Below, in pieces: positions 1 to 64,000 of a stretch of 64,000 bases of DNA; positions within the stretch are counted from its first letter, which is position 1; each line of letters opens with the position of its first letter. A program made the translations under genes and the position numbers. The notes under the pieces are model-generated. The model had not been told where the DNA came from. It made no database searches and worked only from the letters and a program-made list of their open reading frames with translations. Source of the stretch: Mucilaginibacter paludis DSM 18603 (GTDB lineage: Bacteria > Bacteroidota > Bacteroidia > Sphingobacteriales > Sphingobacteriaceae); the NCBI RefSeq assembly GCF_000166195.2, contig NZ_CM001403.1, positions 372,001 through 436,000 of the forward strand, read 5' to 3'.

Positions 1-1
1 A

Positions 2-457
2 GTAGAAACATTCAGTAAGAAAGAAAGAGAGAAAAAAAAATCAAAAAAATTACAGGACAAAAGAGAAAAGGCGGAAGAAAGAAAGGCTAACTCCGATAAA
101 GGAAAAACCCTGGAAGATATGATGGCATACATTGATGATGATGGTAATATCACATCCACTCCACCAGACCCGTCTAAAAGGAAAAAGATTGTTACCGAAG
201 ATATCCAGATCTCGGTACCAAAGCAGGAAGCCATGGCTCCGCCTGATCCATTTAGAAAAGGAACAGTTACCTTTTTTAACGAATCTAAAGGATTTGGTTT
301 CATTCAGGATTCAGTATCCCAGGAAAGCATCTTTGTACACGTAAAAGCGCTTGAAGAAGCCATTAAAGAAAACGACAAAGTAACTTTTGAAACCGAACAG
401 GGATTAAAAGGGCTGAGCGCCATCAAGGTTAAAAAAGCAGTTAAAGAGAGTAAGTAA
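2..457 (+). CDS. Cold-shock domain protein, 5' end outside window
   Basis: The C-terminal ~65 residues form a cold-shock (OB-fold) domain with the RNP-1-like motif KGFGFI and the RNP-2-like motif IFVHV, so this is a single-strand nucleic acid binding protein of the CspA superfamily. The frame is open without a stop to the window edge and encodes a basic Lys/Glu-rich stretch (KKEREKKKSKK...) before the ATG at 119. Bacteroidota cold-shock proteins of this type have such a charged N-terminal extension, so the true start lies to the left and the ATG at 119 is probably internal. The central part, with GNITSTPPDP, is also typical of this longer family. The gene is followed by a long hairpin. The family is confident; the role (RNA chaperone or translation under stress) is known for the family only. 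Confidence 0.85.
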   Translation, partial: VETFSKKEREKKKSKKLQDKREKAEERKANSDKGKTLEDMMAYIDDDGNITSTPPDPSKRKKIVTEDIQISVPKQEAMAPPDPFRKGTVTFFNESKGFGFIQDSVSQESIFVHVKALEEAIKENDKVTFETEQGLKGLSAIKVKKAVKESK

Positions 458-497
458 TACCATAACTGCAGGGCAAAACGCCAGGCGGCAATATAAT

Positions 498-539
498 ATA
501 TCATACAACTGCAAACGCAGGTTTGCAATTGTATGATAT
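498..539 (+). terminator. Long hairpin after the cold-shock gene
   Basis: Two 19-base arms (498-516 and 521-539) pair with one G-T type mismatch around a 4-base loop. There is no T-run after it, so it is not a textbook intrinsic terminator. It could act as a terminator or a 3'-end stabiliser of the cold-shock mRNA. The stretch from 540 to 759 shows nothing else. Confidence 0.45.
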
Positions 540-759
540 CAAAATACAGTTCAAAGGCTGTAATGCTAAGCCGAGCGTGTTTAGGCTGGAGCAATTCAAT
601 GTGATTGCCTTCTGGCTGATAAATTTGATTCAACCCAGGGCTAACCGGCATTTATAGTTTACACGGTAGCAGTGTTGATAGAAGTTATGGCGTCAACTTT
701 GAGTGATGCCATACTACACCCTGAATACAAGGCTTAAACTAAAAAATCAGGCAAAGCCC

Positions 760-996
760 TTAATCTTCGTCTTCATCCTCAACATCGTCCAGATCATCAA
801 ACAAGGGCTCACCTTTCAAGTCCTCATCGTCAGGGTCAAGTTCATCTAAATCATCTTCCACCTCAAAATCACTTCCTTCGTCCAGGTCAAAATCCTCTTC
901 TTCAGTCAAATAATCCTCATCCGGATCAATGTTGTTATTAATGGTTGCCAGCATGGTAGTATAATTAAATTGCTTCTTAAACTTATACTCAAACAT
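760..996 (-). CDS. Small highly acidic hypothetical protein
   Basis: This is a 78-residue product. The first ~20 residues are ordinary (MFEYKFKKQFNYTTM), and the remainder is almost entirely Asp/Glu, ending in DVEDEDED. The reading frame can be extended to a TTG at 1020, but the ATG at 996 is preferred because it is a standard codon and gives a compact start. No domain is recognised. Acidic tails of this kind occur on histone-like or nucleic-acid-mimic proteins and on ribosome-associated proteins, but nothing here proves any of these. It is divergent from the helicase gene at 1124. Low-complexity composition means it could be a chance ORF, although intact codon structure over the acidic region argues for a real gene. 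Confidence 0.5.
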   Translation of the reverse strand: MFEYKFKKQFNYTTMLATINNNIDPDEDYLTEEEDFDLDEGSDFEVEDDLDELDPDDEDLKGEPLFDDLDDVEDEDED

Positions 997-1123
997 AACA
1001 TATTCTTTTAGTTTGTGCAATTGTAGCCAGCCCGATTATTTTACTTCTACGGTACAATACTCTGGCCCAGAGTAAAACAATATTTACCGGCGTTCGCAAT
1101 TTTTATGTTAAAATTGCAGCTGA

Positions 1124-3148
1124 ATGATGGAAGAGATGAACCCCATAATGCAGTTGGCTTTTGACTATGTGGAGAGCACCAACACCATTATTTTCCTGAC
1201 CGGGAAGGCCGGAACAGGTAAAACTACTTTTTTGCAATATGTTAAGCAACACACCCGCAAAAAAATGGCTATTGTTGCGCCTACCGGTGTAGCCGCCATT
1301 AACGCAGGCGGAATGACGATCCATTCCATGTTCCAGGTGCCCTTTGGCCCTATCATCCCATCCAACACGGCAAGGCCCGAAGCACACTTCAGCGTTGAAA
1401 AGAAAGAGTTGCTATCCAGCCTTGATTTGCTGGTAATTGATGAGGTGAGTATGGTAAGGCCTGATATATTAGATTATATCGACCTTGTTTTGCGGAATGT
1501 TAAAGATTCAAGCTACCCATTCGGCGGAGTTCAGCTATTCCTCATCGGCGATCTATCGCAGCTCAGCCCCATCATCCGTGATGAGGAGTGGATGCTTTTG
1601 AACCGTTATTATACCAATCAATATTTTTTTAGCAGCCGGGTATTACAACACAGTCCTTTTGTGCGTATTGAGCTCGACCATGTATTCAGGCAGAAGGAAC
1701 AGTCCTTTGTTGATATCCTGAACGAGGTACGCAACAACCAAATTAGCCCACCGAGTTTGGCAGTACTGAACGAACGCCACCAACCCGATTTCAGGCCAAC
1801 GGCAACAGAACCTTACATCACTCTCACCACCCACAACAGTATAGCGCAAAAGCTCAATAACGAATTTATTGAAGCACTTGAGGGTGAGGTTTTTGATTTT
1901 AAAGCAACAATAAGAGGCGAATTCCCCAAAGATGCTTATCCTACCGAAACCGACCTCAAGCTAAAGATTGGTGCGCAGGTGATGTTTGTTAAGAACGACA
2001 ATTCGGCGGAGAAGCTTTTTTATAATGGGAAAATTGGATTGATTACCCGTATTGAAAGCGATACCGTATTTGTACGTTGCGGAAACGAAACCAAAGATAT
2101 AGCCGTACAGGCACTGGAATGGACCAACATTAAATATCAGCTGGAAGAAGAACAAATTAACGAAACCAATGCCGGTAGCTTTGCACAAATCCCTTTAAAA
2201 CTGGCCTGGGCCATTACTATCCACAAAAGCCAGGGTTTAAGTTTCGATAAGGCCATTATTGATGTAAGCGAAGCTTTTGCACATGGCCAGGTATACGTTG
2301 CACTAAGCCGTTGCCGGAGCCTTGGCGGCATGGTTTTACGCAATAAGGTATCGCCACATAATATTATTGGCGATCCGGCTATCGCTCTCTTTAATAACCA
2401 AGCCCATGCCATTAAGCCTGACCGGGAAAGACTAACGCTCGATCAGGAACGCTATCGGCAATTTTTGATAGCAGAGCTGTTTAATTTTGCACCTGTGAAA
2501 AGCAAGATGGAAGGTTTTGAGGAAGTTGTACCTACCTTCAATACGGAGGTTGTTACCGTAGCCGAAAAACTGACAAGGCAATTGCACACCATCGATACGG
2601 ACCGGATTAAGAAAGCAGCAGTTTATTTTTTGCAGAAACTGGAAGCCTTTACAACAAGTTTACATGCCTTGATACCTGGCTTAATCAGTCAATCATCAAC
2701 CAAAAAAGAGTTAGCCGCTAAAGCCGACCAGGTGATGCAGCTGATAATGGCGCGGATAACATTGATGATACACTTCTCGGCTGAAGACTTTACCGTTAAC
2801 GCTTACCTTGATCTTAAAAAAGAAGCCCAGGCTAAATCTGTTGCTGATAAATCCCGGTCATACGTTAAAGCGCTTAACGCGAAGCCTAACGAAGAGCTCT
2901 ATAAACAGCTGATGCAATGGCGGGTTAGCATGGCCGAAAAAAACAAGGTGATGCCCAACATGATCTTGTCTGAAAAAACGATAGCAGCCATTGCCGAAAA
3001 GCTCCCTCAAACCCTTAAAGCCCTTGGCGCCATCAAAGGTGTTGGGCAACCTAAAGCGGTACAATATGGCCAGGAGATTATCGAACTGATCAGGGCCTAT
3101 CAACAGGCATCGCAACCGGGCGAAGCGGAACAAAAGAGTTTGTTTTGA
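1124..3148 (+). CDS. PIF1-family SF1 DNA helicase with C-terminal HRDC domain
   Basis: An ATP-dependent 5'-3' DNA helicase of the PIF1/RecD-like SF1B group is predicted. Walker A is GKAGTGKTT at residues 27-35, Walker B is VIDEVSM around 104-110, and the conserved TPTGVAA-like motif appears as APTGVAA at 52-58. GDLSQLSPI is the motif III region. AWAITIHKSQGLSF followed by VYVALSRCRS gives motifs V and VI. The last ~75 residues (from LYKQLMQWR to the AIKGVG turn) look like an HRDC domain, an accessory DNA-binding module found in RecQ and RNase D and in Bacteroidota PIF1-like helicases. Starts at 1127 and 1136 are also possible. It is convergent with the outer-membrane gene at 3168, only 19 bases away. 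Probable role: replication, recombination or G-quadruplex processing. Confidence 0.9.
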   Translation: MMEEMNPIMQLAFDYVESTNTIIFLTGKAGTGKTTFLQYVKQHTRKKMAIVAPTGVAAINAGGMTIHSMFQVPFGPIIPSNTARPEAHFSVEKKELLSSLDLLVIDEVSMVRPDILDYIDLVLRNVKDSSYPFGGVQLFLIGDLSQLSPIIRDEEWMLLNRYYTNQYFFSSRVLQHSPFVRIELDHVFRQKEQSFVDILNEVRNNQISPPSLAVLNERHQPDFRPTATEPYITLTTHNSIAQKLNNEFIEALEGEVFDFKATIRGEFPKDAYPTETDLKLKIGAQVMFVKNDNSAEKLFYNGKIGLITRIESDTVFVRCGNETKDIAVQALEWTNIKYQLEEEQINETNAGSFAQIPLKLAWAITIHKSQGLSFDKAIIDVSEAFAHGQVYVALSRCRSLGGMVLRNKVSPHNIIGDPAIALFNNQAHAIKPDRERLTLDQERYRQFLIAELFNFAPVKSKMEGFEEVVPTFNTEVVTVAEKLTRQLHTIDTDRIKKAAVYFLQKLEAFTTSLHALIPGLISQSSTKKELAAKADQVMQLIMARITLMIHFSAEDFTVNAYLDLKKEAQAKSVADKSRSYVKALNAKPNEELYKQLMQWRVSMAEKNKVMPNMILSEKTIAAIAEKLPQTLKALGAIKGVGQPKAVQYGQEIIELIRAYQQASQPGEAEQKSLF

Positions 3149-3167
3149 TTAGCGGTTTAAAAAAATA

Positions 3168-5726
3168 TTAAAAGCGAAAGCCTATAGAAATATAAGGCAG
3201 AGCCCCTTCTTTAGAAAAGCCAACAACGCTTTCAATTAAAAGCAACTGGGCGGGTATCAAATAAATACCGCCGCCGTAACCATCGTGCCATACGGTTGAT
3301 GATTCGCCCGGTGCCCATACCCTGCCAACATCATTAAAACCGATAATACCTAAAGTACCCGGAAGCAGGTACGAATTAAAATCGAGTACTTTTAAACGCA
3401 GCTCCAGGTTATTGTAAGCGATAGTTTTACCTGTAAAACGATTGGTATGAAAACCCCTGAAATTTTGCGCGCCACCAAGTTTAAGTTGCTGAAAATATGC
3501 CGCGTTGCCAATGGTGGTACCCACGCCTGTGCGATTAGCAATAATCAACACCGAATCACGGTCGGGGGTTAAATAGAAACTAAACTCGGATAAAACCTGT
3601 CCGTAAGTATTCTTATCCCTGCTGATACCAGTGAAGCCACTAAGGCTGGTATTCCAGTAGATGCCCTTGGTAGGTAGCGTCCCTTTATTACGGGTATCCA
3701 ATTGGGCACCCGCTATTAGGCCCGCGTAAAACCGGGTATCAAAAACATTGGCGCCGGGGTTTGCCTGGTTATAATCTGTCAGGTATCTTTGGGGATTATC
3801 CCCGGCCTCACTGTTATAAAATTGCCCGGCCAAACCAGCGCTTAAACGCAACTTGCCGTAGGTATGGTACAGGGAAACATCCCCGGTGATATAATCATAG
3901 CGGTTACGGTAGTAGGATATATCTTTATCGCCCTGGTTTACAAATACCGTGTTATTACCTACACCAAAAAAATTACTGAGGTTATTGGGCCCCCTGGATA
4001 GCAAATTGATACTCAAATCATTATTACCGATCAGTTTTGTCCACCGGGCTACATACGTAAACAAGAGTGATTTGCGCGCCAGCGAATAATTGGTTAAAAA
4101 CTCCTGCCTGAAAGCGTAAGGCTCTTTACGAAAGCCCTGTTTCTGGTACGAGAAGCCGCCGATCAATAAAACACCGATATCATTACTGTAATTTGCCAGG
4201 ATAACAGGCTCAAACCTATCGAATTTGAAGCTTGTTTTATCATAATCGTTTACTGTCGTATCCGTTGAAGTACGGATTTTTACCTTGGATGATGAAGGCA
4301 AAATATTCTGCTGATCAGATCTGTCGTAAACATAAAGTTTGTTTTTATTGTGAAGGTTCTTATCAACATAAAAACTGTCAACACCACCTCCGCCCAACAT
4401 CCGCACCCTAATCGGCGATGCCTTTGTGCCTGTCACTAAAAAAATATCTGCGCCATCAAAACCATACAGCCTTACCTCCAGCGTAACATCGGGTTTAAAG
4501 GTGCGCAGGTAGGTTACTTTATCAATGGTACCGTCCTTTTTAATTTTATTTACCGTTACCGTTAAATTACCGTTGTCTTCGTTATGGATGGTAAACTGAT
4601 CCATTTTATCGCTTGCCGGAATTTCTACTTCGTTGGATATAAAGCGATAATATTCCAAAGCCTGTTGAGCCAGTATGTTTCTTCGTGCGATTATGTTGGC
4701 CACAATTGCAGGCCCCGAAAGGCGGTAAATTGTATCGGGCATCAAACGGATAGCTTTGCTAATCAGGCTGTCTGTTAGTTTAGCCTGCACATAGGCAATC
4801 TGCTCCTTCCAGTCGTCTTCGCTCAACTGGTTCAAAAAATAACGGTCAAAATAGCGGGCATTAAAGTTCCACCCGTTGATATCTCTGATGGCACCGCTAT
4901 AACCCTGAAATTTTGATTTTAACCATTGATGCGATACTATCCATGGAAACAAGCCCGATGTTTTGTAATAAACCTGGTCGCGGTCGCGTGGTACAGGCTC
5001 ATAAACTGTTTCGTGCTTTCCGTCAATCTTCTCCCATCGCCATTGGTCCTCATGCCTGTCCCAATCGCCCAAAAGCATATCCAGCAGGCGCGCCCTTAAT
5101 ACTGTTTTTTCGTCAACCCGGTTATCATTGTCCTGCTGTAATTTCCGTTGTGTTTTTTCGGTATTATCAGTTTTGTCGGCATCCAGCGGCTCACGTTCTT
5201 CAAACAAAAAAACCTGGTTTGCAAACTCCTTTCGGTATTCGCCTAAGGCGGGCTCATCGGCCAGGTAAACTATACGTGGGTTGGAGTGCGGTATGCCCAG
5301 GGCCTGTGCGAGTGGAGGTACTGTTAAGGCAGAAAAAGGATGAGCTGCGGATACCTGGTCTTGCAGGATATCCTTTGCCACCGTTGGCCGGAGGTTAAGC
5401 GGCAAACCGTATTCCGGATACTTTTGTAAAGTTCTTAATACCCACTGCTGCCCGGTTGAATCTTGCAAACGCAATGATTTGGTTTGCTTCCCCCCACCTC
5501 TTTGCAGAATTTTTAACCCACCTTTTTCTTTTGATAAATAGAACACAGGCAGTTTAACGGGAGCCGCCCAGAGTTTGCGATAGTTTTGGCCCAGAAAAAA
5601 CTGGTGTGTTTTACTTACCTTATTATACTCCGGCTCAACAGCCAGCTTAATACTATCAGATGTTTGCCCGTAACTCCTGGATGACAGGAGTTCTACAAAA
5701 ACTATAAACAACAGGAATGATCTCAA
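3168..5726 (-). CDS. BamA/TamA-like outer-membrane barrel with N-terminal kinase-like region
   Basis: This is an 852-residue exported protein. The signal peptide (FLLFIVFVEL...SYGQ) starts at a TTG codon; an in-frame TAA lies just upstream and no ATG precedes the signal peptide. The C-terminal half, from about residue 520, has the alternating strand pattern of a BamA/TamA (surface antigen) barrel and ends in SIGFRF with a terminal Phe. Longer Bacteroidota relatives usually begin with a metallophosphatase domain, which is absent here. Residues ~60-260 contain WVLRTLQK, LLDMLLGDWDRHEDQWRW and VPRDRDQ, which recall HipA/Fam20/CotH-type kinase signatures. Role is unknown; it could be outer-membrane assembly or surface lipid or protein modification. 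The barrel call is firm, the kinase-like reading is inference. Confidence 0.8.
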   Translation of the reverse strand: MRSFLLFIVFVELLSSRSYGQTSDSIKLAVEPEYNKVSKTHQFFLGQNYRKLWAAPVKLPVFYLSKEKGGLKILQRGGGKQTKSLRLQDSTGQQWVLRTLQKYPEYGLPLNLRPTVAKDILQDQVSAAHPFSALTVPPLAQALGIPHSNPRIVYLADEPALGEYRKEFANQVFLFEEREPLDADKTDNTEKTQRKLQQDNDNRVDEKTVLRARLLDMLLGDWDRHEDQWRWEKIDGKHETVYEPVPRDRDQVYYKTSGLFPWIVSHQWLKSKFQGYSGAIRDINGWNFNARYFDRYFLNQLSEDDWKEQIAYVQAKLTDSLISKAIRLMPDTIYRLSGPAIVANIIARRNILAQQALEYYRFISNEVEIPASDKMDQFTIHNEDNGNLTVTVNKIKKDGTIDKVTYLRTFKPDVTLEVRLYGFDGADIFLVTGTKASPIRVRMLGGGGVDSFYVDKNLHNKNKLYVYDRSDQQNILPSSSKVKIRTSTDTTVNDYDKTSFKFDRFEPVILANYSNDIGVLLIGGFSYQKQGFRKEPYAFRQEFLTNYSLARKSLLFTYVARWTKLIGNNDLSINLLSRGPNNLSNFFGVGNNTVFVNQGDKDISYYRNRYDYITGDVSLYHTYGKLRLSAGLAGQFYNSEAGDNPQRYLTDYNQANPGANVFDTRFYAGLIAGAQLDTRNKGTLPTKGIYWNTSLSGFTGISRDKNTYGQVLSEFSFYLTPDRDSVLIIANRTGVGTTIGNAAYFQQLKLGGAQNFRGFHTNRFTGKTIAYNNLELRLKVLDFNSYLLPGTLGIIGFNDVGRVWAPGESSTVWHDGYGGGIYLIPAQLLLIESVVGFSKEGALPYISIGFRF

Positions 5727-5866
5727 CTTTTTTTAAAAATATGGCTATTGACTATAAGTTACAAGTGATATACATTGTTTTTATTAATACTATTTTAATA
5801 ATTTAATAACTTAAAACTAACCTTTTGCCAGGGAAATTGTTGATCACACTTATATCCTCATACCAA

Positions 5867-6718
5867 ATGATTAATTATAAAAATACGATACTGGCATTGC
5901 TGTTGCTGATTGCTTTTGAAGCCGAAGCGCAACAAACCAGAGACACCACAAAGAAAAATATTGCGGATACTTTAAAAAAAGATCTGTTTACGGCCCCCGA
6001 CACCGTAAGACATTTACATAGTAAGTTAAGCTCGCTTATCCCACCTGTGGTTTTAATTGGGTATGGAGTGAGCTCATTTTACATCAGGCCGCTGCGAAGG
6101 GTGGATAGCTATGTTTATAATGAAGCTATAGAACATGATATTGTAAGCCGTACTCCACTGGAAAACTATTTCCAATATACACCCATGGCGCTGGTGTACG
6201 GGCTCAACCTGGTTGGGGTGCACGGAAAAAATACTTTTGTTGACCGAACCCTGATTTACGTGATGGCACAGGGGATGCTCCAGATATCATTAAACACAGT
6301 TAAAAGAACTACGCACCGTTTGAGGCCCGATGGTTCAGACAGGCTCTCATTCCCTTCCGGACATACGGGTAATGCGTTTTCGGGAGCGGAATTCATGGCT
6401 CAGGAACTCAATGGCAATTCTATAGCGTACGGCATCATCGGGTACGCTTTTGCAACCACCACCGGCGTGATGCGAATTTACCACCAGGACCATTGGCTGA
6501 GCGATGTGGTTGCTGGCGCAGGCTTTGGCATATTATCAACCAAGGCGGCTTATTTGCTTTACCCATATATCCGCAATCGCATATTTAAAGGAGGCCGGGA
6601 AAAAGAAGGTCAAGAAAACATGCCTCCGGAGCTAAAACGGAAGCCCATGAAAAGCTCAATCCTTTTACCATCATACCAGGATGGAGCGCTCGGCGTTCAA
6701 TTTGCGATGGAGCTTTAG
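5867..6718 (+). CDS. PAP2-family membrane-associated phosphatase
   Basis: A type 2 phosphatidic acid phosphatase superfamily protein. It acts on lipid phosphates (phosphatidate, undecaprenyl pyrophosphate or lipid A phosphates) at the inner membrane or in the periplasm. The three family motifs are visible: KRTTHRLRP, PSGHT, and RIYHQDHWLSDVVAG. The start was set at the ATG at 5867 rather than the upstream TTG because it immediately precedes a good signal peptide (ILALLLLIAFEAEAQ). A basic tail follows the last motif. The gene is divergent from the outer-membrane gene at 5726, leaving ~140 AT-rich bases for both promoters. The substrate cannot be told from sequence. Confidence 0.88.
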   Translation: MINYKNTILALLLLIAFEAEAQQTRDTTKKNIADTLKKDLFTAPDTVRHLHSKLSSLIPPVVLIGYGVSSFYIRPLRRVDSYVYNEAIEHDIVSRTPLENYFQYTPMALVYGLNLVGVHGKNTFVDRTLIYVMAQGMLQISLNTVKRTTHRLRPDGSDRLSFPSGHTGNAFSGAEFMAQELNGNSIAYGIIGYAFATTTGVMRIYHQDHWLSDVVAGAGFGILSTKAAYLLYPYIRNRIFKGGREKEGQENMPPELKRKPMKSSILLPSYQDGALGVQFAMEL

Positions 6719-6801
6719 ATTTTGGTATCGCATATGCCTGATATACCGGACGATATGATTGTACTGATAAAACACCAAAACCAAATTCAGAAATCGGCGT
6801 T

Positions 6802-7203
6802 ATGGGCTACATGGAAATTAATACAGCAACTCACAAAACACGCTATTCGGATGCCGAATTGGAGGAATTCAAGAATCTTATCCTTAATAAAATAGTCATT
6901 GCCAAAGAGGAACTGGAGTCATTATCGGCATCGTTACAAAGTGCTAATCCAAATGGCACCGATGATACCGGCGGAGCTTACCAAACTTTGGAGGATGGCG
7001 CGGCTACGCTGGAAAAAGAATCCATCCATCAGCTGGCCGGACGCCAAAAAAAATTTATAGAACAACTGGATGCCGCCCTGGTGCGCATTGCCAATAAAAC
7101 TTATGGAATTTGCCGTTCAACCGGAAAACTGATTCAAAAAGAACGGTTGATGGCCGTACCACATACCACGCAAAGCATGGAAGCCAAAATGAAACAATAC
7201 TGA
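6802..7203 (+). CDS. DksA/TraR-family regulator lacking zinc-finger cysteines
   Basis: A 133-residue protein with the DksA layout: a helical coiled-coil N-terminal part (AELEEFKNLI...KEELESL), a second helix (LAGRQKKFIEQLDAALVRI), and the signature YGICR followed by LI..ERL...P. DksA-type proteins bind RNA polymerase through the secondary channel and alter initiation. Canonical members have four zinc cysteines, but here only the first Cys (in YGICR) remains; the second Cys-pair position reads PHTTQSMEAK. This makes it one of the zinc-independent DksA-like proteins common in Bacteroidota. A second ATG nine bases downstream could also be used. Confidence 0.85.
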   Translation: MGYMEINTATHKTRYSDAELEEFKNLILNKIVIAKEELESLSASLQSANPNGTDDTGGAYQTLEDGAATLEKESIHQLAGRQKKFIEQLDAALVRIANKTYGICRSTGKLIQKERLMAVPHTTQSMEAKMKQY

Positions 7204-7221
7204 TCATAAACCCAAAAAAGG

Positions 7222-7275
7222 TGCCCGTTAAACAGATTGATTTCATCAACTGCAACTGATCTGTGTATACGGGCA
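7222..7275 (+). terminator. Two-part hairpin downstream of the DksA-like gene
   Basis: The outer arms TGCCCGT (7222-7228) and ACGGGCA (7269-7275) and the inner arms CAGAT (7233-7237) and ATCTG (7259-7263) form one long stem-loop. There is no strong T-run, so terminator function is likely but not certain. Confidence 0.4.
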
Positions 7276-7394
7276 TCTCATTTATCTATTAAAGGCTTTT
7301 GTATACTATTCAGCGCCCCGGCGATAAAAAATCCGCCTCTTGTGAAACATGATCGATGCTTATCTAATTACGCGTAATCCGGGGTAAAAGCACC

Positions 7395-7829
7395 TTAAAC
7401 AGGCAGTTTATAAGCTTGCCTTGCCAGCAGTTTCCAGGCACCGTGTTGTTTAACAAACACCAGCATAATGCCCAGGTTTACCGTACCGGGTTTACCACCA
7501 TCCGCCGTTTCGGCATTCAATTTATGTCTTACAATGGCTGTAGTACCGGTTATTTTGATGGTTTGATCCGTTAAGGTTATGGTTACAAATACCGATGCCT
7601 TACTGATAAAAGCATCAACAAATTCAGCTTTATTTTGCAGTTTTCCGCTCGAATGTCCATAAGTGAGGTTATCAGAGGCTATGTTCTCCAAATCAGCCTT
7701 ATTGGCGCTAATCATGGCTAAGCGCATTTTTTCGACTGCGGCGGCTACATCTGCCTCGTCTTTAGTTTGAGCATGGGTGCCTGCGGCAATTCCTAAAACA
7801 ACGGTAAATAACAGGATTATCTTCTTCAT
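7395..7829 (-). CDS. Secreted NTF2-like (DUF4440) protein
   Basis: A 144-residue protein with a clear signal peptide (MKKIILLFTVVLGIAAGTHAQ) followed by a single NTF2-like/SnoaL-type cone-fold domain. Typical marks are the helical start (AAVEKMRLAMISANKADLENI), the GHSSGK turn, and the C-terminal strands with WKLLARQAYKLP. Many such proteins in Bacteroidota are annotated as DUF4440 or nuclear transport factor 2 family with no defined substrate. It stands alone between the DksA-like gene and the thioesterase. The fold is likely; the function is unknown. Confidence 0.8.
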   Translation of the reverse strand: MKKIILLFTVVLGIAAGTHAQTKDEADVAAAVEKMRLAMISANKADLENIASDNLTYGHSSGKLQNKAEFVDAFISKASVFVTITLTDQTIKITGTTAIVRHKLNAETADGGKPGTVNLGIMLVFVKQHGAWKLLARQAYKLPV

Positions 7830-7922
7830 AAATCAAACTTAGATAAAAAAGCCCAAAGCAAAAAGCTGAACGGCGATAGCAAAATCACAGCGTTTATTTA
7901 ATCTATCAGCGGAATGCGTCGA

Positions 7923-8315
7923 TCAATCCTCCCTCAGGCGCTCATCCGTATAAAGTATCTCTGTACGGCCGTGGGGAACGGGCACGCCATTTTCATCTAC
8001 AGACACAAATACGATCTTATCAATGGTGAGGATAGTTTTTTGGGTGATCTTATTACGAACCTCACAGGTTAAGGTGAGCGACGTTCGGCCAAAGCTAACC
8101 GCCTTGATACCCAACTCTACAATATCACCTTGCTTGGCCGAGTTAATGAAATTAATTTCGGACATGTATTTGGTAACACAGCCATTGGTACCTAACTGGA
8201 TGATAGAGTATATAGCCGCTTCCTCATCTATCCAACTGAGCAGGCTCCCTCCAAAAAGAGTTCCATGAGCGTTTAAATCTTCGGGTTTTACCCATTTGCG
8301 TGTGTAGAAATTCAT
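7923..8315 (-). CDS. Acyl-CoA thioesterase, hotdog fold
   Basis: A 130-residue single hotdog-domain protein of the YciA/acyl-CoA hydrolase type, which cleaves acyl-CoA to free acid and CoA. The signature NAHGTLFGGSLLSWIDEEAA gives the hotdog helix with the catalytic Asp/Glu region, and INFINSAKQGDIVELG follows as the substrate-channel strand. It is the last gene of the minus-strand aromatic cluster; the gap to aroC is ~115 bases and carries low-complexity words, so cotranscription is possible but unproven. Substrate chain length cannot be read from the sequence. Confidence 0.85.
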   Translation of the reverse strand: MNFYTRKWVKPEDLNAHGTLFGGSLLSWIDEEAAIYSIIQLGTNGCVTKYMSEINFINSAKQGDIVELGIKAVSFGRTSLTLTCEVRNKITQKTILTIDKIVFVSVDENGVPVPHGRTEILYTDERLRED

Positions 8316-8431
8316 TTTTTAGAGTTTGAAGCCTGAAGCACAACGCCTCAAGCTTATTTTATGATATCAGGTTAAGGTTAAACTCGAAAGCACAAGATCT
8401 AAAAGCTTAAAAAAGTCCTACGGCTTGTGCC

Positions 8432-9535
8432 TCAAGCTTCCAGCTCAATATACGCATTTCTGTTCCTTAACCAATGGTCGGCTAAAACCAGCGCGGCCAT
8501 TGCTTCTACAATGGGTACGGCACGAGGTACAACGCAGGGATCATGCCTGCCCTTGCCGCTAATCTCGGCCGCATTACCGCCAGCATCAACAGTTTGCTGA
8601 TTGTGCATAATAGTGGCTACCGGTTTAAAAGCGACCTTAAATTCGATAGGCATACCATTGCTGATACCACCCTGTATGCCGCCCGAAAAATTAGTGATGG
8701 TTTTGATATCTCCCAAATGGCTTTTCACAAAGATATCATTATGCTCGGAGCCGCGCATCTCGCTGCCGGCAAAACCTGAGCCGAACTCGAAACCGTGTAC
8801 GGCGTTAATGCTCAACATCGCTTTGCCTAATTCGGCGTGCAGTTTATCAAACACGGGTTCGCCAAGGCCAACCGGGCAGTTTTGGATATGGCAACTCACC
8901 TTACCCCCTACCGTATCGCCATCCTTGCGCACCGAATCTATAAATTCAATCATTTCTTCGGCAGTTGCCGGATCAGCGCAACGCACGATGTTGCTTTCCC
9001 TTACCGCCAAAAATTCTTCAGCAGTGGTGATCTCCACATTGGGTGCGTCTATTTTGCCTACACTGCTTACATGCGCCAGTATTTCAATGCGCTGGGTTTT
9101 CAGCAATAATTTGGCAATGGCACCAGCGGCTACCCGTGCGGCGGTTTCACGGGCTGATGAACGGCCGCCACCGCGATAATCGCGGATGCCGTATTTGGCC
9201 TGGTAAGTATAATCGGCATGCGACGGGCGAAAAACGTCGGTATTGTGGCTGTAATCCTTTGATCGCTGGTCCTCATTGGGTATCAGCATCGCAATCGGTG
9301 TCCCGGTAGTTTTGCCTTCAAATACCCCTGATAGTATCTTAACGGTATCACTCTCTTTGCGCTGGGTAGTTATTTTACTTTGGCCCGGTTTGCGTTTATC
9401 GAGCTCGCCCTGGATGTATTCCATATCAATGGGAAGCTGCGCCGGGCAACCATCTATGATTACGCCGATGGCTTCGCCATGTGATTCGCCAAAAGTAGTT
9501 ATCCTGAATAATTGTCCGAATGAATTGCCTGCCAT
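8432..9535 (-). CDS. aroC: Chorismate synthase
   Basis: It catalyses the last shikimate-pathway step, 5-enolpyruvylshikimate-3-phosphate to chorismate, with reduced FMN. The 367-residue product has the family signatures [16 protein letters not shown] near the N-terminus, RPSHADYTY with [12 protein letters not shown] in the middle, and [21 protein letters not shown] near the C-terminus. The ATG at 9535 is chosen because the protein then begins [20 protein letters not shown], the usual family start; the frame extends ~11 codons upstream only into a repeated intergenic word. The cluster partners are pheA, DAHP synthase/chorismate mutase and aroA on the same strand, separated from aroA by a block of repeats. 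Confidence 0.97.
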
Positions 9536-9616
9536 GTTGTTATTGGTATTGAGTAATGAGTATTGCAAATAGCTGTACTCATTTGTATTTTTTATTTAGT
9601 ATTTACTCCTTCAACG

Positions 9617-9732
9617 CGTCATTGCGAGGTACGAAGCAATCGCTACTTAGACAGAGCGGCTTTGCATTTTCGCTTTGCATTTTCGCTTTGTACAGCTTAG
9701 AGATTGCTTCGTCGTTCCTCCTCGCAATGACG
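9617..9732. repeat. Palindromic intergenic repeat, copy A
   Basis: The ends are perfect inverted copies: CGTCATTGCGAGG at the left and CCTCGCAATGACG at the right, extended by GTACGAAGCAATC / GATTGCTTCGTCG. The centre (CTTAGACAGAGCGG...TTTCGCTTTGTACAGC) carries an internal duplication of CGCTTTGCATTTT in this copy only. No coding content. Confidence 0.9.
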
Positions 9733-9750
9733 ATGGTTTTTCTCTCCACT

Positions 9751-9853
9751 CGTCATTGCGAGGTACGAAGCAATCTCTACTTAGGCAGAGCGGTTGTGCA
9801 TTTTAACTCTGTATAGCTTAGAGATTGCTTCGTCTTTCCTCCTCGCAATGACG
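9751..9853. repeat. Palindromic intergenic repeat, copy B
   Basis: Same ends and centre as copy A (arms CGTCATTGCGAGG / CCTCGCAATGACG), separated from A by an 18-base spacer that also precedes copy D. Confidence 0.9.
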
Positions 9854-9886
9854 TCTTATTAAATTACTGACAGCCAGCATAAAAGT

Positions 9887-9965
9887 GTCATTGCGAGGTA
9901 CGAAGCAATCGCAAACTATACAGAGCGAAATGCCTCCGTGCGATTACTTCGCTCCTTGTAATGAC
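9887..9965. repeat. Palindromic intergenic repeat, copy C (diverged, short)
   Basis: The left arm GTCATTGCGAGGTACGAAGC is intact. The centre is shortened and the right arm has decayed to TTGTAATGAC. The ~33-base spacer before it recurs before copy E. Confidence 0.8.
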
Positions 9966-9998
9966 ATCTATTTAAGTTATTGAATATCAGTACATTTA

Positions 9999-10310
9999 AT
10001 TCTGTTCCGATAATCAGTATCCTTAATTTATAGCATTGGCACGCTCAATCGCCGCGTGAAGGGCTGTTACTTTTGTCTTGACACAAAAGTAACCAAAAAG
10101 TCAAGACTGCCCGATCCTTCCACCCGCAGGCCAACTCCTGGCCCGGCGTGCAGTCTGGCCTTTGCGCACTTTTCTTTTTGCGCTTGGTAATCTATAAGGT
10201 TCAAACGCCATCCCTATTTTTTTCAGGTTGGGCCGGATCATTACTCGCGATGACAGCTTTCACGCACAAAAATGGGGTGTCATACTGAGCCTGTCGAAGT
10301 ACGGTGCGGT
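9999..10310 (-). repeat. Long structured intergenic repeat, copy 1 (short form)
   Basis: Read on the minus strand this copy begins near 10310 with a TTCGACAGGCTCAGTATGAC word. It continues through CCTGAAAAAAATAGGGATGG and a core stem (GACTGC ... GCAGTC) with an inner GCCAG/TTGGC stem, and ends in CGATTGAGCG and a final GATAATCAGTATCCTTAA-type edge (plus-strand reading). It lacks the inner insertion present in the copies at 26.5 and 57.2 kb; TCAAGACTGCC is joined directly to the TTTTGTGTCAAGACAAAAGT hairpin. Confidence 0.75.
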
Positions 10311-10401
10311 GGCCTCTACAATCGGTACTCAGTTGTAGTTTCACCCTTTCACAGACTACCTGTATTAAATCCTCGCAATGACGACGGTTTTTCTCTCCAA
10401 G

Positions 10402-10504
10402 CGTCATTGCGAGGTACGAAGCAATCTCTACTTAGGCAAAGCGGCTCTGCATTTTCGCTCTGTACAGCTTAGAGATTGCTTCGTCGTACCTCCTCGCAAT
10501 GACG
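10402..10504. repeat. Palindromic intergenic repeat, copy D
   Basis: Near-identical to copy B, with the same left spacer (GGTTTTTCTCTCCA). The half-repeat TCCTCGCAATGACG at 10371-10384 just before it is the decayed end of a further copy, so the A-B-C block has been duplicated. Confidence 0.9.
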
Positions 10505-10536
10505 TCTTATTAAATTATTGACAGCCAGCATAAAGT

Positions 10537-10638
10537 GTCATTGCGAGGTATGAAGTAATCTCTACTTAGGAAAAGCAGTTTTGCATTTTCGCTCTGTACA
10601 GCTTAGAGATTGCTTCGTCGTAGCTCCTCGCAATGACG
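10537..10638. repeat. Palindromic intergenic repeat, copy E
   Basis: Preceded by the same GTCTTATTAAATTA..GACAGCCAGC spacer as copy C. Unlike C, it keeps the full centre and the right arm CTCCTCGCAATGACG. Confidence 0.9.
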
Positions 10639-10688
10639 CTGAAAAAAGAATGTAACGCTTATCAATCAATCGCACTACGCAATACTCA

Positions 10689-12026
10689 TTACGCAATACT
10701 ATAACCATCAACCTTAAACCCTGCCTTTTCCAGATCACTCCAAAATGCCGGGTATGATTTTTCTACTACCTGGGGCTCCTCTACCTCCACCTGCGGCACC
10801 ACCAGGGCTAAAGGCGCAAAGGCCATGGCCATCCGGTGATCTTCGTAGGTACGGATGGTTACCTTTTCGGGGATTTGCTTTTCGCTACAGTCAAGCTTAT
10901 AAACCTGGCCTTTTTCGGTTAGCTTCACCCCTATTTTGGCCAGCTCATTTTGCAACGCAGCAACGCGATCTGTTTCTTTGATCTTTAGGGTTTCTAATCC
11001 GGTAAAGGTAGCATCATGGCCTAAGGCTGCGCAAACCACAATTACGGTCTGGGCTAAGTCGGGACATTCCTTAAAGTCGAAGATCTTTCGTAAAATAGGT
11101 TTTGCTTCCTTTTGCAGGTGAACGCCGCCATCTTTAAATTGCGATGTGATGCCAAAGTTGGCCATAATCTCAGTGATCACGCTATCGCCTTGTAAACTGT
11201 AAGGCGTTAATGCTGGTAAAAACAGTTCGGCCTCATCACACAATGCCGCTATGGCGTACCAGTAGGATGCCGCGCTCCAATCGGGCTCAACCAATATGGA
11301 AGTTTCTTTAAACGGCTGATTAGCGATATGAATGTTGTTATCGTCCCATGTATGCTGTATACCTACTTGCTGTAACATGGCCAAAGTCATCTCCACATAA
11401 GGCTTTGATGTTAATTCGCCTTCGATCTCCAAAGTTAATCCCAAAGGTAAGCTTGGCGCGATGAGCAACAGAGCCGTAATATACTGGCTGCTGATATTAC
11501 CTTTGATGCTGATGCGATCCGTTTTTTGTTGAAAACCGCTGTGGATTTGAAGCGGAGGAAAACCTTCGTTAACCTGGTAGTCAATTTTGGCACCCAACTT
11601 ACGCATGGCATCAACCAAAATACCTATCGGCCTTTGCTGCATGCGTTTAGTACCGGTAATGATGATGTTTTTATCCAGCAAAGGTAAATAGGCGGTTAAA
11701 AAACGCATAGCAGTGCCAGCGGGGCCGATATCGACATAGTCCATGGTCGATGGTCCATGGTCCATGGTTGGAGGCTGACGGTCTATGGTTGATGGTTCAC
11801 GATCCGCCACAGCCTGGCTATGGACTATGGACCATGGACTATGGACTTTTAAAACCGCAGCCAAAGTTACCGCATCGGCCGCGTCGGATATATTGAGCAC
11901 CTTAACCTTGCCTTTGCTCAGGGCCTCAATAATGAGAGCCCTGTTGCATTCGCTTTTTGAGCCGGTAAGTTGTATGGTACCGCTCAAGGTTTTTGTTGCC
12001 TTTGATATAATGATATTTGCTTGCAT
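10689..12026 (-). CDS. aroA: EPSP synthase (3-phosphoshikimate 1-carboxyvinyltransferase) with repeat-encoded insertion
   Basis: It transfers the enolpyruvyl group of PEP to shikimate-3-phosphate, the penultimate step to chorismate. Family marks are GSKSECNRALII near the N-terminus (phosphate binding), DIGPAGTAMRFLTAY, SSQYITALLL, LKIKETDRVAAL and YEDHRMAMAFAPLAL. The product is 445 residues, about 37 longer than expected. The excess is one block (positions 11736-11846) encoding low-complexity Ser/Pro/Asp/Met-rich residues between the VTLAAVLK helix and VDIGPAGTA. It is made of iterated CCATGG/GGAC words typical of intergenic DNA. The frame stays open. The stop codon lies in an AGTATTGCGTAATGAG-type repeat. 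It starts 9 bases after the DAHP synthase stop and is probably cotranscribed. Confidence 0.96.
   Translation of the reverse strand: MQANIIISKATKTLSGTIQLTGSKSECNRALIIEALSKGKVKVLNISDAADAVTLAAVLKVHSPWSIVHSQAVADREPSTIDRQPPTMDHGPSTMDYVDIGPAGTAMRFLTAYLPLLDKNIIITGTKRMQQRPIGILVDAMRKLGAKIDYQVNEGFPPLQIHSGFQQKTDRISIKGNISSQYITALLLIAPSLPLGLTLEIEGELTSKPYVEMTLAMLQQVGIQHTWDDNNIHIANQPFKETSILVEPDWSAASYWYAIAALCDEAELFLPALTPYSLQGDSVITEIMANFGITSQFKDGGVHLQKEAKPILRKIFDFKECPDLAQTVIVVCAALGHDATFTGLETLKIKETDRVAALQNELAKIGVKLTEKGQVYKLDCSEKQIPEKVTIRTYEDHRMAMAFAPLALVVPQVEVEEPQVVEKSYPAFWSDLEKAGFKVDGYSIA
11736..11846 (-). repeat. Palindromic iterated-word tract inside aroA
   Basis: About 111 bases (37 codons) of repeating CCATGGTC/CTATGGAC words form an imperfect inverted repeat: the left side reads CCATGGTCGATGGTCCATGG and the right side CTATGGACTATGGACCATGG. 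It inserts in frame between conserved parts of AroA and encodes residues such as STIDRQPPTMDHGPSTMD. Confidence 0.85.
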
Positions 12027-12035
12027 CGCTGCTGC

Positions 12036-13166
12036 TTAGGCGTGGGTTAAGTGTTCCTGCTCAGATCCGGAGATACCATCCTTATTCATGATCTCGGTTT
12101 GTTTACGGATAGATTCGCTGTGCAGCAATTCTAATAATTTTTCGGTAAACTCTTTGCTCAACTTTAAAGCAGCTCCGTAAGCGGTACGCTTTTGCAATAT
12201 CTCGTCCCAACGGTTAACCTGTAAAATGGTGATACCGTTATCTTTTTTGTAGTTGCCAATTTTTTCAACTATCTGCATTCTTTCAGCTATTTTCTGGATC
12301 ACCAAGTCATCAATTTTATCGATGTCGTTACGCAGAATAGCTAATTTATCTTTAACCTCGGCTGTACCGGCTCCTGGCTTCCTGATTTCCAAACGGCTCA
12401 TGATCTCGTCTAATGCCGAAGGTGTTAACTGTTGCTTGGCATCAGTCCAGGCTACAGACGGATCGATATGCGATTCGATGATCAAACCCTGCATATCCAG
12501 ATCGAGCGCTTTTTGGGCGATGTAAGGGATTAGCTCGCGGTTACCGCAAATATGGCTCGGATCGCAAATGATAGGCAGATCGGGTGCATGTGTCTTCAGG
12601 CTGATGGCCAGATCCCACATTGGCTCGTTGCGGAAAGCTGTTTTCTCGTGTGATGAAAAGCCCCGGTGTATAGCAGCCAGTTTGGTAATGCCGGCATTGT
12701 TAACACGCTCCAAAGCGCCTATCCATAACGACAGATCAGGATTTACCGGGTTTTTTACAATTACAGGTACATCAACACCTCTTAAAGCATCGGCAATTTC
12801 CTGCACGGTAAAAGGGTTAGCTGTTGAGCGGGCACCTATCCATAAAACATCAACTCCGCCTTTCAAGGCTTCTTCTACGTGTTTGGCTGTGGCTACTTCA
12901 ACCGCGGTTGGCAGGCCAGTTTCGGCTTTAGCGCGTTTCAACCATTCCAGGCCAATGCTGCCAATACCTTCAAACTCTCCCGGACGGGTACGCGGTTTCC
13001 AGATGCCCGCACGCAAAACCGATACGCGGCCTGTTTTTGCCAATAAATGCGCCGTAGCAACTAACTGCTCTTCGGTTTCGGCACTGCAAGGGCCAGCAAT
13101 TAAAAAGGGTTCTTTGGTTACCTTAGCCCAGGTATTGAGCGGTTGTATGTTAAAATTTAGTTTCAT
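12036..13166 (-). CDS. Bifunctional DAHP synthase / chorismate mutase (type II)
   Basis: Residues ~1-265 form a KDO8P-synthase-like DAHP synthase (PEP + erythrose-4-phosphate to DAHP, the first shikimate step). Visible motifs are FLIAGPCSAE, LRAGIWKPRTRPG (phosphate and PEP binding), LWIGARSTANPFTVQEIA, KNPVNPDLSLWIGA, HRGF and CDPSHICGNR (metal). Residues ~275-365 form an AroQ-type chorismate mutase (LRNDIDKIDDLVIQKIAERMQIVEKIGNYKK). The fusion therefore feeds both entry to the pathway and the branch to prephenate. It lies between pheA and aroA on the same strand, within what looks like one operon under the Phe attenuator upstream of pheA. Confidence 0.95.
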   Translation of the reverse strand: MKLNFNIQPLNTWAKVTKEPFLIAGPCSAETEEQLVATAHLLAKTGRVSVLRAGIWKPRTRPGEFEGIGSIGLEWLKRAKAETGLPTAVEVATAKHVEEALKGGVDVLWIGARSTANPFTVQEIADALRGVDVPVIVKNPVNPDLSLWIGALERVNNAGITKLAAIHRGFSSHEKTAFRNEPMWDLAISLKTHAPDLPIICDPSHICGNRELIPYIAQKALDLDMQGLIIESHIDPSVAWTDAKQQLTPSALDEIMSRLEIRKPGAGTAEVKDKLAILRNDIDKIDDLVIQKIAERMQIVEKIGNYKKDNGITILQVNRWDEILQKRTAYGAALKLSKEFTEKLLELLHSESIRKQTEIMNKDGISGSEQEHLTHA

Positions 13167-13246
13167 CTTTTTGAGATATGAGTATTGAGATTTGAGTATT
13201 GAGATTAATTAGTTTATATTTTATGATGCGATAACCGGGATCCATA

Positions 13247-13276
13247 TTTCCTCCCCCATCAGGGGGTCGGGGGGCC
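13247..13276. repeat. GC-rich palindrome at the 3' end of pheA
   Basis: CCTCCCCCATCAGGGGGTCG followed by a G-run is a C5/G5 inverted repeat. It supplies the last residues and the stop codon of pheA. It resembles a mini-repeat often seen between genes in this family and may also act as a terminator or processing stem. Confidence 0.55.
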
Positions 13277-14104
13277 GTCATTCTTTAAATATTCGCCCAG
13301 TATGTTAAAGTTTTGCGTGTATTTTAAGATCTGGCGGATGGCCGTATCGTACTGCTCTTGTTTTTCCCATTCAACGTCTACATAAAAATTGTATTCGTTA
13401 CGTTTGCCTAATACCGGCATCGATTGTATTTTGCTCATGTTTAGCTCTTGCCCGGCAAAAATATTAAGCACTTTAGCCAGCGCTCCTACATGGTTACCCA
13501 CCTGGAAACATAATGATGCTTTATTGGCCTGTATTTTCTCGGCATCGTTATGGTCTGTCAGAATTAAAAAGCGGGTATAGTTGGTTCTGTTTGATTCTAT
13601 CCTGCGTTCCAAAACATCAAGGCCGTACAATTTGGCAGCAAGGGTATTGGCGATGGCAACAGTATCCGTCAGTTTTTCATCACGTACCCTTTTGGCGCAG
13701 GCGGCGGTATCAGTCCCTTCCACCAACTGGATATGCGGATATGCTTCAAAAAAATCAAGGCATTGGCGCAAAGCCATCGGGTGAGATGTTACCACCTTTA
13801 CATCCTCAAATTTAACGCCCGGATAAGCTAACAGATGCAGTTGGATAGGTAAATAAACTTCGCCCACCACCGGGAAATTATAATTCATCAGTAACGTATA
13901 GTTTGGCAATATACTGCCTGCTATACTGTTTTCAATGGCCATAATTACATAGTCGGCTTCCTTAGCCTGTAGCTTCTCAAACGTTTGTTTAAACGAGCTG
14001 CATTCTACCGGCTCAATGTCATCACCAAAAAATTTAAAAGCCGCTTCTTCGTGAAACGATGCCCTGATTCCTTGTATAGCTACTCTTGGTTTCCTGTTTT
14101 CCAT
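13259..14104 (-). CDS. pheA: Prephenate dehydratase
   Basis: It converts prephenate to phenylpyruvate, the committed step to phenylalanine. The N-terminal PDT domain shows IQGIRASFHEEAAFKFF, ENSIAGSILPNY, SHPMALRQCLDF and the catalytic NRTNYTRFLIL (TRF motif). An ACT regulatory domain follows (LCFQVGNHVGALAKVL ... MSKIQSMPVLG), which in the family binds Phe for feedback inhibition. The ATG at 14104 (MENRKPRVAIQG) is chosen over TTG codons further out. The last codons (DGPPTP, then TGA) come from a GC-rich palindrome. The gene directly follows an attenuator with an aromatic-rich leader peptide. The genes after it are DAHP synthase/chorismate mutase and aroA. Confidence 0.96.
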   Translation of the reverse strand: MENRKPRVAIQGIRASFHEEAAFKFFGDDIEPVECSSFKQTFEKLQAKEADYVIMAIENSIAGSILPNYTLLMNYNFPVVGEVYLPIQLHLLAYPGVKFEDVKVVTSHPMALRQCLDFFEAYPHIQLVEGTDTAACAKRVRDEKLTDTVAIANTLAAKLYGLDVLERRIESNRTNYTRFLILTDHNDAEKIQANKASLCFQVGNHVGALAKVLNIFAGQELNMSKIQSMPVLGKRNEYNFYVDVEWEKQEQYDTAIRQILKYTQNFNILGEYLKNDGPPTP

Positions 14105-14117
14105 ATTTGTATTCAAC

Positions 14118-14150
14118 AAAAAAGTCCCGGCTGTTGGGCCGGGACTTTTT
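14118..14150 (-). terminator. Attenuator terminator hairpin before pheA
   Basis: On the minus strand the arms AAAAAGTCCCGGC and GCCGGGACTTTTT enclose the loop CCAACA. The second arm runs into a T-run (TTTTTTG). It sits between the leader ORF and the pheA ATG, only 14 bases before the latter. Its first arm can pair instead with GCCGGGACT at the end of the leader ORF. Confidence 0.88.
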
Positions 14151-14177
14151 GCTTTTTATTATATCTGTTACGACATA

Positions 14178-14243
14178 TCAGTCCCGGCTTGTACTCATAA
14201 AGTAAAAGTAATAACCGAACCAGAATGCGTTTGTAAACTTCAT
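14178..14243 (-). CDS. Phe/Tyr/Trp-rich leader peptide of the pheA attenuator
   Basis: A 21-codon ORF (ATG at 14243, TGA at 14180-14178). It starts MKFTNA, then has the run FWFGYYFYF, then MSTSRD. Nine of 21 residues are aromatic (5 Phe, 3 Tyr, 1 Trp). Its last codons contain GCCGGGACT (AGC-CGG-GAC-TGA). This is exactly complementary to the first arm of the downstream terminator, over 9 bases. A ribosome stalled on the aromatic codons would leave this segment free to form the antiterminator; a ribosome reaching the stop codon would cover it and permit the terminator. This is the classic layout of pheA-type attenuation. No strong Shine-Dalgarno is visible, as is usual in the phylum. Confidence 0.85.
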   Translation of the reverse strand: MKFTNAFWFGYYFYFMSTSRD

Positions 14244-14262
14244 ATTGTTTTTAATTGCGCTG

Positions 14263-14292
14263 TAAATTTACGTTTAATAATTAATTTGTCAA
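14263..14292 (-). promoter_or_regulatory. Predicted promoter of the pheA attenuator/operon
   Basis: On the minus strand, TTG (14292-14290) is followed 19 bases later by TAAATTTA (14270-14263). This matches the Bacteroidota consensus of TTG at -33 and TAnnTTTG at -7 except for the last base. Start of transcription would fall ~14256, just before the leader ATG at 14243. Confidence 0.6.
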
Positions 14293-14410
14293 TAGCTAAT
14301 TTTTATTTTTTTTATTATTCCGAATTATGTTTGGATAAGCGCAATAAAACATTTAAAAAACAAATTATCTATTGATTGTATTCAATTTCCCATACATAAA
14401 ACTTCCACAT

Positions 14411-15565
14411 TTACTTCGAACCAAATATTTGCGATAACTTTTTTGTAAGCTCTTCGCCAAATAAGTTCTTTGCTATAATCTTTCCGGACGGGGCAATCAA
14501 AAAATTCTGCGGAATAGCCTGCACCGAATACAGTTTTGCGGCGGCATTATTCCATGATTTTAAATCCGATACCTGTGTCCAGTAGAGCTCATCAGTACCG
14601 ATAGCTTTAATCCAGGCATCTCTCTTTTCATCAAGCGATACACCGAGAATGGCAAAGTTAAAATCTTTAAACTGCTTATATGCCTTCAACACGTTTGGAT
14701 TTTCCCGTCGGCAAGGGCCGCACCATGATGCCCAAAAATCAATCAATACATACTTTCCTTTAAACAAAGAGAGTGATACAGGCCTATCGTTCTGATCGTT
14801 CATCGTAAACGCCGGGGCAAGGGAGCCCAACCGGGTTAACTTTAGTCCGGCTAACATATCAACGTACCCTTGTCCAAATTTTGTATCCTTTAATTCGGGT
14901 AAAAGGGCTTCAAATAACGGACCCAATTGCTCATATTCCGGATAAGGCTCTTCGTTGTGCTTTAAGATATACAAACTTACCGGCGACCATGGGTGCGTTT
15001 TCACAAATTGCAAGGCATCAGCCTTCTGTTCATTTTTAAAAGCAGCTGTTGCCTTGCCCATATCATACAAAAACGTTTTCTCACGCACCTCTTCGGGTAT
15101 TTGCATCTCGCCCTTTATCCATTTTTTGTATTTGATATGATATGCTGTGAGTATTGAATCGTACTCCAGATGATCGTGCATCGCCCTGCCGCCGGTAACG
15201 ATGGCATAACGTGCCGAATCTGCTATCTTTACTTCAATTTTACCCGGCTCCAGGTATACCGTGCCCCAATCCCGAAAGGTATTTACATTGATGATATCGA
15301 AATTCATTCCTTTACCGGTATGGTCAAGAAAAATACTGGAGTGCGAATCGTTATAGTTCTGGTCTGGTTCATTACTAATGGTTACGTTTCCACTAAAAGT
15401 AAAATTGCCTTTTGTGATGATGGCTGAGTCGCGAATATGATTGCCGATGAGGTATACCTTTTGACCCTCTTTGTAATTTTCAACAATACCCTTTATAACA
15501 AATGGCCCCGATTGCGCCATTAGGATGAATGGGGACAATAATAACAAGATAGCAGCAACTTTCAT
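14411..15565 (-). CDS. TlpA-family thiol-disulfide protein with DUF4369 domain
   Basis: An exported 384-residue protein: signal peptide (MKVAAILLLLSPFILMAQ), N-terminal DUF4369-like beta domain (FVIKGIVENYKEGQKVYLIG), helical middle, and a C-terminal thioredoxin fold with the redox site FWASWCGPCRRENP and cis-Pro region AIPQNFLIAPSG. Such proteins act in the periplasm or attached to the membrane, usually as reductants of specific clients. The ATG at 15565 was chosen because it starts the signal peptide; the longer frame begins with a TTG. It is closely similar in layout to the protein at 44587. No gene partner is adjacent. Confidence 0.88.
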   Translation of the reverse strand: MKVAAILLLLSPFILMAQSGPFVIKGIVENYKEGQKVYLIGNHIRDSAIITKGNFTFSGNVTISNEPDQNYNDSHSSIFLDHTGKGMNFDIINVNTFRDWGTVYLEPGKIEVKIADSARYAIVTGGRAMHDHLEYDSILTAYHIKYKKWIKGEMQIPEEVREKTFLYDMGKATAAFKNEQKADALQFVKTHPWSPVSLYILKHNEEPYPEYEQLGPLFEALLPELKDTKFGQGYVDMLAGLKLTRLGSLAPAFTMNDQNDRPVSLSLFKGKYVLIDFWASWCGPCRRENPNVLKAYKQFKDFNFAILGVSLDEKRDAWIKAIGTDELYWTQVSDLKSWNNAAAKLYSVQAIPQNFLIAPSGKIIAKNLFGEELTKKLSQIFGSK

Positions 15566-15711
15566 AATAGCGATAATGTACAAATAAATATATGTATTAC
15601 ATTATAGTACTGAAGCATTCCGTCAAAATTACAATATGGCATTTCTATGAATTTACTTTTAAACCATTTTAGTCAATTTGCTACAGAAACAGTTATAGCG
15701 ATCTTGCGCAC

Positions 15712-17376
15712 ATGAATAAAAACATTGACCCAGCCCAAAACACCTCAAATAATACATCCCATACAAAAAAACTTACCGAATTAAATGCTGCACGCTACAC
15801 GTTTTATTTAATTGCCGCAACATTTATTGCGCGTTTGCTCATTGCCGCCTACACGGGATTAGGCATTGGCGAATCATACTATTTCAGAGGGGTATTAAAT
15901 CTCAGTTTAAGCTATTTTGATCAGCCTCCATTGTTTTTCTGGCTAAGCTGGCTTACCACTAAAATATTTGGCCTAACTAATATAGGCTTAAGGTTGCCTG
16001 CGGTTTTACTGTTTGCAGGTACGAGCTGGCTGTTGTTTTTAATTACCAAAAGGTTGTTCAACGCCAAAGCAGGCTTTTGGGCGGTTTTAATGATGAACCT
16101 GAGCGCTGTATTCACCATACCGGTAGCCACGTGGTTCCAACCCGATGCTCCGCTTATGTTTTTTTGGCTGGCCGCTACTTATTTTATGGTACAGCTGATG
16201 CTCCCTGTTAAAGACGCCCCCCAACGCAGCCGGGGCAATGTTTATTTACAATGGATCATCATAGGCATTTGTATGGGTTTAGCAACCCTGAGTAAATATC
16301 ATGTGCTATTTTTATTCGTAGGAATACTTATTTTTGTAAGTGCTAACAAAAACCAGCGCCACTGGCTCAGGCACCCCGGTCCGTATCTGGCCGTACTCAT
16401 CACCATCTTATTTGCCTCCCCTATTCTATGGTGGAATTACCATAATGCCTGGGTATCGTTCGCCTTCCAGGGATCAAGAGCCGGTTCTGACGGTAAATTT
16501 GTATTACACCCCGATTGGTTTCTGCGCAGTTTTATCGGCCAGGCCTGCTGGATCCTACCCTGGATCTGGATTCCGGTAATGCGCCAATTATATAAGGCGT
16601 TTAAAGAACGTAATAACTCCGAAGCTTACAGTTTTATCTTATGGACATCGGTATTGCCCATTGTATTTTTTACAGTGATCACTCTTTGGGCCGATCTTCA
16701 ATATCATTTTCACTGGCAGGCGCCGGGCTACCTGATGCTTTTTATGCCATTGGGATACGCCATTGATCAAAACTTAAATAATCCTGAAAAAGCAAGGTCA
16801 ACCAGACGCTGGTTAAGATTTTCGGCCTCGTTCACCATTATTACTATTACTTTTTTAAGCCTGCACATGGTAACCGGCTTTTGGCAATGGTATGGACCTA
16901 AATATATTGTTAACCGTACCCATTTAGGTATTGACGACCCTACTATTGAAGGAAACGATTACCTTGATATTAAAACCCGCTTTGAAAAAGAAGGTTGGTT
17001 AAAAAACGACAAAGTGTTTGCAGGCTGCACCCGCTGGTGGTTAACCGGCAAGGTTGACTGGGCCCTGAAAGGAGAAAAACCCATTGTATGTTTTAGCTAT
17101 GACCCACGTAACCTGGCGTTTTTGGTTGACCCGGGAACCCTGAAAGGAGATGATGCCGTATTGATTACCCAAAATGATACGACCAGTATCTACCAGGATG
17201 TTATTCCGTTTTTTGACAAGGTAAAACGGGTACCCGATATTATAGTAACCCGTAACGGCAGGCCCGAGCTGCATTTAGCTACTTTTTACTGTACAAATTT
17301 CCATTTGCCTTCGGTACCACGTAAAGATTTGCCGGTGTATTACCAGTTAATGGGCTTGCCTCCGTTTGGGCATTAA
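15712..17376 (+). CDS. GT39/ArnT-like membrane glycosyltransferase
   Basis: A 554-residue polytopic membrane protein of the PMT/ArnT superfamily (GT-C fold), which moves sugars from lipid carriers to lipids or proteins on the periplasmic face. The first loop holds GIGESYYFRG and LSYFDQPPLFFWLSWL, where the Glu (usually Asp-Glu) and the YFDxPPL motif are the catalytic and lipid-binding marks. About ten hydrophobic segments follow, then a soluble C-terminal domain (from ~400) with GCTRWWLTGKV. It lies alone between divergent TlpA and a strong terminator. The acceptor is not predictable. Confidence 0.87.
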   Translation: MNKNIDPAQNTSNNTSHTKKLTELNAARYTFYLIAATFIARLLIAAYTGLGIGESYYFRGVLNLSLSYFDQPPLFFWLSWLTTKIFGLTNIGLRLPAVLLFAGTSWLLFLITKRLFNAKAGFWAVLMMNLSAVFTIPVATWFQPDAPLMFFWLAATYFMVQLMLPVKDAPQRSRGNVYLQWIIIGICMGLATLSKYHVLFLFVGILIFVSANKNQRHWLRHPGPYLAVLITILFASPILWWNYHNAWVSFAFQGSRAGSDGKFVLHPDWFLRSFIGQACWILPWIWIPVMRQLYKAFKERNNSEAYSFILWTSVLPIVFFTVITLWADLQYHFHWQAPGYLMLFMPLGYAIDQNLNNPEKARSTRRWLRFSASFTIITITFLSLHMVTGFWQWYGPKYIVNRTHLGIDDPTIEGNDYLDIKTRFEKEGWLKNDKVFAGCTRWWLTGKVDWALKGEKPIVCFSYDPRNLAFLVDPGTLKGDDAVLITQNDTTSIYQDVIPFFDKVKRVPDIIVTRNGRPELHLATFYCTNFHLPSVPRKDLPVYYQLMGLPPFGH

Positions 17377-17382
17377 CTGATT

Positions 17383-17424
17383 AAGTAGGTTGGCCGTTAT
17401 TACTTAATGGCCAACCTACTTTTA
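17383..17424 (+). terminator. Intrinsic terminator of the glycosyltransferase gene
   Basis: The perfect arms AAGTAGGTTGGCC (17383-17395) and GGCCAACCTACTT (17409-17421), followed by TTTAG, begin 7 bases after the stop codon. Confidence 0.8.
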
Positions 17425-17553
17425 GCACAACATCTCGAAACTCATTTCACAAACCGTTAAAGTTCTTGTTATCATTGTATCCCTGGTCAGTTGTCAGGGA
17501 TGACAACGCGTCGTCAACTCAACTATTAACTAATTTGCTCTAATATTACTACA

Positions 17554-17757
17554 TCAAAAGCCATCAAAAGGGGCTTTAGGCTGACGCGCCTGTGCCCCAA
17601 ATGAACCGATCACAAACAATAACAAACAAACACAAGTAAGTATGTGCCAAAGCGGAATATGATAAAGAGGATTCTCCCAGATAAGGGCACAATCTGGTAT
17701 AATAATACCAAAAAAAGGAAAGAAAGCGAACATTCGGACAAGAGCGAGTATCTTCAT
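17554..17757 (-). CDS. Small two-helix membrane protein
   Basis: A 67-residue product from the ATG at 17757 with two hydrophobic segments (ALVRMFAFFPFFGIIIP and LWHILTCVCLLLFVIGSF) and a short polar tail. No family is recognised. It follows the zinc-ribbon gene by ~30 bases on the same strand, so the two may form a small operon. It could be a hypothetical inner-membrane peptide; it could also be spurious. Confidence 0.45.
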   Translation of the reverse strand: MKILALVRMFAFFPFFGIIIPDCALIWENPLYHIPLWHILTCVCLLLFVIGSFGAQARQPKAPFDGF

Positions 17758-17787
17758 TAATTTAAACAAGTGGGGACAATAATAAAC

Positions 17788-17994
17788 TTACTCTTCTGGC
17801 GCAGAACTGATTCTGTAATGCTTTTTTAAACATTTAAAACAGATAAAGCGTCTTAGCGGCAGAAAAGGTAAAAGCATTTTGACCAACTTACCCCGGGATA
17901 TTCGTCCAACATCGGGCGATTTGCAAAAAATACATTTGGTTTGAACCACTGGCTTTTTGCCAGGCTCCTCACCCGAAGTTTTCGAGGCAGTCAT
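17788..17994 (-). CDS. Small zinc-ribbon-like protein
   Basis: A 68-residue product from the ATG at 17994 (MTASKTSGEEPGKK). Two Cys pairs, CIFC and CFKC, are separated by ~30 residues of basic and hydrophobic sequence (RGKLVKMLLPFLPLRRFI), forming a plausible zinc ribbon. The longer frame reaches a start at 18090, but the upstream part has no conserved look. Related short Cys-pair proteins in the family are annotated as hypothetical. Function unknown. It is probably cotranscribed with the membrane peptide after it. Confidence 0.6.
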   Translation of the reverse strand: MTASKTSGEEPGKKPVVQTKCIFCKSPDVGRISRGKLVKMLLPFLPLRRFICFKCLKKHYRISSAPEE

Positions 17995-18291
17995 TTCAAA
18001 TTTTTCATAGATTGAAAAATGCAAACTATAGGGCATGCAAGTTTCCGGAGGTGCTGGTAGCTTTAAGCTTTCATTGAAACAAAACTGCACTATCTAAAGT
18101 TAACAATACTGCCATTTTCAGCAACAATACTGCCGAAGCAACCCAGTCGACAGCTACTGTGTACGCCAACACCCTCCGTAACAATTTAATTACATCACGG
18201 AGCTCCGTGTAACACTTTTAAGATAAATGTTCGATTTAAGTTAAATTGCCTTCGTTATAAAATACCCCCTAAAATTTTATAATGGAAAGAA

Positions 18292-19110
18292 ATGAACTCC
18301 AGTTTAAACAAGAAATTTGATTTAGAATATTTTTTCGAGCTTTCGCCCGATTTATTATGCATAGCCGGTTATGATGGCTATTTTAAAAAAATAAACCCCG
18401 CTGTTTCAAAAACATTAGGTTATACCAATAAAGAATTGTTTGCTAAACCCATAAATTCGTTTGTATATGCTGAAGATCGCGACATTACGGCGCGTAAACG
18501 CGAACGCTTGAAACAGGATGCCCCACTTTTAAATTTCGAAAACAGGTATGTAACCAAAAGCGGCGATATTGTTTGGCTCTCGTGGACATCAATGCCAATC
18601 AAACGCGAAAAGGTGGTGTTCGCCATTGCCAAAAATATCACCTCCAAAAAAAAAGCCGAAGAGTTTAACAGGGCATCATTTTTATTAGGTAACTCCGCAC
18701 AACAAAACGCACTTAAACAACATGCCGGGATACTAAACTTTGATGATATTTTTGTTGCTGGCAACAGCCAAACCATACCCAAAAACTCACAAGCTGATGT
18801 GGCCTGGTTTTCTGAGCTTGAACGCATCATAAGAAAATATACCGGCAAAATCAACTTCGGCATTAGCCTGTTATGCACCGAAATGGCCATAAGCGAACGG
18901 CAACTATACCGACGCATTAAAAACGCTATTGGAATTACCCCCAATCAATATATACGGATTATACGCTTACAAATGGCCCGAGAAGCCATTGCAAGTGGCA
19001 AATATCGCACTATAGCCGAGATAGCCTATGCCGTTGGCTTTGAAACGCCCACTTACTTTAGCAAGTTATTTAAAGAGGTTTATGGCTTTGATGTTGGCGA
19101 CTTGCTGTAA
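18292..19110 (+). CDS. PAS-domain AraC-type transcription regulator
   Basis: A 272-residue protein. Residues ~8-125 form a PAS domain with PAC region (FFELSPDLLCIAGYDGYFKKI ... WLSWTSMPIKREKVVFAIAKNITSKK), a possible sensor of small ligand or redox state. Residues ~180-272 form an AraC-type double helix-turn-helix, with EMAISERQLYRRIKNAIG for the first and AEIAYAVGFETPTYFSKLFK for the second. It probably binds DNA and activates genes on signal. The PAS-AraC combination is fairly common in Bacteroidota. No obvious target is adjacent; a small winged-helix-like ORF follows. Confidence 0.88.
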   Translation: MNSSLNKKFDLEYFFELSPDLLCIAGYDGYFKKINPAVSKTLGYTNKELFAKPINSFVYAEDRDITARKRERLKQDAPLLNFENRYVTKSGDIVWLSWTSMPIKREKVVFAIAKNITSKKKAEEFNRASFLLGNSAQQNALKQHAGILNFDDIFVAGNSQTIPKNSQADVAWFSELERIIRKYTGKINFGISLLCTEMAISERQLYRRIKNAIGITPNQYIRIIRLQMAREAIASGKYRTIAEIAYAVGFETPTYFSKLFKEVYGFDVGDLL

Positions 19111-19260
19111 TTTGCTGTGCTGAACTGTATCAGCCTGCAATATGCTCTCTTATTCCGTCCCGCTATCATGCCTCCTTCTTTTTAAGGCTTTTTAGCGCTT
19201 TCAAATAAATTATTGATACATTACACACTTTTACGGACACCATTATATTAAAATAAATTC

Positions 19261-19464
19261 ATGAAACACGACGAGGTGGTTGCGGCACTCCAAATAATTG
19301 CAGATAAAGGCATGGCAATCAATATGACAAAAGATGATTTGCAAAGCTTAAAGGCGTACAACCTTATTGAGATAGCAAAAGGGGAAGAGAACGAACGGTC
19401 TCCGGCTTGCACCCTTACCAAAAAAGGACGGGTAATGTTGAAAGCAAACTCCAAGCCACAATAG
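19261..19464 (+). CDS. Small hypothetical protein, possibly winged-helix
   Basis: A 67-residue product from the ATG at 19261. The pattern of helix, MTKDDLQSLKAYNLIEIAKG, a loop with RSPACTLTKKGRVML and a basic end looks like a small winged-helix DNA-binding domain (recognition helix then TLTKKGR wing), but this is inference. No Cys pairs or membrane segment. It stands alone between the AraC regulator and the CDF transporter. Confidence 0.55.
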   Translation: MKHDEVVAALQIIADKGMAINMTKDDLQSLKAYNLIEIAKGEENERSPACTLTKKGRVMLKANSKPQ

Positions 19465-19702
19465 TACCCTCAACCAGAATTAAGTTAGGATAATATTAGG
19501 TTACCTCGCGTGAGACTCTATCGTCACATTTTTACATACACGCTAAAATGCCAAGTCCGAAGGCTCTTTTTTTGCTGAATAAATTCTCCTGTTGATTTAT
19601 CGGCTGCGTTAGCCATGTAGCATCCATATTATAGAGACTGATTTATAATTTAATTAAAACAGGCTTACTATAAACCTTGTTAAGGCAAAACAAACGCCAT
19701 AC

Positions 19703-20596
19703 ATGCCTGCATCAAAAACGCCCATTTATACTGCCTTTGCGGCAAACTTGTTAATAGCAATCACCAAGATGACAGCGGCCTTAATAACGGGGAGTTCGGC
19801 CATGGCATCGGAAGGCATTCATTCGCTCGTTGATACCAGTAACGAGGTTTTGCTGCTGCTTGGCCTGCATAAAAGCAAAAAGCCGGCCGACGAAAACCGG
19901 CCCTTTGGCTATGGAAAAGAGCTATACTTTTGGGCTTTTGTGGTATCGTTGCTTTTTTTTGCTTTGGGTGGTGGCGTTTCTATCTACGAAGGCATCCACC
20001 ACCTGATACAGCCCGAGCCGATGAAAAAACCCATCTGGAATTACATCGTACTGGGCATCGCGTTTATTTTTGACGGATTCTCGTTAATTACAGCCATGCG
20101 CGAATTTAACCGCCAACGTGGCGCCACCCCATTTTGGCAAGCAGTAAAGCAAAGTAAGGATCCATCAACATTTGTGGTGCTTTTTGAAGACGCGGCAGAC
20201 GTAATAGGCATCCTGATAGCCTTTACCGGCATACTGCTGAGCCGGATGCTTGATAATCCCTATATCGATGGCGTAGCTTCCATCCTGATCGGTATATTAC
20301 TTACGATGGTGGCCGTAGTGCTGGTACGCGAGAGCCACAGCCTTTTGATGGGCGAAAGTGCGCCAAAAGAGGATATCAACGGGATTGTCAGTTTAATAAC
20401 GAGTGATCCGGCGGTTGTGCGTGTGGTTACCCAGCAATCCATGTACCTATCGCCCGAGGAAGTGATTTTAATTTTAACCATTAATTTTGAGCGGGATATA
20501 TCCAGCCAGCAAATGGTACCAATTATTCAAAACATCAGACATGCGGTCCAAAAAAGTCATCCACATTTTAAGCATTTGTTTATTGAACCGGTATGA
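19703..20596 (+). CDS. Cation diffusion facilitator (CDF) metal exporter
   Basis: A 297-residue protein with six hydrophobic segments (first NLLIAITKMTAALITGSSAM). It has the CDF signature: GSSAMASEGIHSLVDTSNEVLLLLG carries the TM2 metal-site residues (SxxxD-type), and FEDAADVIGILIAF in TM5 carries the second pair. The C-terminal cytoplasmic domain (INGIVSLITSDPAVV...) is the family ferredoxin-like dimerisation domain. CDF proteins exchange Zn2+, Fe2+, Mn2+ or Co2+ for protons; the TM2 His is replaced by Ser/Glu here, so the metal is uncertain. It is convergent with the oxygenase gene; a shared terminator lies between them. Confidence 0.9.
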   Translation: MPASKTPIYTAFAANLLIAITKMTAALITGSSAMASEGIHSLVDTSNEVLLLLGLHKSKKPADENRPFGYGKELYFWAFVVSLLFFALGGGVSIYEGIHHLIQPEPMKKPIWNYIVLGIAFIFDGFSLITAMREFNRQRGATPFWQAVKQSKDPSTFVVLFEDAADVIGILIAFTGILLSRMLDNPYIDGVASILIGILLTMVAVVLVRESHSLLMGESAPKEDINGIVSLITSDPAVVRVVTQQSMYLSPEEVILILTINFERDISSQQMVPIIQNIRHAVQKSHPHFKHLFIEPV

Positions 20597-20604
20597 AAGC
20601 AAAA

Positions 20605-20631
20605 CGGCACACGCGTTGAACCCGTGTGCCG
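20605..20631. terminator. Bidirectional terminator between CDF and oxygenase genes
   Basis: CGGCACACG / CGTGTGCCG arms with an 8-base loop lie between convergent stop codons. The T-runs are weak on both sides. Confidence 0.6.
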
Positions 20632-20644
20632 GAACTTTAAGCAC

Positions 20645-22888
20645 TCAAAGGAACTGAAAATCACTCACTTGTTTTAACAATGCTACATCCGCTTTCCAAT
20701 CGGCAAGTACCGCCTCATAAGCATTCTGGTTTTTAGTGATCCTGAGCGTATGGGGCGATCCTTTTTTAATTGTCTCCATATCCAGATCGATGGTTACTGC
20801 CCGGATGGCATCTTCCATTAAGTCCCGTTCGGCCTGTACCCTTTGATAATCAAAAATCTGCTGCGTTGGCGATTGTAAAAAATCGGCCAACAGCGCCCAT
20901 TGTTTCTTATAATTAGACACGGAAGGCACAGCCCTTGACCAGTCTGCCGGAGGCTGTGGCTTATGGTCAACCCGGTACACCAGATGTTCTTTGCAAACAG
21001 CCATCATCTGCTTAGCTAAGGGCAAACCCGCCCCCCATTCCAGGAGTACTTCTACCAATATCTTGTTCACATAATTCCGGGTAAGCACACGCGTAAAAGC
21101 TTCTATTGTGTTCTTGAGCCAGGTGTTATCCCCATCCTTTAGTTTACTTAAGGTAAGTACGTTGCGTAAAATATCTTTGATTACGGTTTGCCCATCTTTG
21201 TTTGGTAAGTTCAAGGCCTTTATATTGCCGGGTATCCGTTCGGCTTGCCCCATTACAAAAGCCTCATACCGGCCTGTTTCAGGCAAGGAATTTAATATGG
21301 CCAGCCAATGCCTTACTATGGCCGATTGCCCCATCGCTCCGGCCTCGGCAAAAACAGGCTCAAAACAACTGGCTGTATACAATTCAAATAACTTAAGCCA
21401 GGCTTCAACCGCAATTTGGCTAAAGTTATTTGTGAGTATAACCGTTCCCTTTTCAAACACGTATTGTTCATCGTTCAGGTTGATCAGCCAATCGGCCAAC
21501 GGGGTACAATTCACCTCTTTCCCTAAATTAGCCCTGCTAACATCTTCGGTTATCAGTCTTTCAATTAATTTTCTTTCTGCTCCGCTTACGGCATCCCAGC
21601 GCTCGTTATACCAGGCTATCCACTCCAGCTTATTTTCAGTGCCTTGTTCGGTCAGCATCTGGTAATGGTATTTTTTCGGCCACAAAAAAACGGCTCCGTA
21701 ATGATACCAATAATACATTTCCATACCGGCGTTTCCGGTATAACCTTCGGCTTCTTTCTGAATGGGTTCCCCTTCGTTTAATTCAATGTCGGTAATCAGG
21801 AGTTCTTCATCAAAGGCAATATTTTGCAGCGGCGGTACGCCTCCGGGCATCCAATGCTCAATATCTATACGATCATCATAAACCTCGCCCATTACACCAT
21901 CTTCGGCACTTAAATCATCATCGTACTCATCATCATAGGGGTTATATTGTCGCTGCTTGCCGTGCCTATTTGACCGGGCATAATCTACTTCCAGCTGACC
22001 AGCCAAAAATGATGTTATTAAGCCCATTTTGGCATAATAACCGGCTTTTTCTGCTGCCAGCAGCAATGATTCAGCTTTAGGCCTGTCGTTCAGCTTCAAG
22101 GCCGCTATGGTAAAATTTGATGGGGTGTATTGGTGACCCAGCAATACCATTTTAGGCAGTCCTTGGTCGTCCTCGTGGGTTTTAAGTATATCGGCCAACC
22201 GATCTACGTAGCCTCCTAACTGATGGATCCCAATTTTTTCGGTGCCTTTATTTTGCACCAGGTTATAAACCAAACAAACGCGGTAACCAGAGGTAAGGGG
22301 CAATATCTCATGCTCACAATCCGCATAAAAGGCGGCAAAAGGTATTTTGTAGTTACTTGCAGGTACCGAAAAATCTATCGTTTCTGTTTTGCCATCAAAG
22401 CGTACGCTCAACTCGCCGCCGGTATGCCTGGAAGGCAAGCCTACGATGAGTGTGCCAAACATCCCTTTCTCCTTTTCGGAGTCCTTATGAGCCAGAAAAA
22501 AGTCGCCTTGTTCATAGATCAGCAGTTTATATAAATGTGCTGATACAGAATGCTCGCTGATGCCCAAATCGGGTTTAACCTGTTCAACCAGGGTTTCAAT
22601 AAATTTACTCCAATCGCTGTTACTAAATACGATTTGATCGGCGTCAATTTCCCAGGCACTCCTAACATTGGTATCAAGTATTGTTTCGCTGCCCTTACCA
22701 AAAGGAGCTTGATGAGCACCTTTTATCATTTCAGTTACCTGAACTGCATTAACCGGAAAACCGATCTCGCCAACTCCCCGGACTTCCAAACCCGGGAAAA
22801 CAAACGACTTGCTCCCGGTAGTAACAAAAGAACCGCTTCCCTTAATTTCGTTTAAAACGCCGAGTAATTGTTTTTTAAAATCAGACAT
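20645..22888 (-). CDS. 2-oxoglutarate/Fe(II) oxygenase with large uncharacterised C-terminal region
   Basis: A 747-residue protein. The first ~215 residues carry a prolyl-4-hydroxylase-like double-stranded beta helix: iron ligands H134 and D136 (FFLAHKDSE) and H192 (ADCEHEI), with R203 (GYRVCLVYNL) as the 2-oxoglutarate anchor and HTGGEL between them. The following ~500 residues are mainly helical with no recognised domain. The acidic DDEYDDDLSAEDG and EELLITDIELNEGEP regions stand out. It begins 31 bases after the helicase stop codon on the same strand, so both genes form one operon. The substrate could be protein or nucleic acid; the pairing with a helicase suggests damage response or defence, but that is inference. 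Confidence 0.82.
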   Translation of the reverse strand: MSDFKKQLLGVLNEIKGSGSFVTTGSKSFVFPGLEVRGVGEIGFPVNAVQVTEMIKGAHQAPFGKGSETILDTNVRSAWEIDADQIVFSNSDWSKFIETLVEQVKPDLGISEHSVSAHLYKLLIYEQGDFFLAHKDSEKEKGMFGTLIVGLPSRHTGGELSVRFDGKTETIDFSVPASNYKIPFAAFYADCEHEILPLTSGYRVCLVYNLVQNKGTEKIGIHQLGGYVDRLADILKTHEDDQGLPKMVLLGHQYTPSNFTIAALKLNDRPKAESLLLAAEKAGYYAKMGLITSFLAGQLEVDYARSNRHGKQRQYNPYDDEYDDDLSAEDGVMGEVYDDRIDIEHWMPGGVPPLQNIAFDEELLITDIELNEGEPIQKEAEGYTGNAGMEMYYWYHYGAVFLWPKKYHYQMLTEQGTENKLEWIAWYNERWDAVSGAERKLIERLITEDVSRANLGKEVNCTPLADWLINLNDEQYVFEKGTVILTNNFSQIAVEAWLKLFELYTASCFEPVFAEAGAMGQSAIVRHWLAILNSLPETGRYEAFVMGQAERIPGNIKALNLPNKDGQTVIKDILRNVLTLSKLKDGDNTWLKNTIEAFTRVLTRNYVNKILVEVLLEWGAGLPLAKQMMAVCKEHLVYRVDHKPQPPADWSRAVPSVSNYKKQWALLADFLQSPTQQIFDYQRVQAERDLMEDAIRAVTIDLDMETIKKGSPHTLRITKNQNAYEAVLADWKADVALLKQVSDFQFL

Positions 22889-22919
22889 GACAGATGTTTT
22901 TTACAGCGCAAAATATAAA

Positions 22920-25781
22920 TTAATTATCTAACCAGTATTTATCCGGATCAATTTTAGCGTCCGGGTTTTTGGTGAGTTGTTCGCGGTAATTTTTTATCCG
23001 CGAGATAATCTTAGGGCCGTATACTGCTTGCCTCTTTTCAATCTCATCGATATCAATCATATCATAAATGTTTACCCATTCGTCGTCAATCAAAATCTCC
23101 ATTAATGGGTTAGGCAGGTACAAGCCCGTCTCGAGGCGAACAAATAGCTTCTTGTTATATTTATCATCGCGGTTAACCTCGTTTTTAGCGAGGATGCTCG
23201 AAAGGTAAGGCCGCTGGCGGCGATACTCTGGCACAATGTTATGGGCCAACCCATCAAAAAAGTTGGCAAAATCGAGGGTCTGGAACGCTGGCTTATGATT
23301 CTTGAGACGAAAGAAAAGCCCGGCTGTATCAAGTTGATTAATTAAATGCGTGCGCAATACGGCAATCATATAGTTGAGCATCAAAAATTCCGCCTGATGG
23401 CTGTCAATCTTAATCAAACGGTTGTCTATCTTCACTTTGGTGCTTTCGCCTTTCAGTGTATCATAAAAACGATTAATTACCTTTCCTTTAAAAGAAGCAT
23501 CTATATGAGCCTTTAAAATAGCCTGTTGCAAGGCGTTTCGGCCAAAATTATCGGTTACATTTATCTTAGCGCCGTTTTGTACCAGGTAACCGGCTATTTT
23601 TTCAGCGCCGTGAGCTATCGCGATCATAAAGGGTGTCAGGTTAAGCTCATTAGGAAAATCGATGCCGTACTTTTGTAATTTGGGTTCCAAAGCCTTTACA
23701 TTGTCCTGGTAATATTCAGCCAGCATCCTTTTTAGGATAATCTTGCCTTCCTGTTCCCAGCGTTCGGCCGGGCGGTACTTTAACTGTGCCAGTTGGGTAA
23801 AATAGCCGCGTTCGTTATAATAAAGGGCGTATTCAAAAAGCCGGTCTTTAGCCTTTTTATTAAATAATTCGGGATTAAGCGCCTGTTTAAATAATTCTTT
23901 AAGTGCGCCGCGGGTGGTAACTTCCCAAGGTACGGGCTGCACTTTTAAAATTTGCGTCCTGATGGCATCGGCCTGCTCCTGCTTGCCCTGCATCTCTAAG
24001 CGGTGAGCTTCTTTTTGCCACTCCTCTTTGCTGGACGCCTGGTTTTTGACAGACGACTGCTGCTTAAAGTTGGTAAGCCCCAATAAAAAGAGTAACTCGT
24101 GCTTTTTATTGGTTTCAATAACATACAGGTTTTTTATCGCCCTGGTAATGCCCACGTAAAGCGAATTTACATAAAACTTATACTCATCGAGCGATTTATC
24201 CGCTTTATCCTTCGCGCGCGAAAACTTCAGGCTGTCTTCGTCCAAATCGGCGGGCGTTACGCCGTTGGTTAATTCCCTGAACTCTTTATCATAACCGGAT
24301 ATGGCATTGTATAAAATAATATTTTCGTACTCCAATCCCTTGGCTTCCTGGATCGAAAACAGCAACGGGGTCTGGAAAAAGGCTTTTGCAGCCGCCTTAT
24401 CTTCATTACGCAGAACCAGTACCGCAAATTTTGTAGATTGTTTTGTTTTTTGGTTAAGGTCGGCTTTGATAGGGGCATTATTTTCTAAAAACTCTACCCC
24501 CCCTGTGTGCTTCGAGTTAGGTTTCACCAGGTAAGTGCTCTCTTTATCAATAGAGCCGAAACGCGCGTTTTTAATCAACAGCAGTTGGTTGGCTATTTTA
24601 GTTACTTCGGGTGTGTTACGATAGTTGGTGGCCAACACCCTGATGATATTGGCTTTGAGGTCCTGTTTGTAAAACAGGGTTTTAATTTGCGCCCACGAGA
24701 AAAAATTGGGGTGTACTATTTGGTTTGAATCGCCGCACAAAACAAAGTTGGCAGGGTTATGCAACGATTTTAAAATCAGCATCAGTTGTACATTGGTAAT
24801 ATCCTGCACCTCGTCAACAACCACATAATCATACCGGGGCTCTATGCGCTCCAATAAATTATACGATACAATATTACTGTCGAAATATACACCGGCCTTT
24901 AACCATTCCAGGTATTTGGTAAACAGATCATAGATCTGCCCGCGCTCCGCTTCGGGAAAGATAGATTGTTTAATACCCAGAGACAGATAATCCTTCAACG
25001 ATAAATAAGGTTTATCTACTACCGAACCTGTAATCACCCCTTTAAATTCTTCAAAAACCTTGTAGGCATCTTTAATTTTATGGCTTTGCCGGTATTTGGA
25101 GATCCATTGCTCAAAACCGCGAAAATCAATTTCTTTGCCTTTGGGTACATCAATGGTGGAGAGATATTCAAAGAAAGATAGGAACTCCACTTCTTGCTTG
25201 CTGTTCTCGTAATCAAAAGAATAGTAAAGCAGGCTGGCGTTTTCTACCAGGTAACCAGAAAGCGTAATATAAAGTACCCGCCCGGTTAGTATCTTAGCTT
25301 TCTCTAAAGTTAAAGCCGTTTTACCGCTGCCCGCCGAGCCGATAATAATACCAGGTGCAGGCAGATGTAATATTTCGTCCTGCGTTTCATCAAACGACAG
25401 GATCTTATCCAGTAAATGGAAAGATTTTTTATTCGGGTTAATGTAAGTGATTGGGGCAGTATCTCCAGGTGTTATCTGTTTTTCGCTGTTAACAGGCAAT
25501 AACTTGCTTTCGTCGATAACAGCTCCTCGTAAAAATCTGGATTTCTCGTAAGCGTGATTGAGGATCACTTCCAGGATAAATATGTATCTTTTGTCGGCAA
25601 ATGTACCTATACTGAATAGCAACCGGTTTGTATCATCTAACTTTGCCCGATAGTAGCCGGTGCCGATCATCTTTTTCACGTCAGCCGAACGAAAATCATC
25701 AGCTTGCAAAAAACCGATCACCTTTTTTAGCTTATCCTTAAGTTTATCTGCACCTAAATCATTATATACCAGTACTTCCAT
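22920..25781 (-). CDS. RelE-like/SF1 helicase/ankyrin fusion protein
   Basis: A 953-residue product. The ATG at 25781 is preferred over the TTG at 25823 because GGAAG lies 5-9 bases in front of it, one of the few clear ribosome sites here. Residues ~1-85 resemble a RelE/ParE-type fold (DKLKKVIGFLQADD ... YYRAKLDDTNRLLFSI ... YIFILEVILNHAYEK). An SF1A (UvrD-like) helicase follows: Walker A GSAGSGKT ~148-155, DEVQD ~323, GDSNQ, NYRNT, QEAKGLEYEN and YVGITRA. Near residues 730-780 an ankyrin-like pair appears (TPFMIAIAHGAEKIAGYLVQNGAKIN, a repeat consensus). It is the first gene of an operon with the 2OG oxygenase. Function unknown. Confidence 0.85.
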   Translation of the reverse strand: MEVLVYNDLGADKLKDKLKKVIGFLQADDFRSADVKKMIGTGYYRAKLDDTNRLLFSIGTFADKRYIFILEVILNHAYEKSRFLRGAVIDESKLLPVNSEKQITPGDTAPITYINPNKKSFHLLDKILSFDETQDEILHLPAPGIIIGSAGSGKTALTLEKAKILTGRVLYITLSGYLVENASLLYYSFDYENSKQEVEFLSFFEYLSTIDVPKGKEIDFRGFEQWISKYRQSHKIKDAYKVFEEFKGVITGSVVDKPYLSLKDYLSLGIKQSIFPEAERGQIYDLFTKYLEWLKAGVYFDSNIVSYNLLERIEPRYDYVVVDEVQDITNVQLMLILKSLHNPANFVLCGDSNQIVHPNFFSWAQIKTLFYKQDLKANIIRVLATNYRNTPEVTKIANQLLLIKNARFGSIDKESTYLVKPNSKHTGGVEFLENNAPIKADLNQKTKQSTKFAVLVLRNEDKAAAKAFFQTPLLFSIQEAKGLEYENIILYNAISGYDKEFRELTNGVTPADLDEDSLKFSRAKDKADKSLDEYKFYVNSLYVGITRAIKNLYVIETNKKHELLFLLGLTNFKQQSSVKNQASSKEEWQKEAHRLEMQGKQEQADAIRTQILKVQPVPWEVTTRGALKELFKQALNPELFNKKAKDRLFEYALYYNERGYFTQLAQLKYRPAERWEQEGKIILKRMLAEYYQDNVKALEPKLQKYGIDFPNELNLTPFMIAIAHGAEKIAGYLVQNGAKINVTDNFGRNALQQAILKAHIDASFKGKVINRFYDTLKGESTKVKIDNRLIKIDSHQAEFLMLNYMIAVLRTHLINQLDTAGLFFRLKNHKPAFQTLDFANFFDGLAHNIVPEYRRQRPYLSSILAKNEVNRDDKYNKKLFVRLETGLYLPNPLMEILIDDEWVNIYDMIDIDEIEKRQAVYGPKIISRIKNYREQLTKNPDAKIDPDKYWLDN

Positions 25782-25820
25782 TTTTGCTTCCTCAGGTAGT
25801 TTGAGATTATTGCTTCGTGG

Positions 25821-25828
25821 CAAATTTA
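25821..25828 (-). promoter_or_regulatory. Possible -7 box of the helicase-oxygenase operon
   Basis: On the minus strand TAAATTTG fits the Bacteroidota TAnnTTTG box, ~40 bases before the ATG at 25781. The -33 position has only TTC, so support is moderate. Confidence 0.4.
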
Positions 25829-26188
25829 ATAATCTGCCTGAAATAGCGAATAGTCATGTTTATTAACATTATAATTGGCAAAGATCAGCGATTATTACTC
25901 ATACACATAGTTGTAAAGATCAATATGGCGGTACCAGGGCGTTGCCTCCGGCCGGGCTATCCGCTCATACTGCACAGGCTTTAGCCACAGGCCGTTAGCC
26001 GCTACTATCCCTAACGCGAATTGCTTGTCTGTAATTCAAAGACCGATTTATCAGCCGGGGAACGCGCGGCACGCGCGCACCAGCGGGCGGCTACCCCTAT
26101 TAATTAGCACAGCGCTATCATCATAAGTTTGCTTCATGGGAACGCGCGATACGCCCGCACCGGCAAAAAGCTTTTTTAAAACCAGCTT

Positions 26189-26376
26189 TTAAAATTTACC
26201 CGTCATTTTATCCTGTTCAGGCAATTCAATTTTACCGCCTATTAATTCATCAATTCCATGGGCTATACCGATAGCCACAGCCCTATGCCTAACCAGGTTG
26301 GTAACCCAACTGGCGCCGCACATATTGATCTGATAATTTGACCACCGGTCGCGGTCATTATAAGTAATAGACCCGG
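26189..26376 (-). pseudogene. C-terminal remnant of an unidentified gene
   Basis: One minus-strand frame, open from the edge of the repeat near 26376 to a TAA at 26191-26189, reads like genuine protein (DRDRWSNYQINMCGASWV, then RHRAVAIGIAHGIDELIGG) but has no start codon. It ends in KMTGKF. The upstream part is replaced by the long intergenic repeat, suggesting a gene cut by repeat insertion. Family not recognised. The rest of 25830-26190 shows only GC-rich words such as GGAACGCGCG, repeated twice. Confidence 0.35.
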
Positions 26377-26703
26377 TCGGCCGGAAAAAACAGAGATGAA
26401 GTTTGGAACCTGTAGGCTATTTTGTGCAGATAAGAAAAGTGCGCAAGGGCCTGACTGCACGCCGGGCCAGGAGCTGGCCTGAGGGTGGAAGGATCGGGCA
26501 GTCTTGACGTTATTCACCTATTGTTTGTTTTTCAAGGTGTTCATGAGCTCCCTACGGTCGGTATTTGGTTCTTTTTGTGTCAAGACAAAATTGCGATAGC
26601 AATCATTCACACCCAAAACAAACAACAGTGAATAACGAACAAAGCCCTTCCCGCGGCGACTGAGCGGGCCGATGCTCTAAATTAAAGAATACTGATTATC
26701 GGA
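26337..26703 (+). repeat. Long structured intergenic repeat, copy 2 (long form)
   Basis: It carries the shared left flank (GGCCGGAAAAAACAGAGATG) and the core stem GACTGC ... GCAGTC with inner GCCAG/CTGGC. A ~150-base inner insertion follows, bounded by GTTATTCACC..TTGTTTG and CAAACAAC..GAATAAC arms, then CCTTCCCGCGGCGACTGAGC and an ATACTGATTATCGG edge. Confidence 0.8.
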
Positions 26704-26784
26704 GTAAGAACAGACGCGCTGATATTGAGATACTAAAAAAGGAATCATTGTAGATTTTAATTCCTGCTAAGCACGAGTGCATAA

Positions 26785-26880
26785 ATTGTCGGTGGGGACA
26801 CCGACTAAGGGGAAAATTCCTGATAAATAAGAATATACACCTTTGGTATACAGCTACGGTGGGGACACCCAACAACGGGA
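26785..26880. repeat. Two short GTGGGGACACC direct repeats
   Basis: CGGTGGGGACACCGACTAAG and CGGTGGGGACACCCAACAAC occur ~70 bases apart; the GGTGTCCCCACC core is nearly palindromic. No coding potential; probably mini-repeats. Confidence 0.5.
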
Positions 26881-26910
26881 AAGCATTTAGTTGATCCTTC
26901 GCAATCAACT

Positions 26911-26936
26911 AAAAAGCCGCCCTGTTACAGGCAGCC
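26911..26936 (-). terminator. Intrinsic terminator of the alcohol dehydrogenase gene
   Basis: On the minus strand GGCTGCCTG-TAA-CAGGGCGGC runs into TTTTT, ~42 bases after the stop codon. Confidence 0.75.
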
Positions 26937-26977
26937 TTCGATTTACTTAATTGTGATTGAGTATCTAATAAGCAATC

Positions 26978-28180
26978 CTATCTCGCCACACAAAACTCAG
27001 CAGGCGTTTTTTTGGCAAGCAGCATCTGGTGGTAAGCATTTCTGTAAATGGTTTTAATATCATCCAACGTAACTTCCCTTGGGTTTCCACCGGTACATAC
27101 ATCAATCATGGCTTGTGTAGCCAGTTTATGAATATCCTGTAGCCTGAACGGTGTGTCGGCCAGTTTAGGAATATTTAACCGTTCGGCCATATCGGCAAGT
27201 GCTAAAATACTTTCACGACGGGCTTCCTCGTCGCTCATGCGTGTGGTGTCAATACCAAGGGCTTCGGCAATTTTGGCAAATTTTTCAACGCAGACTACCG
27301 AGTTGAACTCCTCAACATAAGGCAGCAAAATGGAATTGGCCACACCATGAGGTAAATTATACTCGGCGCCTAACTGATGGGCCATCGAATGTACAATGCC
27401 CAATCCGCTGTTAGAGAACGATAGCCCGGCAACGTAAGACCCCCAGGCCATTTTTGACCGTGCTTCCATATTTTCGCCATCGCAAACGGCAATCTCCAAC
27501 GATTCGCCTATCAGTTTAATGGCTTCTAACGATAGTGTTTCGGCCAACCGGAACGAGCCTTTGCAGATATACGATTCAATGGCATGGGTTAAGGCATCCA
27601 TCCCGGTAGCGGCAGTTAAACCGGCAGGCATTTTCACCATCAGTTCAGGGTCGTTCACGGCAACAGCAGCTAAGCAGTTAGGGTCAACCATTACCATTTT
27701 AATTTTCCGCACTTCGTCGGTAATTACATAATTCACGGTAACCTCGGATGCAGTTCCGGCTGTTGTATTCACGGCCACGATAGGTACCGATTTATGGGTC
27801 GACTTACCGATACCTTCATAATTTACAATATTGCCGCCATTGGTATACAATATCCCGATAGCCTTGGCTGCGTCTTGCGGCGAACCGCCACCTACCGATA
27901 GCAGGCTATCGCAATTATTTTGTTTAAATACGTTTAAGCCGTCGTTTACATTTTTACAGGTCGGGTTAGGCTCTACTTCGTCAAATATTACATAATCAAT
28001 TTTCGCTTCGGTTAAAACAGCGGTTACACTGTCAACCACGCCAATCTTGCGGAGCACTTTATCCGTTACCAACAATAACTTTTTCAGATTTAATTTTTTG
28101 ATTTCGACACCGATTTCTTTAACAGCGCCGGGGCCAATCAGGTTGATTGCCGGCCAGTAAATACGCCTGATAGATTCCAT
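26978..28180 (-). CDS. Iron-containing alcohol dehydrogenase
   Basis: A 400-residue group III (Fe-ADH) dehydrogenase, an NAD(P)-dependent oxidoreductase for primary alcohols or aldehydes. The N-terminal dinucleotide region contains SVGGGSPQDAAKAIGIL and NTTAGTASEVT. The metal site shows GMDALTHAIESYI (Asp and His) and GIVHSMAHQLGAEYNLPHGVAN (two further His). Length and order match the family throughout. It stands alone, divergent from the pxp operon, with a terminator after it. The physiological substrate is not indicated by neighbours. Confidence 0.93.
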   Translation of the reverse strand: MESIRRIYWPAINLIGPGAVKEIGVEIKKLNLKKLLLVTDKVLRKIGVVDSVTAVLTEAKIDYVIFDEVEPNPTCKNVNDGLNVFKQNNCDSLLSVGGGSPQDAAKAIGILYTNGGNIVNYEGIGKSTHKSVPIVAVNTTAGTASEVTVNYVITDEVRKIKMVMVDPNCLAAVAVNDPELMVKMPAGLTAATGMDALTHAIESYICKGSFRLAETLSLEAIKLIGESLEIAVCDGENMEARSKMAWGSYVAGLSFSNSGLGIVHSMAHQLGAEYNLPHGVANSILLPYVEEFNSVVCVEKFAKIAEALGIDTTRMSDEEARRESILALADMAERLNIPKLADTPFRLQDIHKLATQAMIDVCTGGNPREVTLDDIKTIYRNAYHQMLLAKKTPAEFCVAR

Positions 28181-28446
28181 AATAATATATTTGGTGGAAG
28201 GATAATTTTTTTAAACATGCTTGATATAATAGTACGAATTTAGCGGCCAGTTAAAGCCCGTTACATAACCGCAATCAATAAAAAAAGTGATCGTGTACAC
28301 CATTTTTATAAAAGCGGGTACAGGTCACATTTTGGCTGCCCAACATCAGCTTTAACAGCATTACAACTAAAAAACATACATTTTGCGTGAGCTGATACCG
28401 TTTTATTTAAAATAAAATGCTAAGTTTCCTTACGTTTTATTTTAAT

Positions 28447-28454
28447 TAGGTTTG
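28447..28454 (+). promoter_or_regulatory. Predicted -7 box of the pxp operon
   Basis: TAGGTTTG fits TAnnTTTG exactly; the ATG of pxpB follows 24 bases later. The -33 region has TTT rather than TTG. Confidence 0.5.
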
Positions 28455-28477
28455 TAACTTAACACTCGATAACCGGC

Positions 28478-29227
28478 ATGCTATTTTGGTCGAAAAACAC
28501 CCGCCTTTCCATTTATTTTTTGAGTGAAAATGCTTTAACCATCGAGTTTGGCAATGAAATTAACGATGATTTACAGCAAAAGATCCGGAACTTTAACCAG
28601 TTTCTTTTAGATCATCCTTTTCCTGGGTTTTCAACAACAGTTCCAGCCTATGCTTCGCTCTCAGTTTTCTTTGATCCTTTACAGGTAATCAGCGCAGCGG
28701 AACTTCCGGGATTAAGTTGTTTTGAAAAAGTAAGCAATTACCTTAATAACTTAAATGATAAAATAAAACGAACATCTGCGGCGCCTGCCGAAATAGTTAC
28801 CATACCCGTATGTTACGGCGGCAGCATGGGGCCGGATCTGGAGGGGTTGGCTGCATTGCATCACCTAACAGAAGACGATGTGATCCAACTGCATAGTAAA
28901 GCAGTTTACCAAGTTTATATGATTGGCTTTGTACCCGGCTTTGCTTACCTGGGTGGCCTAAACAAGTTATTGGCCACACCACGCAAGCTCACGCCAAGCC
29001 CGTTGGTACCGGCAGGCTCGGTGGGCATTGCAGGTGAACAAACCGGTATATATCCACTTGAAACACCCGGAGGTTGGCAAATTATCGGCCGAACACCACT
29101 TAAACTCTTTGATGCAGCCTGGCCCAAGCCATCATTATTAACCGCAGGCGACCGGGTGGTATTTAAACCGATTGACCTGGAAGAGTATAACAGACTAAAA
29201 AATAACCATGCGCATCCAAATCATTAA
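28478..29227 (+). CDS. pxpB: 5-oxoprolinase subunit PxpB
   Basis: A 249-residue subunit (KipI-like) of the ATP-dependent bacterial 5-oxoprolinase PxpABC, which opens 5-oxo-L-proline to glutamate. Marks are the family TIPVCYGGSMGPDLEGL, GFVPGFAYLGGL, TPRKLTPSPLVPAGSVGIAG and TGIYPLETPGGWQIIGRTP. It overlaps pxpC by 20 bases, a tight coupling typical for the PxpB-PxpC complex. First gene of a pxpB-pxpC-pxpA-transporter operon. Confidence 0.95.
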   Translation: MLFWSKNTRLSIYFLSENALTIEFGNEINDDLQQKIRNFNQFLLDHPFPGFSTTVPAYASLSVFFDPLQVISAAELPGLSCFEKVSNYLNNLNDKIKRTSAAPAEIVTIPVCYGGSMGPDLEGLAALHHLTEDDVIQLHSKAVYQVYMIGFVPGFAYLGGLNKLLATPRKLTPSPLVPAGSVGIAGEQTGIYPLETPGGWQIIGRTPLKLFDAAWPKPSLLTAGDRVVFKPIDLEEYNRLKNNHAHPNH

Positions 29228-30203
29228 ACCAGGCCTGTTGAGCACCATACAGGATTTAGGCCGTAGCCAGCATCGTTCGCAGGCGGTGCCGGTTTCGGGG
29301 GCGATGGACACTTTATCGGCGCGGATAGCCAATAAGGCCGTTGGAAATAACGACGATGCCGCAGTTATAGAATTCACTTTTGCAGACGCTGAATTTAAGG
29401 CTCAAACAGCGATACTGATAGCCTATGCCGGAGATGGCGCCACTTTATTTTGCAACGCTAAGGTGCTACCGCCCGAAAGGCCGATTTTCATTCCGGCCGG
29501 AACGGTTGTTCAATTAAAAAATCAGCCTTCGGGCTGCCGGACTTATTTAGCCATAGCTGGCGGATTTGATGTACCCGGGGTAATGGGCAGCAGAAGCACT
29601 TATCTGGCAGCTGGTTTTGGAGGTTTAGATGGAAGGAAACTTAATGGCGGGGATATCCTGTATAACGGCAAAAAAATAACGCCCCTATGCAGCCTGATTT
29701 ACGATCATCTCGAATGCACATCGGTTAACTATCCGTTATGGAGCATAGCACGGGTATTGTTGCTTCCAGATAACCGTCAGCATATCCGCGTGGTGCCTGC
29801 GCACGAGTTTACGTGGTTCAATAGCCGGTCCATCATTGATTTTTTATCCACGCCATACATCATAAGCAGCCGCAATAACAGGATGGGCTACCACCTGGAG
29901 GGCGCTCCTCTTGAACGGCTGAAGAAAGACGAATTACTTTCGACCGCCGTAAGCCCGGGCACAATACAAGTTACCGGCAATGGCAGTATGGTGCTCCTGA
30001 TGGCCGACTGCCAAACCACGGGCGGCTACCCACGCATAGGCCAGGTGGCGGCTGTGGATATGCCTCTATGTGGTCAGCTAAAAACGGCCGACCAAATATA
30101 TTTTAAAGAAATAAGCGCACGCGAAGCAGAAGCGCTGTATATTGAACAGGAACAACAATTACATCAGTTAACCGCTGCTATTAAAAATAAATTCGGTTTA
30201 TAA
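29208..30203 (+). CDS. pxpC: 5-oxoprolinase subunit PxpC
   Basis: A 331-residue biotin-dependent-carboxylase-like (KipA-type) subunit of 5-oxoprolinase. It starts MRIQIIKPGLLSTIQDLGR, the usual family start, inside the end of pxpB. Further marks are VPVSGAMDTLSARIANK, LAIAGGFDVPGVMGSRSTYL, SRNNRMGYHLEG and the C-terminal DCQTTGGYPRIGQV. Length is normal. Its reaction needs PxpB and PxpA; PxpA is broken in this window. Confidence 0.95.
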   Translation: MRIQIIKPGLLSTIQDLGRSQHRSQAVPVSGAMDTLSARIANKAVGNNDDAAVIEFTFADAEFKAQTAILIAYAGDGATLFCNAKVLPPERPIFIPAGTVVQLKNQPSGCRTYLAIAGGFDVPGVMGSRSTYLAAGFGGLDGRKLNGGDILYNGKKITPLCSLIYDHLECTSVNYPLWSIARVLLLPDNRQHIRVVPAHEFTWFNSRSIIDFLSTPYIISSRNNRMGYHLEGAPLERLKKDELLSTAVSPGTIQVTGNGSMVLLMADCQTTGGYPRIGQVAAVDMPLCGQLKTADQIYFKEISAREAEALYIEQEQQLHQLTAAIKNKFGL

Positions 30204-30215
30204 ATTAAACATGAC

Positions 30216-30979
30216 ATGATGCAAAGTATCGATTTGAACTGCGATATGGGTGAAGCATTTGGCAATTACCCCATGCCCAATGATGATACCCTGATGGATT
30301 ATATCACCTCGGCCAACATAGCCTGCGGGTTTCACGCCGGCGACCCCGAGGTGATGCAGCACACCGTAAACGTGGCTATAAAAAAAGGCGTAGCCATTGG
30401 TGCCCACCCGGGCCTGCCCGATCTGCAAGGTTTTGGCAGAAGAGAAATGAAGATCTCGGCTAACGAGGCCTACCAAATGACCCTGTATCAAATTGGTGCT
30501 TTGTATGGTTTTGTAAAGGCAGCTGGCGGCAAACTGCACCACGTAAAAGCGCATGGCGCCTTGTATAACATGGCGGCTAAAGATGAAAGCCTTGCCCGCG
30601 CCATAGTAAATGCCGTACACGATTTTGACCCATCGTTAATTTTATACGCCCTTGCCAACAGCCAGATGGTTACTGCGGCACAAAAAATAGGCTTGGTTAC
30701 AGCATCAGAAGTATTTGCCGACCGCACCTACCAGGATGATGGCTCGCTCACGCCACGCGTGCAAAGCAACGCCATGATCACTGATGAACAGCAGTCAATT
30801 GCCAGGTATTGATGATGGTAAAAAACCAACAGGTGGTATCGGTGAATAAAAAGGAGATTCCGCTAAAGGCAGATACTTTATGCCTGCACGGCGACGGCGC
30901 GCACGCTGTAGAGTTTGCAAAAATGATTGCCCAAAAACTAAAGGACGAACACATTATTATTAAGGCTCCGGCCCTATGA
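30216..30979 (+). pseudogene. pxpA: 5-oxoprolinase subunit PxpA, single-base frameshift
   Basis: A LamB/YcsF-family protein. The first 198 codons read [42 protein letters not shown] and [12 protein letters not shown], then stop at 30810-30812 right after DEQQSIARY. The missing ~55 residues continue at once in another frame (MMVKNQQVVSVNKKEIPL ... DTLCLHGDGAHAVEF), ending in a TGA at 30977-30979 that overlaps the transporter start. Adding one C at GCCAGG (~30801-30806) restores [11 protein letters not shown], so a one-base deletion is the simplest cause. The stop/start text is TGATGATG, so the C-terminal piece might also be translated separately from 30812. Either a real mutation or a sequence error. 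Confidence 0.9.
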
Positions 30980-32157
30980 AGAAAAAATTTAACTGGAGCG
31001 TTTTATTGGGCGCAGCCTTTTTAATGGCATCATCGGCCATTGGCCCCGGCTTTTTAACTCAAACTGCCGTATTTACGGCGCAGCTTAAAGCAAGCTTTGG
31101 CTTTGTGATTTTATTATCTGTAATACTGGATGCCATTGCCCAGCTCAACATCTGGCGTATTATTGCCGTAGCCGATAAACCGGCACAGGATATTGCCAAC
31201 CAGGTTTTCCCCGGTTTGGGTTATTTTATTTCGTTCCTGGTATTTTTAGGGGGTATGGCCTTTAATATCGGTAATATTGCCGGTGCAGGGTTGGGTTTAA
31301 ATGTTCTGCTTGGCGTGAGCGTAGGCCAGGGTGCTATCATGAGCGCTATTGTAGCCATTGGCATTTTTATTTATAAAGAAGCAGGTAAGGCGATGGACCT
31401 GTTTGCTAAAACCATGGGGCTGCTTAAAATTACGCTGGCGCTTTACATCGCCTACATCAGCAACCCTCCTCTGGCCGAGGCTGCCGTCAGATCGGTGGTG
31501 CCTACCAGCTTTAGCTTTACCGCCGTTTTAACCATCGTTGGCGGAACGGTTGGCGGCTATATCACCTTTGCGGGCGCGCACCGTTTGCTGGATGCCCGCC
31601 AAACCGGTAAAGAGAATTTACCTGCGATAAACAAAGGCGCATTAAGCGCTATCGGACTGGCCTCTTTAATGCGTATCTTGTTGTTTATAGCAGCCTTAGG
31701 CGTTATTACTGCCGGTGGTAAATTGGATCCGGCTAATCCAGCTGCTTCGGTATTTCAATTAGCTGCCGGGCAAATCGGTTACAAAATATTCGGGCTGGTG
31801 ATGTGGTCGGCTGGCATCTCGTCGGTGGTGGGCTCAGCTTATACTTCTGTTTCGTTTATCAAAAGCTTCCACCCGGTGATATTAAAACTCAACCGCGAGA
31901 TCATTATCGTTTTTATCATCATCTCCTGCATTATTTTCGAACTGATAGGCAAGCCGGTTAAAATTCTGCTTGCCGTTGGGGCCATTAACGGTTTTATTTT
32001 ACCGGTAGCTCTGGGCGTAATGCTGGTGGCCGCCTACCGGCACAAAATTATTGCTGATTATAAACAGCCTTTGCTGCTCACTATTTTAGGAATTATGGTG
32101 GTTGGGATTATGGCTTGGATGAGTTGCGGGGCTATTGTGCAGATGTTGGGATATTGA
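30976..32157 (+). CDS. Nramp-fold transporter of the pxp operon, metal motif absent
   Basis: A 393-residue membrane protein with ~11 hydrophobic segments of the Nramp/APC fold (YcsG-like), overlapping the end of pxpA by ATGA. The TM1 GPGFL motif is present, but the following DPGN metal-binding motif of true Nramp transporters is replaced by FTAQ, and the TM6 MPH-type motif is also missing (VGGTVGGYITFAGAH). Metal transport is therefore unlikely. Genes of this type occur with pxpABC in other bacteria, so import of 5-oxoproline or a related acid is a reasonable guess, not shown. Confidence 0.88.
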   Translation: MKKKFNWSVLLGAAFLMASSAIGPGFLTQTAVFTAQLKASFGFVILLSVILDAIAQLNIWRIIAVADKPAQDIANQVFPGLGYFISFLVFLGGMAFNIGNIAGAGLGLNVLLGVSVGQGAIMSAIVAIGIFIYKEAGKAMDLFAKTMGLLKITLALYIAYISNPPLAEAAVRSVVPTSFSFTAVLTIVGGTVGGYITFAGAHRLLDARQTGKENLPAINKGALSAIGLASLMRILLFIAALGVITAGGKLDPANPAASVFQLAAGQIGYKIFGLVMWSAGISSVVGSAYTSVSFIKSFHPVILKLNREIIIVFIIISCIIFELIGKPVKILLAVGAINGFILPVALGVMLVAAYRHKIIADYKQPLLLTILGIMVVGIMAWMSCGAIVQMLGY

Positions 32158-32257
32158 TGTAGAAGGTAGCCGCCGAGTGTGAGCCGAATATCGCTGCTTA
32201 AAACAAAAATTCTATTGTTGCTCTGCCCGTATGGATCCATCCTTTTGGAGATGCCAA

Positions 32258-32423
32258 GGGAAAGATGATGCCGCCTCAACGAAAATTTGTCCTTTCGACG
32301 AGGTACGAGGAGAAATCTTCTGCATCAGGACTACAAACGTGCGGGTTCTAACGTAGATTTATCGTTCGTAGAAGATCGCTCCCCGCCTCGGGCTGACAAC
32401 GGGAAAGATGGCAACGCCTCAAC
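32258..32423. repeat. Direct repeat pair with central imperfect palindrome
   Basis: GGGAAAGATGATGCCGCCTC (32258) and GGGAAAGATGGCAACGCCTC (32401) are related direct repeats. Between them 32299-32323 (CGAGGTACGAGGAGAAATCT...) and 32368-32390 (GTAGAAGATCGCTCCCCGCC...) form an imperfect inverted repeat. No gene in 32158-32527. Confidence 0.55.
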
Positions 32424-32527
32424 AAAACGTTTGCCATTTCGATACTGATGACGAGCAAGTTTTTGAGAAAAAAACAATATAGTTATGATTTACAGCATTG
32501 CTAATCCTATTTTTTGATACGATGTGC

Positions 32528-34051
32528 CTAATTGATGCTTACCTGCACCGCTTCAGACGGCAAGCCTTCGTTTTTAAGCCTATCGATGGCGGTAATTACA
32601 TATTTATAACTGGCGCCTTGGGCAGCCGTGGTATCGGTGTAAGACCGCAAGGATTCATCATAACTCACATGAATGATATTCTCCGGGCGGTCCAGGTTAA
32701 TTTTTTCTTCTTTTTTAAATCGATAGATCACATAGCCATACACCTCTTTTGGCTGCTTAAGGCTGTACGCCCACTTTAAATCAGCCTGATTGTTCAGATA
32801 CGTGGCATGGAAAACATCCGGTGGCCGCGGGGATGATTCGCCGAGCCAGATCATGAGTGGTGGCAGGGCCGGATATTGATAAAACTCGGTGCGCAGTGAG
32901 TCTTGGAAACCGCCTAAATTAGAAGTGAGCGATTTTGAACTAAAAAACACGCTTCCCTGTACCCTCGGATTCTTACGGATTTCGCGCATCTGGTTTGATA
33001 GCTGCCGAATATCGCGCCAGCCCTCCTTTTTCTCTATTGCCCGGTATACACCCTGGCCGATGTATACATGCTTATTAAAGGAGTTTTTGCTCCACCAGTC
33101 CAGCAGTTTTTCAAATGGTGCCGCTTTATAATAAAAGGGAAAATAAAGTTGGGGGTTGATATAATCAATACCGCTAAATTTGGTCCATTTACGGGCATCT
33201 GCATATAAAGAGCTATATCCCGAAAAGCCGGTAGACTCTGAGCCATTCGGGTCGTCTTTCAGGTTTCGCCAAATGCCAAACGGGCTGATCCCAAATTTTA
33301 CGTAACTTTTAACGGCGTGAATACCGTCGGCCAGCACATGGATCAGGGTATCCACATTGTGTCTTCTCCAGTCGTCAATATTACCAAATCCTTGTCCGTA
33401 TAACACGTATGTTGTGGTATCGGGCAGTTTTTCTTTTTCAGGGTAAGGATAAAAATAATCGTCGAAGTGGATGCCGTCGATGTCATAATTACGCACCACG
33501 TCCACTACCACGCTGATGATGTATTTGCGCACCTCCGGCAAGCCGGGATTAAAATACTTTTTGCTGCCATAGGTAAAAAACCATTCGGGATGAAGGCGTG
33601 TAATATGGTTGCTGCTGATATCGGAATCAACCAGATCATTAGCTGCGCGGTAAGGGTTTATCCAGGCATGTAGTTCCATCGCGCGCTTGTGCGCTTCTTC
33701 GATGGCAAATTGCAAGGGATCATAAAAAGGCTGGGGTGCTACACCCTGCTTCCCCGAGAGGAAAATACTCCAGGGCTCACGGCTTTGGGCATACAAAGCA
33801 TCCGCCGCCGGCCTGATCTGGAACATAATGGCGTTGATGCCCGTTTTTTGGTGCTCATTTAAAATACCGATCAACTCCCGCTCCTGCACATCAGCTGGCA
33901 AACCACGCTTAGACGGCCAATCAATATTCTGTACCGTAGCCAACCACACGGCCCGGAATTCGCGCTTGGGCGCAGCCAACGGTTGCGCCGAGGCCCTGAT
34001 CATGCAGCAGGCACATAAAAATAAGAGGATGTACAATCTTGTACTATTCAT
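32528..34051 (-). CDS. Secreted family-10-like glycoside hydrolase (GHL10/YngK type)
   Basis: A 507-residue protein: signal peptide (LYILLFLCACCMIRASAQ), then the GHL10 TIM barrel beginning FRAVWLATVQNIDWPSKRGL, with IMFQIRPAADALY, ELHAWINPYRA, DIDGIHFDDYFYPYP (acidic candidates), GISPFGIWRN and DYINPQLYFP. An Fn3-like domain closes it (VFHATYLNNQADLKWAY ...YGYVIYRF). The family cleaves cell-wall or other complex glycans; substrate is not firmly known. It precedes NamZ and a serine hydrolase on the same strand (those two lie upstream), so a peptidoglycan role is suggested by context. Confidence 0.9.
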   Translation of the reverse strand: MNSTRLYILLFLCACCMIRASAQPLAAPKREFRAVWLATVQNIDWPSKRGLPADVQERELIGILNEHQKTGINAIMFQIRPAADALYAQSREPWSIFLSGKQGVAPQPFYDPLQFAIEEAHKRAMELHAWINPYRAANDLVDSDISSNHITRLHPEWFFTYGSKKYFNPGLPEVRKYIISVVVDVVRNYDIDGIHFDDYFYPYPEKEKLPDTTTYVLYGQGFGNIDDWRRHNVDTLIHVLADGIHAVKSYVKFGISPFGIWRNLKDDPNGSESTGFSGYSSLYADARKWTKFSGIDYINPQLYFPFYYKAAPFEKLLDWWSKNSFNKHVYIGQGVYRAIEKKEGWRDIRQLSNQMREIRKNPRVQGSVFFSSKSLTSNLGGFQDSLRTEFYQYPALPPLMIWLGESSPRPPDVFHATYLNNQADLKWAYSLKQPKEVYGYVIYRFKKEEKINLDRPENIIHVSYDESLRSYTDTTAAQGASYKYVITAIDRLKNEGLPSEAVQVSIN

Positions 34052-34149
34052 ATCATGTAATTACGTTAAAAAACGCTAATGGAGTTTAGCCCCGGCACTA
34101 TTATTTGCTCAAGTTGTAGCCTAACATCCAGCCAGACTATTCAACTTGA

Positions 34150-34192
34150 AACTAAAGGCACTCAAGACTCTGGACTCGAGACTCCGGACTAA
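34150..34192. repeat. Iterated-word tract GACTC/GGACT
   Basis: CACTCAAGACTCTGGACTCG and AGACTCCGGACT repeat a ~9-base word imperfectly, like the CCATGG tract in aroA but with another word. Intergenic. Confidence 0.5.
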
Positions 34193-34194
34193 AA

Positions 34195-35430
34195 TCAAGG
34201 ATACAATAAATATTTTTTACGCATCTGCTTAAACTCGCTCAGTTTGGGCTCCCAGCTCCTCCTGATCTCTTCTTCAGTTTTACCGGCAATAATTTGGTCC
34301 TTTAAATCGGTAGTTCCGGCCAGTTTATTAAAATCGCCCATTTGCCTGCTCTGCTTAAAATCGAAAAAGCGTTCCTTATACGGGTAGGCCTTGTACATTT
34401 CAATCAGCCAGCTTAAATTAATACGCTTGCCTTTAATTAACTTTTGGATATCATAGTTTCGCAAATCAAGGCCATAACAAACCTGGTTTTGCCATAAAGG
34501 AGTTTCGCTCATTCCCTTAATTCCAACCGGTGTAAAAGAAAACGAGTACTGCCCTTTTAAGTCAGGATTACCCAATACCGTGAAAGGCATATAGGTACCC
34601 CTCCCCTGGCTGATCACGGTACCTTCAAACAAGCATAACGAAGGATACAGTAAAACAGACTGCTGTGTATTTAAATTAGGCGATGGTGGTATTGGCAGTA
34701 TATAAGGCATGTTATGCTTATAATGGGCTACCGTAATAACTTTCAGCTTACATTTAACACCATTGGCCATCCAGCCTTCGCCGTTAATCATTTGCGCGTA
34801 CTCTCCTACCGTCATCCCGTGGGCAATAGGCACTGGGTGATAGCCAATGCCCGATTTTAATTTCATATCCAGTACCGGGCCATCAACCATATAACCGTTA
34901 GGGTTCGGCCTGTCTAATATCAACACTTCTTTGTTATTTTCGGCGCAGGCTTCCATTACCCGGTGCAGCGTAGCCAGGTAGGTAAAATACCGGGCTCCTA
35001 CATCCTGCAAATCATAGATCATCAAATCAATATCTGCCAGATCTTTTGCAGCCGGTTTGCTTGTTTTGCCATATAGCGATAATACCGGGATGCCAGTTTT
35101 GGGGTCTACACTATCGCCCACATCAGCACCGTTGCTGGCATTGCCCCTAAAACCATGCTCGGGGCCAAATATCTTTACAATGTTAATCCCCAGTGCTTTC
35201 AGGCTATCCACACTGGCCTTATTGCCAATGCGCGATGACGGGTTAACCACCATGCCAACGCGCTTGCCTTTAAGGTATGGCAGGTATTTCTCTGTCTGAT
35301 CGGCACCGCTGACAGTTGCCTTATCGGCAACGGGCTTAATTATGGAATGTGCCTGAGCCGGGTGATGACCTGAACCGTTGGCCAAATTCGCAAAAGCGAG
35401 CATCATGATACATAGGATAGTTTTTTTCAT
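34195..35430 (-). CDS. namZ: Exo-beta-N-acetylmuramidase (NamZ, DUF1343)
   Basis: A 411-residue exported protein of the DUF1343/YbbC family, shown in Bacillus to remove MurNAc from non-reducing ends of peptidoglycan fragments (GH171). Marks are the signal peptide (ILCIMMLAFANLANG), YLKGKRVGMVVNPSSR, FGPEHGFRG, MIYDLQDVGARYFTYLATL, LDRPNPNGYMVDGPVL, PVPIAHGMTVGEYAQMING and the C-terminal LIEMYKAYPYKERFF. It lies 74 bases after the serine hydrolase on the same strand. In Bacillus the same neighbourhood holds namZ, nagZ and amiE. Confidence 0.92.
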   Translation of the reverse strand: MKKTILCIMMLAFANLANGSGHHPAQAHSIIKPVADKATVSGADQTEKYLPYLKGKRVGMVVNPSSRIGNKASVDSLKALGINIVKIFGPEHGFRGNASNGADVGDSVDPKTGIPVLSLYGKTSKPAAKDLADIDLMIYDLQDVGARYFTYLATLHRVMEACAENNKEVLILDRPNPNGYMVDGPVLDMKLKSGIGYHPVPIAHGMTVGEYAQMINGEGWMANGVKCKLKVITVAHYKHNMPYILPIPPSPNLNTQQSVLLYPSLCLFEGTVISQGRGTYMPFTVLGNPDLKGQYSFSFTPVGIKGMSETPLWQNQVCYGLDLRNYDIQKLIKGKRINLSWLIEMYKAYPYKERFFDFKQSRQMGDFNKLAGTTDLKDQIIAGKTEEEIRRSWEPKLSEFKQMRKKYLLYP

Positions 35431-35504
35431 GCTTATGATATTACAGCGTTAAGGTATAATGGTTTTCATTTATTAGGACTGGACACTATTTAACAAATAA
35501 ACAA

Positions 35505-37322
35505 TTACTGTTTTTTATCGATATGAAAGGCATGGTAAATAGCATCGCTTATGCGCTGACTGATATTTAAATCGAACAGTGCCGTAGATGTAACCGGGTT
35601 AACACGGTTGGTTAAGAGTATATAAACCAACTTATATTCGGGATCAACCCATACGCGGGTACCGGTATAACCCGTATGCCCAAAGGTGTTTACCGAAGCA
35701 TAGGCTGATGGATAGGAACTACCGGCACGTTTGCGATCAAACCCGTACCCCCGGCTGCTTACCATGGATTGGCTTGAGGTAAAGGTTTTAACAGTTGCCG
35801 GTTTAAAATATCGCTTGCCGCCGTAACTGCCGCCATTCAGTAACATCTGGTAAAAAATAGCCAGATCGGTTGACGAAGCAAATAAACCGGCATGCCCAGA
35901 CACACCGCCCACCATAGCCGCGCCCGGATCGTGTACGTAGCCTACCAACAGCATATTGCGGTAAAGGGTATCAACCTCGGTGGGGATGATCCTGTCTTTA
36001 CTGAACCGGTATAGCGGCAAATAGCCCGCGGTTTGCATCCCCAAGGGGCGATAAAAATTTTCCTGAACGTAGTTTTCCAGGTGCTCGTTTGATAACCCTT
36101 CCACTATTTCCTTCATAAAGTACATGCTCAAATCGCTGTACACGTATTTACTGGTATCCCTAACCGGCGAGTTGAGCATTTGGGGCCACATCACATCCCT
36201 GAAATAATTTTTACGGAAGAAGTAATTCTCCCCGGCCTTTACAGGATAAGCGGCAGAAGAATCGCGACTAAAATCTCCTGGTTTAATGCTTTTAAAAAAC
36301 GGAATAAACGGAATAAAGCCAGCCTGGTGCAGCATCACCTGCCTCACCTTGATATCCTTTTTATCAGTTTGGCGCACTTTGGGGATATAGTTGCTGATGG
36401 TAGAATCGAGATTGAGCTTGCCCTGCTCAACCAGGCGCATTACCGACGGCGTGGTAGCCGTTACTTTGGTAATGGAAGCCAGATCATAAATATCCGTAGT
36501 TTTAGTAGGTGCTACCCCGTCATAAGTGTGGTGGCCATAAGCTTTATTAAAAATCACCTTGCCATCCTTCACCACCATAATCACAGCACTTGGTGTAGCC
36601 CTTTTGCTGATCGCTTCGGCGGCTATACTATCGATGGGGTTCTCCAACTCGGCAATATTAACGCCAACCTCTTCGGGGACGGTATAACTTAAGCGGGTAA
36701 CCTGGGTTAAAAAGCCATCGCCTTTGCGATACTTGGCCGAAACATTAACAGGTAGCTTAGCCACAACAGGCATTCCGCCAATAATAGCCTGCGCTACATA
36801 ATTAGCAGATAATGCAGATTGCTGAGCCGTCCACATAACAGGTACTTTTACATTTTTAAGCTTAGCGAGCATATGGACATCACCAAATGCGGTCACAATG
36901 ATAGTTTTGCTTTTTAAATTATCGGTGATAAACTGTAGTAGCTTACCGTCATCTAAATCTGTATTATTTACGCTGATGATCAGCGTATTGAAAAATTTAA
37001 CATCATAGCTCAGATCCGCCAGTGTTGCCGGGGCCAACTGATAGTCTGCCGCCCTAAAGCTTTTTACAGTAGCGTAGTTATTTAATATACTATCAAAAAC
37101 TGCCGATTCCTTTAACCCAAAGCTGATGCTGGCTATCTTATTTCCGGCCAGATTTAAAATAGGAACTGCACGCTGTTGGTTATTAAGCAACACGGTTGTT
37201 TTCTCTATATTTTTTCGCTCGTTAAGCCATTGCTCGTTAATGCTATGCTGTTTTTGGGCATAGGCGCTTAATACAAAAAAATGACAAAGCACTACAGTGT
37301 TTAGCAGGTGTTTAACTTTCAT
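35505..37322 (-). CDS. Serine hydrolase (beta-lactamase fold) with relic GH3 C-terminal domain
   Basis: A 605-residue exported protein (signal HLLNTVVLCHFFVLSAYAQ). Residues ~215-600 form a class-C/AmpH-like serine hydrolase: S283-x-x-K286 in LASITKVTA, the YSD triad residue in YVYSDLSMYF, and HTG in FGHTGYTGTRVW. Residues ~35-195 resemble the C-terminal half of a GH3 enzyme (KTTVLLNNQQRAVPILNLAG, IIVTAFGDVHMLAKL, VVAKLPV) but with no catalytic TIM barrel. Bacteroidota often have a full NagZ-like GH3 fused to such a hydrolase; this form has lost the glycosidase part. By position it corresponds to AmiE of the Bacillus MurNAc-recycling cluster. Confidence 0.88.
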   Translation of the reverse strand: MKVKHLLNTVVLCHFFVLSAYAQKQHSINEQWLNERKNIEKTTVLLNNQQRAVPILNLAGNKIASISFGLKESAVFDSILNNYATVKSFRAADYQLAPATLADLSYDVKFFNTLIISVNNTDLDDGKLLQFITDNLKSKTIIVTAFGDVHMLAKLKNVKVPVMWTAQQSALSANYVAQAIIGGMPVVAKLPVNVSAKYRKGDGFLTQVTRLSYTVPEEVGVNIAELENPIDSIAAEAISKRATPSAVIMVVKDGKVIFNKAYGHHTYDGVAPTKTTDIYDLASITKVTATTPSVMRLVEQGKLNLDSTISNYIPKVRQTDKKDIKVRQVMLHQAGFIPFIPFFKSIKPGDFSRDSSAAYPVKAGENYFFRKNYFRDVMWPQMLNSPVRDTSKYVYSDLSMYFMKEIVEGLSNEHLENYVQENFYRPLGMQTAGYLPLYRFSKDRIIPTEVDTLYRNMLLVGYVHDPGAAMVGGVSGHAGLFASSTDLAIFYQMLLNGGSYGGKRYFKPATVKTFTSSQSMVSSRGYGFDRKRAGSSYPSAYASVNTFGHTGYTGTRVWVDPEYKLVYILLTNRVNPVTSTALFDLNISQRISDAIYHAFHIDKKQ

Positions 37323-37748
37323 TTACTATATATGTGAATTGATTAAGGGGCATATTAAAATTTGGCTCAAGCACTGGAACTGTTACTCCCCGTACACCTT
37401 CTGATTTATTTTAAGTGGTTTGCCTTCTATCATGTTTTTTTACAAACAGTTGGTTAAATATATTGAAACAGATTCAAAAAAGACGCAAAATCATGCAATT
37501 TATTTAAAAAAAACAGCATAAAGATGCAACGAAACAACAAATATCATTCATTGCGTCATTCAGTCTAAAACGTGTTTTCCCCACAAGCCTTGTTTAAATA
37601 TATATATCTAAAACCTTCAGCCAAATGCGCCCGTTTAAGTAAATAACAATAGTGCCGCAAAAACTTTTTAATAATCATTCTGGCGTTTACATTGTAATAC
37701 ATTAACTTGTCGTTAACTTAGCGTCCCCCTAATATAAAGTGTTTGAAT
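37323..37748. other. Divergent intergenic region, AT-rich
   Basis: Over 400 bases between the serine hydrolase and sigma-factor genes. It must hold both promoters, but no clear TAnnTTTG box or hairpin was found; A-runs and GAAACAGATTC-type words only. Confidence 0.5.
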
Positions 37749-38360
37749 ATGATAATGGAGTTTAAAGAATCATGGAGTCAATTTATTGAGGGCAACCATG
37801 ATGCTTTACATCTTCTTTATAAGCAGCATTACCTGGGCCTGGTTAATTATGGCATCAAATTAACTGGCGACAGGCAGTATGCCAACGACTGTATTATTGA
37901 AATGCTGCTTGGCTTATGGGAAAAGCGCGACAAGCTGCCAGCGGTTGATAATGTGAGAAGTTACTTGCTAACTTGTTTGCGTACGGTTATATTTCAAAAA
38001 ATGCGATCAGAAAAACTGCGTGAGGCTAAAGAAGGGCATGCACATTCGCTGATCGATCAGCAGGAACTGTCATACGAAGAATATCTGACCAAGTGCCAAA
38101 CAGACGCGATTATTAAGGCTAAGCTATCCAAAAGCCTCGGTAAATTAACGGAAAGGCAGAAAGAATTATTACAATACAAGTTTTTTGACAATATGGACTA
38201 TGATGATATCGCTGAAAAATGCAATATCTCTAAGCGAACTGCTTATAATATAGTTTACGATGCCTTAAAATTATTAAAAGAAGACTTAAAACGAAATGGA
38301 ACCACAAACCCACTCTACTTACTATCAATTATAGCCATTTTTACACTCGCCTTTACCTAA
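37749..38360 (+). CDS. ECF sigma factor (FecI-like)
   Basis: A sigma-70-family extracytoplasmic-function factor of ~203 residues. Region 2 is visible in HLLYKQHYLGLVNYGIKLTG and DCIIEMLLGLWEKRDKL, region 4 in LGKLTERQKELLQYKFFDNMDYDDIAEKCNISKRTAYNIVYDAL written as two parts (TERQKELLQ, then the HTH EKCNISKRTAYNIV). It is followed by an anti-sigma factor and a SusC with STN domain, so it should be set free by substrate binding at the outer membrane. The end is unusual: ~17 hydrophobic residues (LYLLSIIAIFTLAFT) suggest a membrane tail. The start at 37749 or 37755 is preferred to the TTG at 37743. Confidence 0.92.
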   Translation: MIMEFKESWSQFIEGNHDALHLLYKQHYLGLVNYGIKLTGDRQYANDCIIEMLLGLWEKRDKLPAVDNVRSYLLTCLRTVIFQKMRSEKLREAKEGHAHSLIDQQELSYEEYLTKCQTDAIIKAKLSKSLGKLTERQKELLQYKFFDNMDYDDIAEKCNISKRTAYNIVYDALKLLKEDLKRNGTTNPLYLLSIIAIFTLAFT

Positions 38361-38471
38361 TACACACCACATTTAATCCTATTTTTGAAAAATTTTAACA
38401 AAATTTAAACTTTTTTGATTTTTTCATAGTAAAAATCTTCCCGCCGAACATCAATAGGTAAATTTTAACAA

Positions 38472-39566
38472 ATGGACTATTCGAAGTTTGATATTGAAGA
38501 CTTTGTTGCTGATGCTTCGTTCCAAGAGTTTTGCCTTGGGAATAATGATCAATCGGCTAATTTCTGGATGCACTGGTTAGAAGAGCATCCGGAAAAAAGG
38601 ACGATAGTTCAAAATGCGAAAGCCCTTTATTATACCTTGAATGGGAACATTACGGATGAAAGTTTCCGTGCCGATTATAAAAGCTTTAAAAAAGCAACCG
38701 ATCATTTAAACCCTGATCTTTCTTCCCCATTCATTACTGAGTTTAAAACTACTGAGAAAAGATCAAACCGAACGTTTTTAATCAGCTTAAGCGGCATAGC
38801 TGCCTCATTATTAATTGTATTTGGTGTGTACAGGTTTAGAAGTCGTGTAGAAAAAACCACAACTTCGGTTACACAACTTTTATACGTTAGCCCTTTAGGA
38901 AAAAAAAAATCTTTTAAGTTAGCCGACGGAACCAAGGTTATTCTGAATGGCGGCAGCACGTTAAAAGTAGCAAAGAATTTCAATATTGATAGCCGGGATG
39001 TACAACTTGAGGGTGAAGGTTATTTTGATGTGGTACATAATTCAACTAAAACATTTACGGTGCATACCGGCAAAATCAATGTGAAGGACATCGGCACCAT
39101 ATTCAATGTTAAAGCTTATTCAACAGATAAAACAACCGAAGCTTCGTTAATTAAGGGCTCTATTGAAATTACAGTAAACAACCTGTCAAAAAGCAAAGTT
39201 CTGCTCACTCCCAATAAAAAGTTTGTTTTGTTTAATAAACGCGACCTGAGTAAAACAAACGAAGTAACGGCAACTAAAAAACTTTTCGCAGTAAGTGCTA
39301 TCACCAATAACACGATCAGCAATAGCATTGTTGAAACCGATTGGACTCAAAATAAGCTCACTTTTTTTGATCAGCCTTTTGACGAAATAGCCCCCCAGAT
39401 GGAAAGATGGTATGGTGTAAAGATCAATATTATTAATCCGCAGGTAAAGGGTGGCCGCTTTACAGGCACTTTTGACCATGAGGATATTATCCAGGTACTT
39501 AACGCTCTTAAGCTGTCCGGAAACTTTAACTACAGGAAGGAGGGCGATGCAATAAGTATTTACTAA
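38472..39566 (+). CDS. FecR-type anti-sigma factor
   Basis: A 364-residue single-pass membrane regulator. The cytoplasmic N-terminal part has FWMHWLEEHPEKR, one membrane segment follows at ~98-118 (LISLSGIAASLLIVFGVY), then the periplasmic FecR domain (LGKKKSFKLADGTKVILNGG, LEGEGYFDVVHN, KTFTVHTGKINVKDIGTIF) and a C-terminal DUF4974/STN-like region (LTFFDQPFDEIAPQMERWYG). It should hold the sigma factor encoded just upstream and receive the signal from the STN domain of the SusC protein downstream. Confidence 0.93.
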   Translation: MDYSKFDIEDFVADASFQEFCLGNNDQSANFWMHWLEEHPEKRTIVQNAKALYYTLNGNITDESFRADYKSFKKATDHLNPDLSSPFITEFKTTEKRSNRTFLISLSGIAASLLIVFGVYRFRSRVEKTTTSVTQLLYVSPLGKKKSFKLADGTKVILNGGSTLKVAKNFNIDSRDVQLEGEGYFDVVHNSTKTFTVHTGKINVKDIGTIFNVKAYSTDKTTEASLIKGSIEITVNNLSKSKVLLTPNKKFVLFNKRDLSKTNEVTATKKLFAVSAITNNTISNSIVETDWTQNKLTFFDQPFDEIAPQMERWYGVKINIINPQVKGGRFTGTFDHEDIIQVLNALKLSGNFNYRKEGDAISIY

Positions 39567-39581
39567 CCCTTTATAAAAAAA

Positions 39582-39603
39582 GGGAAATACTAACGTATTT
39601 CCC
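39582..39603 (+). terminator. Perfect hairpin between fecR and susC genes
   Basis: GGGAAATAC-TAAC-GTATTTCCC; 9-base stem, no T-run. Possible partial terminator or processing site that sets SusC/D levels apart from the regulators. Confidence 0.4.
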
Positions 39604-39693
39604 CCGAGATAAAATCCTTAAAGAAGACAGGTTAATCAATTGGCGTTGTCGCCTGCTCTTCTAATCATTAAATTTTTAAATCATTGTAAAATT

Positions 39694-42600
39694 ATGCAAA
39701 AAAGCACAAAAAATGGTGCCCTTTTTTCCCATTCCCCTATTGGTAAATTTTTGATTATTATGAAATTAATTTTCACACTGATTGTTGTAGGTTGCCTGTC
39801 GGTTTCAGCCAGTGTACGTTCGCAAGATGTACGTATGTCGCTGAATGTTAAGGATGCCGCAATTAGCAAAGTGATTAAAGCGATAGAAAAAAGCACACCC
39901 TATAAATTTGTTTATAATAACAATTTATTCCCGGCAGACACCAAGGTAGATGTAGTGGCAAACAACATCAGCGTTGCCAACATATTAAATTCTGTTTTAC
40001 AAAATACAGGCTTTACCTACCAGGTACTCAACAATAACCTCATCGTTTTAACAAAATCGGACAAGATATCCCAGGTGCAGCGCATCAGCGGTATAGTTAC
40101 CGATCAAAATGATCTTCCACTACCCGGTGTTACCGTAAGGCTTAAGCTCGATAAAAATTCAAGTACTGCTACTGATATCAATGGGCACTTTCATATCGAT
40201 GTGAACAATCCTAAGGATATGATGATCTTTAATTTTATCGGATATAACACACTGGAATTACCCATCCCCCAAGGCGGAAATATCCGTGTTAAAATGGTAC
40301 AGGCGACCAACACTTTAAACGAAGTGCAATATATTGGCTACGGTACCACAACTAAACGTGCCAATACCGGAGCTGTAAGTTCAATTACCGCCGTAGATTT
40401 AGGTAAAGAAACCGTAACCAACCCTTTAACCGCTTTGCAGGGCCGGATAGCCGGTATGCAAATTACCCAGGATAATGGTTTGCCAGGCGCTGGTGTAAGG
40501 GTAAATATAAGGGGGGCCGGTAGCGCCTCCACAGGAGGATTAAGCTATTATACAGGTTTTGCACCTTTATATATTATTGATGGCGTACCCTTTACTTTAG
40601 TAAATGCAAGTTCTCCCCCTTCTGATAACCTCAATGCCGCCGGTACCAGCGGCGCAAGTGGTGCTATCAGCCCTTTTAGCATTATAAATCCAGAAGATAT
40701 CGATCGTATCGATGTGTTGAAAGATGCCGATGCCACTGCAATTTATGGTTCGCGGGGTGCAAATGGAGTAGTATTAATCACGACGAAAAAAGGCACTAAA
40801 GGCCGAACTGTTGTTAATGTAAATGCCTATCAAGGTATTGAAAAGGTAGGCCACTTTTTAGATATGATGAATACTCAACAGTATTTAGCCATGCGGAAAG
40901 AAGCCTTTGCCAATGCTGGTGTTACGCCAACGGCTTCAAATGCTTTAGATTTAACCGTATGGGATCAGAATGCATATACCGACTGGCAAAAATACTTTAT
41001 CGGTGGAACTTCAAACCTAACCAATGCTACAGCAACGGTTTCTGGTGGCAGCGCACAAAATACTTTTCTATTTAGCTCAACCTATCGTAAAGAAGGCACC
41101 GTTTTTCCGGGGGATTATAGCGCCAGTACTTATTCAAGCAGATTAAATGCCGGCCACAAAAGCGAGAACAATCGATTCAATATCGACCTATCGGTTAGTT
41201 ATACTTACATGAACAATAATTTGCCCAATACTGACCTTTCTACACTATATTCGCTGCCGCCTAATTACCCACTGTATAATGCTAATGGCTCTGCCAACTG
41301 GACTTTAACCAATCCTCTATCTTATTTTTTAAAACAGTACGCGGCACAAACTGCCAATTTACTCAGCAATTTAAATTTGGGCTATACTGTTTTACCTGGA
41401 TTAAAGCTTAAGGCCAATTTAGGGTATACCTTAACCACAATACACCAAACAAATACTAACCCCGCCAGTTCGCAAAATCCGGCAACAGCAAACTCTGCAA
41501 CAACAAGTAGCCTTATATATACCAATAACGCAACCAACAACTTTATTGTTGAACCGCAAGCCGAATATCAAAAAGTTTTAGGTAAAGGCAATTTAAACTT
41601 GGTTGTAGGAACAACTTTTCAACATACAAAATCAGATGGTCTTTATTTAACCGGAACGGGTTTTAACACCGAGGCGCTTATTAATTCAATATTTGCGGCA
41701 AGTTCCATTACATCATCAAATTATAACAATTATTCTGAGTATAATTATAATGCTTTTTTTGGCAGGCTCAATTATACCTGGAACGAGAAATATATCGTCG
41801 ATGGTACTTTCAGACGTGATGGATCTTCAAAGTTCGGCCCGGCGCACCGATTTGGTAATTTCGGGGCGCTTGGTGCAGCCTGGATATTTACGCAAGAAAG
41901 CTTTTTAAAACCGCTGGACTTTTTAAGCTTTGGTAAACTGCGCGCCAGCTACGGTACAACAGGCAACGATCAAATTCCATCCTATCAATACATCGCAACA
42001 GATAGGGTAGTGAGCGGAACATCTACCTATCAGGGTAATACCATATTGGTTCAAAGCAATATAGCTAATCCCGACTTACATTGGGAAACTACCAAAAAAT
42101 TTGATGCCGCTCTTGAATTAGGGTTCTTAAAAGATCGTATTTTATTAAAGACGGATTTTTACCGCAACCGAACCAGCGGTTTACTAACCTACCAAACGCT
42201 ACCGGCTCAAACAACTTACAACAGCGTTGTAACAAACTTGCCTGCTGTAGTACAAAACCAGGGATGGGAATTTGAATTAAACACGATCAATATTGTAAAA
42301 AAAGATTTAAGATGGACCTCGTCGATTAATTTAACTTTTAACCGTAGTAAGTTAATTTCATATCCAAATCTGGCTACATCATCTTATAGCAGTTCATATT
42401 TTATCGGAATGCCCCTGGATCTGACTATGCTGTACCATTTTACCGGTGTTAACCCTCAAACAGGTTTACCAACATTCCAGACAGCAAACGGCACACCTAA
42501 TTACAGTACTGATAGAATACCTGCTCCTTATGGCCACCCTTATTATGGCGGCATCAGCAATACAATTACTTATAAAAGTTTTCAGTTAGATTTTACTTTC

Positions 42601-43050
42601 CAGTTTAACCATCGTAACGGATTTTTGAACAACACCTTAACGGGCAACTACAGTCCGTATGGCTATACCTATGCCAATCAAAGCGTAGCTGTTTTAAACA
42701 GGTGGAGAAATCCAGGAGATGTTTCGCCTTTGCCAATGGCCAGCGTGACTCCAAATTCACTATATAGCACATTAGCATCTTCAGACTATAACTGGGGCGA
42801 TGCTTCATATATCAAGTTCAAAACCTTGAGCTTGTCTTATTCGCTGCCTAAACAATGGGTTAAACATATCGGCATGTCGTCTGTATCAGTGTACGGACAG
42901 GGGCAAAATTTATTAACATGGGCAAAACAAAAATATACTTATGACCCCGAAACCACATTGCCTGGTACGGGTGTAGCTTTAGGCACAGGTAATTACATTG
43001 CCTTCCCTCAGTTGCGCACAATGGTTTTAGGTCTTAACTGTTCATTTTAA
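39694..43050 (+). CDS. SusC/RagA TonB-dependent outer-membrane transporter with STN domain
   Basis: An ~1118-residue outer-membrane uptake channel. It starts at the ATG at 39694, followed by an unusually long N-terminus before the signal core (LIFTLIVVGCLSVSASV). In order: STN domain (~45-120, MSLNVKDAAISKVIKAIEKS), carboxypeptidase-regulatory-like domain (ISGIVTDQNDLPLPGVTVRL), TonB plug (NPLTALQGRIAGMQITQ, PLYIIDGVPF, ILKDADATAIYGSRGANGVV-type motif as VLKDADATAIYGSRGANG) and a 22-strand barrel. The STN domain marks it as a signalling transporter for the FecR/FecI pair upstream. The ligand is unknown; no glycosidase is nearby. Confidence 0.95.
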   Translation: MQKSTKNGALFSHSPIGKFLIIMKLIFTLIVVGCLSVSASVRSQDVRMSLNVKDAAISKVIKAIEKSTPYKFVYNNNLFPADTKVDVVANNISVANILNSVLQNTGFTYQVLNNNLIVLTKSDKISQVQRISGIVTDQNDLPLPGVTVRLKLDKNSSTATDINGHFHIDVNNPKDMMIFNFIGYNTLELPIPQGGNIRVKMVQATNTLNEVQYIGYGTTTKRANTGAVSSITAVDLGKETVTNPLTALQGRIAGMQITQDNGLPGAGVRVNIRGAGSASTGGLSYYTGFAPLYIIDGVPFTLVNASSPPSDNLNAAGTSGASGAISPFSIINPEDIDRIDVLKDADATAIYGSRGANGVVLITTKKGTKGRTVVNVNAYQGIEKVGHFLDMMNTQQYLAMRKEAFANAGVTPTASNALDLTVWDQNAYTDWQKYFIGGTSNLTNATATVSGGSAQNTFLFSSTYRKEGTVFPGDYSASTYSSRLNAGHKSENNRFNIDLSVSYTYMNNNLPNTDLSTLYSLPPNYPLYNANGSANWTLTNPLSYFLKQYAAQTANLLSNLNLGYTVLPGLKLKANLGYTLTTIHQTNTNPASSQNPATANSATTSSLIYTNNATNNFIVEPQAEYQKVLGKGNLNLVVGTTFQHTKSDGLYLTGTGFNTEALINSIFAASSITSSNYNNYSEYNYNAFFGRLNYTWNEKYIVDGTFRRDGSSKFGPAHRFGNFGALGAAWIFTQESFLKPLDFLSFGKLRASYGTTGNDQIPSYQYIATDRVVSGTSTYQGNTILVQSNIANPDLHWETTKKFDAALELGFLKDRILLKTDFYRNRTSGLLTYQTLPAQTTYNSVVTNLPAVVQNQGWEFELNTINIVKKDLRWTSSINLTFNRSKLISYPNLATSSYSSSYFIGMPLDLTMLYHFTGVNPQTGLPTFQTANGTPNYSTDRIPAPYGHPYYGGISNTITYKSFQLDFTFQFNHRNGFLNNTLTGNYSPYGYTYANQSVAVLNRWRNPGDVSPLPMASVTPNSLYSTLASSDYNWGDASYIKFKTLSLSYSLPKQWVKHIGMSSVSVYGQGQNLLTWAKQKYTYDPETTLPGTGVALGTGNYIAFPQLRTMVLGLNCSF

Positions 43051-43062
43051 TATTAACCAATC

Positions 43063-44466
43063 ATGAAATTGAAATATATCATAGTAAAAAAGCGTATACT
43101 GTCAGTCATTTTATTGGTAAGCTTCGCTTTCGCATCTTGCGAAAAGTTTGTAGCTACCGATATAGCACCCACGTTGGTTGTAGTTGACGATATTTATAAA
43201 ACAGATGGTAGCGCTACAGCCGCTGTTTTGGCCATGTATTCCTATTCAAACACAACAGCGTTGTTGGGATATAGCAGCTATTTAGGCGGACTTGATGCGG
43301 ATGAATTACAATATACCGGCTCAACCGCTACTTTATTGGAATTTGCAGCCTCAAATGTAAGCTCAGCAAACAGCACATCCGAAAGTTATCTGTGGACTTA
43401 TCCATACTATATTATAGGCCAGGCCAACCTGGCCATAGATGGTTTAACAAAATCAACCACAATAACAACTGCTCTTAAAAACCAACTACTTGGCGAAGCC
43501 AAGTTTTTCAGGGCATTTGCTTTTTTTCATCTTGTAAATTATTTTGGCGGAGTGCCTTTATCGTTAAGTGCAACACAAATTGATAATGCTTATTTACCGA
43601 GAGCAACAGCAGATGCAGTTTGGGCACAAATTATAGTTGATTTAAAAGATGCCCAGGCTTTATTGCCGACAGCATACGCCGGAACAATCGCACAAAAGGC
43701 ACGCGTAAATAAATGGGCTGCCACCGCATTCCTTGCCCGCGTCTATCTGTACAACAAAGATTATATTAATGCCGAAGCGCAAGCTACACAGGTAATCAGT
43801 TCCGGGACCTATAGTTTGGATGCCCTAAGCAACGTATTTATCAATACCAGTAACGAAACGATATTGCAGTTTAACACTATTTATGGTTATTCTACATTCG
43901 GTCCAAACTATCGTACTACATCATCTGCAGCTAACGTGCAGCCGCCTGTTCTTGTACTATATCCAACTTTCACCAAATCGTTTGAAGCCGGGGATAACCG
44001 CAAAACCAACTGGGTAGATTCAACAACCTTTAATGCAATAAAATATTATCGCATCAATAAATACAAACTTCTAACCGGTGTCGCAACTAACCCCGGTAAC
44101 GAATTTAACGTAGTTTTACGCCTGGCCGAGCAATACTTAATCCGTGCCGAGGCAAGGGCGCAGCAGCTTAATATATCAGGCGCTCAGGCAGATTTAAACA
44201 TGGTGCGTAACCGGGCAGGCTTGGCTAATACAACGGCCGCCACACAAGGCCCGCTTTTAACCGCTATTGCCGCTGAAAGGAAAGTTGAGCTATTTGGCGA
44301 ACTTGGGCACCGCTGGTTCGATTTAAAACGTACAGGCCAGGCAGATGCCGTGATTGGCGCATTAAAGCCAACCACCTGGAAATCAACCGCCGTTTTACTG
44401 CCTATCCCCTACAACCAGATCATCCTGAATAAAAACCTGACACAAAATCCAGGTTATAGTAATTAA
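43063..44466 (+). CDS. SusD/RagB surface nutrient-binding lipoprotein
   Basis: A 467-residue lipoprotein with signal peptide and lipobox (SVILLVSFAFASC), the partner lid of the SusC channel. Family marks are the helical TPR-like core (YWTYPYYIIGQANLAID-like as SYLWTYPYYIIGQANLAID), LLGEAKFFRAFAFFHLVNYFGGVPL, NKWAATAFLARVYLY, the C-terminal AEQYLIRAEARAQ, ERKVELFGELGHRWFDLKRTG and PIPYNQIILN. It begins 12 bases after susC and is cotranscribed. A strong terminator follows. The ligand cannot be told. Confidence 0.95.
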   Translation: MKLKYIIVKKRILSVILLVSFAFASCEKFVATDIAPTLVVVDDIYKTDGSATAAVLAMYSYSNTTALLGYSSYLGGLDADELQYTGSTATLLEFAASNVSSANSTSESYLWTYPYYIIGQANLAIDGLTKSTTITTALKNQLLGEAKFFRAFAFFHLVNYFGGVPLSLSATQIDNAYLPRATADAVWAQIIVDLKDAQALLPTAYAGTIAQKARVNKWAATAFLARVYLYNKDYINAEAQATQVISSGTYSLDALSNVFINTSNETILQFNTIYGYSTFGPNYRTTSSAANVQPPVLVLYPTFTKSFEAGDNRKTNWVDSTTFNAIKYYRINKYKLLTGVATNPGNEFNVVLRLAEQYLIRAEARAQQLNISGAQADLNMVRNRAGLANTTAATQGPLLTAIAAERKVELFGELGHRWFDLKRTGQADAVIGALKPTTWKSTAVLLPIPYNQIILNKNLTQNPGYSN

Positions 44467-44490
44467 TTTAAATAGCTTATTAATCTGTTT

Positions 44491-44544
44491 AACAACCAGC
44501 ATTCCGTATGGTATTTAACTGTAAAAGGATGCTGGTTGTTATTT
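44491..44544 (+). terminator. Terminator after susD
   Basis: AACAACCAGCATTCC (44491-44505) pairs with GGATGCTGGTTGTT (44527-44540) with one bulge, then ATTTTAATT. It separates the uptake genes from the thioredoxin genes. Confidence 0.75.
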
Positions 44545-44586
44545 TAATTAAACTCGGCAAAACGCATCCAATTTAAAACTATCCTA

Positions 44587-45711
44587 TTGAAAACAAACAT
44601 CATCTTACTGGCCATTTTAGCAAGTGCTTCTGTAGCCCTTTCCTCGTTTCAATACCAGCCTCCCGGTTTTAAAATCACCGGAAAAATTACCGGCTTAACA
44701 GATGGTAAAGTATACCTGGAACATACCCTAAATAAACAGACTTTTACCGACTCGACTTTGGCAAAAAATGGCACGTTTGTTTTTGAAGGCACTACAGCTG
44801 AACCTTTGCTTTATACTGTTAAAATAGGTAACAGGCAGCAAAAGGTATTTTTTGTTGAGAATGCCAATATCACTCTTACCGGCAGTAAAGATTCGTTGTA
44901 CAAAGCTTCCGTAAGGGGCTCAAAAACGCAAGACGAGTACATGGATTTTTATGACGTTGCCTGGAAACCAATCACAGCCAAAGCTGGAGATATTTATCGC
45001 AGGTTGGCTATTGCAAACCAAAATGGCAAAATCAAGCTCGATTCGGCAAGCCATAAACCTTTTGATGATGAATTTGCGGCATTGGATCAATTGAACCAAA
45101 CTATAGTAAGCCAATATGTGGCATCCCACACGCATTCCGTAGCGGCAGCAGTGGTTATCCAGGACAGGTTTATCAACTTTCCTAATTACGATGTAGCCGC
45201 CAAGCTATTTACCTTATTAACCGACAATGTAAAAAACTCGTATTACGGTAAAGAAGTAAAAGCCCGGTTAGACTTGGCCTCCAAAACAGCTGTCGGAAAA
45301 ATGGCACCCCAATTTGTCATGAACGACACCACGGGCAAGGCCGTTAAATTATCCGACTATAAAGGCCAATATGTATTGATTGATTTTTGGGCAAGCTGGT
45401 GCGGACCCTGCCGTGCAGAAAACCCTAACGTGGTTAAGGTATACCAAAAATACCATGCTAAAGGTTTAGAGATCATTGGCGTATCGCTGGATGGCAAAAA
45501 GGAGGCCTGGCTCAAAGCCATTCATGCCGATAAGCTCACCTGGCAGCATGTATCTGATTTAAAGGGATGGCAAAATGCGGTTGCTTTGCAATATGGCATA
45601 TCGGCCGTGCCACAAAACTTTTTGCTGGATAAGGAAGGTAAAATTATAGCCACCAATTTACGCGGTAAAGATCTGGAAGTTAAAATGGCCCAGGTTTTAG
45701 CAGCCAATTAA
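44587..45711 (+). CDS. TlpA-family thioredoxin with DUF4369 domain, TTG start
   Basis: A 374-residue exported protein. The start codon is TTG at 44587: no ATG precedes the signal peptide (NIILLAILASASVALSS) in frame. The N-terminal DUF4369 domain (FKITGKITGLTDGKVYLEH) is followed by a helical region and a C-terminal thioredoxin fold with FWASWCGPCRAENP and AVPQNFLLDKEGKI. It is laid out as the protein at 14411 and is followed by another thioredoxin protein after 21 bases, with which it likely forms an operon. Possible role: keeping a secreted client reduced. Confidence 0.9.
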   Translation: MKTNIILLAILASASVALSSFQYQPPGFKITGKITGLTDGKVYLEHTLNKQTFTDSTLAKNGTFVFEGTTAEPLLYTVKIGNRQQKVFFVENANITLTGSKDSLYKASVRGSKTQDEYMDFYDVAWKPITAKAGDIYRRLAIANQNGKIKLDSASHKPFDDEFAALDQLNQTIVSQYVASHTHSVAAAVVIQDRFINFPNYDVAAKLFTLLTDNVKNSYYGKEVKARLDLASKTAVGKMAPQFVMNDTTGKAVKLSDYKGQYVLIDFWASWCGPCRAENPNVVKVYQKYHAKGLEIIGVSLDGKKEAWLKAIHADKLTWQHVSDLKGWQNAVALQYGISAVPQNFLLDKEGKIIATNLRGKDLEVKMAQVLAAN

Positions 45712-45732
45712 CCGTTTAAAACTAAGCAAACC

Positions 45733-47238
45733 ATGAGCAATAAAAAAGCATTGATCATAGCAGGAAGCATCTTCTTTTTATCGGTAGCATTTCATCATCA
45801 GTCGGTTGCGCAATTGGCCACGCCTGCTGACAGTACGAAAAAGTACCTGAATAGATTAGTGGCATCAGGCTCTCCATCTGATAAGATAGCTTTAAACCAA
45901 CAGTTACAGCAATTAGCGGCAAGTAACAACGAAGCCGATATGATTTTGGCCGCCAATTACTATTACCGTTTAAAAAACGCGAGAGCTGCGGATTCCATCA
46001 GCAAAGAACAAGTAAGAAAATTTCCGGAAGGAATGCAAGCCCGGAATTTAGATCAACAAGCTATTTACAACGAAAAAGGTGCAGCCAATATGGAGATGGC
46101 TTACCAAAAATGGATTAAAAAGTTTCCGCCTCAAAAGTTCCCTTCTCTTCCTTTAGGAGAAGACAGGGTAATTTATGATTATGCACGGAGCAGCATTGCC
46201 GTTGCTTATGCTAAGGAAAAAAACACGCCCAAAGCTATTTATTATGCTGGTTTACTGGAAGCTGATTTTTGGAAAGGCAATGGTTACAGCGGCTTAGCAG
46301 AGGTGTTTTATAAAAATGGCGATTTGGCTAATGCAGATATCTTCGTAAAAAAAGCATTGGAAAGCGCAGCCACTTTTACCGATGGCAAAAAAGGCGATAG
46401 CAACGCAGCTAAATTTGCGGCATCGGGCTATCCGAATTTGTGCAGTACCTATGCTAAAATTTTGTATGATGAGAAGAAATATGCCGAATCATTAAAATAC
46501 CTTGAAATGGCCGTTAAAAGTAGCGCGGAACCAAGTCCAGACATTAATTTCAGATACGCCCAAACCTTAATGGCGCTTAACCGCAACCAGGAAGCTTTTG
46601 ATAAAATGGATGCAGCCGTAAAATCGGGCAAGGCAAACCAGGAGATGTCGGACCTGTTTAAAACCTTATACATTAAGGTAAAGGGCAGCGACACCGGTTT
46701 TGGAGCTTATGAAGCCGCAATAAAAAAGGGTATCACCGAAAACCTGCAAAAAAAACTGAACAAGGAAATGGTAGACGAACCAGCAGCCCAGTTCACCTTA
46801 ACCGACCTGAAAGGTAACCAAGTATCCTTAGCCGATTTAAAGGGCAAAGTTGTAGTGCTCGATTTTTGGGCCACCTGGTGCGGCCCCTGCAAAGCATCCT
46901 TCCCGGCCATGCAAATGGCAGTTAACAAATACCAGAACGACCCCAAGGTAAAGTTTTTATTTATTCATACCTGGGAAAAATCAGCCACGCCGGTTGATGA
47001 TGCCAAAGCTTTCATTGCAAGCATGAAATATAATTTTGATGTATTGATGGACCTGAAAGATCCTGAAACCAAAGAAAACAAGGTGGTAAGCAGCTACAAA
47101 GTATACGGCATACCGGCCAAGTTTGTAATTGATACCAACGGCAAAATCCGTTTTAAACTAACCGGTTTCGACGGTAGTAAGGAAGCCGCCGTTGAAGAGG
47201 TTTCCATGATGATAGAGATGGCCAAAAGCAAATCTTAA
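45733..47238 (+). CDS. Thioredoxin-like protein with TPR-like middle
   Basis: A 501-residue exported protein (signal ALIIAGSIFFLSVAFHHQSVAQ). The middle part is helical and TPR-like (YYRLKNARAADSISKEQV, SYAKILYDEKKYAESLKYL-like, FRYAQTLMALNRNQEAFDKM). The C-terminal ~150 residues are a TlpA-type thioredoxin with FTLTDLKGNQVSLADLKGK, FWATWCGPCKASFP and GIPAKFVIDTNGKIR. It follows the DUF4369 thioredoxin on the same strand. The client is not known; the two could assist cytochrome or disulfide handling, but this is inference. Confidence 0.9.
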   Translation: MSNKKALIIAGSIFFLSVAFHHQSVAQLATPADSTKKYLNRLVASGSPSDKIALNQQLQQLAASNNEADMILAANYYYRLKNARAADSISKEQVRKFPEGMQARNLDQQAIYNEKGAANMEMAYQKWIKKFPPQKFPSLPLGEDRVIYDYARSSIAVAYAKEKNTPKAIYYAGLLEADFWKGNGYSGLAEVFYKNGDLANADIFVKKALESAATFTDGKKGDSNAAKFAASGYPNLCSTYAKILYDEKKYAESLKYLEMAVKSSAEPSPDINFRYAQTLMALNRNQEAFDKMDAAVKSGKANQEMSDLFKTLYIKVKGSDTGFGAYEAAIKKGITENLQKKLNKEMVDEPAAQFTLTDLKGNQVSLADLKGKVVVLDFWATWCGPCKASFPAMQMAVNKYQNDPKVKFLFIHTWEKSATPVDDAKAFIASMKYNFDVLMDLKDPETKENKVVSSYKVYGIPAKFVIDTNGKIRFKLTGFDGSKEAAVEEVSMMIEMAKSKS

Positions 47239-47267
47239 ATATTATAAATTAAAACGTGTTGATCGAC

Positions 47268-47303
47268 TTGTAAACTGACGCGGCCCAAGCCGTTAGTTTA
47301 CAA
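47268..47303. terminator. Imperfect hairpin between convergent genes
   Basis: TTGTAAACT ... AGTTTACAA outer arms with an inner GCGGC/GCCG-type stem. It overlaps the last codons of the minus-strand gene and may end both transcripts. Confidence 0.5.
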
Positions 47304-48384
47304 ATCGGTTAAACGATCTCCAGTATTTATCCTTATAAACTTTATAACCCAAGTTGAGCAGGCCTGCATATTTTTGTTTTAAAGCATACATAACTTTTGA
47401 TGATTTTCTAAAATCATTACACGCTATGTAAATTTCTCTGGCATTATCTGCCGTTTGCCTGCCTATATTTAAATAGGCATCTGCATCATTAAGCTGCGCC
47501 AAAATATCATCTTCTATATCATCCAAAAGCCGATACGTTTCATTATCCGGCATTCCATTGTTGTTTTCGCCATTATACTTAATTTCAACATCCAGTATCC
47601 ACGGATGGGATGCCTTGCCCTCCCACCCCAATAACCCTATATTAATAATGGCCAACATCGGGGCGCCGTTACTTAATTTTGCTTCTAATGCTGCAAAGCT
47701 ATCGTTAGCCGGGTTGTATTGGAGGTCCCCGTATTTCTCAACAAATTCTTTTTCGCGCCAAATTAAATAAGGTTTCAGTTTTTCAATAGGTATCAACTCT
47801 TTTTCGGCCTGCTCTTTTCCTATCACGGCTATAGCATCAATGGTGGTAACAAAATTCAACTCTCCCAAAAAGTTATCTAAAAATATCAGGCTCCCGTTAA
47901 TTATGGTATTTTCATCTGCCTCATTAAAATCGGCATGGATAACCTTGATGTCAATTTCATCCGGGCAATCCGGAATATCATCAGCATAAAAAAACAGATT
48001 CTCCGCAGTGAAGGAGTAGTTGGCCATTGTTATACTCACATTCTTAATATCCAAGGCCGGCTTTAGGGCTGTAAACATCCAACCGGTTATTGGTGGTGCC
48101 GCATTTACAAGTTCTTCTGCAAAAACAATATTCGTTATAACACCGTCGGCTGTTAAAACCAATTCGGCTGTTTGCGCGTCGGCCATGCCTGCTAAAAAAA
48201 AGAACCCGCTTTTCAATTGATTCAGTTTGACCTATAGCTGATCAAAAAAATCGGCTTCAATGTTTTTATGCTCTTTTACAGCCTTAAAAAACAACTGTTC
48301 GTTCTTTTTAAACCAGTTCCAAAAATCTTCGTTCGATTTAACTGGCTGTTCCTTTTTTCCGAATAAGTTTTTAAGCAGACTCAT
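47293..48384 (-). pseudogene. DUF695-like protein gene with in-frame amber codon
   Basis: From the ATG at 48384 the frame reads MSLLKNLFGKKEQPV, EDFWNWFKKNEQLFFKAVKE, ADFFDQL, then TAG at 48234-48232, then goes on in the same frame: VKLNQLKSGFFFLAGMADAQ for 307 further codons. No frame change is needed, so a single substitution made the stop (TAG from e.g. TCG, TTG, AAG or CAG). The C-terminal part resembles DUF695-type proteins (FRKSSKVMYALKQKYAG). The TTG at 48216 is not a credible start. Pseudogene, sequencing error or readthrough are all possible. Function of the family unknown. Confidence 0.8.
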
Positions 48385-48608
48385 CAATTTTTCTATTTTT
48401 CGATAAATATAGGCGTTAACATCAAATTAAAAAATCAGCTTTCCATCCAGCAATGCATCTACCGGTAATCTCATGCATTGTTCTATTATCGTCCGCCTCC
48501 TATATACCAATCAAAAAAATCTCATTTATAAAAATATCATAAAAAAACACACCATCTGTTATCTTTTTTACCTCAAATAGGTTATGTTTATAAAATAAAA
48601 CGCGGTTT

Positions 48609-51600
48609 ATGTCAATAAAAGTAGCCATTCGTCATTACACCAGTTATAAATATAGCCGGCATATTAAGCTTTCTCCTCAAGTTATCCGTTTACGCCCTGC
48701 GGCTCATTCGCGTACCCTGATAAAGGGCTACTCTTTAAAAATATCACCTGAAAATCACTTCATCAACTGGCAGCAGGATCCTTTTGGCAACTACCTTGCC
48801 CGTATTGTTTTCCCCGACCCGGTAAATGAGTTTATTGTTGATGTAGAGGTAATTGCCGATATGGTGGTGATTAATCCCTTCGATTTTTTTGTTGAAGATT
48901 ACGCCAAAGATTACCCCTTTACTTACGAGGAAGCCTTACAAAAAAACCTGGTTCCGTACCTTGAAATCACCGAAAGCGGGCCGTTGTTAAAGCAGCTGAT
49001 TGATAAGGCACACGATCTGCTTAAAACCACTCCGGTTACGCTCGATTTTTTAGTCGCCCTTAACCAGATGCTCTACAGGGAGATCTCATACAACGTGAGG
49101 ATGGAACCCGGCATACAAAGCTGCGAAGATACGCTGACGTTAAAATCAGGTTCGTGCCGTGATGTAGCCTGGCTGTTTGTGCAATTGCTTCGGCATTTTA
49201 ACATGGCTGCCCGCTTTGCATCGGGCTACCTGGTGCAGTTAAAGCCCGATATTAAGTCGCTCTTCGGTGCATCAGGCCCCGAAGAGGACTTTACAGATTT
49301 ACATGCCTGGGCCGAGGTTTATCTGCCCGGCGCAGGATGGGTAGGCCTTGATGCTACATCGGGCTTGTTTGCCGGCGAAGGGCATATCCCTTTAGCCTGC
49401 ACGCCCGATCCGCAAAGCGCCGCTCCTATCAGCGGCATGGCCGAGGCCTGCGAAACCGAATTTGAATTTAAAAACACCATTACCCGCGTTGAAGAAAAAC
49501 CCCGTGTAACCAAACCATTTTCGGACAAGCAATGGGACGATATTATGGCCCTTGGCGATCAGGTTGACGAGGAGTTTGAGGCCAATAATGTGCGTTTAAC
49601 CATGGGTGGCGAACCCACCTTTGTAGCTATAGATAATAACGAAGCACCGGAATGGAATTCTGCAGCCGATGGCGAACATAAGCGCCGCTTATCTAACATC
49701 CTGTTCCATAAACTTAAAAACGAATATGGCAAAGGAGCGTTAATGCAATATGGCCAGGGTAAGTGGTACCCCGGCGAGCCTCTCCCCCGCTGGAAACTGG
49801 CCTGCTACTGGCGCAAAGATGATATCCCCTTATGGAACAATGATACGCTGATGGCCGATCTGTCTAAAGATTATGGCCTTACCGCCCGGGATGCCGAAAG
49901 ATTTATGCAAGCCTTTACTCAGGAGTTGCACATCGATCCGGGGTATATTACGGCAACTTATGAAGACCCTTTTTACTTTTTGTGGGAAGAAAGCAAAACG
50001 CCTATCAATGTTGATCCGCTTAAGGTAGACCTCAAATCGCCATTAGAACGCCAAAAACTGGCCGAATTGCTCAACAATGGCCTTAACGAACCAGTAGGCT
50101 ATGTTGTGCCCATTAAATGGGATTTTGAGCGGAGCAACTGGCAGAGCTGTAAATGGTCGTTCAGGCGGAATAACCTGTTTCTGGTTCCCGGCAATTCGCC
50201 GGTGGGCTTACGCTTGCCGCTGGATTCGATACAATATTTTAATCCGGAAGAGCAGGAAACCCTACCCGAGCACAGCTTGTTTGCCGATGTGGAAGCTTTA
50301 CCCAACGCCAACCGGTATATCCCCGAAGCAGGCCCTGATTTTAACAACAGCCCGATAATATTCAAAACGGCCCTGGTGGTTGAGGTTAGGCAAGGCAAAT
50401 TGTTTATCTTTTTCCCGCCGACCAGCTATTTTGAGCATTACTTATACCTGGTGAATGCGGTAGAACGCACAGCCGAAAAGCTGAACGTGCCGGTATTGAT
50501 AGAAGGGTATGATCCTCCGTCGGACAACCGGGTTACCAAGATGATGATCACCCCAGATCCGGGCGTCATTGAGGTAAATATTCATCCGGCATCGAGCTGG
50601 CGCGAACTGGCCGAAAATTACGACATCCTCTACAAAAAAGCAGCGGAATCAAAACTGGCTACCGAAAAATTCAACGTTGACGGTCGCCATACCGGTACCG
50701 GTGGCGGCAACCACGTTACCCTTGGCGGCCTTACACCTGCCGATAGCCCGTTGCTGCGCCGCCCGGATATTTTGCGCAGCTTTATTACTTTTTGGCAACA
50801 CCATCCCAGCCTGTCGTACCTTTTCAGTACGCAGTTTATTGGACCAACCAGCCAGGCGCCCCGGGTTGACGAGGGCCGGGTAGAAAACCTATACGAGTTG
50901 GAGATCGCCTTTCAGCAAATTCCGGACGGAGGAGAAAACGAAGTTCCGTTTTGGCTGGTCGACAGGATCTTCCGCCATTTTTTAACCGATATCACCGGCA
51001 ACACGCATCGTTCCGAGTTTTGTATCGATAAGCTCTACTCGCCCGATTCATCAAGCGGACGCTTGGGGATACTGGAGTTCAGGGGTTTTGATATGCCACC
51101 GCATTACCGCATGAGCATGGTTCAATTCCTGCTGATCCGCACCCTACTGGCCTGGTTCTGGAAAACCCCGTACAACCACAAACTGGTACGCTGGGGCACC
51201 GAACTGCATGATCGCTTTTTACTGCCACACTATTGCCATAAGGACATGACCGAGGTGGTAAACAGCCTTCGCGATGCCGGGTATGGCTTTGATATATCCT
51301 GGTTCGAGCCGTTTTTCAGCTTCCGTTTCCCATTTTTAGGGCAGTTGCAGGTTGATGATATCAATATAGAAATCAGGATGGCTATTGAGCCCTGGCATGT
51401 ACTGGGCGAAGAAATGTCGAGCACTGGCACAGCCCGCTTTGTTGATTCCTCGCTTGAGCGTGTGCAGGTTAAGGTATCCGGATTAACGGATTCGCGCTAT
51501 ACCTTTTTGTGCAACGGAATTAAAATCCCGCTGGTAAGCACCGGCATACAGGGCGAATACATTGCCGGTGTACGTTACCGGGCCTGGCAGCCACCATCGG

Positions 51601-51953
51601 CACTACACCCTACTATAGGAGTGGATACCCCGTTAGTGTTCGATTTGTTTGATACCTGGACACAAAAATCAGTAGCGGCTTGCCAGTACCATGTATCGCA
51701 CCCGGGCGGCCGCAGCTACGATACCTATCCGGTAAACAGCTACGAAGCCGAGTCGCGCATTATTTCACGTTTTTTTGATTTTGGCCATTCTATTGGTTTG
51801 GTTGAACCTACAATTAATCAGGCAACTGCCGGAGGGCGCTTCATTACAAAAATGAATATACTGCCAAAGTATACCATCACTAACGAAGTGATTAACCCCG
51901 ATTACCCCTATACCATGGATTTAAGGCGATATAAAAATGCGAAAAATTTGTAG
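48609..51953 (+). CDS. Transglutaminase-like protein with C-terminal DUF2126 domain
   Basis: An 1114-residue protein. Residues ~1-290: N-terminal beta domain (IRHYTSYKYSRHIKLSPQVI) and a transglutaminase/cysteine-protease fold with C183 (SGSCRDVAWLFVQLL), H232 (DLHAWAEVY) and D248 (WVGLDATSG). The remaining ~800 residues match the long DUF2126 region (LTMGGEPTFVAIDN, FERSNWQSCKWSFRRNNLFL, TGGGNHVTLGGLTPADSPLLRRPDIL in parts, LEFRGFDMPPHYRMSMVQ). It is the first gene of the ATP-grasp/alpha-E/transglutaminase cluster. Comparative genomics of amidoligases predicts that these clusters make and attach or trim a peptide; the product is unknown. Confidence 0.93.
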   Translation: MSIKVAIRHYTSYKYSRHIKLSPQVIRLRPAAHSRTLIKGYSLKISPENHFINWQQDPFGNYLARIVFPDPVNEFIVDVEVIADMVVINPFDFFVEDYAKDYPFTYEEALQKNLVPYLEITESGPLLKQLIDKAHDLLKTTPVTLDFLVALNQMLYREISYNVRMEPGIQSCEDTLTLKSGSCRDVAWLFVQLLRHFNMAARFASGYLVQLKPDIKSLFGASGPEEDFTDLHAWAEVYLPGAGWVGLDATSGLFAGEGHIPLACTPDPQSAAPISGMAEACETEFEFKNTITRVEEKPRVTKPFSDKQWDDIMALGDQVDEEFEANNVRLTMGGEPTFVAIDNNEAPEWNSAADGEHKRRLSNILFHKLKNEYGKGALMQYGQGKWYPGEPLPRWKLACYWRKDDIPLWNNDTLMADLSKDYGLTARDAERFMQAFTQELHIDPGYITATYEDPFYFLWEESKTPINVDPLKVDLKSPLERQKLAELLNNGLNEPVGYVVPIKWDFERSNWQSCKWSFRRNNLFLVPGNSPVGLRLPLDSIQYFNPEEQETLPEHSLFADVEALPNANRYIPEAGPDFNNSPIIFKTALVVEVRQGKLFIFFPPTSYFEHYLYLVNAVERTAEKLNVPVLIEGYDPPSDNRVTKMMITPDPGVIEVNIHPASSWRELAENYDILYKKAAESKLATEKFNVDGRHTGTGGGNHVTLGGLTPADSPLLRRPDILRSFITFWQHHPSLSYLFSTQFIGPTSQAPRVDEGRVENLYELEIAFQQIPDGGENEVPFWLVDRIFRHFLTDITGNTHRSEFCIDKLYSPDSSSGRLGILEFRGFDMPPHYRMSMVQFLLIRTLLAWFWKTPYNHKLVRWGTELHDRFLLPHYCHKDMTEVVNSLRDAGYGFDISWFEPFFSFRFPFLGQLQVDDINIEIRMAIEPWHVLGEEMSSTGTARFVDSSLERVQVKVSGLTDSRYTFLCNGIKIPLVSTGIQGEYIAGVRYRAWQPPSALHPTIGVDTPLVFDLFDTWTQKSVAACQYHVSHPGGRSYDTYPVNSYEAESRIISRFFDFGHSIGLVEPTINQATAGGRFITKMNILPKYTITNEVINPDYPYTMDLRRYKNAKNL

Positions 51954-51976
51954 CGAAAAAATGCGAGATTTGACAA

Positions 51977-54532
51977 ATGATTGAAACCTACTTGCGGCAA
52001 AGTAGCAATACCGCTAAACCTTTTTTTGATGAACTGGTGACGCCCGACGGATTGGTTAGGGACCACTGGAAAAAGCTGGCTCATGCGTATGTTGAGCTCG
52101 GCCTCGAAAAAATGGAGCAACGCAGCAAGGAGATAGGTCAGGAATTGCGCGAAAACGGGGTTACCTACAACGTTTACAGTGATCCTGAAGGCATCAATCG
52201 CCCCTGGAAGCTTGACCCTGTGCCTATGGTATTTAGCCAACAGGAATGGGAGAACATTGAGCGTGGGCTGGTGCAGCGTGCCGAACTGCTAAACCTCATC
52301 CTGACGGATATTTATGGTGAGCGCAAACTAATTAAAGAGGGACTTATCCCTTTAGAGTTAGTGTTTACGCATAAAGGTTTTTTGCGGCAAGCCGATAAGG
52401 TAAAAATACCGGGCAAGTTTCAACTGATCCAGTACTCGGCCGACCTGGTTAGGGGCCCAATGGGCAAGATGTGGGTACTGCATGACCGTACCGACGCACC
52501 ATCCGGCGCTGGCTATACCCTGGAGAACAGGGCCGCCATGACGCGGGTTTTCCCGGATTTGATCCGCGAGAACCAGGTGCGCAAAATTTCATCTTATTAT
52601 CAAACCTTAAAAAATACCCTTAACAAACTCGCCCTTCAAAATAAAGAAAACCCGAGGATCGTGCTCTTGTCGCCGGGAACCGCCAACGAAACCTATTTTG
52701 AACACGCTTACCTGGCATCATCCTTAGGCTTTACGCTTGCCTTAGGGCAGGATTTAACTGTGAGCGACGGCTACGTATGGCTTAAAACCCTGCGCGGGCT
52801 TGAGAAAGTTGATGTGATTGTACGAAGGGTTGATGATATATTTTGTGATCCGCTTGAATTTCTGGGCGACTCGCACCTGGGCGTTGTAGGGCTGATGGAG
52901 GCCGTTCGGCAAAAAAAAGTAACTATTATTAATCCGCTGGGCTGCCGTATTTTAGAAAATCCAGGCTTGATGGCTTTTTTGCCACGGCTTTGCAAACACT
53001 TATTAAACGAGGAACTGATTTTACCATCGGTAGCAACCTGGTGGTGCGGCCAGGAAAAGGAAAAACAATATGTACTTGATAACCTGCCGCTTCTAATTAC
53101 CCGGTCAATTTACCGGAGTAACGAAAACGCGCCTTACATTGGTAACGAGCTTGATAGCAAACAGCTGGAAGCGCTCCGTAAAGAAATTAACACACGTCCT
53201 TACCTTTACGTGGCGCAAGAAGTAGTCAGTTTTAGTACCACACCATCATTAATTGATGATAAGCTGGAGGCTTGTAATGCCATCTTCAGGAGTTACCTGG
53301 TAGCAGATATTGAAAAACAGCAATATCACGTGATGCCAGGCGGTTTATCCAGGAGTTTCCCGGCAAAGGGCGAGTTTATTATATCAAATCAATCGGGCGG
53401 CATCAGTAAAGATACCTGGGTATTAGGCCCGCAGCCGTTGGATAGCCAGGCTAAATCATCGCCCAATCAGCCTATTTTGCGACAGGTAAAAAACGTTTTG
53501 CCGAGCAGAACCGGCGAAAGCCTGTTTTGGTTAGGCCGGTATCTTGAAAGGGCCGTTAGTAACGTGAGGATGATGCGCATTGTACTTAAAATTTACAATG
53601 AGCGGGATGACGAGATCCACCCGGAAACCAACCAGTCGCTGGTAATACTGCTTAAAAGCTTAAGCGCCTTAACGGGCACGCTTCCGGGTTTTGCAGAGCC
53701 GGACGAAAAAAAATTACGACAACCCGAAGAGGAACTACGATCATTAGCCGTAGATGCCGACCGGCCGGGCACACTTGCACAGTCGCTCCAATCCTTTTTA
53801 ACCAACGGCTATGCCGTGCGCGACCGTTTAAGCTTAGATACCTGGCGGATATTGGATAGCATATCCGAGGAGCTTGAGCTGATGAAGCAAAACGGCAACG
53901 ACCTCAGGAAAATTTATCATAACCTGGATCAGTTTATTATTAAGCTGATGGCTTTTGTAGGCCTCAACAATGATAACATGACGAGGGCGTCCAGCTGGCG
54001 CCTGCTTAATATCGGCAGGTTTTTGGAGTCGGCAATAAACACCTGTACCATTTTACAGGCCGCTTTAGGTAAAAATGTAAAACCTGATGTTGAAAAACAA
54101 CTGATGGAATTGGTGCTGATGTGTCATGAGAGTTTGGTTACCTACCGCTACCTGTACCGCTCAACATTACAGTTGCCGGGGGTATTAAATTTGTTGCTGG
54201 TTAATGAGGACAATCCCAAATCGGTAGGTTTTTTAATAGCCGAAATTGATGAGCACCTCACCCACTTGCCCAATAATTACACCGAAGGTGGCTTAAGCCC
54301 GGCACACAAAAAACTGCTGGAAGCCTTAACCATGATCAGGCTTTGCGATATCAATAAACTGGTTGCCTCGGGCGCTATAAATGATCCAGGCAAAAAAGCG
54401 CTGAACCATTTTTTGCACCATTTAATTGATTTGCTCAACCAGGCATCAACCATCATTTTTGAAAGCTATTTTAGCCCGGCGCAAAGCCAGTACAGTTTTG
54501 TAAAAAGTAATAGTACCCTCCAGGAATTATGA
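51977..54532 (+). CDS. Circularly permuted type 2 ATP-grasp / alpha-E fusion protein
   Basis: An 851-residue protein, 23 bases after the transglutaminase. Residues ~1-480 form the circularly permuted ATP-grasp (DGLVRDHWKKLAHAY, RPWKLDPVPMVFSQQEW, LVQRAELLNLILTDIYGER, GYTLENRAAMTRVFPDL, IVLLSPGTANETYFEHAYLA, DVIVRRVDDIFCDPLEF), an amide- or ester-bond forming enzyme. The alpha-E domain (all-helical) follows from ~510 (LPSRTGESLFWLGRYLERA ... NLLLVNEDNPKSVGFLI). In many genomes these are separate genes; here they are fused. It should ligate amino acids using ATP, together with the neighbouring transglutaminases. No substrate is known. Confidence 0.93.
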   Translation: MIETYLRQSSNTAKPFFDELVTPDGLVRDHWKKLAHAYVELGLEKMEQRSKEIGQELRENGVTYNVYSDPEGINRPWKLDPVPMVFSQQEWENIERGLVQRAELLNLILTDIYGERKLIKEGLIPLELVFTHKGFLRQADKVKIPGKFQLIQYSADLVRGPMGKMWVLHDRTDAPSGAGYTLENRAAMTRVFPDLIRENQVRKISSYYQTLKNTLNKLALQNKENPRIVLLSPGTANETYFEHAYLASSLGFTLALGQDLTVSDGYVWLKTLRGLEKVDVIVRRVDDIFCDPLEFLGDSHLGVVGLMEAVRQKKVTIINPLGCRILENPGLMAFLPRLCKHLLNEELILPSVATWWCGQEKEKQYVLDNLPLLITRSIYRSNENAPYIGNELDSKQLEALRKEINTRPYLYVAQEVVSFSTTPSLIDDKLEACNAIFRSYLVADIEKQQYHVMPGGLSRSFPAKGEFIISNQSGGISKDTWVLGPQPLDSQAKSSPNQPILRQVKNVLPSRTGESLFWLGRYLERAVSNVRMMRIVLKIYNERDDEIHPETNQSLVILLKSLSALTGTLPGFAEPDEKKLRQPEEELRSLAVDADRPGTLAQSLQSFLTNGYAVRDRLSLDTWRILDSISEELELMKQNGNDLRKIYHNLDQFIIKLMAFVGLNNDNMTRASSWRLLNIGRFLESAINTCTILQAALGKNVKPDVEKQLMELVLMCHESLVTYRYLYRSTLQLPGVLNLLLVNEDNPKSVGFLIAEIDEHLTHLPNNYTEGGLSPAHKKLLEALTMIRLCDINKLVASGAINDPGKKALNHFLHHLIDLLNQASTIIFESYFSPAQSQYSFVKSNSTLQEL

Positions 54533-54600
54533 AAGCTACTTATCTAAATTCAGACCGGCATAATTTTGATTGGACATTTAACCGGCAGCCAGGCGCATGA
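54529..54600 (+). CDS. 23-residue ORF coupled to both neighbours
   Basis: ATG at 54529 overlaps the stop of the ATP-grasp gene (ATGA), and its own TGA at 54598-54600 overlaps the ATG of the next transglutaminase (ATGA). The peptide begins MKATYLNSDRHNFDW and ends FNRQPGA. No family is recognised. It may be a coupling device that carries ribosomes to the next gene, a small product, or chance. Confidence 0.4.
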   Translation: MKATYLNSDRHNFDWTFNRQPGA

Positions 54601-55472
54601 AATATCGCATCACCCATATTACCCGTTACGAATATCAATTACCTGCATCTCTATGCCATAACGTGGTTTACCAGGTGCCCGTTAACCACAGCTTTCAGCA
54701 GGTGGAACGTGTAAATTATCAAATTGACCCGCAGCCACATTACCTGGTAACGCGTGAAGATTTTTTCAACAATAAATTCATTTACTTTTCGGTAGAAGAG
54801 TTTCACCGCAAATTAAGTGTGGAAATTGTAAGTGAGGTAAACATTACCGAACCTGTATGGATGCATGCTGCACCAAAAGACACTCCAGCCTGGGAGAGCG
54901 TTGTTAAATGGTTGCAAAGTACCGAGGCGGATATTGATATCAGGCAATTTTGCCTTGAATCGGCCCATGTGGTACTCATACCTGGTATAAAGGATTACGC
55001 GCTAAAATCATTTACACCGGGCAGGCCCATCATGGAGGCCATGCTCGACCTCACTTCGCGCATTTTCAACGATTTTGATTTCACCCCTGGTTTTACCGAC
55101 ATCAGCACGCAACTTGAATACGTTTTTTTAAACAGGAAAGGCGTTTGCCAGGATTTTGCACACTTTGCACTGGCCTGCCTACGTGCCATAGGCTTATCTG
55201 CCCGTTACGTAAGCGGTTATATCGAAACCTTGCCGCCACCTGGCAAAGCCAAGCTATTCGGCTCCGACGCATCACACGCCTGGGTGGCCTTATATATACC
55301 AGGCATCGGCTGGACAGAGTTTGACGCCACCAACAACCTCTTAGTAAACGATTCGCACATCCGCACTGCCGTAGGACGCGATTTTGCCGATATTACCCCG
55401 CTAAAGGGCATTGTTTATAGTGGCGCAGGGCAAAAGATGTATGTTAACGTTGATGTTAAAAGGCTGCCGTAG
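54597..55472 (+). CDS. Transglutaminase-like cysteine protease family protein
   Basis: A 291-residue protein with N-terminal beta domain (YRITHITRYEYQLPASLCHN) and transglutaminase fold: C184 (KGVCQDFAHFALACLRA), H227 (ASHAWVALYIPG) and D243 (WTEFDATNN). The full triad is present, so it is probably active as a protease or amide exchanger. It is the third main gene of the ATP-grasp cluster. Its last codons (KRLP, stop) are part of a perfect 13-base stem that also serves as terminator. Confidence 0.92.
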   Translation: MKYRITHITRYEYQLPASLCHNVVYQVPVNHSFQQVERVNYQIDPQPHYLVTREDFFNNKFIYFSVEEFHRKLSVEIVSEVNITEPVWMHAAPKDTPAWESVVKWLQSTEADIDIRQFCLESAHVVLIPGIKDYALKSFTPGRPIMEAMLDLTSRIFNDFDFTPGFTDISTQLEYVFLNRKGVCQDFAHFALACLRAIGLSARYVSGYIETLPPPGKAKLFGSDASHAWVALYIPGIGWTEFDATNNLLVNDSHIRTAVGRDFADITPLKGIVYSGAGQKMYVNVDVKRLP

Positions 55473-55484
55473 CAGCCTTTTAAC
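55455..55484. terminator. Bidirectional terminator overlapping the transglutaminase 3' end
   Basis: GTTAAAAGGCTGC-CGTA-GCAGCCTTTTAAC: a perfect 13-base stem with a 4-base loop. The left arm and loop encode the last residues; the T-run lies on both strands. It also touches the 3' end of the convergent metallopeptidase gene. Confidence 0.8.
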
Positions 55485-55486
55485 CC

Positions 55487-56629
55487 TCAAACAGCCGCTT
55501 TCTCGGTTTTATTTGCAGCGTGCGATTTTGATCTGTTTACCTTTGATGCAAAACACACCTGGTGTATAAAACTAAGCTTTTCAACCACCTTGGGTTGAAT
55601 TACAAAGGGATACAAATCATGATTGCCCATGCTGCGGTTCATGCTGTTCATGGCATAAGTTAAGGGCAGCCACAAATCAAGCAGATCCTTAAAATTTTGA
55701 TGCTGATACGGGTCGGTATCGATAACCGCTTTAGCATTATTGTTTTTGCTTGCTATGCGCGGCGCCACCTGCATGCCGAAGGCGTTGGCCGTTTCGAGCG
55801 TATCCATAATGTGCATGTAATGAGCCCAGGTTTCGGCCCAGTCTTCCCAGGGATGTGAGCTTGCATAAGCGCTGATGAAATTTAAATTCCAATCGGCTGG
55901 TGCACCTTCGTTATAATTACGTTGCAGGGCAAGGCTGTAATCTTCGCGCTCATCGCCAAACAACTGCCTGAAACCTTCAATAAAAGGTCCTTCGGCCACT
56001 AACCTATCCCAATAATAATGACCAATCTCGTGCCTGAAATGGCCCAAGAGCGTCCGGTAAGCTTCGTTCATTTGCTTGCGCGATAATTCGCGTTTATCAT
56101 CCTCTGCTTCGTTAAGGTTAAGCGTAATTAAACCGTTTTCGTGCCCGGTTAAAACCGTCTGCGCAGCCGGGTCCTCTGTCAGGAAATCAAAACTCAGCCC
56201 CTTTTCAACATCTTGTATTTTACTAACCAAGGGTAGCTTAAGTTGCAGCAAGCTATAAACCAGGCGGTGCTTTGCAAACTCAACCTGCCGCCATTGGCGC
56301 TGGTGCTCGGGGTTTGACAGATCTGGTATAATATGGTTAAGCTCGCAAGCCAGGCAATAATCTTTAGCCTCATCGGCAGGTATCAACCAGTTACAAACAT
56401 CAAATCCATGATTTTTGCAATACTTAAACTCCTTTTTTTTACCCCCTAAAAAACCACCAAGCAAAGGCGCTTTGGCGGCATTTAAAGTATAAAAACCGCT
56501 GTTGGCATTATCTAAAGTAGCGAGATTCAAGTCGCCGGCAATAAAGCCCAACGAGTGCTTGCAGCATTCGCACACGCTGTTTTCAAAGTATAATAGTTGA
56601 CCGCAATTGGTACATTTAAATAATTTCAT
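55487..56629 (-). CDS. Zinc-ribbon putative zinc metallopeptidase of the ATP-grasp cluster
   Basis: A 380-residue protein of the COG4307 type. The N-terminus has zinc ribbons (CTNCGQLLYFENSVCECC and CKNHGFDVCNWLI with CLACE). The peptidase site is GHFRHEIGHYYWDRLV (HExxH), and further on WEDWAETWAHYMHIMDTLE supplies a third ligand region. Genes of this family accompany the ATP-grasp/transglutaminase cluster in many bacteria, so it probably cleaves the product or the target. It is convergent here with the other three genes, 14 bases away. Cytoplasmic; no signal peptide. Confidence 0.9.
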   Translation of the reverse strand: MKLFKCTNCGQLLYFENSVCECCKHSLGFIAGDLNLATLDNANSGFYTLNAAKAPLLGGFLGGKKKEFKYCKNHGFDVCNWLIPADEAKDYCLACELNHIIPDLSNPEHQRQWRQVEFAKHRLVYSLLQLKLPLVSKIQDVEKGLSFDFLTEDPAAQTVLTGHENGLITLNLNEAEDDKRELSRKQMNEAYRTLLGHFRHEIGHYYWDRLVAEGPFIEGFRQLFGDEREDYSLALQRNYNEGAPADWNLNFISAYASSHPWEDWAETWAHYMHIMDTLETANAFGMQVAPRIASKNNNAKAVIDTDPYQHQNFKDLLDLWLPLTYAMNSMNRSMGNHDLYPFVIQPKVVEKLSFIHQVCFASKVNRSKSHAANKTEKAAV

Positions 56630-56734
56630 AATCGTTTTTTAAGGCGTTAATGATATCAAAACCTTTCGATTAACAGATTTTGGCCGCCCATGTTTCAGAA
56701 GATGAAAAAATTAATTACAAGTTAATTTGGAGAT

Positions 56735-56942
56735 GCCAGCCACAAAGATAACCGGAAAAAAATAGGGATGACGTTTGAACCTTATAGAGATTACCAAGCG
56801 CAGATAGGAAAAGCGGGCAAAGGCCCCGACTGCACGCCGGGCCGGGTTTGGCCTTGCGGGCGAAAGGACCGGGCAGTCGGGGCCCTTCCCGCGGCAACTG
56901 AGCGAGCCGATGTTCTAAATTAAGAATACTGATTTTCGGGAT
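56735..56942 (+). repeat. Long structured intergenic repeat, copy 3 (short form)
   Basis: ACCGGAAAAAAATAGGGATG flank, core stem CCCCGACTGC ... GCAGTCGGGG (10 pairs, inner GGCC stem), then CCTTCCCGCGGCAACTGAGC and an ATACTGATTTTCGGG edge. No inner insertion. Confidence 0.8.
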
Positions 56943-56999
56943 AAAAAACAAAACCGATCATAATCAACAACTTAAGCAATAGAAATAATAAGCCGAATC

Positions 57000-57415
57000 A
57001 AAAAACCTCCTACAGAGGGCCATGCCGCACGTCCTTCGACAGGCTCAGGATGACCGCTTTCGCGCAAAAAAATTCGTCATGTTAAGTAACAGATCTGGCC
57101 AACCGGAAAAAAACAAGAATGACGTTTGGACTATAGATTATCAAGATAGGAAATGTGCGCAAAAGCCCGACTGCACGCCGGGCCGGGAGCTGGCCTGTGG
57201 GAGGAAGGGTCGGGCAGTCTTGACGTTATTCACCTGTTGTTTGTTTTTTTTAAGGTGTTCATGAGCTCCCTACGGTCGGTATTGGTTACTTTTGTTTCAA
57301 GACAAATTGCGTTAGCAATCATTCACACCAAAAAACAAACACAAGGGAATAACGTAACAGCCCTTCACGCGGCGACTGAGCGGGCCGATGCTTTAAATTA
57401 AGAGTTACTGATTAT
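57000..57415 (+). repeat. Long structured intergenic repeat, copy 4 (long form)
   Basis: It includes the GTCCTTCGACAGGCTCAGGA left word shared with copy 1, the CCGGAAAAAAACAAGAATGA flank and the GACTGC/GCAGTC core. The inner insertion is flanked by GTTATTCACCTGTTGTTTG and CAAACACAAGGGAATAAC inverted arms, followed by CACGCGGCGACTGAGCGGGC. Nothing else was found up to 57596. Confidence 0.8.
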
Positions 57416-57596
57416 TAACGCAAAATAAGTGAGTCACAATCAGCGCCCCGATATGCTGCATACTTATCGCGCGCAAAAGATCCCTCCTCGCGTCGGGATG
57501 ATATGATGTATATGTATAAAGCACTAACAATCAACAACTTAAATAGACACCATTATAAGCGAAATGGTAAAAGGTATCGCGCTTAGCTTTATATCC

Positions 57597-59000
57597 TTAA
57601 CCTTTCAACGCTTCAATCTCTTTCAGTGTTTTAGGCAGATACTTACCCAACAAATGGCTGCCGTTATCGGTAATCAAAAAATTATCCTCGATGCGGATAC
57701 CACCAAAATCGCGATAGGTATTTAACTCATCATAGTTAATAAAATCCAGGTATTTTTTCTCGGCCTGCCAGCGGTCTATTAGTTCGGGGATGATGTAAAT
57801 ACCTGGCTCAACGGTAACAACATAACCGCTTTCCAGCTCACGGCCCAGGCGAAGCGATTTAAGCCCGAATGTTGATGTTTCTTTGAGTAAGGTATCGGTA
57901 TAACCCACGTATTGCTCACCCAGATCTTCCATATCATGTGTATCCATACCCAGCATATGGCCTAAGCCGCATTGAAAAAACATCGTATGCGCGCCAGCGG
58001 CAACTATTTCTGCCGGGTCGCCCTTCATCAGGTTTACCTGCACCAGGCCTTCGGCCAGTTTTTCACATGCGGCCAGGTGAATATCTCTATATCTAACTCC
58101 CGGTTTAAGCATGCTGATGGCATGATCCATGGAGGCAAGCACTATTTCATATAATTCTTTTTGCCTGCTGGTAAAACTACGCCCCACCGGGAAGGTGCGG
58201 GTAAGATCGCCGCCGTAATACATATTATTTTCGGCACCTATATCGCAGAGCACCATACGGCCTTCTTGTAAAGTGTTGCCGTAATAATGGGTATGTAAGG
58301 TTTGGCCATGCGTGGTAATAATGGCAGGGTAACCTAAATGCGCATTATGGGCAATGGCAACCTCATGTGCTTTAGCCACCAATTGATATTCTTTAATGCC
58401 AGGCACCGTGTTTTTAATAACGGCTAATTGCATATCAACGCTGATAGAAACTGCCTTTTCGAGCTCGGCTATTTCCAGCTCCGATTTAATCAGCCTTTGG
58501 GCAATAACAGCCTTAACTAATTTGAGCGATACTTGCCCCGCTACGTCGTTCAAGCTAATGTTAAGCCATGACGCCAATTTGATTTTGTTTTCAGGCCGAT
58601 AAGGAGGCAAGATATGGACGCGCCTACCAGATGCAACGGCTTTATTTACATAGTCGACAACCTGGCCGTAGGGCTTTGTTTTATTAATGCCAACCTGCTC
58701 TGCCATTTCACTTACAGATGGTAGGGTACCTGTCCAAACAATGTCATCGATAGTTAACTCATTGCCGAAAATTACCTCTTCACCGGTTTCTGTATCAATA
58801 AGGGCCGCCAGCGTAGGTACATTTAATCCGAAGTAATAGAGGAAGCTGCTGTCTTGCCTAAAGGGGTAACAGTTGTCTTTATAGTTCATGCTGCTGTCTT
58901 CGTTGCCCAGCAACAAGATGATGCCGTCGATACCGACAGCGTTCTTTAATATAGCTCTGCGATTGGTGTAAACCTGTTTGTCAAAAAGATGAAGCTCCAT
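57597..59000 (-). CDS. pepP: Xaa-Pro aminopeptidase (aminopeptidase P family, M24B)
   Basis: A 467-residue cytoplasmic peptidase that removes N-terminal residues before proline. The N-terminal domain (FRQDSSFLYYFGLNVPTLAAL) is followed by the pita-bread fold with metal ligands in LCDIGAENNMYYGGDLTRTF (two Asp), CGLGHMLGMDTHD (His), VTVEPGIYI (Glu) and IRIEDNFL (Glu), all of which are present. Length is normal for the family. Alone, with repeats on its downstream side. Confidence 0.94.
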   Translation of the reverse strand: MELHLFDKQVYTNRRAILKNAVGIDGIILLLGNEDSSMNYKDNCYPFRQDSSFLYYFGLNVPTLAALIDTETGEEVIFGNELTIDDIVWTGTLPSVSEMAEQVGINKTKPYGQVVDYVNKAVASGRRVHILPPYRPENKIKLASWLNISLNDVAGQVSLKLVKAVIAQRLIKSELEIAELEKAVSISVDMQLAVIKNTVPGIKEYQLVAKAHEVAIAHNAHLGYPAIITTHGQTLHTHYYGNTLQEGRMVLCDIGAENNMYYGGDLTRTFPVGRSFTSRQKELYEIVLASMDHAISMLKPGVRYRDIHLAACEKLAEGLVQVNLMKGDPAEIVAAGAHTMFFQCGLGHMLGMDTHDMEDLGEQYVGYTDTLLKETSTFGLKSLRLGRELESGYVVTVEPGIYIIPELIDRWQAEKKYLDFINYDELNTYRDFGGIRIEDNFLITDNGSHLLGKYLPKTLKEIEALKG

Positions 59001-59232
59001 GCCGCAAATATAGTAACTATTGAGGTATTGGTTTATGAGAGACGATGGCTAAAAAAGCAAGTTATTAAAAATGTAGGGCTGGGATTGAGAAAACAAGCTT
59101 ATTACGCAGCGATACACGGCACTCGTTTGCGCCAGTGCTATAAATTAGATAGTATATTACTATAGTAAGATAATTTACGACCTATTGCACAAGTATTAAT
59201 TACTTAATATCGAATAATATTACACGATATAT

Positions 59233-60081
59233 ATGTCAATTAGATATCAGCCTTCAATAAAGAACCTCTCCCGCTATTTGTACTTTATTCTTTTCTTTTT
59301 TATTCATGGTAGTGTAATGGCACAAAAAGGCAGTGATTTAGGTGAGGGAAGTGTTAAAATCAGTATGTTTTATGTACCTGCTGCGGATACTGCCAGAATG
59401 GATACTACAAACAGGGCCTTTATGAAGTTTCATTACTTTATTTTTCATCATAAGGTTTTGCGAAGAGATGCAAGCGATGGAATTGAGATAACAAAATCAG
59501 CTAATACCAAACCTTTAAATAAAAGTGATTCCAACATTAGTATCACTACAAGTTTATCTGCCCATATGGTAATTCCCTCATATGTGATTGATTGGGACAA
59601 AAAAACCATATCTACTTTTTTCTTAAAAAACGGAAAATCATGTATTTCAGAAGATTCAGTTCAAACATACACCCAGGATTTCTTTTACCGGTTGATGGCT
59701 ATGGCAAGTACAAGTACAGCTCAAATATTAATTGATACTGCTCACGCGCAGCCTGTAATTGTTTGCGGAATTAAATGCATAAAAGCCAATTATTTACATT
59801 CCAGCCAATCCGGATGGCATCAATTTATTTATTTTAAAAAGGATCTTAATTTTATCTCTCCTTTAAACGGTCTTTTAAATAATAAATTTCCATTTCCTGT
59901 CATCAGTATTGATATGGAAGTTAAGGGTGATGCAAAAGAGCCCAATAAAATCACAGGGGTAATGAGGGGCCAGATTACCGAAATCGATACAAAAAAGCAG
60001 AACCCATTATTATTTGAATTGCCGCCAAATACGTTAATTTTAAAAAATGTACCCTATTCGGAAATGTATAAAAACAATTAG
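59233..60081 (+). CDS. Secreted hypothetical protein
   Basis: A 282-residue protein with signal peptide (YLYFILFFFIHGSVMAQ). The body is mainly beta (MFYVPAADTARMDTTN, IITTSLSAHMVIPSYVID-like strands, KQNPLLFELPPNTLILKN), and it has a Cys pair CGIKC. This layout resembles GLPGLI-type or DUF4412-like secreted proteins of Bacteroidota, but no family can be assigned. Alone between two minus-strand genes; AT-richer than its neighbours. Confidence 0.65.
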   Translation: MSIRYQPSIKNLSRYLYFILFFFIHGSVMAQKGSDLGEGSVKISMFYVPAADTARMDTTNRAFMKFHYFIFHHKVLRRDASDGIEITKSANTKPLNKSDSNISITTSLSAHMVIPSYVIDWDKKTISTFFLKNGKSCISEDSVQTYTQDFFYRLMAMASTSTAQILIDTAHAQPVIVCGIKCIKANYLHSSQSGWHQFIYFKKDLNFISPLNGLLNNKFPFPVISIDMEVKGDAKEPNKITGVMRGQITEIDTKKQNPLLFELPPNTLILKNVPYSEMYKNN

Positions 60082-60192
60082 CCATATCTATACATTAGCA
60101 AGTAATTAAATCTTATTCACTTGATGTGTCAGATGGAACATACGCAACAGGCGTGCGCCAGTGTTTAACTGGGACCGGTCTGTTGATATAGG

Positions 60193-60810
60193 TTATTTTA
60201 CAATAACCATATGTTCCTCAAAGCATCTTATCAATTCTTCAAGTCCGAGTAATAATTTTGTAACGTTCACTTTAAAAGGAGGTCTTTCCCAAGCTTCAAA
60301 TCGATCTTTATCATTAAAACGTGGCCAAAAAACCATTTCGTAATAGTAATCCCAAGCTTTTCTTATAAATTTATTATCTGCTAAGGTTTTTAAATGTTTA
60401 TTGGTATCGCTCTGATGAACATAATCGCCAAACAAATTAATAAAATCCGTCAATCCTTCAAGAATCTCATCCTCAAAATTTTTAACTTTAATAGCGTTAT
60501 AAATTTTATGAATGTCGTAGATAGTAATCTTACCGGTAACTTGATTGCCAAAGTCGTTTAGCCAATGATGAAGGTTTTCAAACTCGTGGATGCTATTTAT
60601 ATTTTGAACTATAGTATTTTTAAGACCATTTAACGAATTGGTGGCAAATATCTTACCGGTTTTATACGTCAACAACATATCTGTACTTTCCTTATCGGTA
60701 TCTGTGTACCATAATAGAAAAACAGGATCAGCAGTAAATAGAGGGCAGTATTTCAATATCCAGACATCGGTATTTTCTTTTAACGTTGTTGAACCCGTTT
60801 GTACATCCAT
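60193..60810 (-). CDS. Hypothetical cytoplasmic protein
   Basis: A 205-residue product from the ATG at 60810 (MDVQTGSTTLKENTDVW). The frame reaches a start at 60834, but the ATG at 60810 begins the conserved-looking part. Mixed alpha/beta, Trp-rich (WILKYCPLF, AWDYYYEMVFWPRFNDKDRF, AWERPPFKVNVTKLLLGLEE). No signal peptide. It resembles the size and composition of small immunity-type proteins of polymorphic toxin systems, but no toxin is adjacent, so this is only a remark. Low GC compared with neighbours. Confidence 0.6.
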   Translation of the reverse strand: MDVQTGSTTLKENTDVWILKYCPLFTADPVFLLWYTDTDKESTDMLLTYKTGKIFATNSLNGLKNTIVQNINSIHEFENLHHWLNDFGNQVTGKITIYDIHKIYNAIKVKNFEDEILEGLTDFINLFGDYVHQSDTNKHLKTLADNKFIRKAWDYYYEMVFWPRFNDKDRFEAWERPPFKVNVTKLLLGLEELIRCFEEHMVIVK

Positions 60811-61160
60811 TTTTATCAGACATTTTAGCGGCAAAGTAATAAATTCTATTCGCTTAGATATTCATTCATGCCGAAATATATGCAGAAAGCGCTGAATCAA
60901 CTCATATCAATCAAACTCAACTTATACAATATATATTTCCGAATCATTTGATCATTACAAATTACCCGTGCGGTCTTATATTCTGGGAGATACGTTTTTT
61001 TTATACAACGACAGTATTCTTAGGCCGTATTTCTGGGATCCATCAGATAAGAAGTAGATTGATGGCAGCTTATGCCTGACAGATATACCGCCAAAGCAAA
61101 ACCGGTATTGGTCAATTTCTTAAAATAGGTGATGCTATTCATTCAAACCCAACGGCTCTC

Positions 61161-61946
61161 CTACTCCCTATGCCTTCTCTTTTTCTTCTTATGCTTCTCT
61201 TCGGTATGTTTCTTTTTCTTAGTCGATTTTTTCTCCGATACTTTGGGTTTATCGGATAGCGGAGCGGCTTCCTTTTTAACCACCTCTTTTACTGCAGGTT
61301 TAGCTGCCGCGGCGCTATCTACCGGGCTGATGTCTTTTACGGTAAAATTATTATCCCTTAAGCCGTACTGTAATATCTTTTTCTGGCCGGTAGGCTTGGC
61401 ATCTTTGCCGTTGCCTTCGTAAACCGGAAATTCGCGGATCAGGTTACCCTCTTTAATATAAAGGCGATCATCACCACGGTATCCTTTTTTTGTTTTGCTG
61501 GTGAGCTTCGGGAAGTCGATCTTTTGGCCTTTGGTTCCTCTAAACTCATAAGCATAAATATTGATATGGTTAGTGGTATCCTTGGCCTTGGCTTCTATCA
61601 ATATTTCAGGATAGCCATCCATGTTCATGTCCGTATTATAAACATCAATAATGGCACCTTCCAGGTCGCCGTTGGTAGCGCTGTATTGCTTGCCGGTAGA
61701 ATCCGACCGGAGAATCATATAGGCGCCGGTAGAATCCTTCCCTCTGCCCCAACTCAAAATATCAAAGTACTTGCCCGGCGAACTTTCTATCAGCTTATGG
61801 TAATGAAAGGGCTCCATTAGTGTATGCTTAGCCGTGGTTGGTTCAGCGGGCGTAACTGGTGCCTTGGTTTCGGATTGTTGCGTACACGAGGCTAACAAGC
61901 CAAGGCAGCAAAACGCAATAGCAATATAACAGGGGATGCGAAACAT
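61161..61946 (-). CDS. Lipoprotein with basic tail, possibly lysozyme-inhibitor-like
   Basis: A 261-residue lipoprotein: signal and lipobox IAIAFCCLGLLASC. The domain (AIIDVYNTDMNMDGYPEILI, GDDRLYIKEGNLIREFPVYE) recalls FG-GAP-like or PliI-type lysozyme inhibitors; this match is by memory of the family pattern, not certain. The last ~60 residues are Ala/Lys/Glu-rich and end in KHKKKKRRHRE, a very basic tail that could bind nucleic acid, LPS or peptidoglycan. It lies 22 bases downstream of the GH20 gene on the same strand and is probably cotranscribed with it. Confidence 0.7.
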   Translation of the reverse strand: MFRIPCYIAIAFCCLGLLASCTQQSETKAPVTPAEPTTAKHTLMEPFHYHKLIESSPGKYFDILSWGRGKDSTGAYMILRSDSTGKQYSATNGDLEGAIIDVYNTDMNMDGYPEILIEAKAKDTTNHINIYAYEFRGTKGQKIDFPKLTSKTKKGYRGDDRLYIKEGNLIREFPVYEGNGKDAKPTGQKKILQYGLRDNNFTVKDISPVDSAAAAKPAVKEVVKKEAAPLSDKPKVSEKKSTKKKKHTEEKHKKKKRRHRE

Positions 61947-61968
61947 ATTTTAAATATAAACATTTCTG

Positions 61969-63999
61969 TTAGTTAAAAATAATATCAGGTGGCAAATCTG
62001 TTTTAGGTCTACCGGGCATTGCCATATATACACGCAGGGTATTTGCGGCACCGGCAAAAAAGTATTTAACCGTTATTTTATGGAACCCCTTTTGCAACAA
62101 AACTTCTCCGCCATGCTCAAATGTGCTGTGTTTACCATCGTTATCAACAACCAGGTCATCATCAATCAGCACGGTTGAACCATCGGCAGAGATTGTTGAA
62201 AACAGATATTTACCTTCATTATCTATACGTATATATCCATTATATATTACGCCGAAGTACCGGTTATTTTTCCGGAAAGCAGAAGTGCCAAAATTTTTGA
62301 TGATACCTGTATCAACCAAACGGGCATCATCTAACTGATCTACACCGGTAAATTTCCCTGCGAACACTTTATATTTAAAACCGGCAGCAGTACCCGTAAA
62401 ATTAACCGCAGGCAAGGGGGGCATATTATTCATGATGGTATGCGTAACGGCGCTACGCTTGCCGGAAGGCGCTATCACAATGGTTTTTAATTCGCGGCTG
62501 GCGCTATCGGGAACCAGGATGTTCAACGGCGTTTTATATTCAAGGTCGGTTTCGCGCGGGGTATAACCGTCAATGGTATAGTATATTTTGGCACCGGCCA
62601 CAGGGCTCTTCAGTTCAAATCTGAAGGTATTCCCCGTCATGATGGTGTCAACCACTCCGCTAGCGGTGGCTACGCGGTAATTTAGCCCGGCAGCATCTAT
62701 TTTTGCCAAATGGACAGGCACCCGTGTTTCGGCAAAGTCGATGTAGTTTTTGTTGGCCAAAGGTGTCCATGCAATTTCTGCCAGGGCAAATAAGCGCGGC
62801 AGCAACATATATTCTAACTTATACTCTGTGGCAATATATTCCGTCCATATATTAGCCTGTACACCGATGATGTATTTTTGATCTGAAGGATCCAACACTA
62901 CCGGTACCGGGTTATAATTGTAAGTTTTTTGGAGCGAAAGGTAACCGCCGATGCTTAAAGGCTCCAGGTTTGATTTGCCTTGGGCGTGGTCAAAATACAA
63001 ATAGTTACCGGGCGTCATAATCACGTTATGGTGTTGCTGCGCAGCGGTAATACCGCCAGATTCGCCCGTCCAGCTCATCACCGTAGCATTAGGTGCCAGG
63101 CCGCCCTGTAATATCTCGTCCCAGCCGATAATGGTGCGCCCTTTGCTGTTTACAAATTTTTCTATCCGTTGGATAAAATAGCTTTGCAGCCCCTCTTCGT
63201 TTTTCAACTTCAATTTTTTGATCAGCTTTTGGCAAAATTTAGATTTCCGCCACGCATCTTTGGCAACCTCGTCGCCACCAACGTGAATCAGTTTGCTCGG
63301 AAATAAAGCCATCACCTCGGTGAGCACGTTTTCTAAAAACGTAAAAGTATACTCAGTCGGGCAATAAATATCAGGGAAACCGCCCCAGGTCTCTCCTACT
63401 TTGTAGGTACGGGTGGGCTCGCAGCTTAATTCCGGGTAAGCGGCAACGGCTGCTTCCGAGTGACCTGGCATATCAATTTCGGGTACTACGTTGATATATC
63501 TGTCGGCAGCATATTTAACCACCTCCCGAATCTGGTCCTGGGTATAAAATCCGCCGTAGGGCGTATTATCATATTGCAGCGGAAAATGATCATGGTAATT
63601 GCCTATCATCGTCCGGCTTCGCTGACTGCCAACCTGGGTTAAGCGCGGATATTTTTTGATCTCGATACGCCATCCCTGGTCATCAGTTAAATGCCAGTGA
63701 AAATTATTGAGTTTGTAAGCGGCCATCAGGTCGATATACTTTTTTACAAAATCGATGGAAAAGAAGTGCCTGGATACATCCAGGTGCAGGCCACGGTAGC
63801 CTAAGCGTGGGTAATCGTCAATCTCTACACAGGGCAATTTGGCTACTCCTGCCCTCTCGGTTGGCATTAATTGGATAAGCGTTTGTATCCCGTAAAAAAG
63901 CCCTGCGCCTTTACCGGCGATAGTAATATGATCGGGCGTGATGCTTAAATGATAGCCCCCCTCGGGAAGGTTTTCGGCACCAACCGAAGTTAGCTTAAC
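61969..63999 (-). CDS. Beta-N-acetylhexosaminidase GH20 with PA14 domain, 5' end outside window
   Basis: The frame stays open to the window edge: before the ATG at 63867 it reads GIQTLIQL, AGKGAGLFYG and GYHLSITPDH, all typical GH20 sequence, so the true start is outside. The catalytic barrel starts DYPRLGYRGLHLDVSRHFFS, with NNFHWHLTDDQGWRIEI and the acid/assisting pair in HVGGDEVAKDAW. A C-terminal Fn3-like domain (KIYYTIDGYTPRETD) and a PA14 domain (~480-620, FSTISADGSTVLIDDDLVVD) follow. It should release GlcNAc from chitin, glycans or peptidoglycan fragments in the periplasm or outside. It precedes a basic-tailed lipoprotein. Confidence 0.93.
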   Translation of the reverse strand, partial: VKLTSVGAENLPEGGYHLSITPDHITIAGKGAGLFYGIQTLIQLMPTERAGVAKLPCVEIDDYPRLGYRGLHLDVSRHFFSIDFVKKYIDLMAAYKLNNFHWHLTDDQGWRIEIKKYPRLTQVGSQRSRTMIGNYHDHFPLQYDNTPYGGFYTQDQIREVVKYAADRYINVVPEIDMPGHSEAAVAAYPELSCEPTRTYKVGETWGGFPDIYCPTEYTFTFLENVLTEVMALFPSKLIHVGGDEVAKDAWRKSKFCQKLIKKLKLKNEEGLQSYFIQRIEKFVNSKGRTIIGWDEILQGGLAPNATVMSWTGESGGITAAQQHHNVIMTPGNYLYFDHAQGKSNLEPLSIGGYLSLQKTYNYNPVPVVLDPSDQKYIIGVQANIWTEYIATEYKLEYMLLPRLFALAEIAWTPLANKNYIDFAETRVPVHLAKIDAAGLNYRVATASGVVDTIMTGNTFRFELKSPVAGAKIYYTIDGYTPRETDLEYKTPLNILVPDSASRELKTIVIAPSGKRSAVTHTIMNNMPPLPAVNFTGTAAGFKYKVFAGKFTGVDQLDDARLVDTGIIKNFGTSAFRKNNRYFGVIYNGYIRIDNEGKYLFSTISADGSTVLIDDDLVVDNDGKHSTFEHGGEVLLQKGFHKITVKYFFAGAANTLRVYMAMPGRPKTDLPPDIIFN

Positions 64000-64000
64000 T

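Follow-up and report, generated by a model that had tools for sequence, protein, structure and literature searches.

A candidate leader-peptide attenuator with Phe and Tyr codons upstream of pheA in Mucilaginibacter paludis and related Bacteroidia

Introduction

The pheA gene of Mucilaginibacter paludis DSM 18603 is closely preceded by a short open reading frame rich in aromatic codons and by a hairpin, an arrangement that raises the question of how expression of pheA and of the aromatic genes behind it is controlled. The initial annotation of this locus proposed ribosome-mediated attenuation, and this reading is strongly supported by our sequence comparison among relatives. Our analysis started from a 64,000-nucleotide stretch of the genome (termed the window) and was extended to pheA upstream regions in the genus, family, class, and phylum. 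We assign a probability of roughly 0.88 to the region being a ribosome-mediated transcription attenuator that controls pheA and, probably, the downstream aromatic genes. The sequences on which this assignment rests show the leader, the terminator, and three segments complementary to one another; they also show that these parts are conserved and covary.

Results

Features upstream of pheA

The elements preceding pheA lie on the minus strand (Table 1). As originally described, the leader ORF has nine aromatics among its 21 residues (F3, F7, W8, F9, Y11, Y12, F13, Y14, and F15), and it is followed by a terminator with 13-base arms and a T run. The run consists of six T and ends at 14118; the pheA ATG starts at 14104, 13 bases past the T run by our count rather than the 14 reported earlier. 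The complementarity that had been noted between the final codons of the leader and the first arm of the terminator was also found, with AGCCGGGACT ending in the T of the leader's TGA stop codon. The shared segment that links the leader tail to the terminator is GCCGGGACT. An extended 1:2 stem (GCATAT/ATATGC) identified by eye was absent from the consensus fold, and we make no claim for it.

Table 1. Positions in the window of the pheA leader elements and of the neighboring genes.
Feature	Position	Strand	Remarks
Promoter-like TTG-N19-TAAATTTA	14263..14292	-	TTG at 14292-14290, TAAATTTA at 14270-14263
Leader ORF, MKFTNAFWFGYYFYFMSTSRD and stop	14178..14243	-	21 codons
Segment 1 (CTTTTACT)	14201..14208	-	Inside aromatic codons; 5' side of the family 1:2 hairpin
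Segment 1 partner (AGTACAAG)	14188..14195	-	Family 1:2 hairpin
Segment 2 (AGCCGGGACT)	14180..14189	-	Overlaps the leader ORF end; complementary to segment 3
Segment 3 (AAAAAGTCCCGGC)	14138..14150	-	Terminator 5' arm, 13 nt
Segment 4 and T run	14118..14131	-	Terminator 3' arm, 13 nt (GCCGGGACTTTTT, 14131-14119)
pheA, prephenate dehydratase	13259..14104	-	NCBIfam prephenate dehydratase models, 199 bits versus cut-off of 219
DAHP synthase/chorismate mutase	12036..13166	-	NCBIfam matches to both domains, under curated cut-offs
aroA	10689..12026	-	TIGR01356, 297 bits, above cut-off
aroC	8432..9535	-	TIGR00033, 484 bits, above cut-off
Thioredoxin-like gene	14411-15583	-	Upstream and co-directional

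The 150-nt RNA of this region folded with a z-score of -4.45, and none of 200 shuffled sequences folded as well. Searching both strands of the 64-kb window revealed five short ORFs with at least six aromatics in 10 residues, and only the pheA leader among them was accompanied by a terminator and a complementary segment of at least 6 bp. A chance origin of the leader/terminator layout was ruled out by the shuffles, both in folding and under the layout rule described below.

The promoter pattern that had been reported on the minus strand is present, and it may well be the site from which the leader is transcribed. Matches to TTG-N17..23-TAnnTTT within 90 nt upstream of the leader occurred in 148 of 170 testable regions, with the N19 spacing in 120 of the 148, compared to 242 of 3400 shuffles with a promoter-like pattern. 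The leader ATG in the window has A at -3, -6, -12, and -13, positions at which A helps initiation in Flavobacterium johnsoniae (PMC6847099). Among 167 ATG leaders, A was present at these positions in 105, 104, 82, and 53 cases, respectively; the motif is thus general only in part.

Conservation in the genus, family, and class

Upstream regions were scored with a three-part layout rule that called for an ORF of 8-45 codons containing at least six F/Y/W in 10, a terminator within 140 nt, and at least 6 bp between the leader tail and the 5' arm of the terminator. A first, stricter terminator rule accepted 128 of the 162 family regions and 24 of 40 others; it missed some hairpins because A-U pairs extend into the T tract. 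The terminator rule was relaxed after those results were known, and we give the relaxed counts, for which 0 of 2220 shuffles over all sets passed. Of 121 sampled family genomes, 107 contained pheA and all 107 upstream regions were used; with genus, order, and named loci they make up the 162 unique family regions. The full layout was found in 147 of these 162 mutually related, and hence not independent, regions (0/1620 shuffles), and the aromatic ORF alone in 159 (32/1620 shuffles). The 15 misses comprised two regions cut by contig ends (L021 and L030), 12 regions with a leader and a hairpin or complement below the rule, and L075, the 450-nt region of genome G007, which looked empty because the element lies ∼465 nt upstream.

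We located pheA in 143 of the 149 genus genomes, and PheA of the relatives named Mucilaginibacter was 75-89% identical in the best segment. A covariance model (R1) built from 49 family sequences matched 144 of the 149 genomes: each of the 143 in which pheA was located gave E ≤ 5e-11, and the one further match, in a genome lacking a pheA hit, had E = 9e-4; these matches arise partly by construction because the training set included genus members. When 40 high-scoring genomes of the 143 were inspected by eye, the element was on the same strand and preceded the matched pheA stretch by 9-90 nt. Nine genus genomes gave two R1 matches each, with the second strong match in G101 residing on another contig and one in G096 at a contig end. 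Five weak second matches (41-47 bits) were rejected as further copies; they are plain terminators lacking an aromatic leader.

The distance to the gene bears on a reading in which the hairpin acts on translation, masking the pheA start until a leader ribosome opens it and terminating no transcription. The 13-nt gap between the T run and the pheA ATG in the window would suit such a role, as would the tuning of initiation by mRNA structure in Bacteroidetes (PMC6847099). Against this, the family consensus has a T run after the hairpin, and the spacing to pheA is variable (90 nt in G088, ∼465 nt in G007, and >100 nt in L190), and we regard control at the level of translation as improbable.

A PheA match was present in 172 of 198 genomes of the phylum sample. 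Outside the family, 36 of 39 same-class regions were compared (G330, G412, and G504 were left out); an aromatic leader was found in 33 of the 36, and 23 satisfied the full rule. In the three leaderless regions (L191, L192, and L201), pheA lies behind an aroA-like reading frame. Among 24 regions of other classes, chosen from a longer list, a leader was present in three (L204-L206) and in none of the other 21. The difference between 33 of 36 and three of 24 suggests that the aromatic leader is, as sampled, mainly a feature of the class Bacteroidia. The PheA proteins accompanying the leaders of L204, L205, and L206 (genes in L239-L241) are 44-45% identical to that of the window, and transfer of pheA together with its attenuator is possible.

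Covariation of the pairing segments

The leader tail and the terminator arm change together. In a swap test, each leader tail was paired with its own or with other terminator arms; 12 of 202 unique regions were dropped as having no leader-hairpin pair by rule (L021, L025, L030, L075, L140, L155, L184, L191, L192, L201, L202, and L207), and in L180 the scripted choice of ORF and hairpin was not the one adjoining pheA. Over 95 distinct terminator arms, the pairing energy was -14.45 kcal/mol with the own arm versus -11.7 kcal/mol with others' arms. The corresponding values were -15.6 versus -14.2 kcal/mol for the 67 family arms and -11.8 versus -7.5 kcal/mol for the 28 arms outside the family (including L204-L206). 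The own-arm preference was matched in 0 of 2000 permutations for each of the three sets. In places the core CCGGGAC is replaced by GAGGC, CAGGAT, or ACGGGAC, and the terminator changes to match; one coordinated change in L046 extends across all three segments.

Base pairs were counted on an alignment of 49 rows (A1). The terminator helix was paired in 95.2% of cells, with double changes in nine of 12 pairs, and all five measures exceeded every shuffle. For the 2:3 antiterminator, 93.9% of cells were paired (0/500 shuffles), double changes were seen in four of nine pairs (8/500), and the score was reached by 3/500; its number of pair types was no better than that of shuffles (199/500 as high). 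The 1:2 hairpin was paired in 99.1% of cells (0/500) and contained 12 double-change cells (0/500), again with pair types no better than shuffles (468/500). One 1:2 pair is C-G in 39 of the 49 rows and U-A in the remaining 10 without exception; the 5' base of this pair occupies the third position of a Tyr codon (codon 14 in the window), which makes the change silent. Segment 2 begins past the stop codon in 20 of 171 calls and is therefore conserved as RNA.

These results also bear on whether the hairpin merely terminates the thioredoxin-like gene, which lies upstream on the same strand, the short ORF being an unrelated small protein gene or noise. Such a reading is at odds with the exclusion of chance by the shuffles, with the covariation of leader tail and terminator, with the retention of segment 2 outside the frame of shorter leaders, and with the promoter-like site between the upstream gene and the leader; we consider it very improbable. 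The initial annotation had staked its attenuator reading on conservation of the leader ORF and alternative pairing in close relatives. Both are conserved there, along with the 3:4 pairing and the promoter spacing, and compensatory changes are present.

Proposed model of the switch

In the attenuator that we favor, scarcity of charged Phe- or Tyr-tRNA would stall the ribosome on the Phe/Tyr codons of the leader, allowing segment 2 to pair with segment 3. This antiterminator would prevent formation of the 3:4 terminator, so that pheA would be expressed, probably along with the aromatic genes that follow. A ribosome that reaches the stop codon would instead cover segment 2, and the terminator would form. 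Charged Phe-tRNA and Tyr-tRNA would thus be the signals, as suggested by the codons, and translation would have to follow RNA polymerase closely at the leader.

We modeled stalling by masking the bases covered by the ribosome and folding the transcript as it stands prior to synthesis of segment 4. For the window, a 9-bp 2:3 antiterminator remained with codons 3-15 in the A site, 6 bp were left at codon 16, and none from codon 17 onward or at the stop. The modeled boundary lies where the aromatic run ends. An antiterminator at the last aromatic codon together with none at the stop was predicted for 141 of 147 family leaders and 11 of 24 others. In four family leaders, the model left no antiterminator when the A site held the last aromatic codon. 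In nine of the 24 non-family leaders, the modeled stop-codon ribosome left an antiterminator of at least 6 bp, mostly because the ORF continues past segment 2. Many leader ORFs of the same-class set (L168-L203) extend in this way (e.g., one ending in KRRGFVSCI), and their stop codon therefore cannot act as in the window.

Once segment 4 was present, the terminator was the more stable structure in every modeled state; the switch must therefore act during transcription. Without a ribosome, and before segment 4, the best fold also included the 2:3 antiterminator, so equilibrium folding fails to reproduce the termination expected when the leader is not translated. According to these models, the switch must rely on the order in which events unfold during transcription, something that lies outside the scope of equilibrium calculations. 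The element has the aromatic leader ORF, mutually exclusive helices, and intrinsic terminator with T run of a trp/phe-type attenuator, and the corresponding stall geometry is predicted by the model for the window and most family leaders.

Amino acids likely to be sensed

Both Phe and Tyr codons were present in all 190 leaders analyzed, and Trp codons were found in 67. Of the Phe/Tyr/Trp leader originally proposed, the Phe and Tyr components thus hold throughout, and the Trp component is inconsistent. The same counts make sensing of Phe plus Tyr, which the initial annotation had suggested, likelier than sensing of Phe alone. Leader positions exchange Phe and Tyr yet stay aromatic; at the position preceding the final aromatic, for example, 156 of 156 family leaders have an aromatic residue. 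A Phe-only attenuator of the Escherichia coli pheA type, whose Tyr codons would be tolerated one-step neighbors of Phe codons and carry no signal, would agree with pheA making only a Phe precursor and with Phe and Tyr codons being one base apart and often exchanged between relatives. It fits poorly with the presence of Tyr in every leader, at least two Tyr codons in 189 of 190, and a residue frequency in the family that is as high for Tyr (0.201) as for Phe (0.182); moreover, the genes that follow pheA are used for all aromatic amino acids. We consider a Phe-only signal possible, though doubtful.

Genes behind pheA and other leaders in the genome

The DAHP synthase/chorismate mutase and aroA genes that had been placed behind pheA were both recovered by NCBIfam matches (Table 1). 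The gap between aroA and aroC is ∼1.1 kb in the window, and pheA, DAHP synthase/chorismate mutase, aroA, and aroC are closely spaced in five other loci (L031, L037, L042, L044, and L045). We infer that pheA, DAHP synthase/chorismate mutase, aroA, and perhaps aroC form one transcript. The aroC-aroA gap of the window (9536-10690) contains imperfect dispersed repeats of the CGTCATTGCGAGGAGG type that are missing from those five loci.

Leader-like regions precede other amino acid genes of this genome. Upstream of trpE (L231), a short ORF (MINITNNRNWWHHLVAAG) with two Trp codons ends in GCCGG and is followed by a hairpin (AACCCGGCG...CGTCGGGTT) with a T run; it had no Rfam match up to E = 0.1 and is likely a Trp attenuator. 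The region upstream of ilvD (L229) contains a long leader ORF rich in Ile, Leu, and Val (MNQGSAQQTSIIIASVKEVVISVVIQILGIQILLLALPVHTGDKRFNQ) and then a hairpin with a T run, likely a branched-chain attenuator. Upstream of hisG (L228:1372-1422), a short ORF (MNGFNIHQLHLHHRTK) has four His codons, and no clear terminator was seen by eye before hisG.

Discussion

Bacteroidota ribosomes do not rely on Shine-Dalgarno pairing. In a broader interpretation, to which we give even odds, the element is an ancestral, class-wide (Bacteroidia) dual-codon Phe plus Tyr attenuator at the head of a common aromatic operon and one of a set of leader attenuators in the genome (Trp/trpE, Ile-Leu-Val/ilvD, and His/hisG), indicating that bacteria without Shine-Dalgarno initiation couple ribosome and RNA polymerase sufficiently for codon-level control. 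The leader would provide a compact, conserved readout of whether transcription and translation are coupled in Bacteroidota. It would also be a candidate regulator of aromatic amino acid synthesis across the class, one without an Rfam match here.

No Rfam family reached its gathering score in the window, and T-box or aptamer families were absent from the 24 weak Rfam matches in the region. The Bacteroid-trp motif (RF01692) is presumably tied to trp genes, judging by its name. Like the element in the window, it is a predicted cis-regulatory RNA of Bacteroidetes (PMC2864571); it differs in that it gave no match to the window region up to E = 10.

An attenuator before pheA is not new in kind for this phylum. 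The initial annotation had been unsure whether such cases were described; they appear in two papers. Table 7 of PMC1173090 (2005), drawn from the Merino database, includes a putative attenuator upstream of the pheA operon of Bacteroides thetaiotaomicron (pheA > hisHb > aroA-aroQ > tyrA). Like the locus in the window, that entry has a predicted terminator and antiterminator ahead of an aromatic operon led by pheA, and it comes from the same phylum; its operon content differs, and the table names neither a leader peptide nor a sensed amino acid. Leader-like short ORFs have also been described in B. thetaiotaomicron (PMC7366714). The second paper, PMC9723704 (2021), reports a structured 5' element before pheA of Flavobacterium psychrophilum, conserved in Flavobacteriaceae and without an Rfam hit, and mentions leader-peptide clues before amino acid operons of that species. 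With the same gene and the same class as in the window and likewise no Rfam hit, it is probably the same element in another family; its main text differs from the present account in giving no leader sequence, codons, or alternative pairings (PMC9723704). Among the open-licence PMC papers searched, none was recognized as giving the codon content, the covariation across three segments, the spread through the class, or the Phe plus Tyr reading. Vitreschak et al. in 2004 reportedly found attenuators in some Bacteroidetes/Chlorobi.

Another close parallel is the E. coli pheA leader (pheL), which combines a Phe-rich leader peptide, an antiterminator, and a terminator; its leader contains Phe codons and is not known to contain Tyr codons. 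The corresponding Rfam family (Phe_leader, RF01859) gave 23.8 bits for the window region (E = 0.079), under the gathering score of 55. The leader in the window precedes the same gene as pheL and follows the same logic, and in contrast to pheL every leader analyzed here has both Phe and Tyr codons.
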